A DNA stretch of 64,000 nt. It comes from Geothrix sp. (GTDB taxonomy: Bacteria > Acidobacteriota > Holophagae > Holophagales > Holophagaceae). How positions within the stretch are numbered: position 1 is the first letter of the stretch; every line of letters begins with the position of its first letter. The translations under genes were made by a program, and so were the position numbers. The stretch spans positions 1 to 64,000 of the forward strand of contig JAUXSE010000028.1 of the NCBI GenBank assembly GCA_030681515.1, read 5' to 3'. Positions 1 through 64,000 of the stretch are shown one piece after another. The notes below the pieces were generated by a model. It saw nothing but the letters and a program-made list of their open reading frames with translations, ran no database searches and was not told where the DNA came from.

Positions 1-222
1 GAATGTCCGCCCCAGGAAATCCCTCGGGTGGAAATGCCCCGCAGAACTTTTCCTTCCAGAAGGCGCTTTTGACTTCCAGACCTTCTGGTCCAATCCACCC
101 AAGCCTGTTGCACTTGGAACTTGAAACCGCCCCTGTTAATCAAGCATTTAATCCTGTTAATCCTGTCCCAGTTTGTCCATCAGTTCCCTGGCCCCCCGGT
201 GCTTGGGATCGAGCCTTGAGGG
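1..222. other. Intergenic left edge, no supported gene
   Basis: No convincing coding region is present. A 78-codon open frame on the plus strand (from base 3) has low-complexity, proline-rich content and no recognisable family. The stretch lies downstream of the minus-strand toxin gene and contains one copy of an AATCCTGTTAATCCTG-type repeat that recurs near 4937. Whatever lies left of base 1 is not visible. Confidence 0.5.
134..174 (+). repeat. Dispersed 41-base intergenic repeat, copy 1
   Basis: This A/T-rich stretch (TGTTAATCAAGCATTTAATC and onward) matches 4937-4977 in the same orientation with only a few transitions. Short intergenic repeats of this AATCCTGTTAATCCTG type occur in many unrelated genomes. 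Its base composition is clearly unlike the GC-rich surroundings. Confidence 0.7.
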
Positions 223-600
223 TCACGCGAAGAGGATGAGGTCGGAATAGGGTTCTAGTTGTCTATCAACAGTCAGTAAACGAAGGGGCTCAGTGATGGC
301 CTGCGCCACCAACAACCGATCAAAGGGACCCTTGTGATGCCATGGGAGGGCGGCAGTGGCGCAGGCATGTTCGACGGTGACGGGAAGGACGGTGAAGCTA
401 TTTCCATATAGTGCGAGCTTTAACTCATCCATATCCGCATCAAGATCGCCTCGGCTGATCTTGATGGCGAGCTCCCAGAACACGACCGATGAGACAAAGA
501 CCTCCTGAGCTTCATCAATGAGCCTTCTTGCCTTTTTAGAGAGCTTGGGATCATCTGCATTGACCCAGAGGAAAATATGGGTATCCAGCAGCAGTTTCAC
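223..600 (-). CDS. vapC: Type II toxin, PIN-domain ribonuclease (VapC-like)
   Basis: A 125-residue PIN-domain protein, the usual size for VapC toxins, which are Mg-dependent ribonucleases acting in the cytoplasm. The acidic active-site residues are visible: D6 in LLLDTH, E43 in FWELA, D94 in PFDRLL and D112 in TVDRQ. Translation would begin at a GTG (598-600) that overlaps the antitoxin stop codon in a GTGA arrangement, so the two are translationally coupled. The closest relatives are probably the type II PIN toxins paired with Phd/YefM antitoxins. The RNA target cannot be read from sequence. Confidence 0.9.
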   Translation of the reverse strand: MKLLLDTHIFLWVNADDPKLSKKARRLIDEAQEVFVSSVVFWELAIKISRGDLDADMDELKLALYGNSFTVLPVTVEHACATAALPWHHKGPFDRLLVAQAITEPLRLLTVDRQLEPYSDLILFA

Positions 601-839
601 TTGTGATCCCCATAAAACAAGGCTTCGATGTCTGGATTCGGAGCGTCGAAATCATCTGGGACGGTGAATTTGCCCTTGAGCAGTCCGTAAGTGATCTTCC
701 CTTTGGGGGGTAATAGGGATGTGATCCGCGCTTGCGGTTTCCCGTTGCGGGCGAGGATGACATCATCTCCACTGACCGCCAGATCTATCAGTGCCGACAG
801 TTGGGTCTTAGCCTCGTATATGTTGACGATCTTGGACAT
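597..839 (-). CDS. Type II antitoxin, Phd/YefM family
   Basis: An 80-residue protein with the Phd/YefM N-terminal fold (MSKIVNIYEAKTQLSALIDLA), which in this family binds operator DNA and represses the operon. The C-terminal part (FTVPDDFDAPNPDIEALFYG) is the acidic toxin-neutralising tail. I chose the ATG at 839 because a GAGGT ribosome-binding site lies five bases upstream; an ATG at 842 and a TTG at 851 are also in frame. Its end overlaps the toxin start by four bases. Autoregulation is expected from the family but was not shown here. Confidence 0.88.
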   Translation of the reverse strand: MSKIVNIYEAKTQLSALIDLAVSGDDVILARNGKPQARITSLLPPKGKITYGLLKGKFTVPDDFDAPNPDIEALFYGDHK

Positions 840-983
840 CATGCACCTCAATTCACATAGTCTAGTCTGGTTTGGTCAATAGTCAAGACATCGGTTCCTT
901 CAAACGGAGGCTCATCGAACATCGGGCTTGACGGAACAGGAATAGATGCGCATCTTGAATGCACATCATCAATGGGATGATTC

Positions 984-1229
984 ATGCGAACAATCTACCA
1001 GGCGGATGCCCCCAAGCGGCCGGTCAACCTGAGTCTCAACAGCGACCTGTTGAGACTGGGGAAGGAGCTGGGCCTCAACTTGTCCAGCGTGGCGGAGGAG
1101 GCGCTGGGGTACGCCGTGAGCGCGCGGCTGGCGGAACAGTGGCTGGAGGAGAACCGGGCCGCGATGGAGGCGTACAACCGGCGGATCGCGGCGCAGGGCG
1201 TGTTCAGTGACGGTCTCCGGACTTTCTGA
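984..1229 (+). CDS. ccdA: CcdA-type antitoxin
   Basis: An 81-residue protein whose N-terminal part (KRPVNLSLNSDLLRLGKELG) fits the ribbon-helix-helix DNA-binding domain of CcdA. The C-terminal half (LAEQWLEENRAAMEAYNRRI, ending GVFSDGLRTF) matches the CcdB-binding tail. CcdA neutralises the gyrase poison CcdB and represses the operon. Its stop shares one base with the start of ccdB (TGATG), so translation is coupled. It is the second toxin-antitoxin pair within 1.3 kb. Confidence 0.9.
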   Translation: MRTIYQADAPKRPVNLSLNSDLLRLGKELGLNLSSVAEEALGYAVSARLAEQWLEENRAAMEAYNRRIAAQGVFSDGLRTF

Positions 1230-1546
1230 TGGCCGCGTATTCCGTGTTCCAGAACCTGAATCCGAGGACGCAGGCGGCGATCCCCTTCCTGCTGGATGTG
1301 CAGTCGGAGCTGCTTTCCGGCCTCGGCACCCGGGTGGTGGTACCGCTGTACCGCTCCGGGGCGGCGGATGTCCACGCCATGTCCCGCCTGACGCCGGTGG
1401 TGCAGTTCCAGGGAGGGCCGCTGGTGGCCATGGTGCCGGAGTTGGCGGGCATCGCCCGGCGGGAATTGGGACCATGCGCGGGTGATCTCGCCTCGGCGCG
1501 AGCGGAGATCCTGCAGGCCATGGATCTGCTGCTGACGGGGTTCTGA
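1229..1546 (+). CDS. ccdB: CcdB-type gyrase-targeting toxin
   Basis: A 105-residue CcdB homologue, close to the canonical 101. Family landmarks are VFQN near the N-terminus, LLDVQSELL, RVVVPLY, LTPVVQFQG and LVAMVPELAGI. CcdB binds the GyrA dimerisation region and traps gyrase on DNA. In E. coli CcdB the last three residues (Trp-Gly-Ile) contact gyrase; here the protein ends LLLTGF, so the Trp is not conserved. The toxin may be weakened or have altered target contacts. It is coupled to ccdA by a one-base overlap. Confidence 0.88.
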   Translation: MAAYSVFQNLNPRTQAAIPFLLDVQSELLSGLGTRVVVPLYRSGAADVHAMSRLTPVVQFQGGPLVAMVPELAGIARRELGPCAGDLASARAEILQAMDLLLTGF

Positions 1547-1579
1547 GCCTTTCCTGGCGGGGGATGCGAGGAACAGGGG

Positions 1580-2149
1580 TTGACGAGTGTTTCGTCACTT
1601 GTGATCATATGTGACGGAACTATTGATGCGAAGGTCCCCCGCACGACAGTGAACGACTATTTCGAGATCCTGAAGGACACGCTGATCGGGAGCGAACTGG
1701 AAGCCTGGACGCGAAGCCAGAAACGGAAGGCCATCGAGACGGCCAAGTTCTACCTTTTCGATGGCGGGGTGGCGCGGGCCATTCGGGGCCTGCCTCCGCT
1801 CGCACCCAAATCCCCGGATTTCGGGGATATGTTCGAACAGTTCATCTTCCACGAATTGAAGACCTGGACCGACACCCGGAAACCTGGATTCCCGCTCAAC
1901 TACTGGCGCTCGACCTCGGGCTACGAGGTGGATTTCATCCTGGGCGGCCACACCGCCATTGAGGTGAAGGCGACCGCGAGCGTGAGCAAGCGCGACTTGA
2001 GAGGCCTGGTCGCATTGGTGGAAGAGGGGCTCATGAAGCGCCTGATCCTGGTGTGCCGCGAAGGTGTGCCGAGACAAGTGGGGCCAGTGCTGGTGCTTCC
2101 GTGGCAGGTCTTTCTTCAGCAGCTGTGGGAGGACGCCTTCGTGGATTGA
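1580..2149 (+). pseudogene. Truncated AAA-type ATPase, DUF4143 C-terminal fragment
   Basis: Homology to the C-terminal DUF4143 domain of AAA_14/DUF4143 ATPases begins around base 1627 (VPRTTVNDYFEILKDTLIGSEL) and continues to the stop. It includes the characteristic nuclease-like stretch YWRSTSGYEVDFILG followed by AIEVKAT. Complete members are about 400 residues with an N-terminal Walker A ATPase domain; that half is missing, and the open frame before the homology is non-family sequence starting at a TTG. It is probably a decayed remnant next to the two toxin-antitoxin pairs. Function cannot be assigned. Confidence 0.75.
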
Positions 2150-2238
2150 TGGGATGGTCCTGACTCCGGGTATAGCGTCCGGTGGGACCGGCAGGTTATC
2201 CTAAGTGCTTGTTCGGACACGACTCTGGAGGAGATCAC

Positions 2239-3018
2239 ATGGTGGCCAAGGGTGGTTTGCTCGAAGGGAAGCGCGGTCTGGTCATCGGCGTGGCGAACAA
2301 GCGCTCCATCGCCTGGGGCATCGCCCAGAAGGTGGCCGAGGCCGGGGCCCAGCTCTGCCTGACCTACCAGAACGAGCGCCTGGGGGAGAATGTCCATGAG
2401 CTGGCGGCGGAGCTGAAGAATCCCCTGCTGCTGCCCATGGATGTGGGCAGTGACAGCCAGATCGTCATGGCCTTCGACGAGATCCGCAAGAAATGGGGGA
2501 AGCTCGACTTCGTGGTGCATGCCGTGGCCTATGCGCCGCGGCAGGCGCTGGAGGGCCGTTTCGTGGACACCAGCCGCGAGGATTTCCGGGTGGCCCATGA
2601 TATCAGCGCCTACTCGCTGGCGGCGGTCAGCCATGCCGCCCAGGCCCTCATGCCCGAGGGCGGTGCCATCGTGACCCTCAGCTACCTGGGCGCCGAACGG
2701 GTGGTGCCCGGCTACAACGTCATGGGCGTGGCGAAAGCCGCCCTGGAAGCCAGCGTGCGCTACCTCGCGGCGGACCTGGGCCCCCAGGGCATCCGCGTGA
2801 ACGCCATTTCCGCGGGACCCATCAAGACCCTGGCCGCGTCGGCCATCCCGGGCATCGGTTCCAAGCTGAAGCATCACCGTTCCCACACCCCGCTGCAGAA
2901 GGATACCGATCAGCTGGAGGTGGGCGATGCCGGCGTGTTCCTGGTCAGCGACATGGGCCGCGGCGTCACCGGCCAGGTGCTGTACGTGGATGGCGGCTTC
3001 AGCATCATGGCGGGGTAG
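2239..3018 (+). CDS. fabI: Enoyl-[acyl-carrier-protein] reductase (NADH), FabI
   Basis: FabI catalyses the last reduction in each fatty-acid elongation cycle, reducing trans-2-enoyl-ACP. The 259-residue product has the FabI-type N-terminus (GKRGLVIGVANKRSIAWGIA) instead of the classical Rossmann GxxxGxG. It also has the Y149-x9-Y159-x6-K166 catalytic spacing typical of FabI. The ATG at 2239 is preceded by a strong GGAGG; an in-frame upstream ATG at 2182 lacks one. FabI is the target of triclosan in other bacteria. Other fatty-acid genes in the window are at 38360-40336 and 49064. Confidence 0.96.
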   Translation: MVAKGGLLEGKRGLVIGVANKRSIAWGIAQKVAEAGAQLCLTYQNERLGENVHELAAELKNPLLLPMDVGSDSQIVMAFDEIRKKWGKLDFVVHAVAYAPRQALEGRFVDTSREDFRVAHDISAYSLAAVSHAAQALMPEGGAIVTLSYLGAERVVPGYNVMGVAKAALEASVRYLAADLGPQGIRVNAISAGPIKTLAASAIPGIGSKLKHHRSHTPLQKDTDQLEVGDAGVFLVSDMGRGVTGQVLYVDGGFSIMAG

Positions 3019-3066
3019 GCCCACCGGAACGACCGCCGGAGCCCGTTTGGAGTAGACTCCAGGGTT

Positions 3067-3804
3067 ATGGGTTGGCTCATCCTCTTCAGTCTGCTGGGCA
3101 GCGTGGGCGCCCTCATCGGCGCCGCGCTGCTGCTGGCTTTTCCGGACACGGTCCGGCAGCGGCTGCTGCCCTGCCTGCTGTCCTACGCCACGGGCACCCT
3201 GCTGGGCGCGGCCTTCCTGGGCATGATCCCCAAGGGCCTGGAGAAGGCGCCACCCATGGCCATTTCCGCCACGGTGCTGGCGGGCATCGTCCTCTTCTTC
3301 CTGCTGGAGAAGCTGATCATCTGGCGCCACTGCCACGAGGAGGATTGCGAGGCGCACGAGCACCCGGGCGGGAAGCTCATCCTGGTGGGCGATGCCTTCC
3401 ACAACTTCGTGGATGGCGTGGTCATCGCCGCGGCCTTCCTCACCTCCGTGCCCGTGGGCATCGCCACCTCCATGGCGGTGATCGCCCACGAGATCCCCCA
3501 GGAGCTTGGTGATTTCGCCATCCTGCTGCACAGCGGCCTGAGCAAGGCCCGGGCGCTCTCCTACAACCTGTTGTCTTCGCTCACCACCCTGCCCGGGGCG
3601 CTGCTGGGCTGGTACTGGCTGGCGGAGGTGCGCCAGGCCATCCCCTATGTGCTGGCGCTATCTGCTGCCAGTTTCATCTACATCGCCGTGGCGGACCTGG
3701 TGCCCGGCCTGCATCGCCGCACCGGGGCCAAGGCGGTGGCCGGACAGACGCTGCTGGTCCTGGCCGGCATCGCCACCATCGCGCTGTTCCGCCTGGGGCG
3801 CTGA
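3067..3804 (+). CDS. ZIP-family divalent metal transporter
   Basis: A 245-residue integral membrane protein with about seven hydrophobic segments. The metal-site motifs of ZIP transporters are present: H112-N113-x2-D116 in transmembrane helix 4 and H141-E142-x3-E146 in helix 5. A His/Glu-rich cytoplasmic loop (about 88-100: RHCHEEDCEAHEHP) precedes them. Likely substrates are Zn or Fe/Mn; specificity cannot be read from sequence. Its stop abuts the GTG of the following radical SAM gene, so the two are probably co-transcribed. Confidence 0.9.
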   Translation: MGWLILFSLLGSVGALIGAALLLAFPDTVRQRLLPCLLSYATGTLLGAAFLGMIPKGLEKAPPMAISATVLAGIVLFFLLEKLIIWRHCHEEDCEAHEHPGGKLILVGDAFHNFVDGVVIAAAFLTSVPVGIATSMAVIAHEIPQELGDFAILLHSGLSKARALSYNLLSSLTTLPGALLGWYWLAEVRQAIPYVLALSAASFIYIAVADLVPGLHRRTGAKAVAGQTLLVLAGIATIALFRLGR

Positions 3805-4773
3805 GTGCCCGTGGAGCTGGCCTTCGGGCCCGTCCCCTCCCGCCGCCTCGGCCGCAGCCTGGGTATCAACCACATCCCGCCCAAGCATTGCAGCTATGCC
3901 TGCGTCTACTGCCAGGTGGGCCCCACGACCGACAGGGAGGTCGCGCCCCGCCCATTCTACGAGCCGGAGGAGGTGCGGCGCCAGGTGGTGCGCCGGCTGG
4001 AGGCCGTGCGCGCCCGGGGCGAGGCGGTGGACTTTCTGGCCTTCGTGCCCGATGGAGAGCCCACTCTGGACGCCCAGTTGGGCGCGGCGATTGATGCTCT
4101 GCGCGAGCTGGAGTTGCCCATCGCGGTCATCTCGAATGCTTCGCTGATTTGGAGGGAGGATGTGCGCGCCGCCCTGGGGCGGGCCGACTGGGTAAGCCTC
4201 AAGGTGGACAGCCTGGATGAAGCCACCTGGCGCCGGGTCAACCATCCGCACCCGGACCTGCGGCTGCCCGGGATCCTCGAGGGCATCCGCAGGTTCGCCC
4301 GAGGATTCAAGGGCCGGCTCGTGAGCGAAACGATGCTGCTGGCGGGGCTCAACGATGGCCCTGGGGATCTCGCCGCCGTGGGTGGATTTCTCGCTGAGGC
4401 CGGTTTTCATCGGGCCTACCTGACCATTCCCCACCGCCCCCCGACGGTGCCCGGGCTGCGGGCCCCGGATGAAGCCGTGCTCGTCCGTGCCCACGAGATC
4501 CTCGTCCGTCTGGGGGTCGAGGTGGAATTGCTGAGCGGCCACGAGGGTGAGGACTTCGCCTTCAGTGGGGATCTGCGCGGGGACATCCTCGCGATCACCG
4601 CCGTCCATCCTCTGCGGGAATCCGCCCTGCGGGCCCTGGTGAAAAAGGCCGGCGCTGATCCGGCCGCGGTGGTGGCCGAGTTGGTGGAGGCGGGGGCCCT
4701 GCGGCGGGTCGAACATGCGGGGGAGACCTTCTACCTCCGTCGCCTGCCGGGTCCGCGCGGCGGCCCTCAGTAA
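3805..4773 (+). CDS. Radical SAM protein, COG0731-like Fe-S oxidoreductase
   Basis: A 322-residue radical SAM enzyme with the cluster-binding motif C29-x3-C33-x2-C36 (CSYACVYC) preceded by GPVPSRRLGRSLGIN, a signature of the COG0731 group that includes wybutosine-type enzymes. The central part carries the TIM-barrel region with FVPDGEPTLD. The last 80 residues look like a winged-helix module (LRALVKKAGADPAAVVAEL). It uses a GTG start immediately after the ZIP stop codon. The bacterial substrate is unknown; this name should not be read as wybutosine synthesis. Confidence 0.85.
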   Translation: MPVELAFGPVPSRRLGRSLGINHIPPKHCSYACVYCQVGPTTDREVAPRPFYEPEEVRRQVVRRLEAVRARGEAVDFLAFVPDGEPTLDAQLGAAIDALRELELPIAVISNASLIWREDVRAALGRADWVSLKVDSLDEATWRRVNHPHPDLRLPGILEGIRRFARGFKGRLVSETMLLAGLNDGPGDLAAVGGFLAEAGFHRAYLTIPHRPPTVPGLRAPDEAVLVRAHEILVRLGVEVELLSGHEGEDFAFSGDLRGDILAITAVHPLRESALRALVKKAGADPAAVVAELVEAGALRRVEHAGETFYLRRLPGPRGGPQ

Positions 4774-4936
4774 CCACCGCGAGGGATCCTGCCATTTCAG
4801 TTCCCCGACCATCGGCCTGCCTCCGCCGTGCGCCAGCAGGGCGTCTTCGTGCCATTCGTGGTGGGCTTTTTGGGCTGAGGCAAGCCGATGAGCAGATAAC
4901 AGGATTTCCAAGGCCATGCTTTTCGATTTCTAATCT

Positions 4937-4977
4937 TGTCAATCAAGCACTTGATCTTGTTAATCCTGTCCTAGTTT
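4937..4977 (+). repeat. Dispersed 41-base repeat, copy 2, overlapping the bcp stop
   Basis: This second copy of the repeat seen at 134-174 has the same orientation. It contains a small inverted repeat (ATCAAG-CA-CTTGAT). Its last bases supply the stop codon (4971-4973) of the minus-strand bcp gene. Directly upstream, 4845-4935 holds more low-complexity intergenic sequence (TTCGTGCCATTCGTGG and GAGCAGATAACAGGATT), also typical of such dispersed repeats. Confidence 0.65.
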
Positions 4978-5444
4978 TTTTGCAGTTTCGTCAGGGTCTC
5001 AATGACTTCTGCGACGTGACCCTTGACGCTGACTTTGGGCCAGACGTGGCGGATCACGCCTTTGGGGTCCATGAGGAAGGTGCTGCGGAGGATGCCCTCG
5101 ATCTCTTTGCCGTACATGATCTTCTTGCCGAAGGCGCCCAGGGGCTTGAGCAGGGCGCACTCGGGATCGGACAGCAGGTGGAAGGGGAGGCCCTGCTTGG
5201 CGATGAAGGTCTGGTGGCTCTTCGGGCTGTCGCGGCTGATGCCGTAGACCTGGGCGCCCAGGGACTGCACCCGGGCCAGGTTGTCGCGGAAGTCGCAGGC
5301 CTCGGTGGTGCAGCCGGGGGTGCTGTCCTTGGGATAGGCATAGAGCACGGTCCAGCGGCCCTGGAGATCCTGGGCCGTGACCAGGTGGCCCTGATCGTCC
5401 TGGAGGGAGAAGGCGGGGAGGGGGGTGCCAAGGAGGGGGTTCAT
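4971..5444 (-). CDS. bcp: Thioredoxin-dependent peroxiredoxin, BCP/PrxQ type
   Basis: A 157-residue peroxiredoxin that reduces hydrogen peroxide and organic hydroperoxides at the expense of thioredoxin. The peroxidatic C45 lies in TPGCTTEAC and the resolving C50 follows five residues later, the atypical two-Cys arrangement of BCP. The usual TxxxC context and a downstream Arg-containing region (LLDPKGVIRHVWPKV-like C-terminus) fit. The C-terminal codons and stop overlap a dispersed repeat, so the last residues (KLQKN) may be secondarily altered. Confidence 0.94.
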   Translation of the reverse strand: MNPLLGTPLPAFSLQDDQGHLVTAQDLQGRWTVLYAYPKDSTPGCTTEACDFRDNLARVQSLGAQVYGISRDSPKSHQTFIAKQGLPFHLLSDPECALLKPLGAFGKKIMYGKEIEGILRSTFLMDPKGVIRHVWPKVSVKGHVAEVIETLTKLQKN

Positions 5445-5512
5445 GGGCCAAGGGTAGCGCAGAGGCTGTGACCGGGGACATGGCCGGATCCAGACAGAAT
5501 GGAGGGGCGAGG

Positions 5513-6778
5513 ATGACCATGAACCTGACCGAGTACCTGGCCGCCGAATGGAAACCCGCCCTGGGCTGCACGGAACCCGCCGCCGTGGCCTACGCCGCCT
5601 GCCTGGCCGCCGGGCAGGGCCAGGGGGCGCCCCGGATGATCCGGCTGGTGCTGGATGCCCGGACCTACAAGAACTGCCACGCGGTGGGCATCCCCAACAG
5701 TGGCCAGAGGACCGGCGTGCTGTGGGCCATGGCGCTCGGGGCCCTCCTGCCGGACCCGTCCCTGGGCCTGCGGATCTTCGAAGGGGTCACGCCGGCAGCG
5801 CTGGTCCAGGCGGCCCGCCTGGTGGACAGCGGGGCGGTCCATGTGGAGGTGGATGCGGCCCGGGCGGAGCTGTTCATTGATTGCACGGTGGCCTGCGAGG
5901 GGGGCGTGGGCCGGGCGGTGCTGGAGCGGGAACACACCCGGCTGGTGCGTCTGGAGGCCGATGGCAGGCCCGTGGCGCTGAACCCGGCCGCCTCCGGCGC
6001 CGAAGGGGCCGACGGGGTGCGGGAGCGGGTGGGAACGATGCCCCTGGCGGACCTGGTGGCCCTGGCGGGCACGGCGACCGAAGCGGATCGGGCGCGGCTG
6101 CGGGAGGGGCTGGCCCTGAACCTGGCCATGGCGGAACACTGCGTGGGGCATTTTCCGGCGGGCTTCGTGGCCTCGGCGGGCGCGGAGCCCTGGCTGCGCA
6201 TTCCCCGGCTGGTGAGCGCCGGGGTGCTGGGCCGCATGTCGGGCGAACCGCTCACGGTGATGTCGCTGGCGGGATCTGGCAACAAGGGCATCACGGTGTC
6301 GGTGGCCCTGGGCCTCTGGGGGCGGCATCAGGGGCATCCCGAGGCGCGCATCGAGGAGGCCCTGGCCCTGGCCTGCCTGCTCACCACGGCGACCACCCAT
6401 CGCCTGGGCACACTGTCCGCCATCTGCGGGGCCTCGAACGCGGCGGGCATCGGCATCGCAGTGGGCTTGGTCCACCTGGGCGGGGGCGGGCTGGCTCAGA
6501 TGGACCTGGCCATCCACAACATGGTGGGCAACCTGGCGGGCCTGATCTGCGATGGCGCCAAGATCGGCTGCGCCATGAAGGCCATGACCGGCGTGGAGGC
6601 CGCCTTCCGCGCCGCCACCCTGGCCCTGGCGGGCTTCGGCATCCCCGAAACGGATGGCATCGTCGGCGCGGACGGCGCGGCCTCCCTGGCCAATCTGGGC
6701 CGCCTGGCCCAGATCGGCATGGCGGGCGTGGATACGGAGATCCTCGACATCATGCAGGCCAAGCTGAAGCGCGGCTGA
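5513..6778 (+). CDS. UPF0597/YhaM (CyuA)-like L-cysteine desulfidase or serine dehydratase
   Basis: The 421-residue product belongs to the UPF0597 family related to the L-serine dehydratase alpha chain. Landmarks are ALGCTEP near residue 19, SLAGSGNKGITVSVAL, ICGASNAAGIG and LICDGAKIGCAMK; the conserved cysteines are expected to bind a 4Fe-4S cluster. E. coli YhaM/CyuA degrades L-cysteine to pyruvate, ammonia and sulfide. The ATG at 5513 follows a GGAGG at 5501; the frame is open further upstream to 5468. It is divergent from bcp and stands alone. Confidence 0.85.
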   Translation: MTMNLTEYLAAEWKPALGCTEPAAVAYAACLAAGQGQGAPRMIRLVLDARTYKNCHAVGIPNSGQRTGVLWAMALGALLPDPSLGLRIFEGVTPAALVQAARLVDSGAVHVEVDAARAELFIDCTVACEGGVGRAVLEREHTRLVRLEADGRPVALNPAASGAEGADGVRERVGTMPLADLVALAGTATEADRARLREGLALNLAMAEHCVGHFPAGFVASAGAEPWLRIPRLVSAGVLGRMSGEPLTVMSLAGSGNKGITVSVALGLWGRHQGHPEARIEEALALACLLTTATTHRLGTLSAICGASNAAGIGIAVGLVHLGGGGLAQMDLAIHNMVGNLAGLICDGAKIGCAMKAMTGVEAAFRAATLALAGFGIPETDGIVGADGAASLANLGRLAQIGMAGVDTEILDIMQAKLKRG

Positions 6779-7483
6779 TCAGGTTTTCTTTCCAGGGACC
6801 GATAGCCAGGCGAGGACCAGCACCACGGCCAGGGCGGCCCAGCCCAGGGGCGAGGGATCCGAGGCGAGGCGGGGCAGCTCTTCGGCCAGCAGGCGGCCCA
6901 GGCTGTCGTGGCCGGGACCCGGACCGAGGCCCAGGGCCGACAGGGTGGCCTCGCCCCACAGGGCGGCGAGCCAGGCGCTGGGAAACAGCGCGGCGGCCTG
7001 CTGCCAGCCCCAGGGCGCCCAGCGCCGGAGGGTCGAGGTGGTCGTCGCTCCCAGCACCCGTTCGGCGGCCCAGGCCGGGGAGCGGCGGAAGGTCTCCAGG
7101 TGCGTGCGGAGGGCGGGTTCCAGGTGCGTGGCGGTCATGGCGCCCAGCAGCAGCCCGAGCGGGGCGGCGGAAAGACCGCCCGAAGCCGCGGCCAGGGGCA
7201 ACAGGAACAGCAGGGGGGGCAGGCTGCGCAGGGCCGACAGCCCGCCGCGCAGGCGATGGCCCCGCCAGGCGAGCAGCAGGGCGAGGGTCAGGGCCAGCAG
7301 GGCGCAGGCGCTGGCGAAGCCGAGACTCCGGGCCGTGGCGAGGGCCAGGCGCAGCAGCGCGTCCCGCCCCAGGTCGTCGGTGCCCAGGGGATGGTGGAGG
7401 GTGGCGGCCAGCTCGCCCCGGAAGGGATCCAGGGCCAGGTCGGGCAGGAGCAGGGCCGCGAGGAAGGCCAGGCGCCACCTCAC
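6779..7483 (-). CDS. ABC transporter permease, DppC/OppC type
   Basis: A 234-residue membrane protein with the N-terminal hydrophobic segment (WRLAFLAALLLPDL) and the GTDDLGRDALLR motif diagnostic of DppC/OppC-type permeases. A degenerate EAA loop (ERVLGATTTSTLRRWAPWG) would contact the ATPase. It starts at a GTG (7481-7483) overlapping the stop of the upstream permease in a GTGA arrangement. It is short for the family. Neighbouring genes are a DppB-like permease and a family 5 binding protein, but no ATP-binding subunit is adjacent. Confidence 0.8.
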   Translation of the reverse strand: MRWRLAFLAALLLPDLALDPFRGELAATLHHPLGTDDLGRDALLRLALATARSLGFASACALLALTLALLLAWRGHRLRGGLSALRSLPPLLFLLPLAAASGGLSAAPLGLLLGAMTATHLEPALRTHLETFRRSPAWAAERVLGATTTSTLRRWAPWGWQQAAALFPSAWLAALWGEATLSALGLGPGPGHDSLGRLLAEELPRLASDPSPLGWAALAVVLVLAWLSVPGKKT

Positions 7484-8124
7484 GCGTCCTCCCGTTCCAG
7501 GGGCCGGGACAGGGCCCAGAGCAGGGCCAGGGCCAGGATCCAGGCGGCCAGCCCGAGCCGGTCCCGGCCTGCCACGCGGAGCATCCAGTCGCTGCCCAGA
7601 CCGGAGACGCCCAGCATCCGTTCCAGCACCAGGGTGGCCGTGAGCCAGATCGGCAGGCGGGCGGCGAGCCAGCGGCCCCAGAGCCGGAGCAGCACCGTCC
7701 GGCGCACGCGGCTCACGGCCGCGGCTCCCCAGGCCTCGGGGAAGGGGGCCTCGCCGGGCAGGGCCTGGCTCAGCCAGCGGATCTCGCCGGGAAGCGCCGC
7801 CGCCAGGAAGGCCAGCAGCCAGCCCTCCATGCCCGGCGGACCCCAGGCGGCGGGCCACAGGGCCAGGAGCAGCCCGGCCCACAGCAGATCCGGCGGGGCT
7901 TCCAGCAGGGCCAGGGGACGCCGGGTGGCCAGCCGGGGGCCGCCCGCCCAGGCCGCGAGGGGCGCCAGCAGGGCCAGGGCGCCCAGGGCCAGGGCCGCCG
8001 GGCCCAGCGCCTGCCAGGGGAAGGCCGGGGGGGCCGCCGCGCCCCTCCAGGCCGAACCCGGCAGATGGAGGGCCAGACCCAGGCCCAGGGCCCAGACCAG
8101 CGCGCCCTGGAGGGCGGGACGCAC
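7480..8124 (-). CDS. ABC transporter permease, DppB/OppB type, shortened
   Basis: A 214-residue, very Leu/Ala-rich membrane protein with several transmembrane segments. Near its C-terminus, LERMLGVSGLGSDWMLRVAGRD resembles the ETVFSIPGLG-type motif of DppB permeases. About 90 N-terminal residues of the usual family length are absent, so it is a divergent or reduced member. The start is a GTG at 8124. It probably forms a heterodimer with the next permease and receives substrate from the binding protein encoded upstream. Confidence 0.7.
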   Translation of the reverse strand: MRPALQGALVWALGLGLALHLPGSAWRGAAAPPAFPWQALGPAALALGALALLAPLAAWAGGPRLATRRPLALLEAPPDLLWAGLLLALWPAAWGPPGMEGWLLAFLAAALPGEIRWLSQALPGEAPFPEAWGAAAVSRVRRTVLLRLWGRWLAARLPIWLTATLVLERMLGVSGLGSDWMLRVAGRDRLGLAAWILALALLWALSRPLEREDA

Positions 8125-8147
8125 GGGGTCCTAACCCTCCGCCACGG

Positions 8148-9518
8148 TCAACGGCTCCAGCGCCAGCCCGCGGCCCCGGGGGTGGTCAGGTAGAGGCCCA
8201 TGGGACTGGGTTCCACCTGGAGGCGCTTGTCCACCCAGATCACGCTCTGGTAGTCCAGGATGGGCAGGGCCGCGGGGCTCTTGGCCCAGAGGGACTGGAG
8301 ATCGTTCCAGGCGTAGTCCCCGGGCTGGGTGATGCGGGCCGTCATCTCCGCCAGCCGGGCCTGGCGCCAGGCGGTGAAGTTCATGGGGCCCTTCGGTTCG
8401 AGGTATTCCAGCACGGCCCAGGGATGGGGTTCGAAAACCACCATGGAACAGCCCAGTTCGAAGTCGCCTTTCTGGAGGCGGTCCATCAGCAGGCCCTGTT
8501 CGAGGGGCGTCAGCTGAAGATCGAAGCCATCCCTGCGGGCCCGCTCCCGCAGGGCCATGAGCAGCTTCTCGACGGATTCCTCCCCGGCGACATACAGCAG
8601 CCTCAGGGTGCCGGGGCCCTTCGGGGGTTCCGCGTCGGACTCGATGGCCTGGGTCTCGAACCCGAGCGTCTCGGGCCACAGTCCGCGGCTGGGACGGGCG
8701 TTCTGGCCCAGGAGCTGGGGCGGGAAGGCATCCTTCCGCCAGCGCTCCAGCAGCTGGAGGGGCCCCACGCCCCGTTGGCTCCAGACCACCAGCTGGGCGT
8801 GCATGGGCTGGACGAGGAGGCGGTGGGTGGGGGCCACCTCGCCCTGGCGCCGGATGGGGGGGGCGCCGAGGGTGAGCCACCCTTTCTGAAGGGCGACCAG
8901 GACGCTGCCCGCGTCCGGCATGAGGCGGAAGCGCAGCCCGTCTATGCGGGGCTTGAGGTAGTGCTCCCGGCGATCGAAGATCCAGGCTCCGGGCTCTTTC
9001 CGGAAGCTGAAGGGGCCGGATCCGCGCTCCGGGTGCCCCTTCTGGGCGATGGGCACGCGGGCCAATTCCATCAGCAGCCGCCCTGCGGGCTTGGGCGACC
9101 GGATCCAGGGTCTGCCCGCCTCGATCCCCACCACCGCGCCTTCGAGGATGGCGCGCTTGGTGGGGCTGGCCTTGGGATCGCGCAGCAGCTCCCGGATCGT
9201 CCATACCACATCCTCGGCACCGGCGGGGCTGCCATCGGTGTAGCGGCCATCGGGCCGCAGGGTGAAGGTGAGGGTGCCGTCCTTCTGGACTTTCCAGCTG
9301 GCGGCCAGACGGGGCACCACGCGGCCGTTGGCCCCGATGCCCACCAGGGCATCTCCCGCGAGGGACTGGAGGATCCACTGCTCGTAGCTGTCGCCCTGGA
9401 TGAAGTCGAGGGGGCCGGGATCCCGCGCAAGGGATTCCTCCACGACCTGGGCGGCCAGGGGGACGGGGGCCAGGGTGGGGGCGAACACCAGGCAGAGGGC
9501 CAGAAGCAGGTTGCGCAT
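8148..9518 (-). CDS. Extracellular solute-binding protein, family 5 (peptide/nickel type)
   Basis: A 456-residue secreted protein with an N-terminal signal peptide (MRNLLLALCLVFAPTLAPVP, cleavage near LAAQ). The body fits SBP_bac_5: LAASWKVQKDGTLTFTLRPD, YTDGSPAGAEDVVWTI and FSFRK are recognisable. It presents a ligand, probably an oligopeptide or similar small molecule, to the two permeases downstream on the same strand. The start at 9518 was chosen because the signal peptide begins there; a GGAGG lies unusually far upstream (16 bases). Confidence 0.82.
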   Translation of the reverse strand: MRNLLLALCLVFAPTLAPVPLAAQVVEESLARDPGPLDFIQGDSYEQWILQSLAGDALVGIGANGRVVPRLAASWKVQKDGTLTFTLRPDGRYTDGSPAGAEDVVWTIRELLRDPKASPTKRAILEGAVVGIEAGRPWIRSPKPAGRLLMELARVPIAQKGHPERGSGPFSFRKEPGAWIFDRREHYLKPRIDGLRFRLMPDAGSVLVALQKGWLTLGAPPIRRQGEVAPTHRLLVQPMHAQLVVWSQRGVGPLQLLERWRKDAFPPQLLGQNARPSRGLWPETLGFETQAIESDAEPPKGPGTLRLLYVAGEESVEKLLMALRERARRDGFDLQLTPLEQGLLMDRLQKGDFELGCSMVVFEPHPWAVLEYLEPKGPMNFTAWRQARLAEMTARITQPGDYAWNDLQSLWAKSPAALPILDYQSVIWVDKRLQVEPSPMGLYLTTPGAAGWRWSR

Positions 9519-9630
9519 GATGGGATCCGTGGATACCTCCCAGGATGCGATGGATGACCCGTCCGGTGGAAGATGCTTCCTGGCGCCGACGGCAATGGGT
9601 GTTGCTACTCTGATCCGGGGGCGTGTCCAG

Positions 9631-11382
9631 GTGGCTGATCTTTCGAGCTCGAAGCTGTTCTGGTGGTGGCCCCTCATGGCCCGCCACCGGCGCACCCTCT
9701 ACTGGGGTCTGACGGCGACGGTCTGGTGCAGCGTGGCGGCCTCGGTGGTGCCCTACTGGTCGGGCCGGGCCGTGAATGCGCTGGAGCATCGGGATTGGCA
9801 CGGCTCGCGGGTCTTCCTGGCCTGGATGCTGGCCTTCACCCTCGTGGCGGGCATCGGCCGCTACCTCATGCGCAACACGCTCATCGGCCTCAGCCGCCGG
9901 GTGGAGCGGGAACAGCGGGAATCGCTGTACGGGTTCCTGCTCGCGCGGCCCTTCGCCTTCTACGAGCGGCAGCGGGTGGGCGATCTCATGTCCCGGCTGG
10001 GCGACGACGTGGGCACGGTCCGCATGGCCACGGGGCCCGGTCTCATGAGCTTCCTCCAGGTGCTCTCGATCCTGCCGGTGACGCTGGGCCTGATGTTCCA
10101 CACGAGCTGGCGGCTCACCCTGGCCGTCATGCTGCCCTTCTCCTTTCTGGCGCTGGGTTTCTACATCATCGGGAAGTGGAGCCACACGGTGCAGCAGAAG
10201 CTGCAGCTGGCCTTTTCGGCCCTGTCCACCTACAGCCACGAGACCATCAGCGGCGAGCGGGTGGTGCAGGCCTTCGGGCTGGAGGAGGCCCGCGTCGCGC
10301 AGTTCGGTTCCCTCAGCCGCCGCCACGCCTCGCTCAGCCTGAAGCAGTCGGTGATCTTCAGCGCCTACGCGCCGCTGTCGGCGCTCATCGGCGGCGCCTC
10401 GGCCCTGGTGCTGGTGGCCTACGGCGGCAGCCTGGTGGTGCGGGGCGCCCTGAGCCTGGGCGATCTCACGGCCTTCACGGGATTCCTGGTGGCCCTGGCC
10501 TGGCCCATGATGAGCCTGGGCTGGTCGGTGAACCTGTTCCAGCGGGCCAAGGCGGGCATGGACCGCCTGGACCAGTTGCTGCACAGCCCCGAGCGGCCCC
10601 TACCCGCGGCGGAGGCCATCGTCCTGCCGGCGGCTCCGGCGGCCCTGGCCCTGGAGGGCGTGAGCCACCGCTTCGAGACCGGGCGCGGACTGGGCCCCAT
10701 GGACCTGGCGCTGGCGCCCGGTGACAGTCTGGCGGTGGTGGGCGGGATCGGATCGGGCAAGACCCTGTTGCTGCACGTGCTGGCGGGGCTCCGCGAACCT
10801 CAGGCGGGGCGGATGCTGGTGGATGGTGAACCGCTCTCCGAGGCCACCCTCCGCCGCCACTGGGCCGGTCTGGGCTGGGTGCCCCAGGAAGCCTTTCTCT
10901 TCTCGGACACCCTGCGGGTGAACCTGGCCATGGGCCGGCCCGAGGCCACGGAGGAGGAGATCTGGGAGATCGCCCGGGTGGTGGCCATGGACGAGCTGAT
11001 CCGCCGCCTGCCCGAGGGCCTGGACACGGTGGTGGGCGAGCGGGGCGTCATCCTCAGCGGGGGCGAACGCCAGCGCGCGGCCCTGGCCCGGGCCCTGCTG
11101 CGCCGCCCGCGCCTGCTGCTGCTGGACGATGCCCTGTCCGCCGTGGACGCCGAAACCGAAAGCCGCATCCTCGAGAACCTGCGGATCTTCCTGGGCAGGT
11201 CCACCCTGGTGCTGGCGACTCACCGCGTCTTCGTGGCCGAAACCTGCGCCCGGGTGCTGGTGCTGGAGGAGGGCCGGGTCATCCAGCTGGGCAGGCCGGA
11301 CGAACTGGCCGCCCAGCCGGGCCTCTTCGCGCGGCTCAAGCGCCTGCAGAGTCTGGAGCGGGAGCTGGTGAAGGGAGTCTAG
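9631..11382 (+). CDS. ABC exporter, fused membrane and ATPase domains
   Basis: An exporter half-transporter of about 583 residues. The N-terminal type-1 membrane domain (six helices, roughly 30-320) includes YERQRVGDLMSRLGDDV. The ATPase domain has Walker A GGIGSGKT, Q-loop VPQEAF, signature LSGGERQRAALARAL, Walker B LLLLDDALSAVD and the switch His in ATHR. It probably exports a lipid, peptide or drug as a homodimer. The GTG at 9631 has GGGGG upstream; an ATG at 9595 is an alternative without a binding site. Its 3' end overlaps the convergent doc gene by four bases. Confidence 0.92.
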   Translation: MADLSSSKLFWWWPLMARHRRTLYWGLTATVWCSVAASVVPYWSGRAVNALEHRDWHGSRVFLAWMLAFTLVAGIGRYLMRNTLIGLSRRVEREQRESLYGFLLARPFAFYERQRVGDLMSRLGDDVGTVRMATGPGLMSFLQVLSILPVTLGLMFHTSWRLTLAVMLPFSFLALGFYIIGKWSHTVQQKLQLAFSALSTYSHETISGERVVQAFGLEEARVAQFGSLSRRHASLSLKQSVIFSAYAPLSALIGGASALVLVAYGGSLVVRGALSLGDLTAFTGFLVALAWPMMSLGWSVNLFQRAKAGMDRLDQLLHSPERPLPAAEAIVLPAAPAALALEGVSHRFETGRGLGPMDLALAPGDSLAVVGGIGSGKTLLLHVLAGLREPQAGRMLVDGEPLSEATLRRHWAGLGWVPQEAFLFSDTLRVNLAMGRPEATEEEIWEIARVVAMDELIRRLPEGLDTVVGERGVILSGGERQRAALARALLRRPRLLLLDDALSAVDAETESRILENLRIFLGRSTLVLATHRVFVAETCARVLVLEEGRVIQLGRPDELAAQPGLFARLKRLQSLERELVKGV

Positions 11383-11768
11383 GAACAGTGGCGCCGGAAC
11401 AGAGCAGCCGCGTCTTCCTTATCCTGCTTCCCACAGGCGATGCCCAGGGCCAGGTCTTCGACTTGTGAGAGCCATTCGATGGATTCCGGCACGTCCACGC
11501 CGTTCAGTTCGAGAAAGACCGCAGCAGCCAGAAGTCCGGTGCGTTTGTTCCCGTCCAGAAAGGGGTGGTTCCGGGTGAGGGCCGCCATGAGGGCGCCCGC
11601 CAAGTCGAACAGATCTCCGCCCATGTAGGCGAGGTGGTTCTGGGGTGCCCCCAGGGCGCTTTCCAGGGCGCCCCGATCCCGGAGGCCGAGGATGCCGCCG
11701 TGGGCTTCTATCTGGCTCTGGTTGAGGAGGATCACTTCCTCCGCCGTCAGAAAGAGTTGGTTCATCAT
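11379..11768 (-). CDS. doc: Fic/Doc-family toxin (Doc type)
   Basis: A 129-residue Doc-type protein. The catalytic loop HPFLDGNKRTGL matches the Fic/Doc signature HxFx(D/N)xNKR. Phage P1 Doc phosphorylates elongation factor EF-Tu; the same activity is likely but not proven here. LFLTAEEVILLNQSQIEAHGG and LRDRGALESALGAPQ are typical Doc N-terminal sequence. It lies five bases downstream of an AbrB-type antitoxin. Two consecutive ATG codons (11768, 11765) are possible starts. Confidence 0.9.
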   Translation of the reverse strand: MMNQLFLTAEEVILLNQSQIEAHGGILGLRDRGALESALGAPQNHLAYMGGDLFDLAGALMAALTRNHPFLDGNKRTGLLAAAVFLELNGVDVPESIEWLSQVEDLALGIACGKQDKEDAAALFRRHCS

Positions 11769-11773
11769 TTGCC

Positions 11774-12004
11774 CTATGCCAGCCGCTTCAGGGCCGGGGC
11801 CAGCTTCTTCTCGGCCTTGGCTTTGGCCTTCAGGAAGGCTTCCATGCGCTCGCTCGTGGGCGGAGCCGCGGGCGTGACGATGAGGGCCCGCCCGTTGGTG
11901 CTGATTTCCAGTGGAGTATCCTTCTGGATGCCCAGCAGATCGAGGATGGGTTTGTCCACCACGAGGGCGAGGCTGTTGCCGTGGGCGGTCATGGTCTTGA
12001 TCAT
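11774..12004 (-). CDS. AbrB/MazE-fold antitoxin paired with Doc
   Basis: A 76-residue protein whose N-terminal half (MTAHGNSLALVVDKPILDLLGI, then TPLEISTNGRALIVTP) is the swapped-hairpin AbrB/MazE/SpoVT DNA-binding domain. The C-terminal Lys/Glu/Ala-rich helix (ERMEAFLKAKAKAEKKLAPA) would be the toxin-binding tail. A GAGGTGACAG ribosome-binding region precedes the ATG. The phage P1 partner of Doc is Phd, so this is a partner-exchanged pair. Autorepression is expected for the family. Confidence 0.85.
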   Translation of the reverse strand: MIKTMTAHGNSLALVVDKPILDLLGIQKDTPLEISTNGRALIVTPAAPPTSERMEAFLKAKAKAEKKLAPALKRLA

Positions 12005-12059
12005 CTGTCACCTCTGTTAATACAATGTAGTAACGAGAGGCCTGAGTGCAAGGCCCTGA

Positions 12060-13691
12060 TCAGGGCCCTTCCCGGAAGGTCACCTTGTTGATCTCGGCGA
12101 AGGTGGTGATCCCCATCCTCACCTTCTCGATGGCGCTTTCGCGAAGGAACTGCATGCCCCCCCGGCGGGCGGCGGCCTTCACCTCGCGCACGGGGGCGCG
12201 CTGGACGAGCAGTTCGCGGATCTCGTCGTTGAGGCCCATGAACTCGATGATGGCCTGCCGTCCGCGGAAGCCCGTGCCATGGCAATCCACGCAGCCCACG
12301 CGGTCGTACAGGGTGGCGCCGCGCAGCCAGGCTTCGTCCACGCCGTTCTCCTCCAGTTCATGGGGGCTGGGGACCGGGGCCGGGCGCTTGCACTTGGGGC
12401 AGAGCACGCGCACGAGGCGCTGGGCGAGGATGCAGTTGAGGGACGACACGAAGTTGTAGACCTCGACGCCCATGTGCTGGAAGCGGCCCAGCACGTCCAG
12501 CACGTTGTTGGCGTGGACGGTGGTGAAGACCAGGTGGCCGGTGAGGGCCGACTGGATGGCGATCTGGGCCGTTTCGGGATCGCGGATCTCGCCCACGAGG
12601 ATCTTGTCGGGATCGTGGCGCAGGATGGACCGCAGCCCCAGGGCGAAGGTGAGGCCCTTCTTCTCGTTCACGGGGATCTGGGTGACGCCTTCGAGCTGGT
12701 ACTCGACGGGATCCTCGATGGTGATGATCTTGTCCTCGGGGGACCGGATCTCGCTGATCACGGCGTAGAGGGTGGTGGTCTTGCCGGATCCGGTGGGGCC
12801 CGTCACCAGGAACATCCCGTAGGGCTCGCGGGCGAAGCGGCGCAGGCGCTTCAGCTCGTGCTCGGAGAAACCGAGGATCTCCAGCGTCAGCGCCTGGAAT
12901 TCCTCGGTCAGGTTCTCCTTGTCGAGGATGCGGATCACGGCGTCCTCGCCGTGGATGGTGGGCATGATGCTCACGCGGAAGTCAATGGCCCGGCCGCGCA
13001 CCTTGAGCTTGAAGCGGCCGTCCTGGGGCTTGCGCTTCTCCGCGATATCCAGCTCGGACATGACCTTGACGCGGCTGATGATGGGGGAGGCGAAGCGGCG
13101 GTCAATGGGGTCGGCGGCGGGATAGAGGCTGCCGTCAATGCGGTACTTGATCTGGAAGCCCGTGGCCATGGTCTCCAGGTGGATGTCCGAGGCGCGGCGC
13201 TGGAGGGCGTTGAAGATGGTGGTGTCCACCAGGCGGACGATGGGGGCCTCGTCCTTGTCCGTGAGGCGCTCCAGGTCCAGGACCTCGTCGTCCAGGTCTT
13301 CCTCGTGGAGCACCTGGATCTTGAGGGCCTCGCCAGCCTCGTCCATGACCTTCTGGCCACTCTCGGACTTCTTGAGCACTTCCTGGATCTGGGCCTGGGG
13401 GGCGCCGGCGAAGCGCAGGGGCCGCTTGAGCCGCATCCGCAGCATGTCCTGGGTGGGGATGTCCAGGGGATCGGCCATGGCCAGCCAGAGGACGCCCTCC
13501 CGCTCCTGCACGGGCACGAAATGATGCTTGAGCATCAGATCAATGGGCAGGGCCTGGAAGAGGGCGAAATCCACCGGCTCGCGGGTGAGATCGAGGGTGG
13601 GGTAAAGCTCGCGGGCCGGCCTGAAATCGGTCAAGGTGCGATCGGCGGCCTCGGCGGTCTCGGCGGGGTTCGGGGGCTTCGGCAGGGGCAT
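12060..13691 (-). CDS. GspE/PilB-type secretion or pilus assembly ATPase
   Basis: A 543-residue hexameric ATPase that powers type II secretion or type IV pilus extension at the inner membrane. It has an N-terminal GspE-N domain (about 40-140), Walker A GPTGSGKTT at 298-306, Walker B VGEIRDPETA at 366-375 and the His box TVHAN at 391-395. A zinc finger is formed by C431/C434 and a second CVDC pair near 470, as in GspE/PilB. No gspD, gspF or pilC gene is adjacent, so it is an orphan here; a GspG-like pilin lies at 37077. Confidence 0.92.
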   Translation of the reverse strand: MPLPKPPNPAETAEAADRTLTDFRPARELYPTLDLTREPVDFALFQALPIDLMLKHHFVPVQEREGVLWLAMADPLDIPTQDMLRMRLKRPLRFAGAPQAQIQEVLKKSESGQKVMDEAGEALKIQVLHEEDLDDEVLDLERLTDKDEAPIVRLVDTTIFNALQRRASDIHLETMATGFQIKYRIDGSLYPAADPIDRRFASPIISRVKVMSELDIAEKRKPQDGRFKLKVRGRAIDFRVSIMPTIHGEDAVIRILDKENLTEEFQALTLEILGFSEHELKRLRRFAREPYGMFLVTGPTGSGKTTTLYAVISEIRSPEDKIITIEDPVEYQLEGVTQIPVNEKKGLTFALGLRSILRHDPDKILVGEIRDPETAQIAIQSALTGHLVFTTVHANNVLDVLGRFQHMGVEVYNFVSSLNCILAQRLVRVLCPKCKRPAPVPSPHELEENGVDEAWLRGATLYDRVGCVDCHGTGFRGRQAIIEFMGLNDEIRELLVQRAPVREVKAAARRGGMQFLRESAIEKVRMGITTFAEINKVTFREGP

Positions 13692-13776
13692 GGAAGCATC
13701 CTAGCGGATCAGGCACGGGACCGAATGGCCAGAATCGGACATGGGTCACAAAGGATGCAAGGGTTGGCTTCCAGCG

Positions 13777-13806
13777 TTGACCTGCGCGGGACCGGCACGA
13801 CACAAT
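13777..13806 (+). promoter_or_regulatory. Candidate sigma-70 promoter of the nuo operon
   Basis: TTGACC (13777-13782) and CACAAT (13801-13806) are separated by 18 bases and lie just upstream of nuoA. Transcription would begin near 13813, leaving a short leader with the GGAGG at 13817. The match is moderate (two mismatches in the -10). It also argues against the in-frame ATG at 13805, which would fall inside the -10. Confidence 0.4.
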
Positions 13807-13825
13807 GACCAGTCCTGGAGGCTCC

Positions 13826-14179
13826 ATGCGCGGGTACGCGTCCATCCTGCTGCTGATCCTGGTAGCAGTGGCCCTGCCGATCATCATCTGGAATCTATCG
13901 TGGCTGCTGCGCCCCAGCTGGCCCAGTGCCGCGAAGTATTCGTCCTACGAGTGCGGCATCACCACCACCAGCGAAGCCCGGGAGAAGTTCAGCGTCCGGT
14001 ACTACCTCGTGGCCGTGATGTTCCTCGTGTTCGACGTGGAAACGGTGTTCCTCATGCCCTGGGCCATCCAGATGAGGGAACTGGCCCTCTTCGGGGCCAT
14101 CGAGCTGGGCCTCTTCCTCTTCCTGCTGCTGTTCGGGTACGGCTACATCTGGTCCAAGGGAGCCCTCACATGGGAATAA
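13826..14179 (+). CDS. nuoA: NADH-quinone oxidoreductase subunit A
   Basis: NuoA is a three-helix membrane subunit at the junction of the membrane and peripheral arms of complex I. The 117-residue product has the conserved loop KYSSYECGI around a Cys and the [15 protein letters not shown] helix with its conserved acidic residues. The ATG at 13826 follows GGAGG directly. It is the first gene of an 11-gene operon and its end overlaps nuoB by ten bases. Confidence 0.96.
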
Positions 14180-14679
14180 ATCAGCTGAGCACCCTTGAAC
14201 ACATCCTCATCACCACCAAGGTCGAGAAGGTCATGAACTGGTCCCGCGCCACCAGCGTGTGGCCCGTGACGTTCGGCCTGGCCTGCTGCGCCATCGAGAT
14301 GATGGCCGCGGGCGCCAGCCGCTTCGACTTCGACCGCTTCGGCGCCGGCATCTTCCGGGCCACGCCCCGCCAGGCCGACCTGATGATCATCGCGGGCACC
14401 GTCACCTACAAGATGGCCCCGGTGATCAAGACCCTCTACGACCAGATGCCCGAGCCCAAGTGGGTGATCGCCATGGGCTCCTGCGCCACCGCGGGCGGCC
14501 CCTTCGATTCGTACCACACCATCCAGGGCGTGGACAAGATCATCCCGGTGGATGTCTTCATCCCGGGCTGCCCGCCCCGTCCCGAATCGCTCATCTACGG
14601 GTTCCTGAAGCTGCAGGACAAGATCATGACCAGCAGCCTGGCCGACCGGTACAAGGACATCTTCGAGGAGGTCGGCTGA
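14170..14679 (+). CDS. nuoB: NADH-quinone oxidoreductase subunit B
   Basis: NuoB carries the terminal 4Fe-4S cluster N2, which passes electrons to quinone. The ligand cysteines C39-C40 (GLACC), C105 (GSCATAGG) and C134 (PGCPPRPE) are all present in this 169-residue protein. The ATG lies ten bases inside nuoA and the stop shares one base with the nuoC start (TGATG), consistent with tight translational coupling. Confidence 0.97.
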
Positions 14680-15563
14680 TGTCTGAACCGGTCGTTCCCG
14701 AGACGCCGCAGGTGCCTGAGCCCGAGGCCCCAAGCGGCCCCTACGTCTACGACTACGCAGCCTCGCCCCAGCGCCAGATCGTCCTGCCCAAGACTGTGCC
14801 CCTGCCGAGCTACCGGACCTACCTGGCCGAGCAGAAGGCCGCGGCCGAGGCCGACGAGGCCAGGTGGGTGAAGATGCAGGCCGATTTCGAGACGGCCAAG
14901 GCCAAGGCGGAGGCCGAAGGCAAGGAGGCCCCCAAGCCCCCCGTGCGGCCCGTCCCCCGGAAGGACGACCACGACATGAAGACGCCCTGGCCGCAGGAGG
15001 CGAACGATCCCGATCTTCTGCGTCTCCAGGAGATCCTCGGGGACAAGGTGGAGGAAATCTTCGAGCAGGCCGGGGAATTGACCTGCCAGGTGGAGAAGGC
15101 CTCCGTCCTCGAAGCCCTCCAGCTCTGCCGGCAGGACGCCTCGCTGAACTACGAAATGCTGGCCGATGAAACGGCCACCCACTACCCGGCGGCCACCGGT
15201 TTCGCCTTCAGCGTGGTCTACCACCTGACCAGCATCAGCCGCCGGAAGCGCCTCCGCCTGCGGATCCTGGTGCCCGAGGGCTTCCTGCCCGAAAGCGCCT
15301 GCGCCGTCTATCCCGGCGCCAACTGGATGGAGCGCGAGATCTACGACATGCTCGGCATCCGCTTCGCGAACCATCCCGACATGACCCGCATCCTCTGCCC
15401 CGAGGACTGGGAGGGCCACCCCCTGAGGAAGGACTACCCGACCGTGGGCCTGGGGCAGCGTGACATCGCGTTCCGGGAAGACCGCGGCGGCATGCTTGAG
15501 CGCATCGCCCTCCAGAAGGCCGGCCAGCTGGGCATCAACCTCAAGCAGCCCAAGGCGGAGTGA
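14679..15563 (+). CDS. nuoC: NADH-quinone oxidoreductase subunit C with long N-terminal extension
   Basis: The 30-kDa-type subunit of the peripheral arm. The family domain occupies about residues 110-290 and shows the signature EREIYDMLGIRFANHPDMTRI followed by GHPLRKDYP. The first roughly 105 residues are an Ala/Glu/Lys/Pro-rich charged extension (for example KAAAEADEARWVKMQADFET) not present in typical NuoC. It is a separate gene, not a nuoCD fusion, and is followed three bases later by nuoD. Confidence 0.94.
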   Translation: MSEPVVPETPQVPEPEAPSGPYVYDYAASPQRQIVLPKTVPLPSYRTYLAEQKAAAEADEARWVKMQADFETAKAKAEAEGKEAPKPPVRPVPRKDDHDMKTPWPQEANDPDLLRLQEILGDKVEEIFEQAGELTCQVEKASVLEALQLCRQDASLNYEMLADETATHYPAATGFAFSVVYHLTSISRRKRLRLRILVPEGFLPESACAVYPGANWMEREIYDMLGIRFANHPDMTRILCPEDWEGHPLRKDYPTVGLGQRDIAFREDRGGMLERIALQKAGQLGINLKQPKAE

Positions 15564-15566
15564 TCC

Positions 15567-16667
15567 ATGTTCAAGAACGAGGAAATGGAGATCAACCTGG
15601 GGCCGCAGCATCCGTCCACGCACGGGGTGCTCCGGGTGAAGCTGCGGCTGGATGGCGAGACCATCACGCACTGCCGGCCCATGATCGGCTACCTGCACCG
15701 GGGCGTCGAAAAGATCTGCGAGAACCAGAGCTTCTTCCAGGGGCAGGTCTGGACGGACCGCATGGACTACTGCTCCGCCGTGGCCAACAACCTGGGCTGG
15801 GCCGAGGCCAACGAGAAGCTGTTCGGCATCACGGTGCCGCGGCGCGCCCAGTACATCCGCACGATGCTGAACGAGTTCAACCGGCTGGCTTCGCACCTGA
15901 TCTGGCTCGCGACGCACGCCCTGGACATCGGGGCCATGACGGTATTCCTCTACGCCTTCCGCGAACGCGAGGACATCCTCGACATGAACGAGGCCTTCTG
16001 CGGATCCCGCCTCACCACCACCGCCTTCCGCATCGGCGGCCTGCGCGAGGACCTGCCCCCGGGCTTCGAGAAGATGGTCCAGAAGTTCCTCGCGAAGTTC
16101 CCCAGCTGCCTTGAGGAATACGAGAACCTGCTCAGCGAGAACCGCATCTGGAAGAAGCGCACCGTCGGCGTGGCCAGGCTCGGCGCCGAGGATGCCATCG
16201 CCATGGGCGTCACCGGTCCCGTCCTGCGCGCCGCGGGCGTGCCCTACGACATCCGCAAGGCCTTCCCCTATGCCGCCTACGCGGAAATGGATTTCGAGAT
16301 CCCCACCCGCACCGAGGCCGATACCTACGCCCGGTACCTGGTCCGCATGGACGAGATGCGCCAGAGCGCCCGCATCATCCAGCAGTGCATGGACGGCATG
16401 CCCGAAGGGCCCGTCATGGCCAAGCTGCCCAAGATCCTGAAGCCCGAAGTCAACGAGGTCTACCACGCGACCGAAGCCCCCAAGGGCGAGATCGGGTACT
16501 ACCTCGTGGGCGAGAAGGGCTCGTCGAATCCCTACCGGTTCCACGTGCGGGCCCCAGGATTCATCAACCTCCAGTCCCTGCCCAAGATGGCCGAGGGAGG
16601 CCTGATCGCCGATATCGTGGCGGCCATCGGCACCCTGGACATCGTGCTCGGCGAGATAGACCGCTAG
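15567..16667 (+). CDS. nuoD: NADH-quinone oxidoreductase subunit D
   Basis: The 49-kDa-type subunit, which forms the quinone pocket with NuoB. The 366-residue product shows NLGPQHPSTHGVLR with the quinone-site His, the GYLHRGVEKI motif and the C-terminal INLQSLPKMAEGGLIADIVAAIGTLDIVLGEIDR. It is somewhat shorter than many homologues (about 390-410), with no obvious gap in the conserved blocks. Confidence 0.97.
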   Translation: MFKNEEMEINLGPQHPSTHGVLRVKLRLDGETITHCRPMIGYLHRGVEKICENQSFFQGQVWTDRMDYCSAVANNLGWAEANEKLFGITVPRRAQYIRTMLNEFNRLASHLIWLATHALDIGAMTVFLYAFREREDILDMNEAFCGSRLTTTAFRIGGLREDLPPGFEKMVQKFLAKFPSCLEEYENLLSENRIWKKRTVGVARLGAEDAIAMGVTGPVLRAAGVPYDIRKAFPYAAYAEMDFEIPTRTEADTYARYLVRMDEMRQSARIIQQCMDGMPEGPVMAKLPKILKPEVNEVYHATEAPKGEIGYYLVGEKGSSNPYRFHVRAPGFINLQSLPKMAEGGLIADIVAAIGTLDIVLGEIDR

Positions 16668-16685
16668 CCGCGAGGATTCAAAGCC

Positions 16686-17852
16686 ATGCCGACTCCGACC
16701 CTGACCCAGTCCATCGTGATCACCCTCATCCAGTGCGTCCTGGTGGTGGCCTTCGTATTCGTCGTCGTCCCCCTGACGGTGTTCGCCGAACGCAAGGTGC
16801 TCGGCTACCTCCAGCAGCGCCTGGGCTCCACCCGCGTGGCCAGCGGGCACATCGGCATCACCGGGTGGATGAACCGCGGCATGTGGAAGATGGGCCGCGT
16901 GCCCGTGCTTTCCTACTGGCGCGGCATCCCCGGCCTCGTGGCCGATGTCCTGAAGTTGATCCTGAAGGAGGACATCCTTCCGGCGAAGGCCGACAAGTTC
17001 GTGTTCTTCATCGCGCCGGCCCTCAGCATGGTGGCCGCCGTGGTGGTGTTCGCCGCGGTCTCCTTCGTGCCCGGCACCTTCTTCACCCTTCCTTCCTGGT
17101 TCCCCTACGTGGGAGGGTTGCCGGTTTCCGGGGGCATCGCCGATGTCAACGTGGGCCTGCTCTGGATCCTGGGCGTGGCGAGCGTGGGGGTGTACGGCAT
17201 CGTCCTGGCCGGCTGGGCCTCGAACTCCAAGTATCCCCTGCTCGGCGGCCTGCGCAGCGCGGCCCAGATGGTGAGCTATGAAGTCCCCCTGGCCCTCAGC
17301 CTCCTGGCCCCGGTGGTCCTGTCGGGCAGCCTGAACTTCGGGGAGATGTCTTCGCGGATGGCCATCGGGCTGCCGGCCTGGGCCCTCGCGCCCCAGATCC
17401 TGGGATTCCTGATCTACCTCACCTGCGGCTTCGCGGAGACCAACCGCCTTCCCTTCGACATGCCGGAAGCCGAGAACGAACTGGTGGCCGGGTTCCATAC
17501 CGAGTACTCGGGCATGAAATTCGGCTTCTTCTACCTGGCCGAGTACATCAACATGACCGTGGTGGCGGCCCTGGCCTCCGGCTTCTTCCTGGGGGGCCCC
17601 TGGCTCCTTCCCTTCGGCCTCCAGGGCCTGGTGAATCCCTACCTTCCGGCCTTCCTGTCCTGGTTCGGCGAACCCCACGCGATCTTCTTCGTGGTGAAGA
17701 TCATCTTCATCCTCTTCACCTACATCTGGGTCCGCGGCACCATCCCCCGCTACCGGTACGACCAGGTCATGAGCGTGGCGTGGAAGTACCTGATCCCCAT
17801 GACGCTGTTCAACCTCTTGCTGGCGGCCGTCGTCCGCTGCTTCGCCGTCTAG
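16686..17852 (+). CDS. nuoH: NADH-quinone oxidoreductase subunit H
   Basis: A 388-residue membrane subunit with about eight helices that links the quinone chamber to the proton channels. It has the early motif AERKVLGYLQQRLG and the strongly conserved loop GFAETNRLPFDMPEAENELVAGFHTEYSG. It is slightly longer than E. coli NuoH because of an expanded region around residues 55-75 and the 135-160 loop. It follows nuoD directly, so there is no nuoEFG between them. Confidence 0.96.
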   Translation: MPTPTLTQSIVITLIQCVLVVAFVFVVVPLTVFAERKVLGYLQQRLGSTRVASGHIGITGWMNRGMWKMGRVPVLSYWRGIPGLVADVLKLILKEDILPAKADKFVFFIAPALSMVAAVVVFAAVSFVPGTFFTLPSWFPYVGGLPVSGGIADVNVGLLWILGVASVGVYGIVLAGWASNSKYPLLGGLRSAAQMVSYEVPLALSLLAPVVLSGSLNFGEMSSRMAIGLPAWALAPQILGFLIYLTCGFAETNRLPFDMPEAENELVAGFHTEYSGMKFGFFYLAEYINMTVVAALASGFFLGGPWLLPFGLQGLVNPYLPAFLSWFGEPHAIFFVVKIIFILFTYIWVRGTIPRYRYDQVMSVAWKYLIPMTLFNLLLAAVVRCFAV

Positions 17853-17861
17853 GGGCCATCC

Positions 17862-18362
17862 ATGCACAAGATCCTGAGGACCCTCATCCCCTTCGACATC
17901 GCCAAGGGCCTCTCCATCACGGGCAGGCACTTCGCGAAGGTCTTCTTCACGGCCAACCGGCGCAAGGTGCCGTTCCACATCGTGTCCGAGTATCCCGAGG
18001 TGGTCGCCAGGATCCAGCCGCGATTCCGGGGCCGCCTCACGCTGCTGAAGGACGAACAGGGCGAGATCAAGTGCGTGTGCTGCATGGCCTGCGAAAAGAT
18101 CTGCCCCACCCAGGTCATCACCATCGAGAAGGGCAAGAAGGAGGGGCGCAAGATGCCCTTCCCCGTGCGCTACGACTTCGAGATGGAGCGCTGCATCTTC
18201 TGCGAATTCTGCGTGGAGAGCTGCGGCTTCGATTCCATCATCCTGAACCACCAGTTCGAGCTGGCCGCCTACAACCGGGAGGATTTCTCCCTGGGCCTGG
18301 AGGGGGCGGAGAACATGTTCGAGCCTTCGCAGGTGGGCAAGTTCAGCGTGGCCGACGACTGA
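17862..18362 (+). CDS. nuoI: NADH-quinone oxidoreductase subunit I (2x4Fe-4S ferredoxin type)
   Basis: A 166-residue iron-sulfur subunit carrying clusters N6a and N6b in the peripheral arm. The two cluster motifs are CVCCMACEKICP and CIFCEFCVESCG; the second ends in Gly where most homologues have Pro. The N-terminal amphipathic helix region (GLSITGRHFAKVFF) is typical. In a complex without NuoEFG this subunit is near the likely electron entry point. Confidence 0.96.
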   Translation: MHKILRTLIPFDIAKGLSITGRHFAKVFFTANRRKVPFHIVSEYPEVVARIQPRFRGRLTLLKDEQGEIKCVCCMACEKICPTQVITIEKGKKEGRKMPFPVRYDFEMERCIFCEFCVESCGFDSIILNHQFELAAYNREDFSLGLEGAENMFEPSQVGKFSVADD

Positions 18363-18394
18363 TCCCTTTCTTCCGCGCAATTCCGAGGACGCCC

Positions 18395-18946
18395 ATGGAA
18401 CATCTACTCGAAACGATCGGCCGGAACATGTTCGCCATCTTCGGCGTCATGGCCCTTGGTGCCGCCGCGCTCATGGTCGCCTTCAGGAGCGCGGTGCACA
18501 GCGTGCTCGCGTTCCTCTTCGCGATGCTTTGCATCGCTGGGTGTTTCCTGGCGCTGGAGGCGGAGTTCCTGGGCATGGCCCAGATCCTGGTCTACGCGGG
18601 TGGCATCGTGGTGCTCTTCCTCTTCGTGGTGATGCTCGTCGAAATGAGCAAGAAGAAGGAGAAGGAGGTCTTCCAGTTGCAGTCCCGCTACGCCGTGGCG
18701 GCCGTTCTGATCGGTGCCGCGGTCTTCGTGGGGGTGTTCCGCAAGGTGATCTTCGGGACCGCCTCGCCGGAGGCGCTGGTGCTCCGCCCCGAACTGGCGG
18801 AGGGGCTGAACGTGGCCCGGCAGAATGCCCAGGCCGTGAGCCGGAGCCTGTTCGCCGACTACCTCCTGCCCTTCGAGATCCTCAGCGTGATCCTCCTGGT
18901 GGCCCTGGTCGGCGCCGTGGTCCTGGCCAAGACGGAGAGAGTCTGA
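18395..18946 (+). CDS. nuoJ: NADH-quinone oxidoreductase subunit J
   Basis: A 183-residue hydrophobic subunit with five predicted helices. The conserved third helix LGMAQILVYAGGIVVLFLFVVML, including the pi-bulge region, is present. Its stop shares one base with the nuoK start (TGATG). The start at 18395 was chosen because the product MEHLLETIGRNMFAIFG begins there; no start closer to nuoI fits. Confidence 0.94.
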   Translation: MEHLLETIGRNMFAIFGVMALGAAALMVAFRSAVHSVLAFLFAMLCIAGCFLALEAEFLGMAQILVYAGGIVVLFLFVVMLVEMSKKKEKEVFQLQSRYAVAAVLIGAAVFVGVFRKVIFGTASPEALVLRPELAEGLNVARQNAQAVSRSLFADYLLPFEILSVILLVALVGAVVLAKTERV

Positions 18947-19248
18947 TGGTCAGTCTGAACGCGGTCCTCCTCATCTCCTTCCTGCTCTTTTCCATCGGCA
19001 TCATCGGGGTGCTGATCCGCCGGAACGCCCTGGTGATCCTCATGTGCGTCGAGCTCATGCTGAACGCCGCCAACCTGAATTTCATCGCCTTCGCGCGCCA
19101 CAGCGGCTCTGCCTCGGGCCAGGCCTTCGCCCTGCTGGTGATGGGCTTCGCCGCCGCCGAAGTGGCCGTGGGCCTCGCGCTGGTGGTGGCCCTCTACCGC
19201 AAGCGCGATACCGTCCAGGTGGACGACATCAACCTGTTGAAGGGATGA
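18946..19248 (+). CDS. nuoK: NADH-quinone oxidoreductase subunit K
   Basis: A 100-residue three-helix proton-channel subunit, exactly the family size. Conserved membrane glutamates are in MCVELMLNAANL and FAAAEVAVGLAL. It overlaps nuoJ by one base and nuoL by four bases (ATGA). Confidence 0.96.
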   Translation: MVSLNAVLLISFLLFSIGIIGVLIRRNALVILMCVELMLNAANLNFIAFARHSGSASGQAFALLVMGFAAAEVAVGLALVVALYRKRDTVQVDDINLLKG

Positions 19249-21512
19249 CGACGACCATGATTGCCGACATGACCCTGACGCACGCGACAGCCGCCGCCTC
19301 CCAGCCGGGCAGCCTGCTCTGGCTGATCCCCTTCCTGCCCCTCTTCGGGTTCCTCGTCAACGGGCTCAGTGGCCGCAGGCTGAAGAACACCGCCATCGTG
19401 GACACCCTCGCCCTGGGCAGCGTGGGGGTCGCCTTTCTCCTCACCCTCTACTACTTCGTCCAGCTCCTGGGCCTGCCCGCCGAAGGCCGGTCCATCCACC
19501 AGAGCCTTTGGACCTGGTTCGACATCGGTGGCGCCCAGGTGATGGGCGGCCTCACCACGGCCAGGATCGAATGGGCCTACAAGTTCGACGTGCTCAGCGC
19601 CTGCATGGCGCTGCTGGTGACGGGCGCCGGCTTCCTGATCCACCTGTTCAGCACCGGCTACATGGCCGAGGAGCGGAACGACGGCCGCTACTACCGGTTC
19701 ATGGCCTACATGAACCTCTTCGTGTTCAGCATGCTGAATCTGGTGCTGGGCGCCAATATCCTGATGATGTTCCTGGGCTGGGAGGGCGTGGGCCTCTGCT
19801 CCTACCTGCTCATCGGCTTCTACTTCGAAAAGGAATCCGCCGCCATCGCCGGCAAGAAGGCCTTCGTCACCAACCGCATCGGCGACTTCGGCTTCATGAT
19901 CGGCTTCTTCCTGATCTTCCAGGTGTTCGGAACCCTCGACTACGACACGCTGATGGGTTCCGTCCGCGAGGTCGCGAACATGCAGGCCATCACACTGTAT
20001 GGCCACACCGCGAGCCCCACCTGGTGGTTCAACCTCATCGGCGTCTGCCTGTTCGTGGGCGCCATGGGCAAGTCCGCGCAGATCCCCCTCTACGTCTGGC
20101 TGCCGGACGCCATGGCGGGCCCGACGCCCGTCTCCGCGCTGATCCACGCCGCCACCATGGTGACCAGCGGCCTCTACATGATCACGCGGCTGAACTTCAT
20201 CTACGTGAACGCGCCCACCGCGCTGGCCGTGGTGCTGGCCTTCGGCGCGCTCACGGCCTTCGCCGCCGCCACCATGGGCCTGGCCCAGTACGACATCAAG
20301 AAGGTGCTGGCCTACTCCACCGTGTCCCAGCTGGGCTTCATGTTCATGGGCCTGGGCGCGGGCGCCTTCAGCGCCGGCATGTTCCACGTCTTCACACATG
20401 CGGCCTTCAAGGCCAGCCTCTTCCTCGGATCCGGCGCCGTGATCGCCGCCTGCCATCACGAGCAGGACATGCGCAACATGGGCGGGCTGCGGAAGCACAT
20501 GCCCCTCACCTTCGTTTCCATGGGCCTGGCCACCCTGGCCATCAACGGCATCTTCCCCTTCTCGGGCTTCTTCTCGAAAGACGAGATCCTCTGGAAGGTC
20601 TTTGACGGCTGGTACCAGCACGGCCACTACACCGGTCCCACGCTGAACCTGGTGGCCTGGATCCTCGGCATGCTGGGGGCCTTCTGCACCGCCTTCTACA
20701 TGACCCGCCTCATCGTGATGACCTTCTACGGCGAGTACCGCGGGGGGGGCCACGATCCCCATGGCCTGACCGTGCAGTCCGAGGCCCATCACGGTGCTGA
20801 CGATCATGCCGCTCATGGGCACGATGCCCCTGGGCATCCGGTCCATGTGCCCCATGAGGTGGGTTGGCGCATGTGGCTGCCAGTGGCGATCCTGGCCGGT
20901 CTCGCCGTGGTCCTGGGCTTCCTGAACTACCCCGAGAGCCTCCACCGCATCCTGCCCATGGTTCCCGCCGATCTCTTCAGCAGGTGGATCGGGCCGCTGC
21001 TCTACCAGATCGCCCCGGCGCACCCCGGCGAGCATGTGCCTCCGGCCATCGAGTACGGCCTCATGGCCTGGGCCACCCTGGTGTGGGCCCCCGGCGCCAT
21101 GCTGCTGGCCTGGTGGATCTACAAGGTGGATCCCGCCTGGAGCCGCGCAAAGGCCTTCGTGGCGCGGTTCCCGAACCTGTTCCGCTGGGTGAACGCCAAG
21201 TACTACGTGGACGAGTTCTACGAGGCGGCCCTCATCGAGCCCATCAAGCGGTTCTCGGCCCAGCTCTGGAGCTTCGACACCTGGGTGGTGGACGGCATGG
21301 TGAACGGCGCCGCCCGCGCCACCCTCATCTGGGCCAACCTGATGAACTGGGTGGACGAGTACCTGGTGGATGGCGCGGTGGACCTTACGGAGTACATCGT
21401 GCAGGAGACCAGCGGCGTGTTCCGCAGTCTGCAGAGCGGCCGGGTGCAGCACTACGCCTTCGTGATGTTCATCGGCTTCCTCGTCTTCGCCTTCTGGAAA
21501 TTCCTCGTCTAG
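19245..21512 (+). CDS. nuoL: NADH-quinone oxidoreductase subunit L
   Basis: The distal antiporter-like subunit with the lateral helix, here about 755 residues, longer than E. coli NuoL (613). Antiporter motifs include LLGWEGVGLCSYLLIGFY-like sequence, AMGKSAQIPLYVWLPDAMAGPTPVSALIHAATMV and the lysine-bearing QYDIKKVLAYST. A His-rich loop lies near residues 500-540 (HHGADDHAAHGHDAPGHPVHVPHE). The start at 19245 overlaps nuoK; an ATG at 19257 is also possible because neither has an ideally spaced ribosome-binding site. Confidence 0.95.
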   Translation: MTTTMIADMTLTHATAAASQPGSLLWLIPFLPLFGFLVNGLSGRRLKNTAIVDTLALGSVGVAFLLTLYYFVQLLGLPAEGRSIHQSLWTWFDIGGAQVMGGLTTARIEWAYKFDVLSACMALLVTGAGFLIHLFSTGYMAEERNDGRYYRFMAYMNLFVFSMLNLVLGANILMMFLGWEGVGLCSYLLIGFYFEKESAAIAGKKAFVTNRIGDFGFMIGFFLIFQVFGTLDYDTLMGSVREVANMQAITLYGHTASPTWWFNLIGVCLFVGAMGKSAQIPLYVWLPDAMAGPTPVSALIHAATMVTSGLYMITRLNFIYVNAPTALAVVLAFGALTAFAAATMGLAQYDIKKVLAYSTVSQLGFMFMGLGAGAFSAGMFHVFTHAAFKASLFLGSGAVIAACHHEQDMRNMGGLRKHMPLTFVSMGLATLAINGIFPFSGFFSKDEILWKVFDGWYQHGHYTGPTLNLVAWILGMLGAFCTAFYMTRLIVMTFYGEYRGGGHDPHGLTVQSEAHHGADDHAAHGHDAPGHPVHVPHEVGWRMWLPVAILAGLAVVLGFLNYPESLHRILPMVPADLFSRWIGPLLYQIAPAHPGEHVPPAIEYGLMAWATLVWAPGAMLLAWWIYKVDPAWSRAKAFVARFPNLFRWVNAKYYVDEFYEAALIEPIKRFSAQLWSFDTWVVDGMVNGAARATLIWANLMNWVDEYLVDGAVDLTEYIVQETSGVFRSLQSGRVQHYAFVMFIGFLVFAFWKFLV

Positions 21513-21548
21513 TCTTTCCCCGCCTGGCCTCAATGGTTTGGAGTCCCC

Positions 21549-23210
21549 ATGTTCACCGCAAACACGACACTGATGCTGGTGGCGACCTTCCTGCCCCTCC
21601 TCGGGGCGCTGGTCCTACTTCTCGTGCCCAAGGACCAGCGCCGGGTCTTCGAGGTCGGCTCGCTCCTGGTGATGATCGCCAGCCTGCTGCTGAGCCTGCC
21701 CTTCTGGTTCGGCTACGACCGCGCCAGCGACGCGGTCCAGTGGGCCGGGGCCTGGACCTGGATCCCGGCCCTGGGGGTGAAGTTCAGCGTGGGCATGGAT
21801 GGCATCAGCCTCCTGCTCTGGCTGCTGACCACCTTCATCGGACCCATCGCCATCGCCTGCTCCTTCAGCTCCATCGGCGAACGCCACAAGGAGTACTACC
21901 TCTGGATGCTGGTGCTCCAGACGGCCATGCTCGGCGTGTTCATCACCCAGGACATGTTCCTCTTCTACCTGTTCTGGGAAGTGATGCTGGTGCCGATGTA
22001 CTTCCTGATCGGCATCTGGGGCGGCCCGCAGAAGCTCTACGCCGCCATCAAGCTCTTCCTCTATACCCTGGCGGGCTCAGTGCTGATGCTGGTGGCGCTG
22101 CTGGCCATCTACTTCCTGCAGCACCAGACCACGGGCTCGTACGACTTCTCCCTGGCCAGCTTCCAGGCCATGGCCCCCGTGATCGCGCAGCAGAGCAAGA
22201 CCTACCAGACCCTCATGGCCCTCGCCTTCTTCATCGGCTTCGCCATCAAGGTGCCCATGTTCCCCTTCCACACCTGGCTGCCGGACGCGCACGTGCAGGC
22301 CCCCACGGCCGGTTCCGTGATCCTGGCCGCCATCCTCCTGAAGATGGGCACCTACGGCTTCGTGCGCTTCCTGCTGCCCATCATGCCCGGCGCCACCAAG
22401 GACCTCATGCCCTGGTTCATCGGGCTGTCGCTCATCGGCATCATCTACGGCGCCCTGGTGGCCATGATCCAGAAGGACATGAAGAAACTGGTGGCCTACT
22501 CCTCCGTGAGCCACCTGGGCCTGTGCATGCTGGGCGTTTTCGCCCTGAATCCCTACGGCATCAAGGGCGGCCTGTTCCAGATGATCAACCACGGCATCAG
22601 CACCAGCGGGCTCTTCCTCGCGGTGGGCATCGTCTACGAGCGCCGGCACACCCGCATGATCGCCGACTTTGGCGGCCTCTCGAAGTCCATGCCGGTCTAC
22701 GCCACGATCTTCATGATCATGACCCTGAGCAGCATCGGCCTTCCGCTCCTGAACGGGTTCATCGGCGAGGCCGTGATCCTCATGGGCGCCTTCCAGGCCT
22801 TCCCCTGGGCCGCCGTGGTGGCCACCACGGGCATCATCCTGGGCGCGGCCTACATGCTCTGGATGTTCCAGCGCGTGATGTTCGGACCCATCTCGGCCGT
22901 CAATGAACAGATGAGCGACTTGAACCTGCGCGAGGTGCTCTACTTCGCCCCGCTGGTGGCCGCCGCCCTGTGGATCGGCCTCTACCCCCAGCCGATCCTG
23001 GACGTGATGGACGCTCCGGTCCGCAAGCTGGTGGAGCAGGTCACCCCCGGCTTCCACGCCGCCCAGTCGCTGGCGGCCCGGCAGGCTGCCGCCGCCAGGC
23101 TCGGGATGCGGGGCATGGCCGCCCCAGCCGTTCATGCGGCCGTTCCGGCCGGTCATGAGGTTCCCGCCGCTCCCGCCCAGGACGCTCCTGCCCACGGCGG
23201 AGGCCACTGA
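21549..23210 (+). CDS. nuoM: NADH-quinone oxidoreductase subunit M
   Basis: A 553-residue antiporter-like proton-pumping subunit. It shows the glutamate helix (LFYLFWEVMLVPMYFLIGIWGG) and IKVPMFPFHTWLPDAHVQAPTAGSVILA with the conserved Lys and His. The last 50 residues form an Ala/His/Pro-rich tail (AARQAAAARLGMRG and PAHGGGH) beyond the usual end. Its stop shares one base with nuoN. Confidence 0.96.
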   Translation: MFTANTTLMLVATFLPLLGALVLLLVPKDQRRVFEVGSLLVMIASLLLSLPFWFGYDRASDAVQWAGAWTWIPALGVKFSVGMDGISLLLWLLTTFIGPIAIACSFSSIGERHKEYYLWMLVLQTAMLGVFITQDMFLFYLFWEVMLVPMYFLIGIWGGPQKLYAAIKLFLYTLAGSVLMLVALLAIYFLQHQTTGSYDFSLASFQAMAPVIAQQSKTYQTLMALAFFIGFAIKVPMFPFHTWLPDAHVQAPTAGSVILAAILLKMGTYGFVRFLLPIMPGATKDLMPWFIGLSLIGIIYGALVAMIQKDMKKLVAYSSVSHLGLCMLGVFALNPYGIKGGLFQMINHGISTSGLFLAVGIVYERRHTRMIADFGGLSKSMPVYATIFMIMTLSSIGLPLLNGFIGEAVILMGAFQAFPWAAVVATTGIILGAAYMLWMFQRVMFGPISAVNEQMSDLNLREVLYFAPLVAAALWIGLYPQPILDVMDAPVRKLVEQVTPGFHAAQSLAARQAAAARLGMRGMAAPAVHAAVPAGHEVPAAPAQDAPAHGGGH

Positions 23211-24673
23211 TGACCGGCTTCGCGCAGGGACTCCTGAGCGCGCTCCTCCGGGATGCGCACCTCATGGCGCCCCAACTCTTCCTCGTGATCGTGGCCACCT
23301 TGATGCTCTGGCCCGGCGACCTCTTCTTCAACCGGAACGAGAAGCACAAGTGGGCGCCCATCACCCTGGTGATCCTGGCCGTCACCGCGATCCTGGTGGC
23401 CCGGGTCCCCGATGGCGAGGGCTTCTCCCGCATGTTCCGCATGGACGGGCTCACCCGGGGCTTCCAGATGCTCTGCGTGCTGGCCACGGCCGGCACGGTG
23501 CTCCTGAGCGTGAAGCTGCTCGATAGCCTCAAGCAGCAGACGGTGGAGTACTACGCCCTGATCCTGTTTTCGCTCGCAGGCATGCTCTTCCTTTCCGGCG
23601 CTTCGGATCTGATCTCGGTGTACTTCAGCATCGAGCTGATGGCCATCTGCATCTACATCCTGGTGGCCTACCTGCGGGACCGTGCCACCAGCGTGGAAGC
23701 GGGGATGAAGTACTTCCTCCTGGGCGCCTTCTCCAGCGGCATCCTCGTCTACGGCATCAGCCTGCTCTACGGCGCCGCGGGCGGCGTCACGACCAACCTC
23801 GCGGATCTGAACCAGGCCCTGGCCCTGGCCCCCGCCACCAGCAGCCTGCTGGTCTACGCAGGGGTGCTGATGGTGCTGGTGGGCATGGCCTTCAAGGTGG
23901 CGGCGGTGCCCTTCCACATGTGGTCGCCGGACGCCTACGAGGGTGCTCCCACCCCCATCACCGCCTTCATGGCCACTGCCCCCAAAGCGGCCGCTTTGGC
24001 CGCCTTCCTGCGCGTCTTCGGCTCGGGCCTCCACGGCGTGTCCAGCGACTGGGTGCTGCCCCTCAGCTACATCGCCGGGGCCAGCATGATCCTCGGCAAC
24101 GTCGCCGCCGTGAAGCAGGAGAGCATGAAGCGCCTGCTGGCCTACTCCAGCATCGCCCACGTGGGCTACATGCTGTTGGGCGTGCTTTCGGGCGATCCCA
24201 GGGCCGGTGCCCAGGCCGTGTGGCTCTACATGCTCATCTACATCGTGATGAACACGGGAGCCTTCGCCGTGGTGATCTACCTCCAGGGCAAGGGCGAGGG
24301 CGAGCGCATCGAGGATTTCAAGGGCCTGGGCAGGAAGCATCCCGTGCTGGCCTTCGCCATGATGATCTTCCTGCTCAGCCTGGCCGGCATCCCGCCCCTG
24401 GTGGGCTTCTTCGGGAAGTTCTACCTCTTCAAGCTGGCCATCGAGCAGGGCTTCGTCACCCTCACCGTCCTGGCGTTGCTCACCAGCGCCGTGAGCGCCT
24501 ACTACTACCTGGGCGTGGTGAAGGAGATGTACTTCAAGGAGCCCGAGGGCGAGGCCGCCCCCATGGGCGCGGGTCCGGCCTTCATCGTGACCCTGGCCTG
24601 CGCCCTGGTCCTGGTGGGCACGGCCTTCGGGCCCTGGCTGCTGGACTGGGCGGCTACGATCTCCTGGATTTGA
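23210..24673 (+). CDS. nuoN: NADH-quinone oxidoreductase subunit N
   Basis: A 487-residue antiporter-like subunit and the last gene of the nuo operon. Landmarks are SIELMAICIYILVAYLRD with the membrane Glu, FKVAAVPFHMWSPDAYEGAPTPITAFMAT with the conserved Lys and His, and ESMKRLLAYSSIAHVGYML. It overlaps nuoM by one base. Downstream lies a 420-base non-coding stretch with palindromic elements. Confidence 0.96.
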   Translation: MTGFAQGLLSALLRDAHLMAPQLFLVIVATLMLWPGDLFFNRNEKHKWAPITLVILAVTAILVARVPDGEGFSRMFRMDGLTRGFQMLCVLATAGTVLLSVKLLDSLKQQTVEYYALILFSLAGMLFLSGASDLISVYFSIELMAICIYILVAYLRDRATSVEAGMKYFLLGAFSSGILVYGISLLYGAAGGVTTNLADLNQALALAPATSSLLVYAGVLMVLVGMAFKVAAVPFHMWSPDAYEGAPTPITAFMATAPKAAALAAFLRVFGSGLHGVSSDWVLPLSYIAGASMILGNVAAVKQESMKRLLAYSSIAHVGYMLLGVLSGDPRAGAQAVWLYMLIYIVMNTGAFAVVIYLQGKGEGERIEDFKGLGRKHPVLAFAMMIFLLSLAGIPPLVGFFGKFYLFKLAIEQGFVTLTVLALLTSAVSAYYYLGVVKEMYFKEPEGEAAPMGAGPAFIVTLACALVLVGTAFGPWLLDWAATISWI

Positions 24674-24679
24674 TTCTCT

Positions 24680-24737
24680 CCGGGGGTTCCCCTCGCAACG
24701 CATGCGTTGTCCGGAGGAGCCTCCCCCCGGACCCCCG
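24680..24737. repeat. Palindromic element after nuoN
   Basis: CCGGGGGT (24680-24687) is complementary to ACCCCCG (24731-24737). Between them lies a perfect 14-base palindrome, CAACGCATGCGTTG (24696-24709), followed by GGAGG-AGC-CCTCC-like pairing. It begins seven bases after the nuoN stop and could end or protect the nuo transcript, although there is no U-tract of the intrinsic-terminator kind. Confidence 0.5.
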
Positions 24738-24779
24738 CGCAGAAGGCCGACAAAGCCGGGATTTCGGGGAGAGGCGGAA

Positions 24780-24999
24780 GCAGAACTGCATTCAGCCGGT
24801 GATCACCGTGATTACAGTGATGGGACCGTTCGGCACGCAGCATGGGCTCCACCCAGGGGCACCGCCTCCGAGCCTTTTGGTAGGCGCGGTTGCGATGCCC
24901 CTGGGTGACTTCCGGCCACGCCGGAAGCCGCCGGAGGCGGGCCCATGCGGACCCCGCCTCGGCTCAATCACCGTCATCACCGTGTATCACTGGCAGAGG
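24780..24999 (+). repeat. Long copy of a dispersed palindromic repeat family
   Basis: This fills most of the gap between nuoN and the F0 operon, which is otherwise non-coding. Bases 24780-24859 match the reverse complement of 43860-43940, including an identical block at 24833-24848. Inside are a 12-bp inverted repeat (24850-24861 with 24896-24907), an 8-bp hairpin with a 3-base loop (24909-24916 with 24920-24927) and an outer pairing (24840-24847 with 24941-24948). The right end again carries ATCACCGT-type motifs. Confidence 0.7.
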
Positions 25000-25113
25000 C
25001 TTTTTCTTTTCCACTGCGGAAGCGTTGCGGATTCTATGGGTGGCCGCATGGGGAGCGGCTCCGGCATACACTAAGAGCGCGGGGCGACCCGCGGCTTGTC
25101 AGTTGGGGTGGGC

Positions 25114-25395
25114 GTGATCTTCAAGCGGAAGGTGGATTCGGATCCGGGGGAGCGGGCCCTCTGGGGCGACCTCATGTCCCTGGGTTTCGTGTTCCCCATC
25201 GCCATCACCCTGGGCTTCTTCCTGGGCCGGTGGATCGGGGGTTGGTTCGGCCATCCCGCCATCGGGCAATGGGTGGGCCTCGTCTGGGGCATCGCCACCG
25301 CCTTCTGGGAACTCTACAAGGTGAACCGGCGCATGGCCCGGCGGGACGAGGCGGAACTGAAGCGCCTTCAGGAAGGGAAGGGGCCCGATGCCTGA
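25114..25395 (+). CDS. atpZ: AtpZ/AtpI-type accessory subunit of F-ATP synthase
   Basis: A protein of about 93 residues with two transmembrane helices (about 18-37 and 45-65) separated by GGWFGHPAIGQW and followed by a basic/acidic helix (LYKVNRRMARRDEAELKRLQ). This matches the ATPase_gene1/AtpZ family found at the head of many atp operons, thought to aid c-ring assembly or cation transport. The start is uncertain: GTG 25114, GTG 25108 and TTG 25096 are all in frame. Its end overlaps the next gene by eight bases. Confidence 0.75.
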   Translation: MIFKRKVDSDPGERALWGDLMSLGFVFPIAITLGFFLGRWIGGWFGHPAIGQWVGLVWGIATAFWELYKVNRRMARRDEAELKRLQEGKGPDA

Positions 25396-25786
25396 GGCCG
25401 GGAACGAGGGCGAGGACCACCTGCGCCGGGTGACGGGCGCCATGATCGCCCTGGCGGTCCTGGGGATCCCCCTTTGGGGCCTCCTGATCTCCTGGACCGC
25501 GGCCTTCGTCTTCGGCGTGGGGGCCCTGGCGAGCCTGGCCTTCTGGGCCCTCCATCGCGTCCTGACGACCCGCATGTTGACCCCCTCGGCGCGCCGGAGA
25601 TGGCTCTACGGCTTCCTGTCCCTGGGCAAACTGGCGTTGATCGCCCTGGTGCTGCGTGGGATGATGGGCAGATACCCGGCGGAAGCCTTGCCGCTGGCCC
25701 TGGGGGTGCTCCTCTTCGTGGCCGGCATCCTTCTGGAAGCGCTGCGCCTGGCTTTCCAGAAACCCGAAGCCACGCCACCTGATTGA
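25388..25786 (+). CDS. atpI: AtpI-like ATP synthase subunit I family protein
   Basis: A 132-residue membrane protein with four predicted helices, of the size and layout of ATP synthase subunit I (pfam ATP-synt_I). Two N-terminal helices (about 17-58) are followed by a basic loop, a helix at 75-90 and a last helix at 103-121. Sequence conservation in this family is low, so the call rests on topology and on position between atpZ and atpB. It may chaperone c-ring assembly. Confidence 0.65.
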   Translation: MPEAGNEGEDHLRRVTGAMIALAVLGIPLWGLLISWTAAFVFGVGALASLAFWALHRVLTTRMLTPSARRRWLYGFLSLGKLALIALVLRGMMGRYPAEALPLALGVLLFVAGILLEALRLAFQKPEATPPD

Positions 25787-25798
25787 GGTCCGACCGAG

Positions 25799-26530
25799 AT
25801 GGAACACCACGCATCGTTGCTCGCCCAGTGGCTCACCCAGGTGCTTGGGCTGGCCCAGCACCCCTGGCCCGGTTTCGCCCACGGGGCGGCCCTTTCCGTG
25901 CTGGAACGCTACGATCACCTGCTGAACGCCGCGCTGGCGGCCCTTCTGGCCATGGCCATCGCCACCCTGGTGCGAAGGAACCTGGCCCGCGTCCCAGGCC
26001 CCCTGCAGCAGACCTTCGAGGGCGTGGTCGAGTGGCTGAAGGAGATGATCAATAGCAACATCGCCCACCACGGGGAGCGCTACCTGCCCTTCATCGGCAC
26101 CATGGCGCTGTTCGTCTTCTTCAATAACCTCTTCGGCCTGCTTCCCGGCCTCAGCCCCGGCACCAGCAACTGGAACGTCACCCTGGGCTCGGCCCTGGTG
26201 GTATTCGGCTACTACAACTTCCACGGCATGAAGGAACAGGGCTTCGTGAAGTACTGGGCCCACTTCGCCGGCCCCATCTGGTGGCTGGCGCCGCTCCTGT
26301 TCCCCCTGGAGATCCTGGGCCTGCTCAGCCGCATCCTCAGCCACTCCCTGCGTCTCTTCGGCAACATCGCCGGCGAGCATGTGGTGGCGGGCATCTTCTT
26401 CGGCCTGATGCCGATCCTGCTGCCGATCCCCATGATGTTCCTGGGCCTCTTCTTCGGCCTGATCCAGACCTTCGTGTTCACCATGCTCGCCACGATCTAT
26501 TTGAGTGGCGCGGTTTCCCACGAGCATTGA
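25799..26530 (+). CDS. atpB: ATP synthase F0 subunit a
   Basis: A 243-residue subunit a that forms the proton half-channels beside the c-ring. The essential arginine is in SHSLRLFGNIAGEH, and FFNNLFGLLPG and FGLIQTFVFTMLATIYL are standard family blocks. Only atpE follows; subunits b, delta and all F1 genes lie outside the window, so the ATP synthase genes are split between loci. Confidence 0.96.
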   Translation: MEHHASLLAQWLTQVLGLAQHPWPGFAHGAALSVLERYDHLLNAALAALLAMAIATLVRRNLARVPGPLQQTFEGVVEWLKEMINSNIAHHGERYLPFIGTMALFVFFNNLFGLLPGLSPGTSNWNVTLGSALVVFGYYNFHGMKEQGFVKYWAHFAGPIWWLAPLLFPLEILGLLSRILSHSLRLFGNIAGEHVVAGIFFGLMPILLPIPMMFLGLFFGLIQTFVFTMLATIYLSGAVSHEH

Positions 26531-26535
26531 GCCTT

Positions 26536-26558
26536 CGGAAATCGCTACGCGATTTCCG
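26536..26558 (+). promoter_or_regulatory. Intercistronic stem-loop between atpB and atpE
   Basis: A perfect 10-bp stem (CGGAAATCGC with GCGATTTCCG) closes a three-base TAC loop six bases after the atpB stop. No U-run follows, so it is not an intrinsic terminator. A hairpin here could stabilise a processed atpE message, which must be translated in excess because the c-ring needs many copies. Confidence 0.6.
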
Positions 26559-26623
26559 CTAGAAAAGCATTCAACCGTCCTCGGGATTCCGAACCCCAAG
26601 GACACCAATCAAGGAGCACCACC

Positions 26624-26920
26624 ATGAAGAAGTTCCTCACCACCGCCTTCCTGTTCACCCTGGCCGCCGTCGCCTTCGCGCAGGGCGCTCCCGCCGTGCA
26701 GAAGAGCCTCTTTGAAGGCCAGTTCGTGGCTCACCTTTCCCTTGCCATCGCCGCCGCCGGTTGCGGCCTGGCCCAGGGCAAGGCCGTGGCCGCCGCCGTC
26801 GAGGGCGTGGCCCGCAATCCCCAGGCCGCAGGCAACATCCGCACCACCATGATCATCGGCCTGGCCCTCATCGAGGCTCTCGTGATCTACGTGCTCGTCG
26901 CCGCCTTCGCCATCAAGTAG
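26624..26920 (+). CDS. atpE: ATP synthase F0 subunit c, with N-terminal signal-like leader
   Basis: A 98-residue c-subunit. Residues 1-20 ([20 protein letters not shown]) look like a cleavable signal peptide, absent in E. coli AtpE (79 residues). Helix 1 has [21 protein letters not shown] and helix 2 has the carboxylate Glu in [13 protein letters not shown]. The helix-1 Gln of sodium-binding c-rings is present (LAQG), but the residue after the Glu is Ala, not Ser, so proton use is more likely. A strong ribosome-binding site (AAGGAGCACC) precedes the ATG. Confidence 0.95.
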
Positions 26921-26937
26921 GCCCATCGCGTTCCGAG

Positions 26938-26971
26938 CGGGGTGTCCAGGATCTGGACGCCCCGTTTTTTT
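26938..26971 (+). terminator. Intrinsic terminator of the F0 operon
   Basis: A 12-bp stem (26938-26949 with 26953-26964, one G-T pair) closes a GAT triloop and is followed directly by seven T residues. It lies 17 bases after the atpE stop and is the clearest intrinsic terminator in the window. Confidence 0.93.
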
Positions 26972-27003
26972 ATGATTTCCCAGAAGAGCCGATGTAGATG
27001 TAG

Positions 27004-28185
27004 ATGCTGGACACCATGAAACACCACGACCTGTTCCCCATGCCGCCGGAAGTCACCCAGGTGATTCTGGGAGGGGGTTCGTCCATTGACCTGGACTCGC
27101 TGCGGATCCATTCGCCCGGCGAGGCCTGGAACTTCGCCCTGAACTACGGCTATGACATGGGCGTCCCGGTCCAGCGGGCAGCGGTCATGCGGGTCTACGA
27201 GGACGCGGTGGACTTTCTGGAGGCGGTGGTGCTGGAGGGGACGGATCTCCACGTCCCCCTGGAGGTGCGGGACCTCCAGGATCCCCTCGATCTGCTGGTG
27301 TGGGCCTCGGACCGCCCACGGAACGCCCGGGGCCGCTGGTCCTGCGCGATCCTCCGGGTGATGCACACGCTCTTCCACGTGGATCACAATGTGAACCTGC
27401 GCTTCCTCCCGGAGATCCAGCGCCAGGTCTTCGGCCGCTATGACCAGTACCTGGTCTGCGAGGAGGAACGCTGGTGCCTGCGGGGGGCCTACGAGGTGCC
27501 CCTGGTGGCCGTGGAGCGCAAGGAGAACAAGGACCGCGTGTCCATGCTCCTGAAGATGCTGCACAAGCCGGGGAACGTGGCGGAGACCATCTACGACCAG
27601 ATCGGCATCCGCTTCGTCGCCGAGGACCAGTTGGGGGTGCTGATGGTCATCCGCTTCCTTCTCGATCACCACGTCCTGATGCCGACCCACATCAAGCCCA
27701 GCCGGAGCCGGAACCTGATGATTGACATGGAGGCCCTGGCCGCCTGGAGCGATTCCATGCCGCCGTTCTTCCGGATCCAGGATCTGGAAACCGAGGAACG
27801 GAAGGTCCTGAGCCGTGCCCTTGCCTTAAAGACCCCCGGCAAAGACCAGAACCCCTTTTCCAGCAAGGAATACTCTGCGATCCAGTTCACGGCCCGGACG
27901 CTGGTGCGCCTTCCCAGCCCCGCCACGCGGGCCCTGGAAACCCTCCAGGCCCGGCTCCAGACCATGGGCGATACGGAGTTGTCGGACCTGGTCCGGATTC
28001 CTGAGTTGCTCCAGGAACAGGAGGAGTTTACTTTCTTCTTCGCACATGAGGTCCAAGTGATGGAACAATCAGGGTTTCAAAGCTCCAGATCCGGTCCGGC
28101 CTCCCATTCAGAATACAAACAGCGCCAGCGTGATGCCGCGAGGCGGCGAGTGCTTCAGGGAATCATTCAGGAGGAACCATGCTGA
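27004..28185 (+). CDS. Uncharacterised protein, TIGR04552-like, possible RelA/SpoT-like fold
   Basis: A 393-residue cytoplasmic protein without membrane segments. I recognise it only as resembling a conserved family of unknown function (TIGR04552, from memory). The middle (about 125-240) contains HVDHNVNLRFLPEIQRQVF, then VERKENKDRVSMLLKMLHK and ETIYDQIGIRFVAEDQ. The order and spacing recall the RelA/SpoT synthetase domain (R-x-K-S-x-S-I-x-x-K-M, then D-x-x-G-x-R). That similarity is my inference. It is followed by a STAS protein with a seven-base overlap, implying joint expression. An alternative start is the ATG at 27016. Confidence 0.55.
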   Translation: MLDTMKHHDLFPMPPEVTQVILGGGSSIDLDSLRIHSPGEAWNFALNYGYDMGVPVQRAAVMRVYEDAVDFLEAVVLEGTDLHVPLEVRDLQDPLDLLVWASDRPRNARGRWSCAILRVMHTLFHVDHNVNLRFLPEIQRQVFGRYDQYLVCEEERWCLRGAYEVPLVAVERKENKDRVSMLLKMLHKPGNVAETIYDQIGIRFVAEDQLGVLMVIRFLLDHHVLMPTHIKPSRSRNLMIDMEALAAWSDSMPPFFRIQDLETEERKVLSRALALKTPGKDQNPFSSKEYSAIQFTARTLVRLPSPATRALETLQARLQTMGDTELSDLVRIPELLQEQEEFTFFFAHEVQVMEQSGFQSSRSGPASHSEYKQRQRDAARRRVLQGIIQEEPC

Positions 28186-28517
28186 ACATCCAGACCCGCC
28201 AAGAAGGCACCGCCTCCGTGGTGTCCATTCAGGGCAAGGTCAACTTCGAGGTGACCGCCCAGCTGCGGGATGTGATCCGCGAGACGGTGGCCACCGCGCA
28301 GCCGAAGCTCCTGGTGATCAACCTGGAGGGTGTCAGTTTCATTGACTCCTCCGGCCTGGGCCTCCTGGTGGCCGCGCGGAACAGCGTGGACAAGTCCGGC
28401 GGGAAGCTCCACCTCTGCTGCCTTCCCGCGCCGGTGAAGAAGACCTTCGACCAGACCAACCTCACGAACTACTTCTCCATCTTCGCCACGGAGCAGGACG
28501 CTCTCCGCGGCACCTGA
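28179..28517 (+). CDS. STAS-domain anti-sigma factor antagonist (SpoIIAA/RsbV type)
   Basis: A 112-residue single-domain STAS protein. The phosphorylation site is in FIDSSGLGLL (Ser57/Ser58), the site where a HPK-like anti-sigma kinase would act in partner-switching systems. Only the dephosphorylated form normally binds the anti-sigma factor. The GGAGGAACC ribosome-binding site lies inside the end of the preceding gene. The next gene encodes a PP2C phosphatase that could dephosphorylate it. No anti-sigma kinase is adjacent. Confidence 0.9.
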   Translation: MLNIQTRQEGTASVVSIQGKVNFEVTAQLRDVIRETVATAQPKLLVINLEGVSFIDSSGLGLLVAARNSVDKSGGKLHLCCLPAPVKKTFDQTNLTNYFSIFATEQDALRGT

Positions 28518-28533
28518 CCGGCCGCCACCCCGC

Positions 28534-29700
28534 ATGGCCAAGGGCGTGGTCCTGGTGGTGGATGACGAAGCACCCATCCGGGACATCCTCAGCTTCTACC
28601 TCAAGCGGGCGGGCTACCAGGTCCTGACCGCGGGCCATGGCCTGGAGGCGCTGGACGAGATGAGCCGGTCCCGGCCGGATCTCATCATCTCCGACCTGCG
28701 CATGCCCGAGATGCCGGGCGACGAGCTGTGCAAGCGCGTCAAGAGCGATCCCGCGACCCGGGATGTCTACTTCATCATCCTGTCCGCGATGGATGGCACG
28801 GCCTCGCGGATCGGCGGCCTGTCCCTGGGCGCCGACGACATGATCCCCAAGCCCTTCCACGCCCAGGAAGTGCTGGCCAAGGTGGAATCCACCTTCCGCC
28901 TGATCGCCATGCAGAAGGAGATCAAGCGCCAGAACAAGGAGCTGACCTCCTTCCAGGAGCGTGTCCGGGAGGAGATGGAACTGGCCGCGGCGCTCCAGAT
29001 GGGCCTGCTTCCCAAGCTTCCGGGGGAGGCGCCCTGTGTGCGCTACACCCACCGCTACCTGCCCGCGGCGGGCATCGGCGGGGACATCTACGCCGTGGCG
29101 CCCCTTCCCGATGGCGGCACGGCCATGATGATCGCGGACGTGAGCGGGCACGGCGTCACCGCAGCGCTCATCTCCGCCATGGTGAAGACCTCCTTCGAGA
29201 ACCAGGTGCGGCTGGGCGGGGAACCCCTGGCCTGGGCCCAGGGCATGAACGAGGACCTCTGCCGGTCCACCCTGGCCGAGCAGTTCGCCACCGCCTGGCT
29301 GGGCCGGCTCGATCCCGCCACGAACCACCTCCGGTACGTAGTGGCGGGCCACTGCGCCCCCTTGCGCATCGTGGGCGGAGCCAAGGGTGGGCTCCAGCGT
29401 TCCGAGGTGCTGCGGGGCAAGGGCTTCATGCTGGGGCTAGATCCCCAGCTCCCCTTCATGGAACATGAGGCGGAATTCCTGCCGGGGGACCGCCTGGTGC
29501 TCTACACCGATGGCCTGGTGGAAGTGGAGCGGGAGGACCGCACCATGCTCGAAGAGGCAGGTCTGCGGCGCATCTGCGCGGAGCTTCCGGCCGGCGCCGA
29601 GGAGGCCGCGGACGCCGTCATCGCCCAGGCCCGCGTCTTCAATCAGCCCGCGATCTTCGGGGACGACGTGACCCTGGTGATCCTCGACCGGAAACCCTAA
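28534..29700 (+). CDS. Response regulator with PP2C-type (SpoIIE) phosphatase output
   Basis: A 388-residue protein. The receiver domain (about 4-120) has D10/D11, phospho-acceptor D54 (ISDLRMPEM) and K106 (PKPF). A short coiled linker (about 125-155) leads to a SpoIIE/PPM phosphatase domain with metal-binding acidic motifs IGGDIYAV, MIADVSGHG, LYTDGLVEV and GDDVTLVI. It probably dephosphorylates the STAS protein encoded just upstream when the receiver is activated. No cognate histidine kinase is adjacent. Its stop overlaps the convergent hldD stop. Confidence 0.92.
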   Translation: MAKGVVLVVDDEAPIRDILSFYLKRAGYQVLTAGHGLEALDEMSRSRPDLIISDLRMPEMPGDELCKRVKSDPATRDVYFIILSAMDGTASRIGGLSLGADDMIPKPFHAQEVLAKVESTFRLIAMQKEIKRQNKELTSFQERVREEMELAAALQMGLLPKLPGEAPCVRYTHRYLPAAGIGGDIYAVAPLPDGGTAMMIADVSGHGVTAALISAMVKTSFENQVRLGGEPLAWAQGMNEDLCRSTLAEQFATAWLGRLDPATNHLRYVVAGHCAPLRIVGGAKGGLQRSEVLRGKGFMLGLDPQLPFMEHEAEFLPGDRLVLYTDGLVEVEREDRTMLEEAGLRRICAELPAGAEEAADAVIAQARVFNQPAIFGDDVTLVILDRKP

Positions 29701-30632
29701 AGGTCCGCCAGGGTGGCGGCGATGCCCGCTTCCAGTTCCGTGAACGGGGCCGTGTAGCCAGCTTCCCGCAGGCTGCGCACGTCCGCCTGGGTGAAGCTCT
29801 GGTACTTGCCGCGGAGTTCGTCCGGAAAGGGGATGTACTCGATGCGGCCCTGCCCCATGAGCGCGATGAGGGTCTTCGCGATGTCGTTGAAGCTGCGGGC
29901 CCGGCCGGTGCCCGCGTTGACGATGGCCTTCGCCATGCCTGCGGCGGCGAAGTGCAGGTTGATGGCCACGATATCGCCCACGAAGATGAAATCCCGCTTC
30001 TGTTCGCCGTCCGCGAAACCGCCCGTACCTTGGAACAGGCGGCAGGCGCCCGTCTCCTTCAGCTGGCGGAGCAGCTGGTGCAGCACGGACATCATGCGGC
30101 CCTTGTGCTGTTCCCGGGGGCCGAACACATTGAAGTACCGCAGGCCCACCACGGGGCTCTGGATGGCGGGCAGGAGGCTGCGCACGTGCTGGTCGAAGGC
30201 CAGCTTGGAGTAGCCGTAGACATTCAGGGGGCCTTCGTTCTCCGGCACCGGCTCGAAGGCGGTGCTGGCCCCGTAGGTGGCGGCGCTACTGGCGTAGACC
30301 AGGGGGGTCTTGCGGGCCAGGCACCAGTGGAGCAGGGCCCTGGAGTCCCCGTAGTTGTTCTCCATCATGTAGCGCCCATCGGATTCCATGGTGTCGGAGC
30401 AGGCGCCGTCGTGGAACACGGCCTCGGGACGGAGATCCAGGGTGCCGGCGTCCAGCCTCGACCGGAACTCGCGCTTGTCCATGTAGTCGGACAGCCTGAG
30501 GTCCGCCAGGTTCCGGGCCTTCTCCGCCCGGAACAGGTTGTCCACCACGAGGATGTCCGTATGCCCGCGGCGGTTCAGCTCCCGCACCAGGTTGCTGCCC
30601 ACGAATCCCGCCCCGCCCGTGACGATGAACAT
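29697..30632 (-). CDS. hldD: ADP-L-glycero-D-manno-heptose 6-epimerase
   Basis: HldD makes the heptose donor for the LPS inner core by epimerising ADP-D-glycero-D-manno-heptose. The 311-residue product has the nucleotide-binding TGGAGFVGSNLVREL, the epimerase signature ACSDTME, SSAATYG and the Y-x3-K pair in VYGYSKLAFD, and FGPREQHKGRMMSV, all typical of HldD. Together with the nearby GT9 enzyme it indicates an outer membrane with heptose-containing LPS. Confidence 0.95.
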   Translation of the reverse strand: MFIVTGGAGFVGSNLVRELNRRGHTDILVVDNLFRAEKARNLADLRLSDYMDKREFRSRLDAGTLDLRPEAVFHDGACSDTMESDGRYMMENNYGDSRALLHWCLARKTPLVYASSAATYGASTAFEPVPENEGPLNVYGYSKLAFDQHVRSLLPAIQSPVVGLRYFNVFGPREQHKGRMMSVLHQLLRQLKETGACRLFQGTGGFADGEQKRDFIFVGDIVAINLHFAAAGMAKAIVNAGTGRARSFNDIAKTLIALMGQGRIEYIPFPDELRGKYQSFTQADVRSLREAGYTAPFTELEAGIAATLADL

Positions 30633-30670
30633 GCCTCACACCTCTGTTCCAGCCAGAATACCGTTTCCGG

Positions 30671-31621
30671 CTATCCGATCGTTTCTTCGGCCTCGATGGG
30701 GGCGAGGCGGCGCAGCAGTCTCGGCCCCAGTTCGGCGACGAGGGTGGCGGAGAGGATGAGGCCGCCTCCCACCAGCTGGAGCGGGCTGAGGTGTTCCCGG
30801 ATGCCGGGGATCCAGCCGCTGATGGCCATGGCCGCCGTCCACACGGGTTCCGAGGAGAAGATGACGGCGCTTTCCGTGGCCCCGAGCCGGGCCTGGAAGG
30901 TGCTCTGCACATAGAAGGCCAGCGTGGTCGCCAGCAGACCCATGAAGGCCAGGGCCACCCAGACGCCGCCCTTCGCCAGGGCCGGGCCCGCGGCCTGGAA
31001 CCCGAAGGGGGCGGGCAGGGCCAGCGTGATCGCCAGGGATACGGCCCCGGTCACGGCCACCTGCACGAAGGCCAGCACCCAGCCCGAGGACCGCCGGGAG
31101 AAGTGGGCGGTCATGACGATGTGGAAGCCACAGAGGACCGCCGCCAGCAGGGTTTCGGAATCCCCCCGGTTCCAGCCTCCCCAGGCCGCGCCGGGTTCCC
31201 GGATCAGCAGGACCAGGCCCGTCAGCGCCACCAGGGCGCCCAGGCCGTGGGAGGGCCGCAGGCGGTCCCCGGCGAGCAGGGCCACCATGGGGGTGAACAT
31301 CACGTAGAGACCGGTGATGAAGCCGGATTTGGAGGTGGTGGTGAAGCGCAGGCCATCGGTCTGGAGCCAGAACAGGGTCACCAGCACCAGGCCCAGCCAG
31401 AGGCCGTCCATGGCATCCCGGCGGCGGATGGGCACCCGGAGCAGCAGCATCAGGAGGCCCAGGCCCGCCGTGCCGATGGCGAACCGGAGGGTGAGCAGGG
31501 CCCCCACGGAGAGGCCCTCATTGATGCAGTACTTGGTGGCGGGGAAGCCGCCGGCCCAGACTATGGCGATGCCGGCCAGGGCCAGGACGGCGAACAGGTG
31601 GGAGGCGCGGGATGCCGGCAT
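30671..31621 (-). CDS. EamA/DMT-superfamily transporter
   Basis: A 316-residue protein with about ten predicted transmembrane helices and the two EamA repeats of drug/metabolite transporters. The first repeat has AIVWAGGFPATKYCINEG and TTTSKSGFITGLYVMFTP; the second ends ATESAVIFSSEPVWTAAMA. Members export amino acids, nucleotides or other small metabolites; the substrate cannot be inferred. It follows hldD by 38 bases on the same strand, but no functional link is evident. Confidence 0.88.
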   Translation of the reverse strand: MPASRASHLFAVLALAGIAIVWAGGFPATKYCINEGLSVGALLTLRFAIGTAGLGLLMLLLRVPIRRRDAMDGLWLGLVLVTLFWLQTDGLRFTTTSKSGFITGLYVMFTPMVALLAGDRLRPSHGLGALVALTGLVLLIREPGAAWGGWNRGDSETLLAAVLCGFHIVMTAHFSRRSSGWVLAFVQVAVTGAVSLAITLALPAPFGFQAAGPALAKGGVWVALAFMGLLATTLAFYVQSTFQARLGATESAVIFSSEPVWTAAMAISGWIPGIREHLSPLQLVGGGLILSATLVAELGPRLLRRLAPIEAEETIG

Positions 31622-31685
31622 CCCTCCAGGCTATTTCCATTTCTGAAATTCAGGGACCCGAAAAACCGTCCGCGGGGGAATGGCT

Positions 31686-32651
31686 CTATTTCAGCAGGGC
31701 CACCACACGAACCGTCAATTCCGGCTGATCGGGATCGTCCGTGCTGAGCGAAAGGACTTCGCTGTAGCGCCCGGCCTTCAGGGTGGCGGGCAGGATCACC
31801 GTGAGCTCCAGCGTGCTCCCCTTCTGGTTCAGGCCTTCCACGCGCATGCCCTGGAGCGAGGGACGGGTGCCCGTGACGCGGAAGGGCTTGCCCTCGGCCT
31901 GCCTGAGGGTCAGCTTCAGCCGGGATTCCTTGCCGGCGGCGTCCTCGAACACCAGCTCCATGGGGCGGGCCTGGATCGCGGGCTTGAGCTCCCACTGGAT
32001 GTTCAGCGGCAGCTGGCTCATGCGGGGGTTCGTGAACCGCACCGTGGCCTGCTCGACCCCGCGGAACTGCCCGGCGGGCACCTTCCGGCCGTCGAAGGCG
32101 ACCTCCAGCACCAGATCCTTGCCCTCGGGGCGGTAGGCGAAGGTGAGGAAGGGCGCGCCAGGGGCCTTCACGTCCACGATCTGGACCGACTCTCCGTTGC
32201 CGCTGGCGTAGCGGATCTGGCTGCGGGTGGTGGTGGACTTAAGGGCCTGGTGGAAGTAGACGGATTCCACCGAGGGCATGATCTCCTGCACCACCTCGGC
32301 TTCGAGGGTGAGGCTGATGGTGGGCGTCTTGGGATCGTCGCAGACCACCTCGATGGATTTCCGGACGCCGCCCTTCAGCCCTTTGGGATCGAACATGGCC
32401 TCGATCTCGGTGGCTTCGCCGGGCGCGAGGGACCACTTCCCGAGCATGGTGTAGGTGCACCCGCAACTGGGCCGGACCTGGGTGATGTTCAGGAAGGCGT
32501 TGCCGGTGTTGGTCACGCGGTACTTGGCAGCCACCTTCCGGTCCGGCGTGATGCGGCCGAAATCGTGATGCACCTTGTCGAAGTGGATGACCGGGGCCTG
32601 GGCGGACAGGACCACGGGGATCACCAGGGCGAAGATGGCGCGCAGCAGCAT
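31686..32651 (-). CDS. Secreted DUF1573 domain protein
   Basis: A 321-residue protein with a signal peptide (MLLRAIFALVIPVVLSAQ). The DUF1573 domain (about 20-110) has FDKVHHDFGRI, the YRVTNTGNAFLNI strand and the conserved SCGCT motif (C63 and C65). These domains have an immunoglobulin-like fold related to ASPM/SPD-2/Hydin modules. A second beta-rich domain follows, with STDDPDQPEL near the end. Function is unknown; the location should be periplasmic or cell surface. Confidence 0.85.
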   Translation of the reverse strand: MLLRAIFALVIPVVLSAQAPVIHFDKVHHDFGRITPDRKVAAKYRVTNTGNAFLNITQVRPSCGCTYTMLGKWSLAPGEATEIEAMFDPKGLKGGVRKSIEVVCDDPKTPTISLTLEAEVVQEIMPSVESVYFHQALKSTTTRSQIRYASGNGESVQIVDVKAPGAPFLTFAYRPEGKDLVLEVAFDGRKVPAGQFRGVEQATVRFTNPRMSQLPLNIQWELKPAIQARPMELVFEDAAGKESRLKLTLRQAEGKPFRVTGTRPSLQGMRVEGLNQKGSTLELTVILPATLKAGRYSEVLSLSTDDPDQPELTVRVVALLK

Positions 32652-32746
32652 GGGGAAACCTCGGGGGGAGGGAGATTCTATCAGTGATGCCCCGGCAGTG
32701 TCTCTGGGCGGCCATCGGCTATCCTGGACGGCTGCGGGGGGAGCCG

Positions 32747-33133
32747 ATGGCGGTGCTGACTGAAGTGTCCTGGGGCGAATTGATTGACAAGTACACCATT
32801 CTGGCGATCAAGGCCGAGCGCATCCAGGATCCGGCCAAGCTGAAGAACATCCGCACCGAAATGGCGGCCCTGTCCGCCGCCCGCCAGCAGGCCCTCGGCC
32901 TGAATGCCGCGCTGGCCGCCGCCGAGGCCCGTCTCAAGGCCATCAATGAAAAGCTCTGGGATATCGAGGACCACATCCGCGATTGCGAGCGGGCCCAGGA
33001 TTTCGGCCCCCGCTTCGTTGAATTGGCGCGGGCCGTCTATTTCACCAACGACGAACGGTCCGCGGTCAAGCGGGAGATCAACAGCCTGCTCGGTTCTGGC
33101 CTCGTGGAGGAGAAGTCCTACCAGCCCTACTGA
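32747..33133 (+). CDS. DUF6165 family protein
   Basis: A 128-residue soluble, helical protein beginning AVLTEVSWGELIDKYTILAIKAERI, which I associate with the DUF6165 family often encoded in LPS or polysaccharide loci. The middle is coiled-coil-like (AARQQALGLNAALAAAEARLKAI), followed by YFTNDERSAVKREIN and KSYQPY. The ATG at 32747 has GGGGGGA upstream; an in-frame ATG at 32684 lacks a site. It is convergent with the GT9 gene, overlapping by seven bases. Function is unknown. Confidence 0.75.
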   Translation: MAVLTEVSWGELIDKYTILAIKAERIQDPAKLKNIRTEMAALSAARQQALGLNAALAAAEARLKAINEKLWDIEDHIRDCERAQDFGPRFVELARAVYFTNDERSAVKREINSLLGSGLVEEKSYQPY

Positions 33134-34083
33134 ATCAGCACCTTCAGGGCAGCCCAGACTTCCTCGGGGGTGACCTCGGCAAGGCATGGGTGCCCCTCCA
33201 CGCGGCAGAGATCCAGCCGGCAGGGGCCGCACTGGTGTTCACTGCGGGTGACCACCGCCACCTTCGGACCGAAGGGCTTGAACATCTCCACGTCAATGGC
33301 GCGGAACACGCCGAGGGTCGGGGTGCCGCAGGCGGCCGCGAGGTGGCTCAGCCCCGAATTGTTCCCCACCACCGCGGCCGCGCCCTGGAACCAGGCCGCG
33401 GCCTCCAGCAGGGTGGCGCCGCAGGCATTGAGGCCGCGGGCGCCCGCCACCACCTCCCCCAGGTCGCGTTCCCCGGGTGAACCCTGGACCACGGGCAGGT
33501 AGCCCTGATCCGCCAGGATCTCCGCCAGACGCCGGTAGGCCCCGGTGCCCCAGCTCCGGGCCGGTGTGGAGGCCGGCAGGAGGCAGACGTAGGGCTGGCC
33601 GGGCAGGGCGGCCTGGACATCCGTGCGGAAATCGGCGAAGGGTGCCGGGCCCAGGTCCGGCCAGCGCAGGGCCAGGACCTTCATGTAGCGATCCAGGCAG
33701 GTGCCTTCCCCCTTCCAGAAGGGCAGGGTGTGGGTGTTGAAGGGGCCCGCCAGACTTTCGCTCACGCCGATGCGTTCGGGAACCCCGGCCAGCCAGGCTC
33801 CCAGGGCCGGACGCAGGGACTTGGGGAAGTGGATGGACCGCGCCGCCCGGTGCTGGCGAAGCAGCCGGGCCATGTCCCGGGGACTGGGCCTGCCCTGGTC
33901 GGCGACGATGGCATCGGCGAGCTCGTGGTTCCGGAGCAGGTTGACCGTCAGGGCCGGACCCCAGACCACGATGGGCCCGATGCCGCGATTCCGGAGCGCC
34001 CGCAGGATCGGGAAGTGCATGACCGCATCGCCCACGAACCGCGGGAACCGCACCCAGGTGGCCTTCTCGGGGATCAGAGCCAC
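33127..34083 (-). CDS. Glycosyltransferase family 9 (heptosyltransferase-like)
   Basis: A 318-residue GT9 protein that probably transfers heptose from ADP-heptose to LPS core at the inner membrane. The N-terminus VRFPRFVGDAVMHFPILRAL is the family GDxxxxxP-type motif, and the C-terminal donor site has VVGNNSGLSHLAAACGTPTLGVF. A Cys-rich tail (HQCGPCRLDLCRVEGHPCL) resembles heptosyltransferases that end with clustered cysteines. It overlaps the adjacent GT4 gene by ten bases, suggesting an operon. Confidence 0.88.
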   Translation of the reverse strand: MALIPEKATWVRFPRFVGDAVMHFPILRALRNRGIGPIVVWGPALTVNLLRNHELADAIVADQGRPSPRDMARLLRQHRAARSIHFPKSLRPALGAWLAGVPERIGVSESLAGPFNTHTLPFWKGEGTCLDRYMKVLALRWPDLGPAPFADFRTDVQAALPGQPYVCLLPASTPARSWGTGAYRRLAEILADQGYLPVVQGSPGERDLGEVVAGARGLNACGATLLEAAAWFQGAAAVVGNNSGLSHLAAACGTPTLGVFRAIDVEMFKPFGPKVAVVTRSEHQCGPCRLDLCRVEGHPCLAEVTPEEVWAALKVLIQ

Positions 34084-35198
34084 GGCGATAGCGCCTCCCG
34101 GAACTTCCCGGCCGCATCGTAGTCTCGCGTGAGCGCCACCCCGAAGGCGTGGGCCTTGCGGCGCTGGTCCTCCCAGGCCCCGGGATCCTGAAGCACCGGG
34201 GCGACACGGGCCGCGACCTCCCGCAGCGGGGCGTCCTGGACCGAGGCGCGGTCGTCGGGCCGCCGGATGAGGAATCCCCCTTCGCCCTCCTTCAGCACCG
34301 TGCCGATGCCCCCCACGGTCGGGGCCACCACGGGCACGCCATGTTCCATGGCCTCGATGAGCGTCAAGGGGAAGAACCCTTCGTTGCGGCTGGCGAGGAC
34401 ATAGAGATCCAGGGCGGTGAACACGGGATCCAGATCCTGCTGGGCCCCCAGCCGGTGCAGGCGGATGCCGCGGGCGAGCAGGGCGGGTGCCGCCGCGTCC
34501 AGCTCGGCCGCGGCCTCGGGGGATTCATGGCCGGCGAACACCAGATCCAGGGGGGCCTTCAGCGATTCGGAAAGGGCTGTGGCCAGGCGCGTGACCGCGA
34601 GGGGATCCTTGCGGCGGTCAATCTGGCCCACATAGCCCACCAGCAGCCCGGTTTCCGGCAGGCCCAGGCTCCGCCGCGCCGCCCGCCGGGCTTCGGCCTC
34701 CGGGAGCGGACGGGGCGTCCGGGGATAGAGGGGATGGATCAGGACGCAGGGTTGGGGGCCGAGCTGGCCGCGGAGGGCGTCCTCGAAGGCCCAGTCAATG
34801 ATCCAGCGGTCCACCAGGTGGCGGATGCCCCGGTATTTCTGGAGGTGGCGGAGGTAGTGTTCGTGGACCCGCACCAGGGTCGGAATGCGGCGGCCGAACC
34901 AGGCCAGGGCGCGCAAAGCCCGCTGCACGCCCTTGTGGTTGCACACGACCAGCGCATCCGGCCGGTTCAGCCAGAGCCACTTGAAGGCGCCGATCGCACC
35001 GGGGATGTGCAGGATCTCACCCAGTTGCGGGTTCCGTTCCCGCAGCTCCTGGGCCAGGTCCTGCCGGTCCGGATCCTTCCGGAAGAGCACCGTGACCTTG
35101 ACGCCGGGCAGCGGCGCCAGGGCGGCGACCTCCTCCACCATCACCCGCTCGCCCCCCCCGAAGGACAGCTTCCGATGGGCAAAGACGATGTGCTTCAC
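34074..35198 (-). CDS. Glycosyltransferase family 4
   Basis: A 374-residue GT-B fold glycosyltransferase. The N-terminal acceptor domain begins HIVFAHRKLSFGGGERVMVEEVAAL. The GT4 donor motif is visible in ASRNEGFFPLTLIEAMEHGVPVVA, giving the E-x7-E pair, followed by GGIGTVL. It likely acts in LPS core or O-chain synthesis because the coupled downstream gene is a GT9 heptosyltransferase. The sugar donor cannot be assigned. Confidence 0.88.
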   Translation of the reverse strand: MKHIVFAHRKLSFGGGERVMVEEVAALAPLPGVKVTVLFRKDPDRQDLAQELRERNPQLGEILHIPGAIGAFKWLWLNRPDALVVCNHKGVQRALRALAWFGRRIPTLVRVHEHYLRHLQKYRGIRHLVDRWIIDWAFEDALRGQLGPQPCVLIHPLYPRTPRPLPEAEARRAARRSLGLPETGLLVGYVGQIDRRKDPLAVTRLATALSESLKAPLDLVFAGHESPEAAAELDAAAPALLARGIRLHRLGAQQDLDPVFTALDLYVLASRNEGFFPLTLIEAMEHGVPVVAPTVGGIGTVLKEGEGGFLIRRPDDRASVQDAPLREVAARVAPVLQDPGAWEDQRRKAHAFGVALTRDYDAAGKFREALSPWL

Positions 35199-35261
35199 GG
35201 GACTCCCGGAAAGGGTTCAGGATAAGATGACTGACCTAGCGCGTCACTTTCACAGGTTGCC

Positions 35262-36719
35262 ATGACCCCTGCCTCGACCCAACGGATCCTGCTGGTGGAG
35301 GACGAACCCGGCCTTCGCGAGGTGCTGACCCTGGCCCTGGAAGGGGCGGGCTTCCATTGCGAAGCGGCCTCGGGCATCGAGGAGGGGCAGCGGGCCCTGC
35401 GGGAGGCCACCTTCGACGGGGTGCTTTCCGATCTGAAGCTCAAGGATGGCTCCGGCATCGAGCTGCTCACCTGGATGAAGGAGCAGGGCCTGGAGACGCC
35501 GGTGGTCATCATGACCGCCTACGCCACCACGGAAACCACGGTGCAGGCCCTGAACCAGGGGGCCGTGGACTTCATCACCAAGCCCTTCAAGCACGAGGAT
35601 CTCATCGGCACCCTCAAGGGCCTGCTGGCCGCCGCGGAGCCCGAAGCCCCGCTGCCCACGGATCTGGGCGAGCTGGTGGGCGTGGGCCCGGTGATGCGCA
35701 AGATCAATGCCCTGATCGGGAAGGTCTCCCGGGCCGATACCACCGTGCTGCTGACCGGCGAAAGCGGCACGGGCAAGGAGGTGGTGGCCCGGCTCATCCA
35801 TCGCTACTCGGACCGGGCCCAGGGGCCCTTCGTGGCCGTGAACTGCGGCGCGCTGCCCGAGACCCTGCTGGAAAGCGAGTTGTTCGGCTTCGAGAAGGGG
35901 GCCTTCACCGGCGCCAGCGCCCTGAAGCGGGGCCTCTTCGAAGAGGCCGGCGGCGGCATCCTGTTCCTGGACGAGATCGGCGAGATGCCCCTGGCCCTGC
36001 AGGTGAAGCTGCTGCGGGTGCTCCAGGAGCGCCGGCTCCGGCGCCTCGGGGCCACGGAGGAACGGCCGGTGGACGTGCGGGTCATCGCCGCCACCAACCG
36101 GGATCTCCGGGCCCGGGCGGAATCCGGGGCCTTCCGGGATGATCTGTTCTACCGCCTGAACATCCTCCAGATCGAGATGCCTCCGCTGCGGGACCGGCCC
36201 GAGGATCTGCCGGTGCTGGCGGAGCACTTCATCCGGCGCTTCTGCAAGAAGCTGGGCAAGCCCCCCATGCAGCTCCATCCGGAGACCATGTCTCTCATGC
36301 TTTGCTACCGCTTCCCCGGCAACGTGCGGGAGCTGGAGAACCTCATGGAGCGCAGCGTGGCGCTCAACCCGGGGGGCCCCATCACCCGGGATCTGCTGCC
36401 GGAAGGCTTCGGGCAGTCGGCCCTTGGGGAACCGGCCGAGCGCCCCGCGCCCCTGGCCATCCCCGCCGATGGCTTCGATCTGGAGGCCTGGATCCAGGCC
36501 CTGAAGGGCCACTTCCTGCGCCGGGCCCTGGACGACGTCGGGGGCGTCAAGACCAAGGCCGGCAAGCGCCTGGGCATGAGCTTCCGGGCCTACCGCTACT
36601 GGCTGGCGGAACTGGGTGGCCTGGAGGCCCTTCCGAAGGATTTCCCCTGGCCCGCGGATTTTCCCGCCCCGGTGGTGGACGAAGGCGGCGGAACCGATGG
36701 CCCAAAGAGTGAGGTATAG
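35262..36719 (+). CDS. Sigma-54-dependent response regulator, NtrC/PilR type
   Basis: A 485-residue activator. The receiver has phospho-acceptor D57 (VLSDLKL) and Lys in FITKPFK. The AAA+ domain has Walker A GESGTGKE (166-173), the sigma-54-contacting GAFTGA loop (213-218), Walker [11 protein letters not shown] and the arginine finger region. The C-terminal region ([19 protein letters not shown]) is the Fis-type DNA-binding helix-turn-helix. The neighbouring pilin gene suggests a PilR-like role, but no sensor kinase is adjacent. Its last codons and stop form the left arm of the long inverted repeat at 36706-36975. Confidence 0.93.
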
Positions 36720-36975
36720 AATTCGCACGGGCCGCGCTGGGAGCGCCGGGCGAGCCTGGCTAGGACAGGGCCCGCTGGCATGGTGGTTCCATGTTGAGGG
36801 CCCTGGACAACGCCAGGCGAAGCCCGCCGCCCCAGCCCTTCGGGACGGGGCCCAGCCGCGCGCCCAGCGTTGTCACCGCGCTTGGACGATGAACCGCATC
36901 GCCCCGCGCGCGTTTCCTAGCTGGATCACGCGGCTGGACACCGTCGCGGCCCGCGGGAATTCTATACCTCACTCT
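36706..36975 (+). ncRNA. Candidate large structured RNA with 19-bp closing stem
   Basis: The 357 bases between the regulator stop and the pilin start hold no gene but an elaborate fold. Bases 36706-36724 pair perfectly with 36957-36975 (19 bp). Inside, 36728-36736 pairs with 36945-36953 (9 bp) and 36756-36765 with 36915-36924 (10 bp, two G-U pairs). These enclose three abutting hairpins: 36766-36805 (stem CAGGGCCC/GGGCCCTG), 36806-36874 (stem GACAACGC/GCGTTGTC, with a UUCG tetraloop near 36839) and 36875-36914 (CGATG/CATCG). The UUCG loop favours the plus strand. No known RNA class was recognised. A non-autonomous transposon with terminal inverted repeats is the main alternative, but no target duplication is visible. 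Confidence 0.6.
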
Positions 36976-37076
36976 GCGGAGGCATGATGCCCATGAATGC
37001 TTGTGTTTCCACGGATTCCTGGCACACTGGAACGCTCGGATGCGACCCATCCGTGCCCTCTCACCGGACCCCGACC

Positions 37077-37589
37077 ATGACACCGACCACCGCCCGCCCT
37101 GCGACCCGCCAGAGAAGCCGCGGCTTTTCGCTGCTGGAACTGCTGGTGGCGATGATGATCATCGCCGTGCTGGGTACCCTGGGGTTCTCCCAGTACCGGA
37201 AGCACTCCGCCACGGCCCGGTACCTCAAGGCCCAGGACGATCTCAAGATCGTGTCCGAAGGCCTGGACCAGTACTACCTCAAGCACGGCCACTTCCCGGA
37301 TTTCGGCAGCTTCGACGCCATGGTTGACGGCAACTCCTCCCTGGTGAAGGAAAGCCTCATCAAGGTCAACATGTCCGCCCAGGATCCCTTCGGTCAGCCC
37401 TACGAAGGCAAGTCCACCCGGGCCACCTACGAGCTGAAGTGCGTGGGAGATCCCAACAATCAGGAAGATGCCGGACCCATCGTCCGGTCGCCGGGCCAGG
37501 TGTCCGTCTCGTCGCCCGTGAGCACCCAGGGCACGGCAGGATCTCCCAAGGCTGATGCTCCCGCCGGCGACGCTGGAGTCAAGAAGTGA
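37077..37589 (+). CDS. Type II secretion GspG-like or type IV pilin-like protein
   Basis: A prepilin with a class III signal. The cleavage site is G16|F17 in SRGFSLLELLVAMMIIAVLG, with the required Glu at mature position 5. The mature part has SQYRKHSATARYLKAQDDLK and the DPFGQPYEG block characteristic of GspG-type major pseudopilins, then a Ser/Pro/Ala-rich tail. The start is uncertain: the ATG at 37077 gives a normal 16-residue leader but has a poor ribosome-binding site, whereas ATGs at 36987 and 36993 follow GGAGG and would add about 28-30 residues. Its stop overlaps the next gene (GTGA). Confidence 0.82.
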   Translation: MTPTTARPATRQRSRGFSLLELLVAMMIIAVLGTLGFSQYRKHSATARYLKAQDDLKIVSEGLDQYYLKHGHFPDFGSFDAMVDGNSSLVKESLIKVNMSAQDPFGQPYEGKSTRATYELKCVGDPNNQEDAGPIVRSPGQVSVSSPVSTQGTAGSPKADAPAGDAGVKK

Positions 37590-38119
37590 TTGATCTCTAC
37601 CAACTGCCCCCGGAGGGCCTGCGTCTGAACGGCACCACGGAGCAGTTGGCGCTGGATGGGGACGCGTCCCTGCGCGACCTGGCCTGGTCGGTGTTCGCCC
37701 TGCCGTCCACCCCCGACGTGTTTCTCGAAGTGAAGGGCCAGGCGGTCTGGCAGGGCATCTGCAGCCGCTGCCTCGCCCCCCTGGACCGGCCCCTGATGGT
37801 CGAAAGCCAGTTCCTGGGCAGCCGGGACGCCGAACTGGCGGGTCGCGGATCGCACACGCTGGGATCCCAGGATCTGGATGTGGTGTTCCTCCCGGAAGAC
37901 ACCCTGGACGAGGCGGAGCTGGTGCGGGAGCAGTTCGAGCTCCAGGCCCCCATGCGCCCCCTCTGCGTGGATGACTGCAAGGGGCTCTGTCCCGCCTGTG
38001 GCAAGAACTGGAACAAGGGCCCCTGCCAGTGTCGGCCCGAACCCGAGCGGACGCCCTCGGCCCTGAACCAGGCCCTGGCCAAGGCCCTGGCGGGAATCAA
38101 GCTGGACCCGGAATCCTGA
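37586..38119 (+). CDS. yceD: DUF177/YceD family protein
   Basis: A 177-residue YceD-family protein, normally encoded just upstream of rpmF as here. Bacterial YceD proteins have been linked to 23S rRNA processing or accumulation. Cysteines form likely zinc sites: CSRCLAPL in the first half and DDCKGLCPACGKNWNKGPCQC near the end. It uses a GTG start that overlaps the pilin stop by four bases, an odd coupling between unrelated functions. Confidence 0.85.
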   Translation: MIDLYQLPPEGLRLNGTTEQLALDGDASLRDLAWSVFALPSTPDVFLEVKGQAVWQGICSRCLAPLDRPLMVESQFLGSRDAELAGRGSHTLGSQDLDVVFLPEDTLDEAELVREQFELQAPMRPLCVDDCKGLCPACGKNWNKGPCQCRPEPERTPSALNQALAKALAGIKLDPES

Positions 38120-38163
38120 AACCCTTAATCTGGAACATTGTGTTGAATCCCTAGGAGCAAGCC

Positions 38164-38349
38164 ATGCCGAATCCCAAGCGCCGCCATTCCAAGGCCCGCC
38201 GCGACCGCCGGCGCACCCACGACTCGCTGGAGGTCATGAGCGCCAGCACCTGCCCGAACTGCCAGACCCCCAAGCTGCCCCACCGCGTGTGCCCCAGTTG
38301 CGGCTTCTACCGCGGCAAGCTGGCCGTCCGCGTCGCAGAAACGGCCTAA
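38164..38349 (+). CDS. rpmF: Large ribosomal subunit protein bL32
   Basis: A 61-residue bL32. The basic N-terminus MPNPKRRHSKARRDRRRTHD is diagnostic. A four-cysteine zinc ribbon (CPNC and CPSC) makes this the C-plus form. AGGAGC precedes the ATG. The yceD-rpmF-plsX order is widely conserved among bacteria. Confidence 0.97.
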   Translation: MPNPKRRHSKARRDRRRTHDSLEVMSASTCPNCQTPKLPHRVCPSCGFYRGKLAVRVAETA

Positions 38350-38359
38350 GAGCCGGCCG

Positions 38360-39385
38360 GTGGACGGCCATCGCATCGCACTGGATGCCATGGGGGGTGA
38401 CAATGCCCCCCATGCCACCTTGCAGGGCGCCCGGGAGGCCCTTGAGGCCTGGCCGGGGCTCTTCCTGTTTCTCGTGGGGGACGAGGCAGTGCTCCGCCCG
38501 GAGCTGGCCCGGCACGGGTTCACGCCGGCGCTGATGGCCCGCGCCGAAGTGATCCACGCCTCCCAGACCGTGGAGATGGCGGACAAGGCCACCAGCATCC
38601 TGAAGGAAAAGAAGGACAGCTCCATCCGCGTGGCCGCCCAGCTCGTGCGCGAGGGCCGGGCCCAGGGCGTGGTGTCCATGGGGCATACCGGCGCGGCGAT
38701 GGTGGCCTCCAGCCTCGTCATCGGCAAGCTCGAAGGCGTAGACCGGCCGGCCCTGGCCAGCGTCCTGCCCAACATGAAGGGCGGGCCCACGGTGCTGCTG
38801 GACGTGGGCGCCAACGTGGACTGCCGGGCCGAGCACATCGCCCAGTTCGCGGTGATGGGATCGGTGTATGCCGAGGAAGTGCTCGGTCTGGAGCGTCCCC
38901 GCGTGGGCATCCTCAGCGTGGGCGAGGAGGACGGCAAGGGCACGGACGTGACCAAGGAAGCCTCGGCCATGCTCCGTCAGATGGAAATCCGCTTCGAGGG
39001 CAACGCCGAAGGCCGTGATATCTGGAACGGCAACTTCGACGTCATCGCCTGCGACGGCTTCGTGGGCAACGTGGTGCTGAAGTCCAGCGAGGCCCTGGCC
39101 GAGGGCATCATCCGCGGCCTGCGGGACAGCTTCATGGAAAACGCCGTCTCGAAGTTCGCGGGCCTGCTGGCCAAGCCCGCCCTGAAGCGGTTCAAGAAGA
39201 AACTCGACTACGCGGAGTACGGCGGCGCGCCGCTGCTGGGCGTGAAGGGCGTGAGCATCATCGGCCATGGGCGCAGCGATGCCAAGGCCGTGCGCAACGC
39301 CATCCGCGCCGCCCTGCGGGCCGCGGAACACCGCCTCCACGAGCGCATCCAGGAGCGCGTGGCGCTGCTTCTGCCCCAGGACTGA
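38360..39385 (+). CDS. plsX: Phosphate acyltransferase PlsX
   Basis: PlsX converts acyl-ACP to acyl-phosphate, the donor for the first acylation of glycerol-3-phosphate. The 341-residue product begins RIALDAMGGDNAPHATLQGA and includes MGHTGAAMVAS, LLDVGANVDCRAEHIAQFA and ACDGFVGNVVLKSSEA. Translation starts at a GTG (38360) eight bases after the rpmF stop. fabD follows 12 bases later, so they form one operon. Confidence 0.96.
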   Translation: MDGHRIALDAMGGDNAPHATLQGAREALEAWPGLFLFLVGDEAVLRPELARHGFTPALMARAEVIHASQTVEMADKATSILKEKKDSSIRVAAQLVREGRAQGVVSMGHTGAAMVASSLVIGKLEGVDRPALASVLPNMKGGPTVLLDVGANVDCRAEHIAQFAVMGSVYAEEVLGLERPRVGILSVGEEDGKGTDVTKEASAMLRQMEIRFEGNAEGRDIWNGNFDVIACDGFVGNVVLKSSEALAEGIIRGLRDSFMENAVSKFAGLLAKPALKRFKKKLDYAEYGGAPLLGVKGVSIIGHGRSDAKAVRNAIRAALRAAEHRLHERIQERVALLLPQD

Positions 39386-39397
39386 GGCGAGGTTTCC

Positions 39398-40336
39398 ATG
39401 AGCAAGGTCGCGTGGCTGTTTCCGGGGCAGGGGTCCCAGGCGGTGGGCATGGGCATGGCGCTGGCCGAGGCCGAGCCCGCGGCCCGGGCCGTGCTTCAGG
39501 AGGCCGATGCGGCGCTGGGGTTCGCCCTGTCGAAGCTGATGGCCGAAGGCCCCGAAGAGACCCTGAAGCTCACCGAACACACCCAGCCCGCCATCCTCAC
39601 CCACAGCACCATGGCCGTGCGGGCCTGGGCCCACCGGCTGCCCCGGCCCGACTTCGCCGCGGGCCACTCCCTGGGCGAGTACAGCGCCCTGGTGGCCCTG
39701 GGGGCCCTGGGCTTCGAGGACGCGGTGCGCACCGTCCGCGAGCGCGGCCGGGCCATGCAGGAGGCCGTGCCCGTGGGCGTGGGAGCCATGGCCGCCCTGC
39801 TGGGCATGAGCCTGGCGGACGTGGAGGCCAGCTGCGCCGAGGCCGCCGCCTCGACGGGGAAGATCGTGGTGCCCGCGAATTTCAACGGCCCCGGCCAGAT
39901 CGTCATCGCCGGCCACGCGGAGGCCGTGGACGCGGCCATGGAGGCCGCCAGGGCCCGGGGCGGACGCAAGATGATGAAACTGCCTGTGAGCGCCCCCTTC
40001 CATTCGCCCCTCATGGAGCCCGCCCAGGCCCGCATGGAGCCCATCCTGCGGAGCCTGGCCTTCAAGGCGCCCGGTTGTCCCGTGGTCAACAATGTGGATG
40101 CCGCCGCCGTGTCCGATCCGGAGGCCCTGAGGGATGGCCTGGTGCGCCAGATCCCGGGTGCCGTGCGCTGGCAGGCCACCCTGGACCTCCTGCTGGACCA
40201 AGGGGTCACCACCTTCATCGAGCTGGGCCCCGGCAAGGTGCTGGCGGGCCTGGTGAAACGCCAGGCCAGGGAGCGGGGCCTGGAGGTGGCGGCCTTCAGC
40301 CTGGGCACCCCGGAGGATCTGGCCCAAATGGCCTGA
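39398..40336 (+). CDS. fabD: Malonyl-CoA:ACP transacylase FabD
   Basis: FabD loads malonyl groups onto acyl carrier protein for fatty acid synthesis. The 312-residue protein has the FPGQGSQ start motif, nucleophile S91 in GHSLGEYSAL and the catalytic His in SAPFHSPLM. VVPANFNGPGQIVIAGH is also typical. The usual next genes fabG and acpP are not here; a fabG homologue is at 49064. Confidence 0.97.
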   Translation: MSKVAWLFPGQGSQAVGMGMALAEAEPAARAVLQEADAALGFALSKLMAEGPEETLKLTEHTQPAILTHSTMAVRAWAHRLPRPDFAAGHSLGEYSALVALGALGFEDAVRTVRERGRAMQEAVPVGVGAMAALLGMSLADVEASCAEAAASTGKIVVPANFNGPGQIVIAGHAEAVDAAMEAARARGGRKMMKLPVSAPFHSPLMEPAQARMEPILRSLAFKAPGCPVVNNVDAAAVSDPEALRDGLVRQIPGAVRWQATLDLLLDQGVTTFIELGPGKVLAGLVKRQARERGLEVAAFSLGTPEDLAQMA

Positions 40337-40499
40337 CACCGCGGTGGCAGGGCCTTCTCCCGGGAAGGTGTGATGGAAAGCAAGGGCCTTCAGGGCTAGG
40401 GTGGAAGAACGCCACGACCCCCAGTCATTCGTGTGCGGGATGCAGGGCTGCGCACAGCCGTCTGGCCATCCGCCTTCCACTCCCCGCCCGGAGGTGCCC

Positions 40500-42290
40500 A
40501 TGCGCAAGGATCTCGTCTTCGGAATGGCCGGATCGGGGGGAGACGGCATCGTCTCCGCCGGTGACTCGCTGCTCCAGGCCGCGGCGGCCGAGGGCTACCA
40601 CGGCGTCATGACCAAGAGCTTCGGATCGCAGATCCGCGGGGGCGAATCCTCCTGCCGCGTGCGCATCAGCACCACGCCCATCCTCAACCCCGGCGGCAAC
40701 CTGGACGTGGCCGTGGCCCTGAACTGGGAGGACTTCCTCAAGTTCGGCGCGGAGCTGCCCGTCAGCGGCAACACCGTGGTGATCTACGAAGCTGCCACGA
40801 ACATCAAGGAAAGCGAGATCCCGCTGGTGGGCGTGACGCCCCTGCAGGTGATCGCGGTGCCCATCGCGGCCATGGCCAAGGAAACCGCGGGCACCGAGCG
40901 CGCCAAGAACACCGTGGTGCTGGGCCTCATCGCCGGGTGGTTTGGCATCGGGGCCGTGGCCGTGATGAAGGGCATCCGGAAGAAGCTGGCCAAGAAGGGC
41001 GAGGAACTGGTCGAGGCCAATCAGCGCGCCTTTGACGCGGGCCGGGCCTTCGCCATGGAACACCCGCTCAAGGCCAGCATGAACGTCCTGCCTTCGGAGA
41101 CCAAGGGCGCGGTGAAACTCATCACCGATGGCAACGACATGTGCGCGGCGGCGGCCATCTTCGCGGGCTGCCAGTTCTTCGGCGGCTACCCCATCACGCC
41201 CTCCACTGAGATCATGCAGTTCTTCACGGAACACGTCTGGAGATACGGCGGATCGGTGCTCCAGGCCGAGGACGAGATCGCGGGCATCGGCGCGGCCGTG
41301 GGCGCCTCCTTCGCGGGCAAGAAGGCCATGACCGCCACCAGCGGCCCCGGCCTTTCGCTGAAGGCCGAGATGATGGGTCTGGCCAGCATCGCCGAGCTGC
41401 CCCTGGTGATCGTGGACGTGCAGCGGGGCGGCCCCTCCACGGGCCTGCCCACCAAGACCGAGCAGTCCGATCTCTTCGCGGCGGCCTTCTCCGCCCACGG
41501 CGATGTGATCCGCCCGGTGCTGGCGCCGACGTCCGTGGCCGATACCTTCCGCATCACCGTCGAGGCCTTCAACCTCGCCGAGTACTACCAGACGCCGGTG
41601 ATCGTCCTGTCCGACCAGGAAATCGCCTCGCGCAAGGAGACCCTGGATCCCATTGACACCAGCCAGTTCAAGATCCTCCACCGCCTTCGCCCTGCCGGCG
41701 CGGATCTGCAGGACTACAAGCGGTTCAAGCCGACCGAGAACCACATCAGCCCCATCAGCCATCCCGGGATGCTGGGCGGCACCTACCTGGCCTCCGGCAT
41801 CGAGCATGTGGAGTCCGGGGCGCCCACGAACAGCGGTTCCGTCCACCAGCGCATGAATGAGAAGCGCACGAAGAAGTTCGATTCGTTGAAGGAGCGCAAG
41901 GATCTGTTCGAAGTGACGGGCAATCCCGATGCGCCCATCGCCATGGTGGCCTGGGGCAGCGTGGCGGGCGTGTGCCGCGAGGCCCTCGCCATGGCCCAGG
42001 CCGAAGGGCTGAACGTGAAACTGCTGGTGCCCTACCTGCTGTACCCCGTGGCCGAGGGCGTCTACAACGATTTCTTCAGATCCGTCCAGAAGGGCCTCGT
42101 CGTCGAGCAGACCCATCTGGCCCAGACCTACAAGCTGCTGCGGATGCACATTGATCTGCCCAAGGGCCTGAAGTCCCTGGCCCGCAGCGGCGCGAACCCC
42201 TTCCTGCCCAGCGAGATCGTCGCGGCACTTCACCTTCTCCTCTCGGAGCTGCAGCGCAGCCACGAGGGCGAGCTTCAGCCCCAGGAGTGA
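40500..42290 (+). CDS. korA: 2-oxoacid:ferredoxin oxidoreductase alpha subunit (fused gamma-alpha), KorA type
   Basis: A 596-residue subunit with an N-terminal gamma domain (about 1-190: FGMAGSGGDGIVSAGDSLL, SFGSQIRGGESSCRVRIS) fused to the alpha/pyrimidine-binding domain (from about 215: GCQFFGGYPITPSTEIMQFF, ATSGPGLSLKAEMMGLASIAELPLVIVDVQRGGPSTGLPTKTEQSDL). With KorB it oxidatively decarboxylates a 2-oxoacid, most likely 2-oxoglutarate, to the CoA ester and reduces ferredoxin. GGAGG precedes the ATG at 40500. The reaction can also run in reverse for CO2 fixation. Confidence 0.92.
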   Translation: MRKDLVFGMAGSGGDGIVSAGDSLLQAAAAEGYHGVMTKSFGSQIRGGESSCRVRISTTPILNPGGNLDVAVALNWEDFLKFGAELPVSGNTVVIYEAATNIKESEIPLVGVTPLQVIAVPIAAMAKETAGTERAKNTVVLGLIAGWFGIGAVAVMKGIRKKLAKKGEELVEANQRAFDAGRAFAMEHPLKASMNVLPSETKGAVKLITDGNDMCAAAAIFAGCQFFGGYPITPSTEIMQFFTEHVWRYGGSVLQAEDEIAGIGAAVGASFAGKKAMTATSGPGLSLKAEMMGLASIAELPLVIVDVQRGGPSTGLPTKTEQSDLFAAAFSAHGDVIRPVLAPTSVADTFRITVEAFNLAEYYQTPVIVLSDQEIASRKETLDPIDTSQFKILHRLRPAGADLQDYKRFKPTENHISPISHPGMLGGTYLASGIEHVESGAPTNSGSVHQRMNEKRTKKFDSLKERKDLFEVTGNPDAPIAMVAWGSVAGVCREALAMAQAEGLNVKLLVPYLLYPVAEGVYNDFFRSVQKGLVVEQTHLAQTYKLLRMHIDLPKGLKSLARSGANPFLPSEIVAALHLLLSELQRSHEGELQPQE

Positions 42291-42298
42291 GGTCCACC

Positions 42299-43174
42299 AT
42301 GAGCGCCACCTGCGAACTTCAGCCCAAGGACTACAAGAGTGACCTCAAGCCCATCTGGTGCCCCGGCTGCGGCGACTTCTCCGTGGTGCAGGGCATCTAC
42401 CGGGCCCTGGCCGCCATCGGCCGCCCAGCCCATGAGATCGCCTTCGTGTCGGGCATCGGCTGCTCCAGCCGCATCCCCGGCTACACCACGGCCTACGGCT
42501 TCAACAGCGTCCATGGACGCTCCCTGCCCATCGCCCAGGGCATCAAGATGGCCAATCCCGACCTGCTGGTGCTGGCGGCGGGCGGCGATGGCGACGGCTT
42601 CTCCATCGGCGGCGGCCACATCGCCCATCTGATCCGCCGCAACATGGACATCACCTACCTCGTGATGGACAACCAGATCTACGGCCTCACCAAGGGCCAG
42701 CTTTCGCCCACCTCCCAGAAGGGCCGCGTCACCTGCACGTCCAAGTACGGCAGCCTGGAGGAGCCGGTGAATCCGCTGCTCTACGTGCTGGCCTATGGCG
42801 CCGGCTTCGTGGCCCAGGCCTCGCCCACGGATCTCGTGGGCATGGCCGCCGTCATCGAGGAGGCCATCCGCTACCCGGGTTTCGCCTTCGTGAACATCCA
42901 GTCCCCCTGCGTCACCTACGGCGAGGAGGCCCAGCAGATCAAGGGCCTCAAGGCCATCCAGGAATCGTTGGCGAGCCTGGGACACGATTCCACGGATCGC
43001 CTGGCGGCCATGGATCTGGCCCAGCACTACGGCCGCAAGATGCACCTGGGCGTCTTCTACCGGAACCCCGAGCCACCGCCCACCTACGGTGACCTGGTTC
43101 GCGAGCGTCAGGACCTGCTCTCCAAGGATGCCCTTCCCAGGGAGCGCATCCTGGACCTCTTCATCAAAAAGTAG
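42299..43174 (+). CDS. korB: 2-oxoacid:ferredoxin oxidoreductase beta subunit, KorB type
   Basis: A 291-residue thiamine-diphosphate-binding subunit. Cluster cysteines C21 and C24 (WCPGCGDF), C55 (GIGCSSRIPGY) and one in SPCVTYG bind the single 4Fe-4S cluster. The ThDP-Mg motif is GGDGDGFSIGGGHIAH followed by the metal-ligand Asn region MDNQIYGLTKGQ. The Asp at GDGDGF and the absence of extra ferredoxin domains fit 2-oxoglutarate-type enzymes. The ATG at 42299 lies eight bases after korA. Confidence 0.94.
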   Translation: MSATCELQPKDYKSDLKPIWCPGCGDFSVVQGIYRALAAIGRPAHEIAFVSGIGCSSRIPGYTTAYGFNSVHGRSLPIAQGIKMANPDLLVLAAGGDGDGFSIGGGHIAHLIRRNMDITYLVMDNQIYGLTKGQLSPTSQKGRVTCTSKYGSLEEPVNPLLYVLAYGAGFVAQASPTDLVGMAAVIEEAIRYPGFAFVNIQSPCVTYGEEAQQIKGLKAIQESLASLGHDSTDRLAAMDLAQHYGRKMHLGVFYRNPEPPPTYGDLVRERQDLLSKDALPRERILDLFIKK

Positions 43175-43185
43175 CCGGAGGTTCC

Positions 43186-43710
43186 ATGGCCATCCGCGGC
43201 ATTGATTTCGCCAACCTCTCCCTGATGGACGCCCTCGACCTGGCCATCCTGATCGAGGAGGAGGCCGAGGAACGCTACGAGGAATTCGCGGCGCAGATGG
43301 ACCAGCACCGGACCCCCGTGGCCGCAGGGTTCTTCCGGTACATGGCCGGGAACGAATCGAAACATGGGCTGGAGCTCTCGGCGCGCCGCGCCCAGCTGTT
43401 CAGCGACGAGCCACGGACCGTCTCCCGGGCCATGATCTACGACATCGAGGCGCCGGACTACGATGCCGCCCGCGCCTTCATGAGCCCGCGCAAGGCCATG
43501 GAGGCTGCCATGGCTTCCGAGGTGAAGGCCCACGCCTTCTTCGTGGCGGCCCTGCCCGCCCTGAAGAATGCCGAGGTGCGGGCCCTGTTCGAGGAGCTGC
43601 GGGACGAGGAAATCGAGCATCAGGAGCTCGTCCAGGCCGAACTGGCGAAGCTGCCGCCGGACAGCGGCCTGTCCGACGAGGATTTCGTGGACGAGCCGGC
43701 GCCGCAGTAG
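43186..43710 (+). CDS. Rubrerythrin-like ferritin-fold protein
   Basis: A 174-residue four-helix protein with diiron motifs of the ferritin/rubrerythrin family: EEEAEERYEEF (helix 1), ESKHGLEL (E-x2-H, helix 2), SEVKAHAFF (helix 3) and EEIEHQELV (E-x2-H, helix 4). There is no C-terminal rubredoxin domain. It lies 11 bases downstream of korB, so it is probably co-expressed. It may scavenge peroxide or supply iron near the oxygen-sensitive KorAB enzyme. Confidence 0.82.
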   Translation: MAIRGIDFANLSLMDALDLAILIEEEAEERYEEFAAQMDQHRTPVAAGFFRYMAGNESKHGLELSARRAQLFSDEPRTVSRAMIYDIEAPDYDAARAFMSPRKAMEAAMASEVKAHAFFVAALPALKNAEVRALFEELRDEEIEHQELVQAELAKLPPDSGLSDEDFVDEPAPQ

Positions 43711-43804
43711 CCCAATTTCCAGCTCCCCAAGGTATGGTTCTTCCCGAAATCTGGGGGTTTCCCTTCGGTCCTTTGTGGCGAGGGGCTGATGGATGACCTT
43801 TTTG

Positions 43805-43924
43805 CCGGTGATGAACGATGATGGACGGTGATAAGGCAGGGATGCTTCCCGCATGGACCCGCCCTGGGTGAGCCCATGCTGCGTGCAAACGGCCCCATCA
43901 CCGTGAATCACTGTTCATCACCGG
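43805..43924. repeat. 120-bp palindromic repeat with 12-bp terminal inverted repeats
   Basis: CCGGTGATGAAC (43805-43816) is exactly inverted at 43913-43924. Homology with the copy at 24780 extends to about 43940 (GCAGTTCTGC). The identical block AGCCCATGCTGCGTGC is at 43871-43886. The surrounding 43711-43968 has no gene, and the element sits between two convergent genes (rubrerythrin-like and the haem protein). Confidence 0.75.
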
Positions 43925-43968
43925 CTAAATGCAGTTCTGCCTTTCATCCGCTCCGTCGGCACCAGGTC

Positions 43969-44640
43969 CTAGCGAGATTTCGGTTTCCAGAGTTCGGATA
44001 GCACCATTGCCGCCAGGACCGCCATGGTTGCCGCCAGGGCCCCGACGCCGACCCATGCGGCCCAGAGGGCTTCGGGCCGCCCCTGGCGCAGCCACCATTG
44101 GGCGGCGTCGAACCCCACGGCCAGGGCGCAGCCACCCATGAGGAGCCGCCGCCCGGATCCGGCGGTTCGCCGGAGGTAGCCGGCCACCGCCACCAGGAAG
44201 AGCAGGGGGAAGCCGATCAGGTGCAGGGTCCGGGCATCCACGAGGCCCAGCAGGCCTTCGGGCGCGGCCTCCAGCGCCAGGGGGCGCAGATCCTCGAAGC
44301 TGGCCAGGCGGGGATACTGGCCGCCCGGTTCGTGGCAGCTGGCGCAGTTGTTGGCGACCACGGATTCCACCTGTGCGAAGCCCTCCCGCGTGGCGCCGGA
44401 GGCCACCCAGGCCCTGAAGCGTTCCGTCTCGGCGGGGGTGGTGTTCGCGGCCATCCCGCCTTCCAGCACCGCCACGAGCCGGGATCGGGCCGGCGGCGCC
44501 TGGGCGGGCGGGGCGGGCCTGAGCTCCCGGATATAGGTCGAAACCAGGCCCATGCCCAGGGCTGCCGCGAGGGCGAGCACCACCAGTGTGGCAAAGGTCC
44601 GTTCGGAGGGGGGCAGGCCGCGCAGGGACATGGGCACCAT
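43969..44640 (-). CDS. Membrane-anchored protein with one c-type haem motif
   Basis: A 223-residue protein with an N-terminal helix (about 16-36), a periplasmic segment of about 100 residues and three further helices (about 135-220). The haem-binding CASCH motif is at 99-103 in VVANNCASCHEPGGQYPRL. This combination of a single CxxCH and a small multi-helix anchor was not matched to a named family. Two ATGs (44640 and 44631) are possible starts. It may be a mono-haem electron carrier or redox sensor. Confidence 0.7.
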   Translation of the reverse strand: MVPMSLRGLPPSERTFATLVVLALAAALGMGLVSTYIRELRPAPPAQAPPARSRLVAVLEGGMAANTTPAETERFRAWVASGATREGFAQVESVVANNCASCHEPGGQYPRLASFEDLRPLALEAAPEGLLGLVDARTLHLIGFPLLFLVAVAGYLRRTAGSGRRLLMGGCALAVGFDAAQWWLRQGRPEALWAAWVGVGALAATMAVLAAMVLSELWKPKSR

Positions 44641-44691
44641 GGTACCTGATCGGTAGACTGGGACATGCTGATGGGTTCAGCCGGAGATGCG

Positions 44692-45306
44692 ATGAGCGAA
44701 TTCGACGCCAAGGCCGTCACCTGGGACCAGGATCAGATGAAAGTGGAGCGCGCCTTTACCGTGGGCCGGGCCATTGCCGAGGCCGTGCCGGTCGAGGGCC
44801 GACGGATCCTCGAATACGGCTGCGGCACCGGGCTGCTGGGCTTCGTCCTCCAGCCTCAAGCGGGCCATGTCACCCTTGCCGATACCTCGGAGGGCATGCT
44901 CGGCGTGCTCCGCGAAAAGATCGCCGCCACCGGCGCGGCCAACATGGCGCCCCTCCGCCTCGATCTGCTGGCGGACCCCCTGCCCGAGGCCCGCTTCGAC
45001 CTGGTCTGCAGCCTCATGACCCTGCATCACATCCCCGACACTGCGGGCATCCTGCGGAAGTTCCATGCAGTCCTGGCGCCGGACGGATGGGTGGCCCTGG
45101 CGGATCTGGATGCGGAGAACGGCTCGTTCCACGGCCCCGCCGTGACCGATGTGCACCTCGGGTTCAATCGGGAGGTCCTGGGCTGCCAACTGTCCGAGGC
45201 GGGCTTCCGGGACATCCGCTTCGACACCGTGTTCAGGATCACCCGGCCCGTGGAGGGGACGCCTCGCATCTTCCCCGTCTTCCTGGCCCTGGCGCGGCGG
45301 GGGTAA
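44692..45306 (+). CDS. Class I SAM-dependent methyltransferase
   Basis: A 204-residue methyltransferase. The SAM-binding motif I is ILEYGCGTGLLGF (about 39-51); FDLVCSLMTLHHIPD is motif IV with the following His pair, and LAPDGWVALADLDAENGSFH follows. The ATG at 44692 has GGAGA six bases upstream; an ATG at 44665 is also in frame. The substrate is unknown; it could be a small molecule because there is no extra recognition domain. Confidence 0.88.
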   Translation: MSEFDAKAVTWDQDQMKVERAFTVGRAIAEAVPVEGRRILEYGCGTGLLGFVLQPQAGHVTLADTSEGMLGVLREKIAATGAANMAPLRLDLLADPLPEARFDLVCSLMTLHHIPDTAGILRKFHAVLAPDGWVALADLDAENGSFHGPAVTDVHLGFNREVLGCQLSEAGFRDIRFDTVFRITRPVEGTPRIFPVFLALARRG

Positions 45307-45365
45307 ACCTGTCCGGGTGCGCGGCACAAGTTGAACGGTGGCGGCACCCACCCTTCGGAGGTTTC

Positions 45366-46373
45366 ATGACCCGCGCCGCCCTGCTCGTATTCGCCTTGAT
45401 CCTGCCCGTCCTCGCCCAGGCGCCCCCCTCCAGCCCTGCACCGCCCACGGCCCCGGATCGCGAGATCGGCTTCCCAGGGTTCAACGTCTTCCCCTTGAAG
45501 GGCAGCGTGAAGGCCGGCGGCGCCCATCCCTATTTCGCGGTGATGGTGGCGGGTTCCGGGCCCACGGACCGGGACTGGTCCACCCCCCTGATCCCGACGC
45601 CCAGCCACGGGGGCCGGGACATCGCGGCCTGGTTGCAGGGCCAGGGGATCGGCTCCCTGCGGTACGACAAGCGGTTCATCGGGGCGAAGGATCCGAAGCT
45701 GGACATCTCCCTGGATGCCCAGGTGGGCGATATCAAGGCGGCCATGAAGGCGGCCCGCGCCCTGCCCGAGGCCAAGGGGAAGAAGCTGCTGCTCATCGGC
45801 CACAGCGAGGGGGCCCTGCTGGCGCTGCTGGCGGCGGGTGAGGCCGATGCCGCCCTGCTGCTGGCCATGCCGGGCATGAGCATGGGCAAGCTCATCGTGG
45901 CCCAGGTGAAGGGGCAACTGGAGGCGGCGGGCGCGCCAGCCGAGGCGTCCGCGCAGAATCTGGCCTACCTCGAAGCCGCCCTTGAGGCGATCCGCAAGGG
46001 CCAGGAACTGCCTGAGGCCGCCCAGGGCATCGCCCCGGGCATCGCGGCCCTGGCGCGGGGACTCGCCCGCCCCGAAAGCCGGGGCTTCGTGCGCGACCTC
46101 CTGGATCTGGATCCCTGGGGCGCGGCCCAGCGCCTGCCCATTCCCTGCGCCCTGGCCTGGGGCGACCGCGATATCCAGACCTGGAAACCCGAGGCGATCC
46201 CCCCCGATTTCAAGGGCACGGTGATCCAGATTCCCGAGGCCAACCACCTCTTCAAGCGCGAAACCCGCGACCGGGCCGGGCTCTCCGGCCTCACCGCCGC
46301 CACGACCTACGGCGACAGCACGCCCATGGCGGACCTGACGCGGGTGGCCGCATGGCTGAAGCCGTTGCAATGA
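45366..46373 (+). CDS. Secreted alpha/beta-hydrolase
   Basis: A 335-residue protein with a signal peptide (MTRAALLVFALILPVLAQ). The alpha/beta-hydrolase nucleophile elbow is LLIGHSEGALLALL. A candidate acid lies in ALAWGDRDIQTWK and the His in PEANHLFKRE. The oxyanion region VAGSGPTDRDW resembles the family of acyl-transfer or dienelactone-type hydrolases with GSG(P/S)xDRD. It is preceded by a good TTCGGAGG site. It probably hydrolyses an ester in the periplasm; the substrate is unknown. Confidence 0.85.
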   Translation: MTRAALLVFALILPVLAQAPPSSPAPPTAPDREIGFPGFNVFPLKGSVKAGGAHPYFAVMVAGSGPTDRDWSTPLIPTPSHGGRDIAAWLQGQGIGSLRYDKRFIGAKDPKLDISLDAQVGDIKAAMKAARALPEAKGKKLLLIGHSEGALLALLAAGEADAALLLAMPGMSMGKLIVAQVKGQLEAAGAPAEASAQNLAYLEAALEAIRKGQELPEAAQGIAPGIAALARGLARPESRGFVRDLLDLDPWGAAQRLPIPCALAWGDRDIQTWKPEAIPPDFKGTVIQIPEANHLFKRETRDRAGLSGLTAATTYGDSTPMADLTRVAAWLKPLQ

Positions 46374-46462
46374 GGGAATGACCCCCCGGCGAGGGGTACA
46401 TAAAAAGAGTTCCGTCGCATACCTCATCTTGCGATGATGGAGCATCCATCCCCGGAGGTTCC

Positions 46463-49012
46463 ATGCGCCGCGTCCTGTTCGCCGCCTTTGTCTGTCTCGC
46501 CCTGGGCCTGGGCGCCGCGGAAGCCCCCACCCCCAGCCAGTTCCTGAAGCTGCCCGTGGGGGCGGATCGCACCCTGGCGGACTACGGGCAGATCACGGCC
46601 TACTTCCGGGCCCTGGCGGCGGCGAGCCCCCGGGTGCAGATCGAGGATCTCGGCCCGACCACGAATGGCCAGCCGCTGATCATGGCCGTCATCAGCAGCG
46701 AGGCGAACCTCCGGAACAGGGCGCGGTACCAGGAGATCGCGAAGCAGGTCGCCGATCCCCGGGGGCTCAGCGCGGCGCAGATCGAGGCCCTGGCCAAGGA
46801 AGGCAAGGCCATCGTGCTGGTGTCCTGCGCGATCCATGCTTCCGAGATCGCCGCCACCCAGATGGCCATGGAATGGGCCCACGCCCTGGCCACGGCGAAG
46901 GACGCCGAAACGCTGCGGCGCCTCGATCAGGTGATCCTGCTGCTCATGCCCAGCCTCAATCCCGATGGCCAGGTGATGGAGACCGAGTACTACCGGAAGC
47001 AGCTCGGCACCCAGTACGAAGGCGGGCGCCTGCCCTGGCTCTACCACCCCTATGTGGGCCACGACAACAACCGCGATTGGTACATGCTCACCCAGAAGGA
47101 ATCCCTCGCCGTGAACCGCATGGCCTACCACCGGTGGTTCCCCCAGGTGTGGCTGGACGAACACCAGATGGGCGCCACGGGGCCGCGCATGTTCGTGCCG
47201 CCCTATGCCAATCCCGTGGCGAAGGAAGTGCATCCCCTGGTGTGGCGCACGGTGGACCTGCTGGGCAGCACCATGAGCCTGCGCCTGGAGGAGGCGGGCA
47301 AGGCCGGCGTGGCCTACGGCACCATGTTCGACGCCTACTGGCCCGGCGGCACCAAGAACACGGGCTGGTGGAAGAATGTCATCGGCCTGCTCACCGAGGT
47401 GGCTTCGGCCCGGCTGGCGAGCCCCGCGAACATTGATCCCACGGAACTTTCTGCCGGCGGCAAGGGGTTGGTGGAGTACAAGCCCCAGGTGAATTTCCCG
47501 AATCCCTGGAAGGGCGGCCCCTGGCGGCTGCGCGACATCATGGACTACGAGCGCATCGCCTCCGACGCCCTGCTGGAAGCCTGCGCGAACCTGAAGACCG
47601 ATCTGCTGCGCAACCGCGCGCGCATGGCCCAGGCCAGCATCCAGTCCGGTGATCCGGCCCTGTTCTACCGGATGCCGGTGGACCAGCGGGATCCCGTGGC
47701 CGCCGCCCGTCTCGCCCACCTCATGGCCGAGAACGGGGCCGAGGTCCGCGTGGCGAAGGACGGCGCCTACCTGCTGCCCACGGCGCAACCCCTGGGCCGC
47801 TTCGTGAAGGAAATGATGGAGCCGCAGCGCTATCCCGAAACGCGTCCCGCCGCCGGCGCGCCGCCCATGGCGCCCTACGACGTGGCCGCCTGGACCCTGC
47901 CCCTGATGATGGGCGTGCAGACGGAGAAGGCGCGGCTGACCGAGGCCCAGCGCGGCGCCACGCGCCTGCTCCAGGCCGGCGACGGGCCGAAGGGCGGCCT
48001 TCAGGGCAGTGGCGCCGTGGCCGTGCTGGACCGGCGCGTCACCGCCGCCGCGGGCCTGCTCAACGAGGCGCTGAAATCGGGCGCCGCCCAGGTGGCCCTG
48101 GAAGCCTTCGAGGCCGAAGGCCAGCGCTTCGAGGCTGGTTCCGTGCTGCTGAAGGCGGACGCTGGCCTGGATCGGCTCGCCACCCGCCACCAGGTGGCCC
48201 TGCGCACCCTCAGCGGGGGGCCTTCCGTGAAGCAGGCTTCCCTGAAGGCCCCCCGGGTGGGCCTGCTGAAGCCCTGGTCCGCGTCCATGGACGAGGGCTG
48301 GACCCGCTGGATCCTGGAGCAGTACGGCTTCGCGCCCCGGAGCCTCGAACCCAGGGCCGTGCAGGCGGGGAAGCTGAAGGAATCCCTGGATGTCATCGTG
48401 CTGCCGGACGTGAACAAGGCGCTGCTGCTGGAGGGGCGGCCCCGAGCCGAGGGCGAGACCACCCGCCGCTTCGTGGAGGAAGCGCCGCCCGAGTACAGCG
48501 GCGGCCTGGGCAAGGAGGGCATGAAGGCCCTGAAGGAATTCGTGGAGCAGGGCGGGACGGTCATCGCGCTATCCGCGAGCTCCGAACTCCTGATGGACGA
48601 GTGGGCCCTGCCCGTGCGCAACGCCCTCTCAGGTGGCCGCGGGAACGACGACTTCGCGTGCCCCGGTTCGATCCTCCACATGCATTTCGACGCCGCGCAC
48701 CCGGTGGCCTACGGCATGGCGGCGGAGGGCCACGGGTTCGTGGATGGCCGCCTGGCCTTCCAGACCTCGCCCGCCTCGCCCCAGAACCGCCGGGCGGTCA
48801 TCGCCTCCTACCCGGACGATGCCCGGGACATCCTCGCCAGCGGCTGGATCAAGGGCGCCGAGCGGCTGGAGCGGAAGGCCGCCGCCGTGGCCGTGGAACT
48901 GGGCAAGGGCAAGGTGGTGCTCTTCGGCTTCCGGGTGCAGCACCGGGCGCAGACCGAGGAGACGTTCAAGCTGCTCTTCAACGCCCTCCACTGGAGCGCG
49001 ATGGGGGAGTGA
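46463..49012 (+). CDS. Secreted M14-family zinc carboxypeptidase-like protein
   Basis: An 849-residue exported protein (signal peptide MRRVLFAAFVCLALGLGAAE). The M14 domain (about 40-350) has the zinc pair H125-x2-E128 in CAIHASEIA, the SLNPDGQV block, GHDNNRDWYMLTQ and a candidate third ligand region WLDEHQMG. The remaining 500 residues include a ThuA/GATase-like end region (KGKVVLFGFRVQHRAQTEETFKLLFNALHW). Similar large M14 proteins are common in Acidobacteria and Bacteroidetes. It likely digests extracellular peptides. Confidence 0.88.
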   Translation: MRRVLFAAFVCLALGLGAAEAPTPSQFLKLPVGADRTLADYGQITAYFRALAAASPRVQIEDLGPTTNGQPLIMAVISSEANLRNRARYQEIAKQVADPRGLSAAQIEALAKEGKAIVLVSCAIHASEIAATQMAMEWAHALATAKDAETLRRLDQVILLLMPSLNPDGQVMETEYYRKQLGTQYEGGRLPWLYHPYVGHDNNRDWYMLTQKESLAVNRMAYHRWFPQVWLDEHQMGATGPRMFVPPYANPVAKEVHPLVWRTVDLLGSTMSLRLEEAGKAGVAYGTMFDAYWPGGTKNTGWWKNVIGLLTEVASARLASPANIDPTELSAGGKGLVEYKPQVNFPNPWKGGPWRLRDIMDYERIASDALLEACANLKTDLLRNRARMAQASIQSGDPALFYRMPVDQRDPVAAARLAHLMAENGAEVRVAKDGAYLLPTAQPLGRFVKEMMEPQRYPETRPAAGAPPMAPYDVAAWTLPLMMGVQTEKARLTEAQRGATRLLQAGDGPKGGLQGSGAVAVLDRRVTAAAGLLNEALKSGAAQVALEAFEAEGQRFEAGSVLLKADAGLDRLATRHQVALRTLSGGPSVKQASLKAPRVGLLKPWSASMDEGWTRWILEQYGFAPRSLEPRAVQAGKLKESLDVIVLPDVNKALLLEGRPRAEGETTRRFVEEAPPEYSGGLGKEGMKALKEFVEQGGTVIALSASSELLMDEWALPVRNALSGGRGNDDFACPGSILHMHFDAAHPVAYGMAAEGHGFVDGRLAFQTSPASPQNRRAVIASYPDDARDILASGWIKGAERLERKAAAVAVELGKGKVVLFGFRVQHRAQTEETFKLLFNALHWSAMGE

Positions 49013-49063
49013 GGCCGGTCGCGCCGCCTTGCTAGACTGTCCCCTCATCCATCCGGAGGTCCC

Positions 49064-49810
49064 ATGTTCCGCCTCGACGGCAAGATCGCCCTCGTCACCG
49101 GCGCCAGCCAGGGCATCGGCGAAGCCATCGCGAAGCGGCTCGCGGCCCAGGGGGCCACGGTGGTCTGCGCGGCCCGCACCCTGAGGAAGCTCCAGGATGT
49201 GGCGGATGCCATCCGGGAGGCCGGCGGCCAATCGGATGTGATGGAGGTGGATCTGTCCGATGCCGCTTCCGTGAAGGCCGCGGTGGCCGCGACGGTGGAG
49301 CGCCACGGCGCCCTCCACATCCTGGTGAACAACGCGGGCATCACCCGCGACAAGCTGCTCATCCAGATGAAGGAGGAGGACTGGGACGCGGTGCTGGACA
49401 CCAACCTCAAGGGCGCCTGGACGGCCATCCAGGCGGCCACCCGGCCCATGATGAAGCAGCGCTGGGGCCGCATCATCAACATCGCCTCCGTGGTGGGCCA
49501 GATGGGCAACGCGGGCCAGGCCAACTATGTGGCGGCCAAGGCCGGTCTCATCGGCCTCACCAAGTCCGTGGCGCGGGAACTGGCCAGCCGCAACGTCACG
49601 GCCAACGCCGTCACGCCGGGCTACATCGAAACCGCCATGACCGCAGGTCTGGCCGAGGAGGTGAAGGCCGAGTTCACCAAGCAGATCCCCCTGGGCCGCA
49701 TGGGCACCGGCGAGGATATCGCCGCCGCCGTGGCCTTCCTCGCCAGCGAGGAGGCGGGCTACATCACGGGCCAGGTGCTCAGCGTGAACGGCGGAATGCT
49801 GATGGTCTGA
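49064..49810 (+). CDS. fabG: 3-oxoacyl-ACP reductase FabG
   Basis: A 248-residue short-chain dehydrogenase that reduces 3-oxoacyl-ACP with NADPH. TGASQGIGEAIA is the cofactor motif; the catalytic tetrad is N114, S142, Y155 and K159 (ANYVAAKAG). The C-terminal GYITGQVLSVNGGMLM is FabG-like. It is isolated from fabD and plsX (38360-40336), but its identity to FabG over other reductases is well supported by length and motifs. GGAGG precedes the ATG. Confidence 0.93.
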   Translation: MFRLDGKIALVTGASQGIGEAIAKRLAAQGATVVCAARTLRKLQDVADAIREAGGQSDVMEVDLSDAASVKAAVAATVERHGALHILVNNAGITRDKLLIQMKEEDWDAVLDTNLKGAWTAIQAATRPMMKQRWGRIINIASVVGQMGNAGQANYVAAKAGLIGLTKSVARELASRNVTANAVTPGYIETAMTAGLAEEVKAEFTKQIPLGRMGTGEDIAAAVAFLASEEAGYITGQVLSVNGGMLMV

Positions 49811-49844
49811 GGCCATGTTCCGTTCCGGGCTGGACCGGAATGGA

Positions 49845-52631
49845 TCAGCGGGCGGCCTCCTTCAATTCCCGCACGATCTCCGGCGCCTGGGTCCGGGCCT
49901 GGCTGAGGGCCTTGGCGAAGAGCACCTTCGCCTCGGCGGCGCGCCCCTCGCCCCGGGCCAGCCAGGCCTGGGCGCGGAGGATGTACGGCGTCTCCTCGGT
50001 GGAGAGCGTGCGGCTGCGCTCCAGCAGGACACGGGCCATGCCCCGGCGGCCATCCCGGGCCAGGCACTCGGCCTCGCCCGCCAGGCAGTGGGCCTCCATG
50101 ACGGCGTCCTTCAGTTCCTGATGCAGGGCCAGGGACTGGCGGTAGAAGCTCCGGGCGGTTTCATACTTGGCCGCCGTGCGGTTCAGTTCGCCCAGGTTGT
50201 ACAGGGCGAGGGCTTCCATGGGGCGCAGGCGGGTCTTGCGGGCTTGTTCGAGGAACTGGCGCTCCAGCCCTTCGGCGCGGTCCAGATCCCCCCGGGCCTG
50301 GGAGACGCTGGCCAGGCCCATCAGCGTGTAGGCCAGTCCGTTCTGATCGCCGATGCCCTCCCGCAGCGCCTGGGCCTTGCGGTAGAAAGCCTCGGCGCGG
50401 TCCAGGCCGCCCTCCTGGGCCAGGGCGAGATCCCCGAGGTTGTTGGTGACGAAGGACTCGCCCCATTTGTCGCCGTAGGTCTGCACGGTCTGCAGGGCGC
50501 CCTGGTAGCGGGCTTCCGCGCCCTTGAGGTTGCCCCGGCCCTTTTCGATCACGGCGAGGTTGTTCAGGACCCGGGTGGCGTTGAGCTTGTCGCCCACGGA
50601 CTGGTACATGGCCAGGGCCTGCTGGTACTCGGCCTCGGCTTCGGCGGTCTTGTGCTGGCGCTGGAGGTTGACGCCCAGGGTCGCGTGGATCCCCGCTTCA
50701 AAGGAGACTTCGCCCAGGGCCTTCGCCAGTTCCAGGGCCTCCCGGCCGGCCTGGTCCGAGGCCTCCCACTGGCCCCGGTCCCCGTAGCGCACCGCGAGGT
50801 GGTGGAGGGCCTTCATCTCGTAGACGCGGTTCCCCTGGGCGCGGGCCGCCCACCGGGCCCACTGGAAGACCGGCTCCGGGGGGGCATCCGCCAGCCGGCT
50901 GAGGCAGCGGGCGTAGCCCAGCACCGCGGGCGCGAAGTCGGGGGCCATCTGCGCGGCGGCCTGGAAGGCGGGGGCCGCATCCTTGAACTCCCCGCGGTCC
51001 ATCAGCTCGGCCCCGCGCGCGTAGGCCTCCAGGGCCCCGGGGGGCACATCCGGCAGGGCCACGCGGGACCGGGAGGCGAAGGGATCCACGGCCCGGAGGA
51101 GATCGCCCGCGGCTTTGCGGACCAGGGGCGTGGAGACGGCGATCCGCTCCCCGGTTTCGCGGGCTTCCCCGGCCTGCCGGACGGTGCCTTCCGCGTCACT
51201 CAGCTCGTAGGCCAGCAGGAAGGCCCCGCCCGGTCCCCTGGATAGCGTGCCGCTGAGGATGAGCTGGGCCCCGAGGGCCGAGGCGAGCCGGGCCTGGTCG
51301 GCGGGGCTGAGGATTCCCTTGGGGTCCAGGCGCAGGGCGATCCGGGCCCGCGACAGGCCTTCCAGGTCGAGGGGGGCCAGCTTGGGGTGTTCGCGGAGGG
51401 AGGCCTCCAGCATCTCGGGCAGCATGAGCTGGGCGACGGAGTCCATCCTCGGATCCCCGGTGCCGTTGATGAAGGGAAGCACCGCCAGGCGGGCGGGACG
51501 CTGGCGGGTGAGATCGGCGATGATGCCCCGGCCCAGGAACCAGTTCACGGCGCCGGCCAGCAGCAGGGCGCCCAGCACCGAGATCGCGGCCCACCGGAGC
51601 ACGCTCTGGGGCCGCAGGAGGCGCTCCATGGTCTGGGATACCTTCGCGGCGGTGGGCCGCTTGAAGGGGTGGGCCTCCAGCATCGCGCGCAGCAGATCCG
51701 AGGTGCCCGTGGGCAGCCCCCGCACCTTCAGTTCCCGGCGGGAGCCCTCGACGATGGCCCGCATCCGCGCCCGCCCTTCGCCCGGGAAGGGGTGCTGGCC
51801 CGCGAGCAGCTCCCAGGCCACGATGCCCAGGGAGAAGACATCGCTGGAAGAACCCGCCGCCTGCCCCTGGAGCTGTTCGGGAGACGCGTAGCTGGGGCTG
51901 CCCATGAAGGTCCCGGCCTGGGTGAGCCGGTCCCAGCTGTGGGGGCCCGAGCCCTCCCGCCGGATCGCGCCCTTCCCGGGGGCCGCGGTGGGCTCGTTTC
52001 CCTCCCCCTGGGCCCGCTCCGAGGCTTCCAGCGCGCGGATCAGGGCCAGGTTGGGCACCGCCGGGGGCGTGAGCTGAAGCTCCGCGGGGCCCTGGGGATC
52101 CGCGAGCCGGGCCAGCCCGAAATCGAGCACCTTCACCCGCAGCCCGTGGTCGCCCTGGCCCCGGGCGACCATGATGTTGCTGGGCTTGAGGTCGCGGTGG
52201 ATGAGCCCCTTCGCGTGGGCGGCCTCCAGCGCCATGGCCACCGACCGGATGACCTGGAGTTTTTCCCGCACCTTGAGACCGGGGGCGGCCTGATCGAGGG
52301 TCCGCCCCTCCACCAGCTCCATGGCGATGAAGGTGCCACCGGGGCCATCCACCCAGTCGTGCACCTGGCACACGTTCGGGTGATTCAACTGGGCCAGGGC
52401 CAGGGCCTCGCGGCGGAACCGCTCCGGGGCGCCGGCCTCGCGCTCCTCGCCGGAACGCAGCGCCTTCAGCGCGACGCTGCGTTCGAGGGTGGGATCCCAG
52501 GCGCGGTACACCTCGCCCATGCCGCCGGTTCCCAGCAGCTCCTCCACCTGGAACCGGCCCACCTGGGTGCCGGGTTCCAGGACCCGCCTCCCCGAAGGAA
52601 GGGCGGACGCGGGCTGGGGTTCGTTGGACAT
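49845..52631 (-). CDS. Membrane Ser/Thr protein kinase with TPR C-terminus
   Basis: A 928-residue Hanks-type kinase. The kinase domain (about 27-330) has G-loop GTGGMG (34-39), Lys56, HRDLKPSN (145-152) and DFG (170-172). One transmembrane helix (about 345-365, WAAISVLGALLLAGAVNWF) follows. The extracytoplasmic part has a FlgO/TolB-like region (about 375-520) and a run of tetratricopeptide repeats (about 560-900). Such kinases are abundant in Acidobacteria. It is encoded on the same strand as the sensor kinase upstream of it. Confidence 0.92.
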   Translation of the reverse strand: MSNEPQPASALPSGRRVLEPGTQVGRFQVEELLGTGGMGEVYRAWDPTLERSVALKALRSGEEREAGAPERFRREALALAQLNHPNVCQVHDWVDGPGGTFIAMELVEGRTLDQAAPGLKVREKLQVIRSVAMALEAAHAKGLIHRDLKPSNIMVARGQGDHGLRVKVLDFGLARLADPQGPAELQLTPPAVPNLALIRALEASERAQGEGNEPTAAPGKGAIRREGSGPHSWDRLTQAGTFMGSPSYASPEQLQGQAAGSSSDVFSLGIVAWELLAGQHPFPGEGRARMRAIVEGSRRELKVRGLPTGTSDLLRAMLEAHPFKRPTAAKVSQTMERLLRPQSVLRWAAISVLGALLLAGAVNWFLGRGIIADLTRQRPARLAVLPFINGTGDPRMDSVAQLMLPEMLEASLREHPKLAPLDLEGLSRARIALRLDPKGILSPADQARLASALGAQLILSGTLSRGPGGAFLLAYELSDAEGTVRQAGEARETGERIAVSTPLVRKAAGDLLRAVDPFASRSRVALPDVPPGALEAYARGAELMDRGEFKDAAPAFQAAAQMAPDFAPAVLGYARCLSRLADAPPEPVFQWARWAARAQGNRVYEMKALHHLAVRYGDRGQWEASDQAGREALELAKALGEVSFEAGIHATLGVNLQRQHKTAEAEAEYQQALAMYQSVGDKLNATRVLNNLAVIEKGRGNLKGAEARYQGALQTVQTYGDKWGESFVTNNLGDLALAQEGGLDRAEAFYRKAQALREGIGDQNGLAYTLMGLASVSQARGDLDRAEGLERQFLEQARKTRLRPMEALALYNLGELNRTAAKYETARSFYRQSLALHQELKDAVMEAHCLAGEAECLARDGRRGMARVLLERSRTLSTEETPYILRAQAWLARGEGRAAEAKVLFAKALSQARTQAPEIVRELKEAAR

Positions 52632-52673
52632 TTCGCACCGGATGTTTTTTTTACCTTAACACGCGAGCCGGTA

Positions 52674-54839
52674 TCAGGCCCGCCCGGCCAGCACTTCGAG
52701 CACGGTCCGCTCCAGGGCCCGCAGGGTGTAGGGCTTCTGGAGGAAGGCGGCGAGGCCCCGGCCCATGAAATCCTGGATGGATTCCTGCTCGTTGTAGCCG
52801 CTGCTGAGGATCACCGGCAGGCCGGGATGGATGCGGCGGATGGCCTGGAAGGCCTCCCGGCCGTCCATGCGGGGCATGGTGAGGTCCATGAGCACCACGT
52901 CCACCTGGATGTCCGTCCGCTGCACGGCCTCCAGGGCTTCGAGGCCGTCCGAGGCCGTGATCACGGTCAGACCAAGCGATTCGAGCACGGCGGCGGCGGC
53001 CTCGCGGATCATCTCCTCATCGTCCACCAGCAGCACCGTGGCCTTGCGGGCCAGGGCGGGCGCCGCGGTCTGGGCCGCTTCTTCTTCGCGCTTCACCTCG
53101 CTGGTGGGGAAGAGCAGCTTGAAGGTGGTGCCGCGGCCCGGTTCGCTGTAGATCCTCATGCCCGCCCGGTGCCCCTTGAGGATGCCCATGGTGGCCGAGA
53201 GCCCCAGGCCGCGCCCGGCCACCTTGGTGGTGAAGAAGGGCTCGAAGATCCGTCCCATCACCTCGGAGGCCATGCCGCAGCCGGTATCACTCACCTCCAG
53301 GGATACGTAGGTGCCCGGTGGAAGCTCCTGGCCCTGGAAGACCTGGTCGAGGTACGACCGGTCGAGGTGGAGCGAACCGGTGGTGAGCCGGATGGTGCCA
53401 TCGCGGTCCCCGATGGCGTCCGCCGCGTTGGTCACCAGGTTCATGATGACCTGCTGGATCTGGGCCGCGTCGGCCTCCACCAGCGGCAGGGCCGGAGCCA
53501 GGTCGAAGCGGAGGGCGATCTTCTTGGAGATGGAGACTTCCAGGAGATGGGTCACTTCCTGCACCACATGATTCAGGTCGTAGGACCGCACCACGAAGCG
53601 CCCCTTGCCGGAATAGGCGAGCATCTGCCGGGTGAGGTCCGCGGCGCGGTGGATGATGCGCTCCAGGCTATCCAGGTGGGGCAGTGCCGGGGATTCCGGC
53701 GCCAGTTTCATCTGGGCGACATTCATGTGCCCGAGCATGGCGGTGAGCAGATTGTTGAAGTCATGGGCGATGCCGCCCGCCAGCACGCCGAGGCTTTCCA
53801 GCTTCTGGGCATGCTGCATCTGGCGTTCGAGCACCTGCCGGGCCCCGGCGTTGTCGCGGCAGTCCTGTTCTGCAAGGAGGATCTGCGCCTCCATGCGCCG
53901 TCTGTCCGCCAGTTCCCGTTCGAGGCCCGCGTTCAGGTTCCGGATCTCCGCGGTGGCGAGGTCCACCCGCCGCCGGAAGGCCAGGGCCACCAGGATGGCC
54001 AGGGCCAGCGCCGCGAGAATGCCCAGCCCCACCCGGAGGGCCCAGGCCGGCAGTCCCGATTTCGGCTGGGGCGACAACCAGCGGTGGAGGGCCCGGTGGT
54101 AGCTCGAATCGGGGTTCCGCTTCCCCTCCCGGAGGTAGGTGTCCAGGGTGGCCAGCAGATCCGGGTCGCGGCCCCGGGCGACGGCGAAGTAGATGTCGAA
54201 GGGGCTGAAGACCACGGGGGTGCGCTCCACGCGGAACCGCGACTCCTGCGAATGGCCGAAAACATTGCTGACCACCCCAGCTTCCACCTGGCCGGATTCC
54301 ACCGCCCGCAGCACCTCCTCGAAACCGTCGAGTACGACATAGGTGGCGGGGATGTTGAACCGGGCGCAGAGATCGCGGAAATGCTCCCCGTTCACATCGC
54401 CGCGCATCAGCCCGATGCGGCGGTCCTTGGCATCCAGGACGGTCCGGATCCCGGCCTGGGGATGGGCGTACAGCACGCTCCAGACCGTGAAGGAGGGTTC
54501 GGCCCCGTAGTCCAGGAAGGCATCCCGCTCGGGCGTGTGGGCCACGCTGGTGAGGAGGTCCACCGCTCCCGTGCGGGCGCGGTCCAGGCCCTGCTGCCAG
54601 GTGCCCGGCACGAAGCGCAGCTCCCAGTTCTCCCGGGCGGCGATCTCCTGGAGCATGTCCACGTAGAAGCCCTTGGCCTTGCCGTCCTCGCCCATGAAGG
54701 CCGCTGGCGCGTGGGGGAAGGTGGCCACCTTCACCACCCGGCGCGGACCGGCCTTCAGCGCGACGAAACCCATTACCACGACCGCGGTGATCGCCAAGGC
54801 TCGCGCCATTCTGGATGGGAAGAACGCATGTTCCGACAT
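52674..54839 (-). CDS. Hybrid sensor histidine kinase with periplasmic SBP_bac_3 sensor
   Basis: A 721-residue protein. TM1 (about 12-28) is followed by a family 3 solute-binding domain (about 35-255; GFYVDMLQEIA, LLTSVAHTPERDAFLDYG), then TM2 (264-288), a coiled coil (295-345) and a HisKA domain with phospho-acceptor H359 (GGIAHDFNNLL). The ATPase domain has NLVTNAADAIGD, DTGCGM and GRGLGLSATMGILKGH. The C-terminal receiver has its Asp in DVVLMDLTMPRMDG. It probably senses an amino-acid-like ligand in the periplasm. No cognate regulator is adjacent. Confidence 0.92.
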   Translation of the reverse strand: MSEHAFFPSRMARALAITAVVVMGFVALKAGPRRVVKVATFPHAPAAFMGEDGKAKGFYVDMLQEIAARENWELRFVPGTWQQGLDRARTGAVDLLTSVAHTPERDAFLDYGAEPSFTVWSVLYAHPQAGIRTVLDAKDRRIGLMRGDVNGEHFRDLCARFNIPATYVVLDGFEEVLRAVESGQVEAGVVSNVFGHSQESRFRVERTPVVFSPFDIYFAVARGRDPDLLATLDTYLREGKRNPDSSYHRALHRWLSPQPKSGLPAWALRVGLGILAALALAILVALAFRRRVDLATAEIRNLNAGLERELADRRRMEAQILLAEQDCRDNAGARQVLERQMQHAQKLESLGVLAGGIAHDFNNLLTAMLGHMNVAQMKLAPESPALPHLDSLERIIHRAADLTRQMLAYSGKGRFVVRSYDLNHVVQEVTHLLEVSISKKIALRFDLAPALPLVEADAAQIQQVIMNLVTNAADAIGDRDGTIRLTTGSLHLDRSYLDQVFQGQELPPGTYVSLEVSDTGCGMASEVMGRIFEPFFTTKVAGRGLGLSATMGILKGHRAGMRIYSEPGRGTTFKLLFPTSEVKREEEAAQTAAPALARKATVLLVDDEEMIREAAAAVLESLGLTVITASDGLEALEAVQRTDIQVDVVLMDLTMPRMDGREAFQAIRRIHPGLPVILSSGYNEQESIQDFMGRGLAAFLQKPYTLRALERTVLEVLAGRA

Positions 54840-54891
54840 GACCCCGCCTGGGGGGCCTATCGGACCCAGGGGCGCCCGACCTGAAATCCGG

Positions 54892-56202
54892 TCAATCCAG
54901 GGTGGCCTTCCGTTCCCCGTCCTGCCAGCGCAGGCGCAGGCCGGCCCCGGCGGGAAGGGCCCCGGACCGCGTCACCGGGCACCCATCGGGACCGAGGGCC
55001 AGTACGAAGCCGCGCTGGAGGGGGCCCGTGGGATCCAGGCCCTGGAGCCGCTCCGCCAGCACCGCGAGCCGCTGGTCGCGGGACTGGAGCGCGCGCTGGG
55101 CCGCGGGGGCCAGGCGCCGCTGGGCGTCGCGGATCCGGGGCCGATCGGCTTCGCCCGCGGCATGGCTGCCCGCCCCTCCGAGGCGCTGACGCAGCAACCC
55201 CAGGCGGGCGCCCGCGGCGTCCAGTCCCCGGCTGGGATGGGCCAGGGCCAGGCGCTGGGCCAGGGCCTGGATCCGGGCCGCGGGGGCCCCCGTGGGATGC
55301 GCCCGCTGCAGACCGTGATCCACCTGCAGATTGAGGGTCGTTTCCAGGCCCCGCAGGCGCCAGAGGATCCGGGCGGTCAGGGCCTCCATGCGCCTGCGCA
55401 GCTCGGCGCCCAGGGCCGCGCGGTCCGGCGTGGCGAGCTCCGCGGCCTGGCTGGGGGTCGCGGCCCGCTGATCCGCCGCGAGATCCACCAGGGTCGTGTC
55501 TATTTCGTGGCCCACGCCGGTGATGACGGGAATCTGGCACTCCGCCAGGGCCCGCACCAGGGCGGGATCGTTGAAGGCCCAGAGATCCTCCAGGCTGCCG
55601 CCGCCCCGCACCAGCAGCAGGGCCTCGCAGCCCCAATGGGGATCCTGGAGCTCCTGGATGGCCAGCAGGGTTTCCGGCACGCAGCGATCCCCCTGGGCCG
55701 CCGCGGGCGCGATGAGCAGGTCAATGCCGGGGGCCCGACGTCCCGTCACCTCCAGCACATCCCGCAGGGCCGCCCCGCCGATGGCCGCCACCACGCCGAG
55801 CCTCCTGGGAAACCGGGGCAGGGGGCGCTTCGGCCGGTCGAAGAAACCCTGGGCGCGCAGTTCCGCCTCCAGCTGCCGCAGCCGCGCCTGCAGGTCGCCC
55901 ACGCCCGCGGGTTCGCAGTGGGTCACGGCCAGGGTGAGCGTCCCGCCCGCCACGAAGAGGTTGAGGCTCCCCCTGAGCACCACCCGCTGCCCGTCCGCCG
56001 GGCGATGCGGAAGGAACCGCTGCTGGCTAGCCCACACGGCGCAGGACAAAGCCGCGCCCTCCTCCTTCAGCGTGAAGTACCAGTGCTTCCCCGAGCCCCG
56101 GAAATTCGACACCTCGCCCACCACGCACACCGCCGCGAAGGGCGGCTCCAGCCGGGCCTTCACCTGCTCCAGCAGGCGCTTGACGGAAAGAGGGGCGTCC
56201 AT
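54892..56202 (-). CDS. xseA: Exodeoxyribonuclease VII large subunit
   Basis: A 436-residue XseA. The N-terminal OB-fold is recognisable in VVGEVSNFRGSGKHWYFTLKEEGAALSCAVW. The catalytic domain shows LGVVAAIGGAALRDVLEV, LLVRGGGSLEDLWAFNDPALVRALAECQIPVITGVGHEIDTTLVDLAADQRAATPSQAAEL, the family signature. With the small subunit XseB it degrades single-stranded DNA. The ATG at 56202 (MDAPLSVKRLL) fits the family start better than the upstream frame to 56238. xseB is not next to it. Confidence 0.95.
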   Translation of the reverse strand: MDAPLSVKRLLEQVKARLEPPFAAVCVVGEVSNFRGSGKHWYFTLKEEGAALSCAVWASQQRFLPHRPADGQRVVLRGSLNLFVAGGTLTLAVTHCEPAGVGDLQARLRQLEAELRAQGFFDRPKRPLPRFPRRLGVVAAIGGAALRDVLEVTGRRAPGIDLLIAPAAAQGDRCVPETLLAIQELQDPHWGCEALLLVRGGGSLEDLWAFNDPALVRALAECQIPVITGVGHEIDTTLVDLAADQRAATPSQAAELATPDRAALGAELRRRMEALTARILWRLRGLETTLNLQVDHGLQRAHPTGAPAARIQALAQRLALAHPSRGLDAAGARLGLLRQRLGGAGSHAAGEADRPRIRDAQRRLAPAAQRALQSRDQRLAVLAERLQGLDPTGPLQRGFVLALGPDGCPVTRSGALPAGAGLRLRWQDGERKATLD

Positions 56203-56352
56203 GACCGCATCATCGCATGGGGGGCGGGGAAGGCGCATTTGGCCACGGATGAGCTCAGCGCGGTCGGGGCCGCAACCAAACCGGTCTTTTCATCTGCCCG
56301 CGCTGAGTATTGGGAAAAGAGGATGCGATTCCTGGAGGATTCAGCCGGATTG

Positions 56353-56471
56353 CTTTCTCACCGTTCATCACCGTTTCTCACCGGTTTCTTTTTCGGTTTT
56401 TTCGGTGATAGCTCTTTTCCAAAGAACAAAGGGATTCAACCGGTGATGAACAGTGAGAAACGGTGAGAAAG
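56353..56471. repeat. Palindromic repeat, third family member
   Basis: A 13-bp perfect inverted repeat (56353-56365 with 56459-56471) bounds the element, and the adjoining sequence is also nearly inverted. The 17 bases at 56440-56456 are identical to the reverse complement of 43908-43924. Its centre (TTTCGG and TTTTCC runs) differs from the other copies. The rest of the 435-base gap 56203-56637 holds no gene, only this repeat, the hairpin at 56529 and the leader of the next gene. Confidence 0.7.
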
Positions 56472-56528
56472 ACGAGGGCCTACTAATCGTTAACTTGGCG
56501 GTGAAAGATCCTTTCCTTTCGTATTGAT

Positions 56529-56565
56529 GGCTCCTTGGTCTGACCCGAGAACAGCCCAAGGAGCC
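56529..56565 (+). promoter_or_regulatory. Inverted repeat upstream of the tricorn-like gene
   Basis: GGCTCCTTGG (56529-56538) and CCAAGGAGCC (56556-56565) form a perfect 10-bp inverted repeat with a 17-base spacer. It lies about 75 bases before the ATG. A TACAAT hexamer at 56605-56610 could be a -10 element, though no good -35 is spaced correctly. It could be an operator or an attenuator-like hairpin; the sequence does not decide. Confidence 0.4.
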
Positions 56566-56637
56566 GATGCGGGGAAATTCCGCTTCCCCCTTGTTACCTC
56601 GTCATACAATGCTCGAATCCCCCCACGAGGTGACGCG

Positions 56638-59600
56638 ATGTCTGGACGAAATCTCCTCCTTTCCCGGCTGGCCCTGACGCTCGTTCCGGCGCTCGCCCTC
56701 TGCTGTGGCGCCCAGGCCCTCGCCGCTTCCCCTGGCGTCCAGGGTCCGACGAAGCTCCTCCGCTTCCCCGATATCCACGGCGACCGGGTGGCCTTCACCC
56801 ACGGCGGCGACCTGTGGTCCGCATCCGCCACGGGCGGCACGGCCACGCGGCTGACGGCGCATCCGGGCATGGAGGTGTTCGCGAAGTTCAGCCCGGACGG
56901 CACGTGGATCGCCTTCACGGGCCAGTACGACGGCGATGAGCAGGTCTATGTGATGCCCAGCGGTGGCGGCATTCCGCGCCAGCTCACCTTCGATCCCGCC
57001 GTGGGTCCCCTGCCGCCCCGCGGGGGCTACGACCACCAGGTGGTGGGCTGGACGCCGGACGGCACCCGCGTGGTGTTCCGGGCCGCCAGTGATGCGGATG
57101 GCGTGCTGAGCCGCACGGCGCTCTACACGGTGGCCCTGGGGGGCGGCCTGCCGGTGAAGCTGCCCATGCCCACGGCCGGGCCCGGCGCCTTTTCGCCGGA
57201 TGGGAGGCGCATCGCCTACACGCCCATGTTCCGGGACTTCCGCCACTGGAAGCGCTACGAGGGCGGCTGGGCGCAGGAGCTCTACGTCTATGATCTGGCC
57301 ACGAAGCAGCAGAAGAAGATCGCCAGCAGCAGGCGCACCGAGCGCGATCCCATGTGGATCGGCGATCAGGTGTACTTCGCCTCGGACCGCGACGGCACCT
57401 TGAACCTCTACGCGGTGGATCCGGCGATGGAAGCAGCTGGGGACGCCGTCAAGCAGCTCACCTTCCAGAAGACCTGGGACGTGCGCTGGCCCTCCAGCGA
57501 TGAGCAGTCCCGCATCGTCTACGAACTGAACGGCGAGCTGCATGTCTTCAACGTGAAGGAGGGCAGTGACCGCGGCCTCGCCATCACGGTGCCCACGGAT
57601 GGCGGCGCCTCGCGGCCCTCGCGCATCGCCGTCGAGCGGAACATCGAGACCTTCGCGCTATCGCCCAAGGGCGAGCGGGCCCTCTTCGTGGCCCGAGGCG
57701 ACGTGTTCACCGCGCCCATCGAGAAGGGCCCCGTGCGCAACCTCACGAACAGCTCCGGCGCCCACGACAAGCACGCCCGCTGGTCGCCGGATGGCAAGAA
57801 GATCGCCTTCATCTCCGACCTGGGCGGCGAGGATCAGCTCTACCTCGTGGACCAGGATGGCAAGGGCCGGCCGGAGGCGCTGACCTCGGGCCTGGCGGTG
57901 ATGCTGAACGCGCCGGTCTGGGCGCCGGGCGGCAAGCACATCGCCTTCACGGACAAGGATGGCGTCGTCTACGTGGTGGGCGTGGCGGACCGGAAGCTCG
58001 TCAAGGCGGCCAAGGACGAGTTCGCCCGGGTGGGCGATCTGGCCTGGTCCGCGGATGGACAGTTCCTGGCGTTCTCCCTGGCGAACCTGAACGGCATCCG
58101 CGGCCTCCATGTCTGGGGCCTGGCGGACCAGCAGCTGCGCCGCCTCACGGGCGAGCTGTTCCCCGTCACCGATCCGGCCTGGGACTTGGAAGGGAAGTAC
58201 CTCTACGCCCTCAGCCGCCGGGACTACGCGCCGCAGATCAGCAATCTGGAATTCGATTTCGCGGGCAACCGCAATGTGGATGTGGTGGCCTATGCCCTGC
58301 GCAAGGACGGGGCGCATCCCTTCCCGCCGGAAAGCGACGAGGTGGGCGCCGCGCCCGAGAAGAAGGACGACGGCGACAAGAAGGAAGGTGGCGACAAGAA
58401 GCCCGAGGCTCCGAAGGGCCCCGTGGCCGTGCGCATTGACTGGGACGGCTTCGAGCAGCGGGGCGTCCGCGTGCCCCTGCCCGCGGACAACCTGGGCGGG
58501 CTGGAGGCCATCAAGGGCCACCTGCTCTACAGCAAGAACCAGCCCTTCGTGTACGGCGAAGCCAACGGCCGCCGCGCCGGGGGCGGCAGCCTCTGGATCT
58601 ACGATCTGAAGAAGCGCCAGGAGAGCGAACTGCTACCGGATGCCCAGGGCTGGGTGCTCAGCCAGGACGGCAGCAAGGTCCTGGCCCGGGTCGGGCAGGC
58701 TCCTGCGGTGTCGTACCAGCTCGTGGACGCCAAGCCGAAGGCCACCGAGAAGAAGACGGTTTCCACGAAGGATCTCTTCGTGGACCGCGTCCCCGCGGAA
58801 GAATGGCGCGAGATCTACGACGAAACCTGGCGCCGGTTCCGGGATCTGTTCTACGTGAAGAACATGCACGGCTACGACTGGAAGGCCCTGCGCGAGCAGT
58901 ACCGCCCCTGGCTCCAGCACGTCACCCACCGCTCGGACCTGACCTACGTGCTGACCGAACTGATCTCGGAACTGAACATCGGCCACACCTACACCGAAGG
59001 CGGGGACTTCATCCTGCCGGAACGCGCGAAGGCCGGCCTGCCCGGCGCCCGCATCGAGCTGGATGCCGCCGCCGGCCGCTACCGGCTCGCCCGCATCTAC
59101 CGCGGCCACAACGAGGAGCCCAAGTACCGCAGCCCGCTCACCGAACCCGGCGTGGATGCCCGCGAGGGCGACTACATCCTCGCCATTGATGGCGTCGAGC
59201 TGAAGGCCAACGAGAATCCCTACCGCCTGCTGAGGAACAAGACCTTCACGGTGACGCTCACCCTGAACGCCAAGCCCGGTTTCGAGGGCGCCCGGCAGGT
59301 CGCCTACCAGCCCATCCAGAGCGATGCCAGCCTGCGCTACCTGGACTTCGTGCTGCGCTCGAAGGAGAGCGTGGACAAGCTCAGCGGCGGGAAGGTGGGC
59401 TATCTCCACATCCCCGACATGGGCGCCCCGGGCCTCTACGAGTTCATCAAGTGGTACTACCCGCAGATCCGCAAGGAGGGCCTGGTCGTGGACGTCCGCG
59501 CCAACGGCGGCGGCAACATCAGCCAGATGATCCTCGAACGCCTCGGCAAGAAGCTGCTGGGCACCCGGTTCGGCTACGCCGGCGAACATCCCTCGACCTA

Positions 59601-59994
59601 TCCGGGCACGGTCTTCCACGGCTCCATGGTGGCGCTCACCAGCGAAACCAGCGCCAGCGACGGCGATATCTTCCCCTACTACTTCCGGGCCGCGGGTCTC
59701 GGCCCCCTCATCGGCAAGCGCACCTGGGGTGGCGTCGTAGGCGGCGGAAACACGCCCCTGATTGATGGCGGCAGCGTCTTCGTCCCGCAGTCCGGCACCA
59801 ATTCGCCCACCGGCGAGTGGATCATCGAAGGCGAGGGCGTGACCCCCGATATCGAGGTGGAGAACGATCCCGCCTCCATGCTGGCGGGCCGCGATCTGCA
59901 ACTCGAACGGGGCGTCCAGGAGGTGCTGAAGCGCATGGCCGAGAAGCCCATGGCCCTGCCCAAACGTCCGGCGGATCCCGTGAAGACTAAATAG
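56638..59994 (+). CDS. Secreted tricorn-like S41-family protease
   Basis: An 1118-residue tricorn homologue with a signal peptide (MSGRNLLLSRLALTLVPALA). Beta-propeller repeats fill about 40-560 (VYVMPSGGGIPRQLTFDP, FSPDGTWIAFTG). A charged linker (EKKDDGDKKEGGDKKPEAPK) precedes the C-terminal core, PDZ and S41 protease domains. Catalytic candidates are the His in NIGHTYTEGGD and the Ser-Asp in SETSASDGDIFPYY. Tricorn degrades oligopeptides from upstream proteases; here the site is probably periplasmic. CGAGGTGA lies before the ATG. Confidence 0.9.
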   Translation: MSGRNLLLSRLALTLVPALALCCGAQALAASPGVQGPTKLLRFPDIHGDRVAFTHGGDLWSASATGGTATRLTAHPGMEVFAKFSPDGTWIAFTGQYDGDEQVYVMPSGGGIPRQLTFDPAVGPLPPRGGYDHQVVGWTPDGTRVVFRAASDADGVLSRTALYTVALGGGLPVKLPMPTAGPGAFSPDGRRIAYTPMFRDFRHWKRYEGGWAQELYVYDLATKQQKKIASSRRTERDPMWIGDQVYFASDRDGTLNLYAVDPAMEAAGDAVKQLTFQKTWDVRWPSSDEQSRIVYELNGELHVFNVKEGSDRGLAITVPTDGGASRPSRIAVERNIETFALSPKGERALFVARGDVFTAPIEKGPVRNLTNSSGAHDKHARWSPDGKKIAFISDLGGEDQLYLVDQDGKGRPEALTSGLAVMLNAPVWAPGGKHIAFTDKDGVVYVVGVADRKLVKAAKDEFARVGDLAWSADGQFLAFSLANLNGIRGLHVWGLADQQLRRLTGELFPVTDPAWDLEGKYLYALSRRDYAPQISNLEFDFAGNRNVDVVAYALRKDGAHPFPPESDEVGAAPEKKDDGDKKEGGDKKPEAPKGPVAVRIDWDGFEQRGVRVPLPADNLGGLEAIKGHLLYSKNQPFVYGEANGRRAGGGSLWIYDLKKRQESELLPDAQGWVLSQDGSKVLARVGQAPAVSYQLVDAKPKATEKKTVSTKDLFVDRVPAEEWREIYDETWRRFRDLFYVKNMHGYDWKALREQYRPWLQHVTHRSDLTYVLTELISELNIGHTYTEGGDFILPERAKAGLPGARIELDAAAGRYRLARIYRGHNEEPKYRSPLTEPGVDAREGDYILAIDGVELKANENPYRLLRNKTFTVTLTLNAKPGFEGARQVAYQPIQSDASLRYLDFVLRSKESVDKLSGGKVGYLHIPDMGAPGLYEFIKWYYPQIRKEGLVVDVRANGGGNISQMILERLGKKLLGTRFGYAGEHPSTYPGTVFHGSMVALTSETSASDGDIFPYYFRAAGLGPLIGKRTWGGVVGGGNTPLIDGGSVFVPQSGTNSPTGEWIIEGEGVTPDIEVENDPASMLAGRDLQLERGVQEVLKRMAEKPMALPKRPADPVKTK

Positions 59995-60111
59995 TCCACA
60001 TTCGTCCTCGGGCAACCATGGCCTAAAAGGCTGGGATCATCCACAACCGGAGATGCCTAAGAGATGGGCCGTGACGCTCTGATGGTCGAGGCCATACGAA
60101 AAGAACAAGTA

Positions 60112-60216
60112 GCCACAAAGAACACAAAGGGCACAAAGGAGAGGTCTGGATCACGTAAGCTGGACCCGAGAAACCATTCCTTTTGTGTTCTTTGTGCTCT
60201 TTGTGTTCTTTGTGGC
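60112..60216. repeat. Inverted repeat of the CCACAAAGAACACAAAG type
   Basis: Bases 60112-60138 pair with 60190-60216 over 27 positions with one mismatch; the first 18 are perfect. A 51-base loop separates the arms. This A/T-rich motif is a widespread intergenic repeat in unrelated genomes. It occupies the 268-base gap between the tricorn-like gene and glycerate kinase, which otherwise has no gene. Confidence 0.75.
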
Positions 60217-60262
60217 CAGACCTTCTTTTTTGACTGCACTCTCTGTCTTTGAGGTGAGTCAA

Positions 60263-61408
60263 GTGCGAATCATTGTGGCTCCTGATTCCTTCAAGGGCAG
60301 CCTGTCAGCCCTTAATGCCGCCGGGGCCATGGCGCGCGGCATCCACGCCGTGTTCCCGGATGCGGAAGTCCTCCAGGTGCCCATCGCCGATGGCGGCGAG
60401 GGCACCGTCGAGGCCCTGGTGGCCGCCACGGGTGGCCGCCTCATGCACACGGACGTGCGGGGTCCCCTGGGCGAGCCCGTGCGCGCCCACTGGGGCATCT
60501 CCGGCGATGGCGCCACGGCGTTCCTGGAGATGGCCGCGGCCTCGGGGTTGCTCCTGGTGCCAGCGGAACGCCGCGATCCGCGCATTACCAGCACCTTCGG
60601 CACCGGCGAACTGATGAAGGCGGCCCTGGACGCCGGACTCTGGAAGCTCGTCATCGGCCTCGGCGGCAGCGCCACCAACGATGGCGGCACGGGCATGGCC
60701 CGCGCCCTGGGCGTGCGCTTCCTGGACGCCGCAGGCCGCGACCTGCCCGAAGGCGGGGCCGCTCTGTCTCGCCTCGCCCGGATGGATCTCTCCGGTCTGG
60801 ATCCGCGTCTGGCGGGGGCTTCCATCCTGGTGGCCTGTGATGTGGATAACCAGCTGTGCGGCTCCCGCGGCGCCTCGGCCGTCTACGGCCCGCAGAAGGG
60901 CGCCACGCCTGCCATGGTGGCCGAACTGGACGCCGCTCTCGGTGTCTTCGCGGAGGTCGCCGCACGGGCCACCGGTCGCGATGTGGCCCTGCTTCCCGGC
61001 GCTGGCGCCGCCGGCGGCCTGGGTGCGGGCCTGCTCTTCTTCACTCCGGCCAGTCTGCGGCCCGGTGTATCCATTGTGCTGGAGACCACCGGCTTCGAGA
61101 CTCTGGTCCAGGGCGCGGATCTGGTCATCACTGGCGAAGGCCGCACGGATGCCCAGACGGCCATGGGCAAGGCGCCCCTGGGCGTGGCGGCCGTGGCCCA
61201 GCGCCATGGCGTGCCCGTGATCTGCCTATCCGGCGGCCTGGGCGAAGGCGCGGACGACCTGCTGGCCCACGGCATTGACGCCCTCGCCAGCACCGTGCCC
61301 CAGCCCATGACCCTGGAAGCCTGCATGGCCCAGGGCGCCGCCCTCGTGGAAGCGGCGACCACGCGGGTCTGTCGTCTGGTGAAGGTGGGCATGGCCCTGC
61401 GGGGCTGA
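60263..61408 (+). CDS. Glycerate kinase (GlxK/GarK family)
   Basis: A 381-residue glycerate kinase that phosphorylates D-glycerate with ATP, feeding glycolysis through 2- or 3-phosphoglycerate. It begins RIIVAPDSFKGSLSALNAAGAMARGI. It has the family blocks ADGGEGTVEALV, GLGGSATNDGGTGMARALG, GPQKGATP and GEGRTDAQTAMGKAPLGVA. The GTG at 60263 has a GAGGTGA ribosome-binding site; the frame extends further upstream through repeat sequence, which is unlikely to be coding. Confidence 0.94.
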   Translation: MRIIVAPDSFKGSLSALNAAGAMARGIHAVFPDAEVLQVPIADGGEGTVEALVAATGGRLMHTDVRGPLGEPVRAHWGISGDGATAFLEMAAASGLLLVPAERRDPRITSTFGTGELMKAALDAGLWKLVIGLGGSATNDGGTGMARALGVRFLDAAGRDLPEGGAALSRLARMDLSGLDPRLAGASILVACDVDNQLCGSRGASAVYGPQKGATPAMVAELDAALGVFAEVAARATGRDVALLPGAGAAGGLGAGLLFFTPASLRPGVSIVLETTGFETLVQGADLVITGEGRTDAQTAMGKAPLGVAAVAQRHGVPVICLSGGLGEGADDLLAHGIDALASTVPQPMTLEACMAQGAALVEAATTRVCRLVKVGMALRG

Positions 61409-61414
61409 TCCTGT

Positions 61415-64000
61415 CTACGCTTTTCTCAACTCGACGGCGAAGGCGTCGAGCGCCCGGTAGTAGGGATCAATGCTGGGGATGTAGTGGCGTTCGTTGGCGG
61501 CGTGGGGGCCGATGCCGGTCTGGCCCCAGACCACGGCCTGGCCGCCGGGGGCGAAGCGGGCCGAGGTTCCGGGGCCCTTGCGGCCGATGCGCACGTCGCC
61601 GCCTGCGGCGGTGATGCCCGCGAGCAGCGCCTTGAGGCAGGGGTTTTCGGGATCGCAGGCCACGCCGGGTTCCCAGGCGGTGGGGATGAATTCCAACTGC
61701 TGCGCTGCGGCCAGGGTTTCGATTTCGGCGCGCATTTTCGAAACATCATCTTGCGGGATGGGGCGGATCTCCACGCCCAGGGAACCGCGATCCGGCGTGA
61801 TGTTGTAGATGCCGGGGGTGCCCACCTGGATGTAGGCGAAGCGGGCCAGGGATTGCCAGCCATCCGCTGATTTCAGCGTCAGGTGCCTGGCGAACAGTTC
61901 GCGCAGGGCCTCGCGGGCGCTGAGCAGGCGCTCGGTGAGATCGGTGCCGCCCGCCAGGCCGCTGTGGCCGCGGGTGCCGTGGGCCACCAGCTCGAAGCGC
62001 AGCACGCCGCGGTTCTGGGTGCAGACCTCGCCCCACAGCTCCTCGCCCTTTTCGCCGGTGCGTTCGCCCGCGATGAAGAAGGCGGGCTCGTAATCCCATT
62101 CGCCCTTCAGCATCTTCAGCACATGGGGCGTGCCCATGGGTTCCAGCTCGCCGTTCTCTTCGTTGCCCACCAGCAGCAGGTTCACGGGGGGGTAGGGCGC
62201 GCCCTTCCTGAGCGTGTCCTTCATCCACACCAGGTAGGTGGAGACCACGGTCTTCATATCCGCGGCGCCCCGCCCATACAGGTAGTCGCCCTGGATCCTC
62301 GGCTCGAACTGGCTGTCGTCGGGATCGGGCTCCACCACGTCGAAGTGGCCGCAAAGCATGGCCGGGGCCCGCTCGCCGCCCGGGAAATGGGCCAGCACGG
62401 CAGGGAAGGGGCCCTGATCGAAGCTGCGCACGGGCACGCCGTGGTTGCGCAGGTAGTCGTAGACGAAGGTGGCGGCGCGGTGGACTTCCGGCAGCCGCTC
62501 CTCGGGGCAGGCGGTGACGCTGGGGATGCGCACCAGGCGCTGGGACAGGGCCAGGATCTCGGCGGTCTTGTCGGGGTATTCCGCATCCACCAGGGACTCG
62601 GGCCGCGGCTGGAAGCGCACGGGGGCCTGGGGATCCAGATGCACCTCGTCCCGGGCGCGCTCCAGGAAGTCCCGGAGCTTGCCCTCTTCCAGGCCCAGAT
62701 CGGCCAGGTGGGCGGTGATGGTTTCCACGTCATCCAGTACCTGGCTCTTTCGGGCCTCGGCCAGTTCCACCAGCAGTGATGGCGGCACGATCTCCGAGGT
62801 GCCCAGTTTCGCCTTCAGCCGCTGGCGGATCTTTTCAGCGGTGCTGGGGGCGCCCGCGGCCAGGTCGCGCAGGGGCTGGAGGTCGTCCCAGAAACCGAGG
62901 GCTTCGGCGAGGGGGCGCAGCTCCTGCAGCGTCCACTCGAGGAAGGCGCCCAGGGCCACGGGCTTGGCGGTGAGCGGATCCTCGATGACGGCGCGCAGCC
63001 CTTCCCGGGCGGCCAGGTCCTCGTTGCGGCGGGCGCGATGGATGTCCTCGGCGTCGTAGCGGAAGCCCCGGGCGAAGCCGGGATCGGCGTAGAAGCGCAG
63101 CAGGAGCAGGTGTTTCAGCGTGAGGTTGGCCACGTCCAGGGCCAGGTCATGCCCGGGATCATCCGTGCGCACCTCCACGCGGGCCATGGGCAGGTCAATG
63201 CGGGCGAAGAGGTTCTGGCGCTCGATCTGCGCGGCCATGTCCTCGACATTCCGGGTCTCCCCGGCGGCGAAGAGGCCCCGGGCGTAGATATCGTGCAGCT
63301 GATCGCTGGTGACCTGGATGAGGCGTTCCACGGGCTCGGCCTGGGAGCGGGCGCGCACGGGGATCCAGTTGTTGTTGCCGAAGCGCACGCCGCGGCGCAC
63401 CAGATCGTAGGACAGGCGCAGGTAGTCGGCATGGCTGCGGTTCAGATCCGGCACGTCGAGGGCGGGCGGGTTCGGGAAGGTGAGGTTGCGCACGGATTCA
63501 TGGGGCGTGAGCCGCACGACGGGCTGGCCGTGCTCCTCCGAGGCCTGGAGCGGCGTGCTGGCGCTGGTGGCGATGAAAAGCGACGCGAAGGCGCGCATGA
63601 GGCGCGTGCCCGTGATGTAGACCTGGTTCTTGTAGTCGTCCAGATGGTGGTCGCCGCGCTCGGAGGCGGGCAGATGCATGAAGTCCCAGGCCAGCATGGG
63701 CTCGGGCAGGCTGAGGTTGGAGTGGGTGCCCGCCGTGGCCAGTTCGGTGCCGTACATCTCGACGCAGCGCTGGAGGTAGCGGCGCTTGGCCAGGTGCCAG
63801 GACTCGGGCACGGAATCGGGGCCGATCCCGGGGAGTACGAGCAGGTTGCCGTGCCAGTAGTGGAGCGGCTCTCCGAAGCTGCGTCCGGCTTTCGCCAGGG
63901 CGTTGATGAGGGCCGCCTCCAGCAGGCGCCCTTCGTACACCGCGCCCTTGGGCGTGTGGTAGGGCCGCGTGACCCACTCGATCATCCAGTGGAAGACTTC
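61415..64000 (-). CDS. Fusion of GCS2-like ligase domain and M20 metallopeptidase (partial)
   Basis: The frame runs off the right edge, so the true start is not visible. The N-terminal half (to about residue 400) resembles glutamate-cysteine ligase GCS2-type enzymes: RRYLQRCVEMYGT, AGTHSNLSLPEPMLAWDF and FIATSASTPLQ. The C-terminal half is an M20 peptidase with metal ligands in CGHFDVV, YGRGAADMK, GNEENGEL and ERTGEKGEEL, and a late His in GIGPHAANERHYIPSIDPYY. One would form an amide bond and the other hydrolyse one. The fusion is unusual. It is convergent with glycerate kinase, with a six-base gap. Confidence 0.75.
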   Translation of the reverse strand, partial: EVFHWMIEWVTRPYHTPKGAVYEGRLLEAALINALAKAGRSFGEPLHYWHGNLLVLPGIGPDSVPESWHLAKRRYLQRCVEMYGTELATAGTHSNLSLPEPMLAWDFMHLPASERGDHHLDDYKNQVYITGTRLMRAFASLFIATSASTPLQASEEHGQPVVRLTPHESVRNLTFPNPPALDVPDLNRSHADYLRLSYDLVRRGVRFGNNNWIPVRARSQAEPVERLIQVTSDQLHDIYARGLFAAGETRNVEDMAAQIERQNLFARIDLPMARVEVRTDDPGHDLALDVANLTLKHLLLLRFYADPGFARGFRYDAEDIHRARRNEDLAAREGLRAVIEDPLTAKPVALGAFLEWTLQELRPLAEALGFWDDLQPLRDLAAGAPSTAEKIRQRLKAKLGTSEIVPPSLLVELAEARKSQVLDDVETITAHLADLGLEEGKLRDFLERARDEVHLDPQAPVRFQPRPESLVDAEYPDKTAEILALSQRLVRIPSVTACPEERLPEVHRAATFVYDYLRNHGVPVRSFDQGPFPAVLAHFPGGERAPAMLCGHFDVVEPDPDDSQFEPRIQGDYLYGRGAADMKTVVSTYLVWMKDTLRKGAPYPPVNLLLVGNEENGELEPMGTPHVLKMLKGEWDYEPAFFIAGERTGEKGEELWGEVCTQNRGVLRFELVAHGTRGHSGLAGGTDLTERLLSAREALRELFARHLTLKSADGWQSLARFAYIQVGTPGIYNITPDRGSLGVEIRPIPQDDVSKMRAEIETLAAAQQLEFIPTAWEPGVACDPENPCLKALLAGITAAGGDVRIGRKGPGTSARFAPGGQAVVWGQTGIGPHAANERHYIPSIDPYYRALDAFAVELRKA

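Follow-up and report, generated by a model that had tools for sequence, protein, structure and literature searches.

A Geothrix operon combining a RelA/SpoT-like protein, a STAS-domain protein and a receiver-PP2C phosphatase as a candidate nucleotide-type switch

Layout of the operon

The analysed stretch, which will be referred to as the window, comprises 64,000 nucleotides of contig JAUXSE010000028.1 from Geothrix sp., a soil bacterium. Three open reading frames were confirmed at the positions given in an earlier note on this DNA (27004-28185, 28179-28517 and 28534-29700); the operon and its upstream flank contain the following features.

26935..26967, + strand: hairpin resembling an intrinsic terminator, located between atpE and the operon (15 pairs, T-run)
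27004..28185, + strand: RSH-like protein of the TIGR04562/TIGR04552 family, 393 aa (ORF and family models)
28179..28517, + strand: STAS-domain protein with intact DSSG phosphosite, overlapping the upstream gene by 7 nt (ORF, Pfam, locus survey)
28534..29700, + strand: receiver (28549-28884) fused to a SpoIIE-type PP2C phosphatase (29107-29691) (Pfam)

Judged from the starts of relatives, 27016 is as plausible a start of the RSH-like gene as 27004. The overlap with the STAS gene consists of ATGCTGA (28179-28185), and of the 58 loci in which a STAS gene was located by script, 51 share this 7-nt overlap. Pfam searches recognised the STAS domain (PF01740, E 1.9e-23) as well as the receiver (PF00072, E 2e-24) and PP2C (PF07228, E 2.2e-43) domains of the third gene product, and all six receiver/PP2C motifs sought by script are present in 51 of 55 loci. 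The arrangement described earlier, a STAS gene coupled to the first gene and followed by a receiver-PP2C gene, was thereby confirmed.

Since the terminator-like hairpin lies between atpE and the operon, the latter appears to be a separate transcription unit. RNA folding of 26915-26985 gave -29.7 kcal/mol (z -3.84); the scan of the region detected two terminator-like sites versus 1.9 expected in shuffles, and a promoter scan yielded no candidate.

Family and predicted fold of the first protein

The first protein matches NCBIfam TIGR04562/TIGR04552 over its full length (E 1e-124; 416 bits versus a cut-off of 140 and 390 versus 125), a family whose model gives no function. On its own it matched Pfam RelA_SpoT (PF04607) weakly (E 0.13, 13 bits versus a cut-off of 27) and no other Pfam family. 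The same stretch is matched in three divergent relatives at 1.7e-4 to 7.5e-4, and in a set of 37 relatives E<=1 was reached by 31, the lowest value being 2.2e-8. Because the PF04607 cut-off was not reached while most relatives match, the protein was classed as a distant RSH homologue and not as a recognised RSH protein. The TIGR04552 model, applied to 297 genomes, recovered three genuine long RSH proteins at scores under its cut-off. An initial profile comparison of 12 with 3 sequences was weak (probability 1%), and a direct search of PDB sequences with the window protein returned chance Cas9 rows only. A deeper profile-profile alignment with RSH proteins yielded two colinear local blocks (P 1.4e-5 and 4.3e-4), the first of which was misplaced when a global alignment was forced. 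By these sequence comparisons the resemblance to RelA/SpoT exceeds chance. Within the gene, the following parts were distinguished.

27004..27384, + strand: N-terminal helical region, aa 1-127, no recognised fold (models, alignment)
27391..28122, + strand: SYNTH-like nucleotidyltransferase core, aa 130-373 (AlphaFold, Foldseek, VIA)
27520..27612, + strand: donor-site motifs K176-x3-S180-x3-K184 and D198-x2-G201-x-R203 (alignment, motif spacing)
27850..27891, + strand: G-loop-like stretch N283...Y290-x3-Q294-x-T296, with RSH proteins having His at the Q294 position (alignment)
28048..28119, + strand: E349-x-Q351-x12-G364-x3-H368-x2-Y371-K372, spaced as in long RSH proteins (alignment)

The AlphaFold model of the protein (pLDDT 88) shows the SYNTH nucleotidyltransferase fold, with the 50 Foldseek rows shown all being RSH/SAS proteins at E values no better than 2.4e-3 (prob 1.00). 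VIA structure comparison gave Z scores of 9.9 to 5ded (149 residues, 3.5 A) and 9.8 to 1vj7, compared with 6.4 for the best non-RSH fold. The comparison with RelA/SpoT domains called for in the earlier note thus returned RSH synthetases foremost, and since both predicted fold and sequence match RSH proteins, a fold unrelated to nucleotidyltransferases can be set aside. A RelA/SpoT-like core, which that note had suspected, is well supported by the matches of relatives to PF04607, the profile blocks and the predicted fold.

In the N-terminal region W112 and H121 are invariant (110/110 sequences). Modelled separately (pLDDT 80), this region had no Foldseek match below E 4.2, and its best structural match (RbcX, Z 6.4) is within the range of common arrangements. 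A degenerate HD hydrolase was considered for it and found no clear support (hhalign of aa 1-128 against RSH HD, P 0.12). The window protein contains no detectable HD hydrolase domain and no TGS or ACT/RRM C-terminal domains, ending approximately 20 residues past the SYNTH core.

We suggest that the protein represents an RSH-type branch which the literature searched does not treat as RSH. TIGR04552 was named in a single paper and TIGR04562 nowhere in a full-text literature consisting mostly of papers free of subscription; neither the model name nor the available part of that paper connects the family to RSH or STAS. Literature listings on Bdellovibrio with RSH and on Holophagae with stringent response contained nothing on the TIGR04552 family, and the terms Bdellovibrio and STAS are absent from the available text of the 2011 classification of RSH proteins into 30 subgroups (PMC3153485).

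Conservation of the STAS linkage and of donor-site residues

In all 68 Holophagae rows, a number that counts duplicates, the STAS gene was found directly downstream of the RSH-like gene. Its DSSG motif is present in all 59 rows having PP2C, and the phosphosite is altered in all nine rows without PP2C, which represent five distinct, deeper Holophagae genomes. The STAS linkage is thus fixed in the Holophagae loci examined, where phosphosite and phosphatase are either present together or altered and absent together. A STAS neighbour occurs in none of 19 loci from other groups, and STAS partners were likewise absent from 30/30 loci and 10/10 further loci outside Holophagae; the STAS protein therefore appears dispensable for the core function. 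The conserved linkage that the earlier note called for accordingly stood for STAS and PP2C within Holophagaceae and for STAS across Holophagae, but not for the other groups. The linkage evidence comes from a small number of lineages within a single class, and the match of phosphosite and PP2C may reflect one evolutionary event.

TIGR04552-type genes scoring above the cut-off were detected in 256 of 290 genomes of the phylum of the Bdellovibrionales record, mostly single-copy and without a partner gene, and such a gene is present in 90 of 140 genomes of the phylum of the Myxococcales record. In 30 loci of the former phylum the flanking genes are on the opposite strand. Across the 30 loci scoring highest in the phylum of locus L119, no partner accompanies the gene, which is bordered by a pgpA-like/recA side and by an alpha/beta hydrolase; these neighbours were named by reading their sequences. 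A universal operon partner was not found across the loci surveyed. As side observations, genes for an FAD-oxidoreductase-like protein and an Fe-S protein follow in loci L111, L112, L113 and L119 (from a Pfam search of L119, with which the other three cluster), and among ten loci of the L122 phylum L207 has a divergent PP2C nearby on the opposite strand and L214 a receiver protein, which do not form a pattern.

Residue conservation was counted over 110 distinct family sequences, with 10 more distant members counted apart. The donor and catalytic set given for FaRel2 in the available source comprises R64, K66, S70, K74, R77, D90, G93, R95, E145 and Q147. Eight of these ten have counterparts by motif spacing: K176, S180 and K184 (K66/S70/K74), D198, G201 and R203 (D90/G93/R95), E349 and Q351. 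With the exception of R203 (Arg in 101, Lys in 9), each was kept in 110/110 sequences. Y290 is Tyr in 106 and Phe in 4, and the G-loop His position is Gln in 109/110. Among the 10 more distant members, G201 is replaced by Arg in nine and Q294 by His in seven.

Proposed switch, alternatives and known systems

We propose, with a probability of about one half, that the operon encodes a nucleotide-type switch in which an RSH-type pyrophosphokinase is under direct STAS control, together with the receiver-PP2C and a kinase in trans. The first protein, with a SYNTH core and no recognised hydrolase domain, would act as the pyrophosphokinase on a presumed acceptor. The co-made STAS protein would bind it directly and, in one of its phospho-forms, set its activity. 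Two-component input would drive the receiver-PP2C to remove the phosphate from the STAS serine, which a putative RsbW-like kinase encoded on contig C27 would restore. That STAS regulates the synthetase directly is favoured over a sigma-factor output because of the Holophagae-wide adjacency, including the five genomes without PP2C and with an altered phosphosite; as STAS persists beside the RSH-like protein in these genomes, the latter is its probable target.

It is possible that the enzyme is an active pyrophosphokinase using an acceptor other than GDP/GTP, for example an adenosine nucleotide or the 3' end of an RNA. Its remodelled acceptor side has Gln for His and an insertion between N237 and N283 ahead of the G-loop; each of 17 genomes checked also has a canonical RSH or shorter RSH frames, and relatives with such acceptors (FaRel2, CapRel, Tas1) are among the rows of the structure comparison. 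The G-loop Tyr is kept, however. Such a putative acceptor would change the product and leave the proposed switch otherwise intact.

A classical partner switch, which would receive a nucleotide or stress signal through the RSH-like protein and whose output would be a sigma factor freed from a kinase/anti-sigma in trans, seems doubtful. The DSSG STAS protein, with its Ser after Asp, and the receiver-PP2C are textbook parts of such a switch, and HsbR-HsbA is reported to control RpoS in Pseudomonas. The operon itself includes no HATPase kinase, and the earlier observation that an anti-sigma kinase is missing locally was correct, as none of the 12 HATPase_c_2 matches of the genome is on C29, the window contig. 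Candidate kinases are located on contigs C27, C46 and C66, with a STAS-HATPase-PP2C set on C27. The C27-type kinase is conserved in 41/41 relatives (one weakly), but it has its own adjacent STAS and also occurs in relatives without the RSH-like gene, and is thus not specific to genomes with the operon. Nor would sigma control through a kinase predict that STAS is kept with the RSH-like gene where PP2C is absent and the phosphosite altered. Sigma-factor control, the output envisaged in the earlier note, is unsupported, with no sigma factor or anti-sigma kinase within the operon.

We consider it unlikely that the protein is a pseudoenzyme in which the SYNTH fold serves to bind nucleotides or as a scaffold and no longer acts as a pyrophosphokinase. 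Such a loss would fit the missing G-loop His, the absent R77 equivalent and the lack of a counterpart to R64, the adenine-stacking/phosphate Arg (the window protein has E174 here, and most family members have Glu or Ser), and a pseudo-SYNTH domain has been described for Acinetobacter SpoT. There it results, according to the available account, from loss of D272 and Q347, whose counterparts by motif, D198 and Q351, are both kept here. More than 100 divergent members retain the Asp that binds Mg, both residues of E-x-Q, the K-x3-S-x3-K motif and the Tyr of the G-loop. A toxin-antitoxin pair of a toxic SAS and a STAS antitoxin, for which the fold shared with toxSAS enzymes and the gene overlap might speak, is very improbable and was rejected on distribution, as the gene is near-universal and mostly single-copy in one phylum (256/290 genomes), where a toxSAS pair would be patchy, it has no partner gene in 30 loci of that phylum, and the window protein, the sole query, matched no plasmids or viral contigs.

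Returning to direct STAS control, we tentatively regard TIGR04552 proteins as a branch of RSH that has perhaps been overlooked, supplying a second synthetase of the alarmone type that is core to the phylum of the Bdellovibrionales record, common in that of the Myxococcales record and, in Holophagae, a direct STAS target, which would make it the first STAS-gated RSH enzyme, possibly with a new product. If so, many genomes thought to hold one alarmone enzyme would hold two, including most sampled genomes of the bdellovibrio phylum; STAS phospho-switching, known for diguanylate cyclases, would extend to RelA/SpoT-type signalling; and a family known by number alone would gain a function, every step being testable with purified proteins.

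With the RSH superfamily SYNTH domain the window protein shares the predicted fold and the motifs K-x3-S-x3-K, D-x2-G/A-x-R and E-x-Q ... G-x3-H-x2-YK, but it differs in its own N-terminal helical region without recognised HD, the pre-G-loop insertion, the replaced RxK Arg and G-loop His, and the lack of a TGS/ACT tail. RssB/RssC of Pseudomonas, a receiver-PP2C and a STAS protein, resemble the window in domain layout. The NF045505 model covers almost the whole of the window receiver-PP2C (E 3.2e-36), although the score is 125 bits versus a cut-off of 700 and the window STAS protein matches RssC at E 0.0028 only. Literature listings joining STAS or partner switching with ppGpp or alarmone contained no STAS-RSH link. 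The facts compared here derive from the available text of PMC9888234, PMC3153485, PMC8457831, PMC6482189, PMC5085249, PMC9974481, PMC11782079 and PMC12691689. As reported there, the STAS protein HsbA binds the diguanylate cyclase HsbD and the STAS-like SiaC activates the diguanylate cyclase SiaD, with BgrV-BgrR cited as a further precedent. Compared with HsbA-HsbD and SiaC-SiaD of Pseudomonas aeruginosa, the target here is RSH-like and not a GGDEF cyclase, the operon is without a kinase and the interaction is putative; in both systems, as proposed here, a small phospho-controlled partner acts directly on a nucleotide-messenger synthase.

The operon and its leading protein

The three reading frames proposed as a partner-switching operon in the earlier note are present in the window, and Pfam domain matches bear out the second as a STAS anti-anti-sigma-type protein and the third as a SpoIIE-type PP2C phosphatase with a fused receiver domain. 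The operon and its borders read as follows:

26935-26967, strong hairpin with T-run between atpE and the operon, setting the two apart
27004-28185, plus strand, RelA/SpoT homologue (RSH)-like protein
28179-28517, STAS protein, overlapping the preceding frame by 7 nt
28534-29700, receiver-PP2C phosphatase
29697-30632, minus strand, convergent gene terminating at the operon end

The protein of the first frame (393 aa) matches TIGR04562 and TIGR04552 over its full length (416 and 390 bits compared to cut-offs of 140 and 125), and its relatives at ≤95% identity come from records titled Geothrix and Holophagaceae. In the literature searched, this family carries a number only and no function, and no mention of TIGR04562 was found. 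TIGR04552 was encountered solely in one paper, whose mutation table for evolved Bdellovibrio includes, among the high-frequency mutations of one evolved line, a small indel in DOE51_RS08710, a TIGR04552 gene; the discussion of that paper ascribes better starvation survival to the evolved lines (PMC9888234).

Relationship to RelA/SpoT proteins and the active site

We call the family a distant RSH branch with a STAS partner in one class. The RelA/SpoT resemblance, previously raised from spaced motifs, proved to be real by Pfam matches, reciprocal TIGR04552 matches, profile-profile blocks, a PDB profile search and the AlphaFold fold. The Pfam RelA_SpoT model matched the window protein alone with E 0.13, a closer relative with 0.014 and divergent relatives with 1.7e-4, 3.7e-4 and 7.5e-4; 31 of 37 family members were matched at E ≤ 1 (best 2.2e-8). 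Conversely, when 297 genomes from the window's phylum were searched with the TIGR04552 model, it gave 28 matches, three of which, below the cut-off, are long RSH proteins (frames of 727-759 aa). Profile-profile comparison with RSH proteins yielded two local blocks in colinear order (P 1.4e-5 and 4.3e-4), and RelSeq (1vj7) was the top match of the family profile among PDB sequences (E 0.011), with E-x-Q-x12-G-x3-H-x2-Y-K aligned without gaps. The AlphaFold model, generated with 37 sequences, reached a pLDDT of 88 and a pTM of 0.82. Among the Foldseek matches listed for this model, 50 out of 50 were RSH or SAS proteins (best E 2.4e-3, probability 1.00), none reaching 0.001 and all with low TM-scores (≤0.5). 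VIA gave Z 9.9 to 5ded (149 residues, 3.5 Å) and 9.8 to 1vj7 (129 residues, 3.0 Å), the top non-RSH row being DNA polymerase lambda (6.4), which is also a nucleotidyltransferase.

Fourteen residues (K176, S180, K184, K188, D198, G201, N237, N283, T296, E349, Q351, G364, Y371 and R382) are invariant in all 110 distinct family members; position 203 is Arg in 101 and Lys in 9, and position 290 is Tyr in 106 and Phe in 4. FaRel2 binds ATP and Mg2+ through R64, K66, S70, K74, R77, D90, G93, R95, E145 and Q147 (PMC11782079). Eight of these ten ligands have counterparts in the window protein, mapped by sequence spacing rather than atom superposition. Those without are R64 (position 174 is Glu in 62, Ser in 30, others in the remainder) and R77 (position 187 is His in 104 and Gln in 6, adjoining the invariant K188). 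Whereas the inactive synthetase domain of Acinetobacter SpoT lacks the catalytic D272 and Q347 (PMC9974481), the motif counterparts D198 and Q351 are retained here. The acceptor side is altered, the G-loop His being replaced by Gln in 109/110 members. Of ten more distant proteins (L206-L215, from the phylum of L122, record 'uncultured Myxococcales bacterium'), seven have the G-loop His and nine carry Arg instead of Gly at position 201; they may form a bridge to classical RSH proteins. Judged from its residues, we read the window protein as a pyrophosphokinase that is probably active but whose acceptor is uncertain.

The N-terminal region (residues 1-127) is made up of helices and contains W112 and H121, which do not vary among the 110 members; no relation of this region to the HD domain was found, and a structure search matched no known fold. 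The same helix (window 27337-27378) that bears W112 and H121 also bears C114 and H125, both conserved, and the four residues could constitute a putative ligand or metal site.

Distribution and linkage with STAS genes

The window genome encodes one canonical RSH (791-aa frame, same contig) beside the RSH-like protein. A long RSH frame (649-836 aa) was present in 16 of 17 other family-bearing genomes; in the 17th, the best RSH frames have 363 and 375 aa. One genome, which encodes a TIGR04552 protein as well as a long RSH, contains an additional frame of 348 aa that matches RelA_SpoT right at the cut-off (L166, G326:C111:5781-6107). The TIGR04552 cut-off was exceeded in 25/297 genomes of the window's phylum, 256/290 of the phylum of L119 (record 'Bdellovibrionales bacterium'; 260 with any match) and 90/140 of the phylum of L122, the latter two phyla being designated by record titles.

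In a gene scan covering named genomes, 242 relatives were identified and 78 loci were retained; together with nine loci from a genome search they make up 87 rows, some genomes occurring twice. STAS lies directly downstream of the RSH-like gene in 68 of them, including six in which adjacency was masked by stop-to-stop frames and which were counted as adjacent because the frames overlap. All 68 belong to Holophagae or Acidobacteriota by title or kinship except two MAGs, L088 and L100; these are titled Deltaproteobacteria and Bacillota, at odds with their 61-62% identity and unchanged gene order. In the 19 rows from other groups, STAS and PP2C were both absent within 6 kb, some contigs being shorter than that. 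The best 30 loci from the phylum of L119 (L176-L205) have the RSH-like gene alone in fixed order, flanked on one side by pgpA-like/recA genes and on the other by an alpha/beta hydrolase, all named solely by reading their sequences. In L111, L112, L113 and L119 it is immediately followed by genes for an FAD-oxidoreductase-like and an Fe-S protein.

The STAS tetrad is DSSG in all 59 rows with PP2C. The nine rows without PP2C represent five distinct genomes (pairs L025/L107, L026/L110, L027/L115 and L028/L108, plus L029) and carry GPSV, DASM, DASV, DSSV or DAAG, with the Ser after Asp retained in L108. Phosphosite and phosphatase may have changed together in a single event on the tree. L029 has atpB-atpE upstream as in the window, read from the sequences, and part of the linkage is therefore inherited gene order. 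Nonetheless, L108, L110 and L115 retain STAS next to different upstream genes (DUF3014 in L108).

A possible STAS-controlled switch

Even in loci that lack the phospho-switch, STAS stays beside the RSH-like gene, which suggests that the STAS protein binds the RSH-like protein; no STAS-RSH link was found in the literature searched. Where the switch is intact, a two-component signal would act through the receiver-PP2C protein to dephosphorylate STAS, with the STAS kinase supplied from elsewhere in the genome. A candidate source is another contig of the window genome, on which a separate set of adjacent STAS, HATPase and PP2C genes is found (L139, C27:60000-71000). This HATPase was found in 41/41 relatives, one weakly, and is not specific to the operon because it also occurs in genomes without the RSH-like gene. 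The proposed design is akin to two described systems: HsbA-HsbD, in which a diguanylate cyclase is the binding partner of the phosphorylated STAS protein (PMC5085249), and SiaC-SiaD, in which phosphorylation of SiaC blocks binding and activation (PMC8457831).
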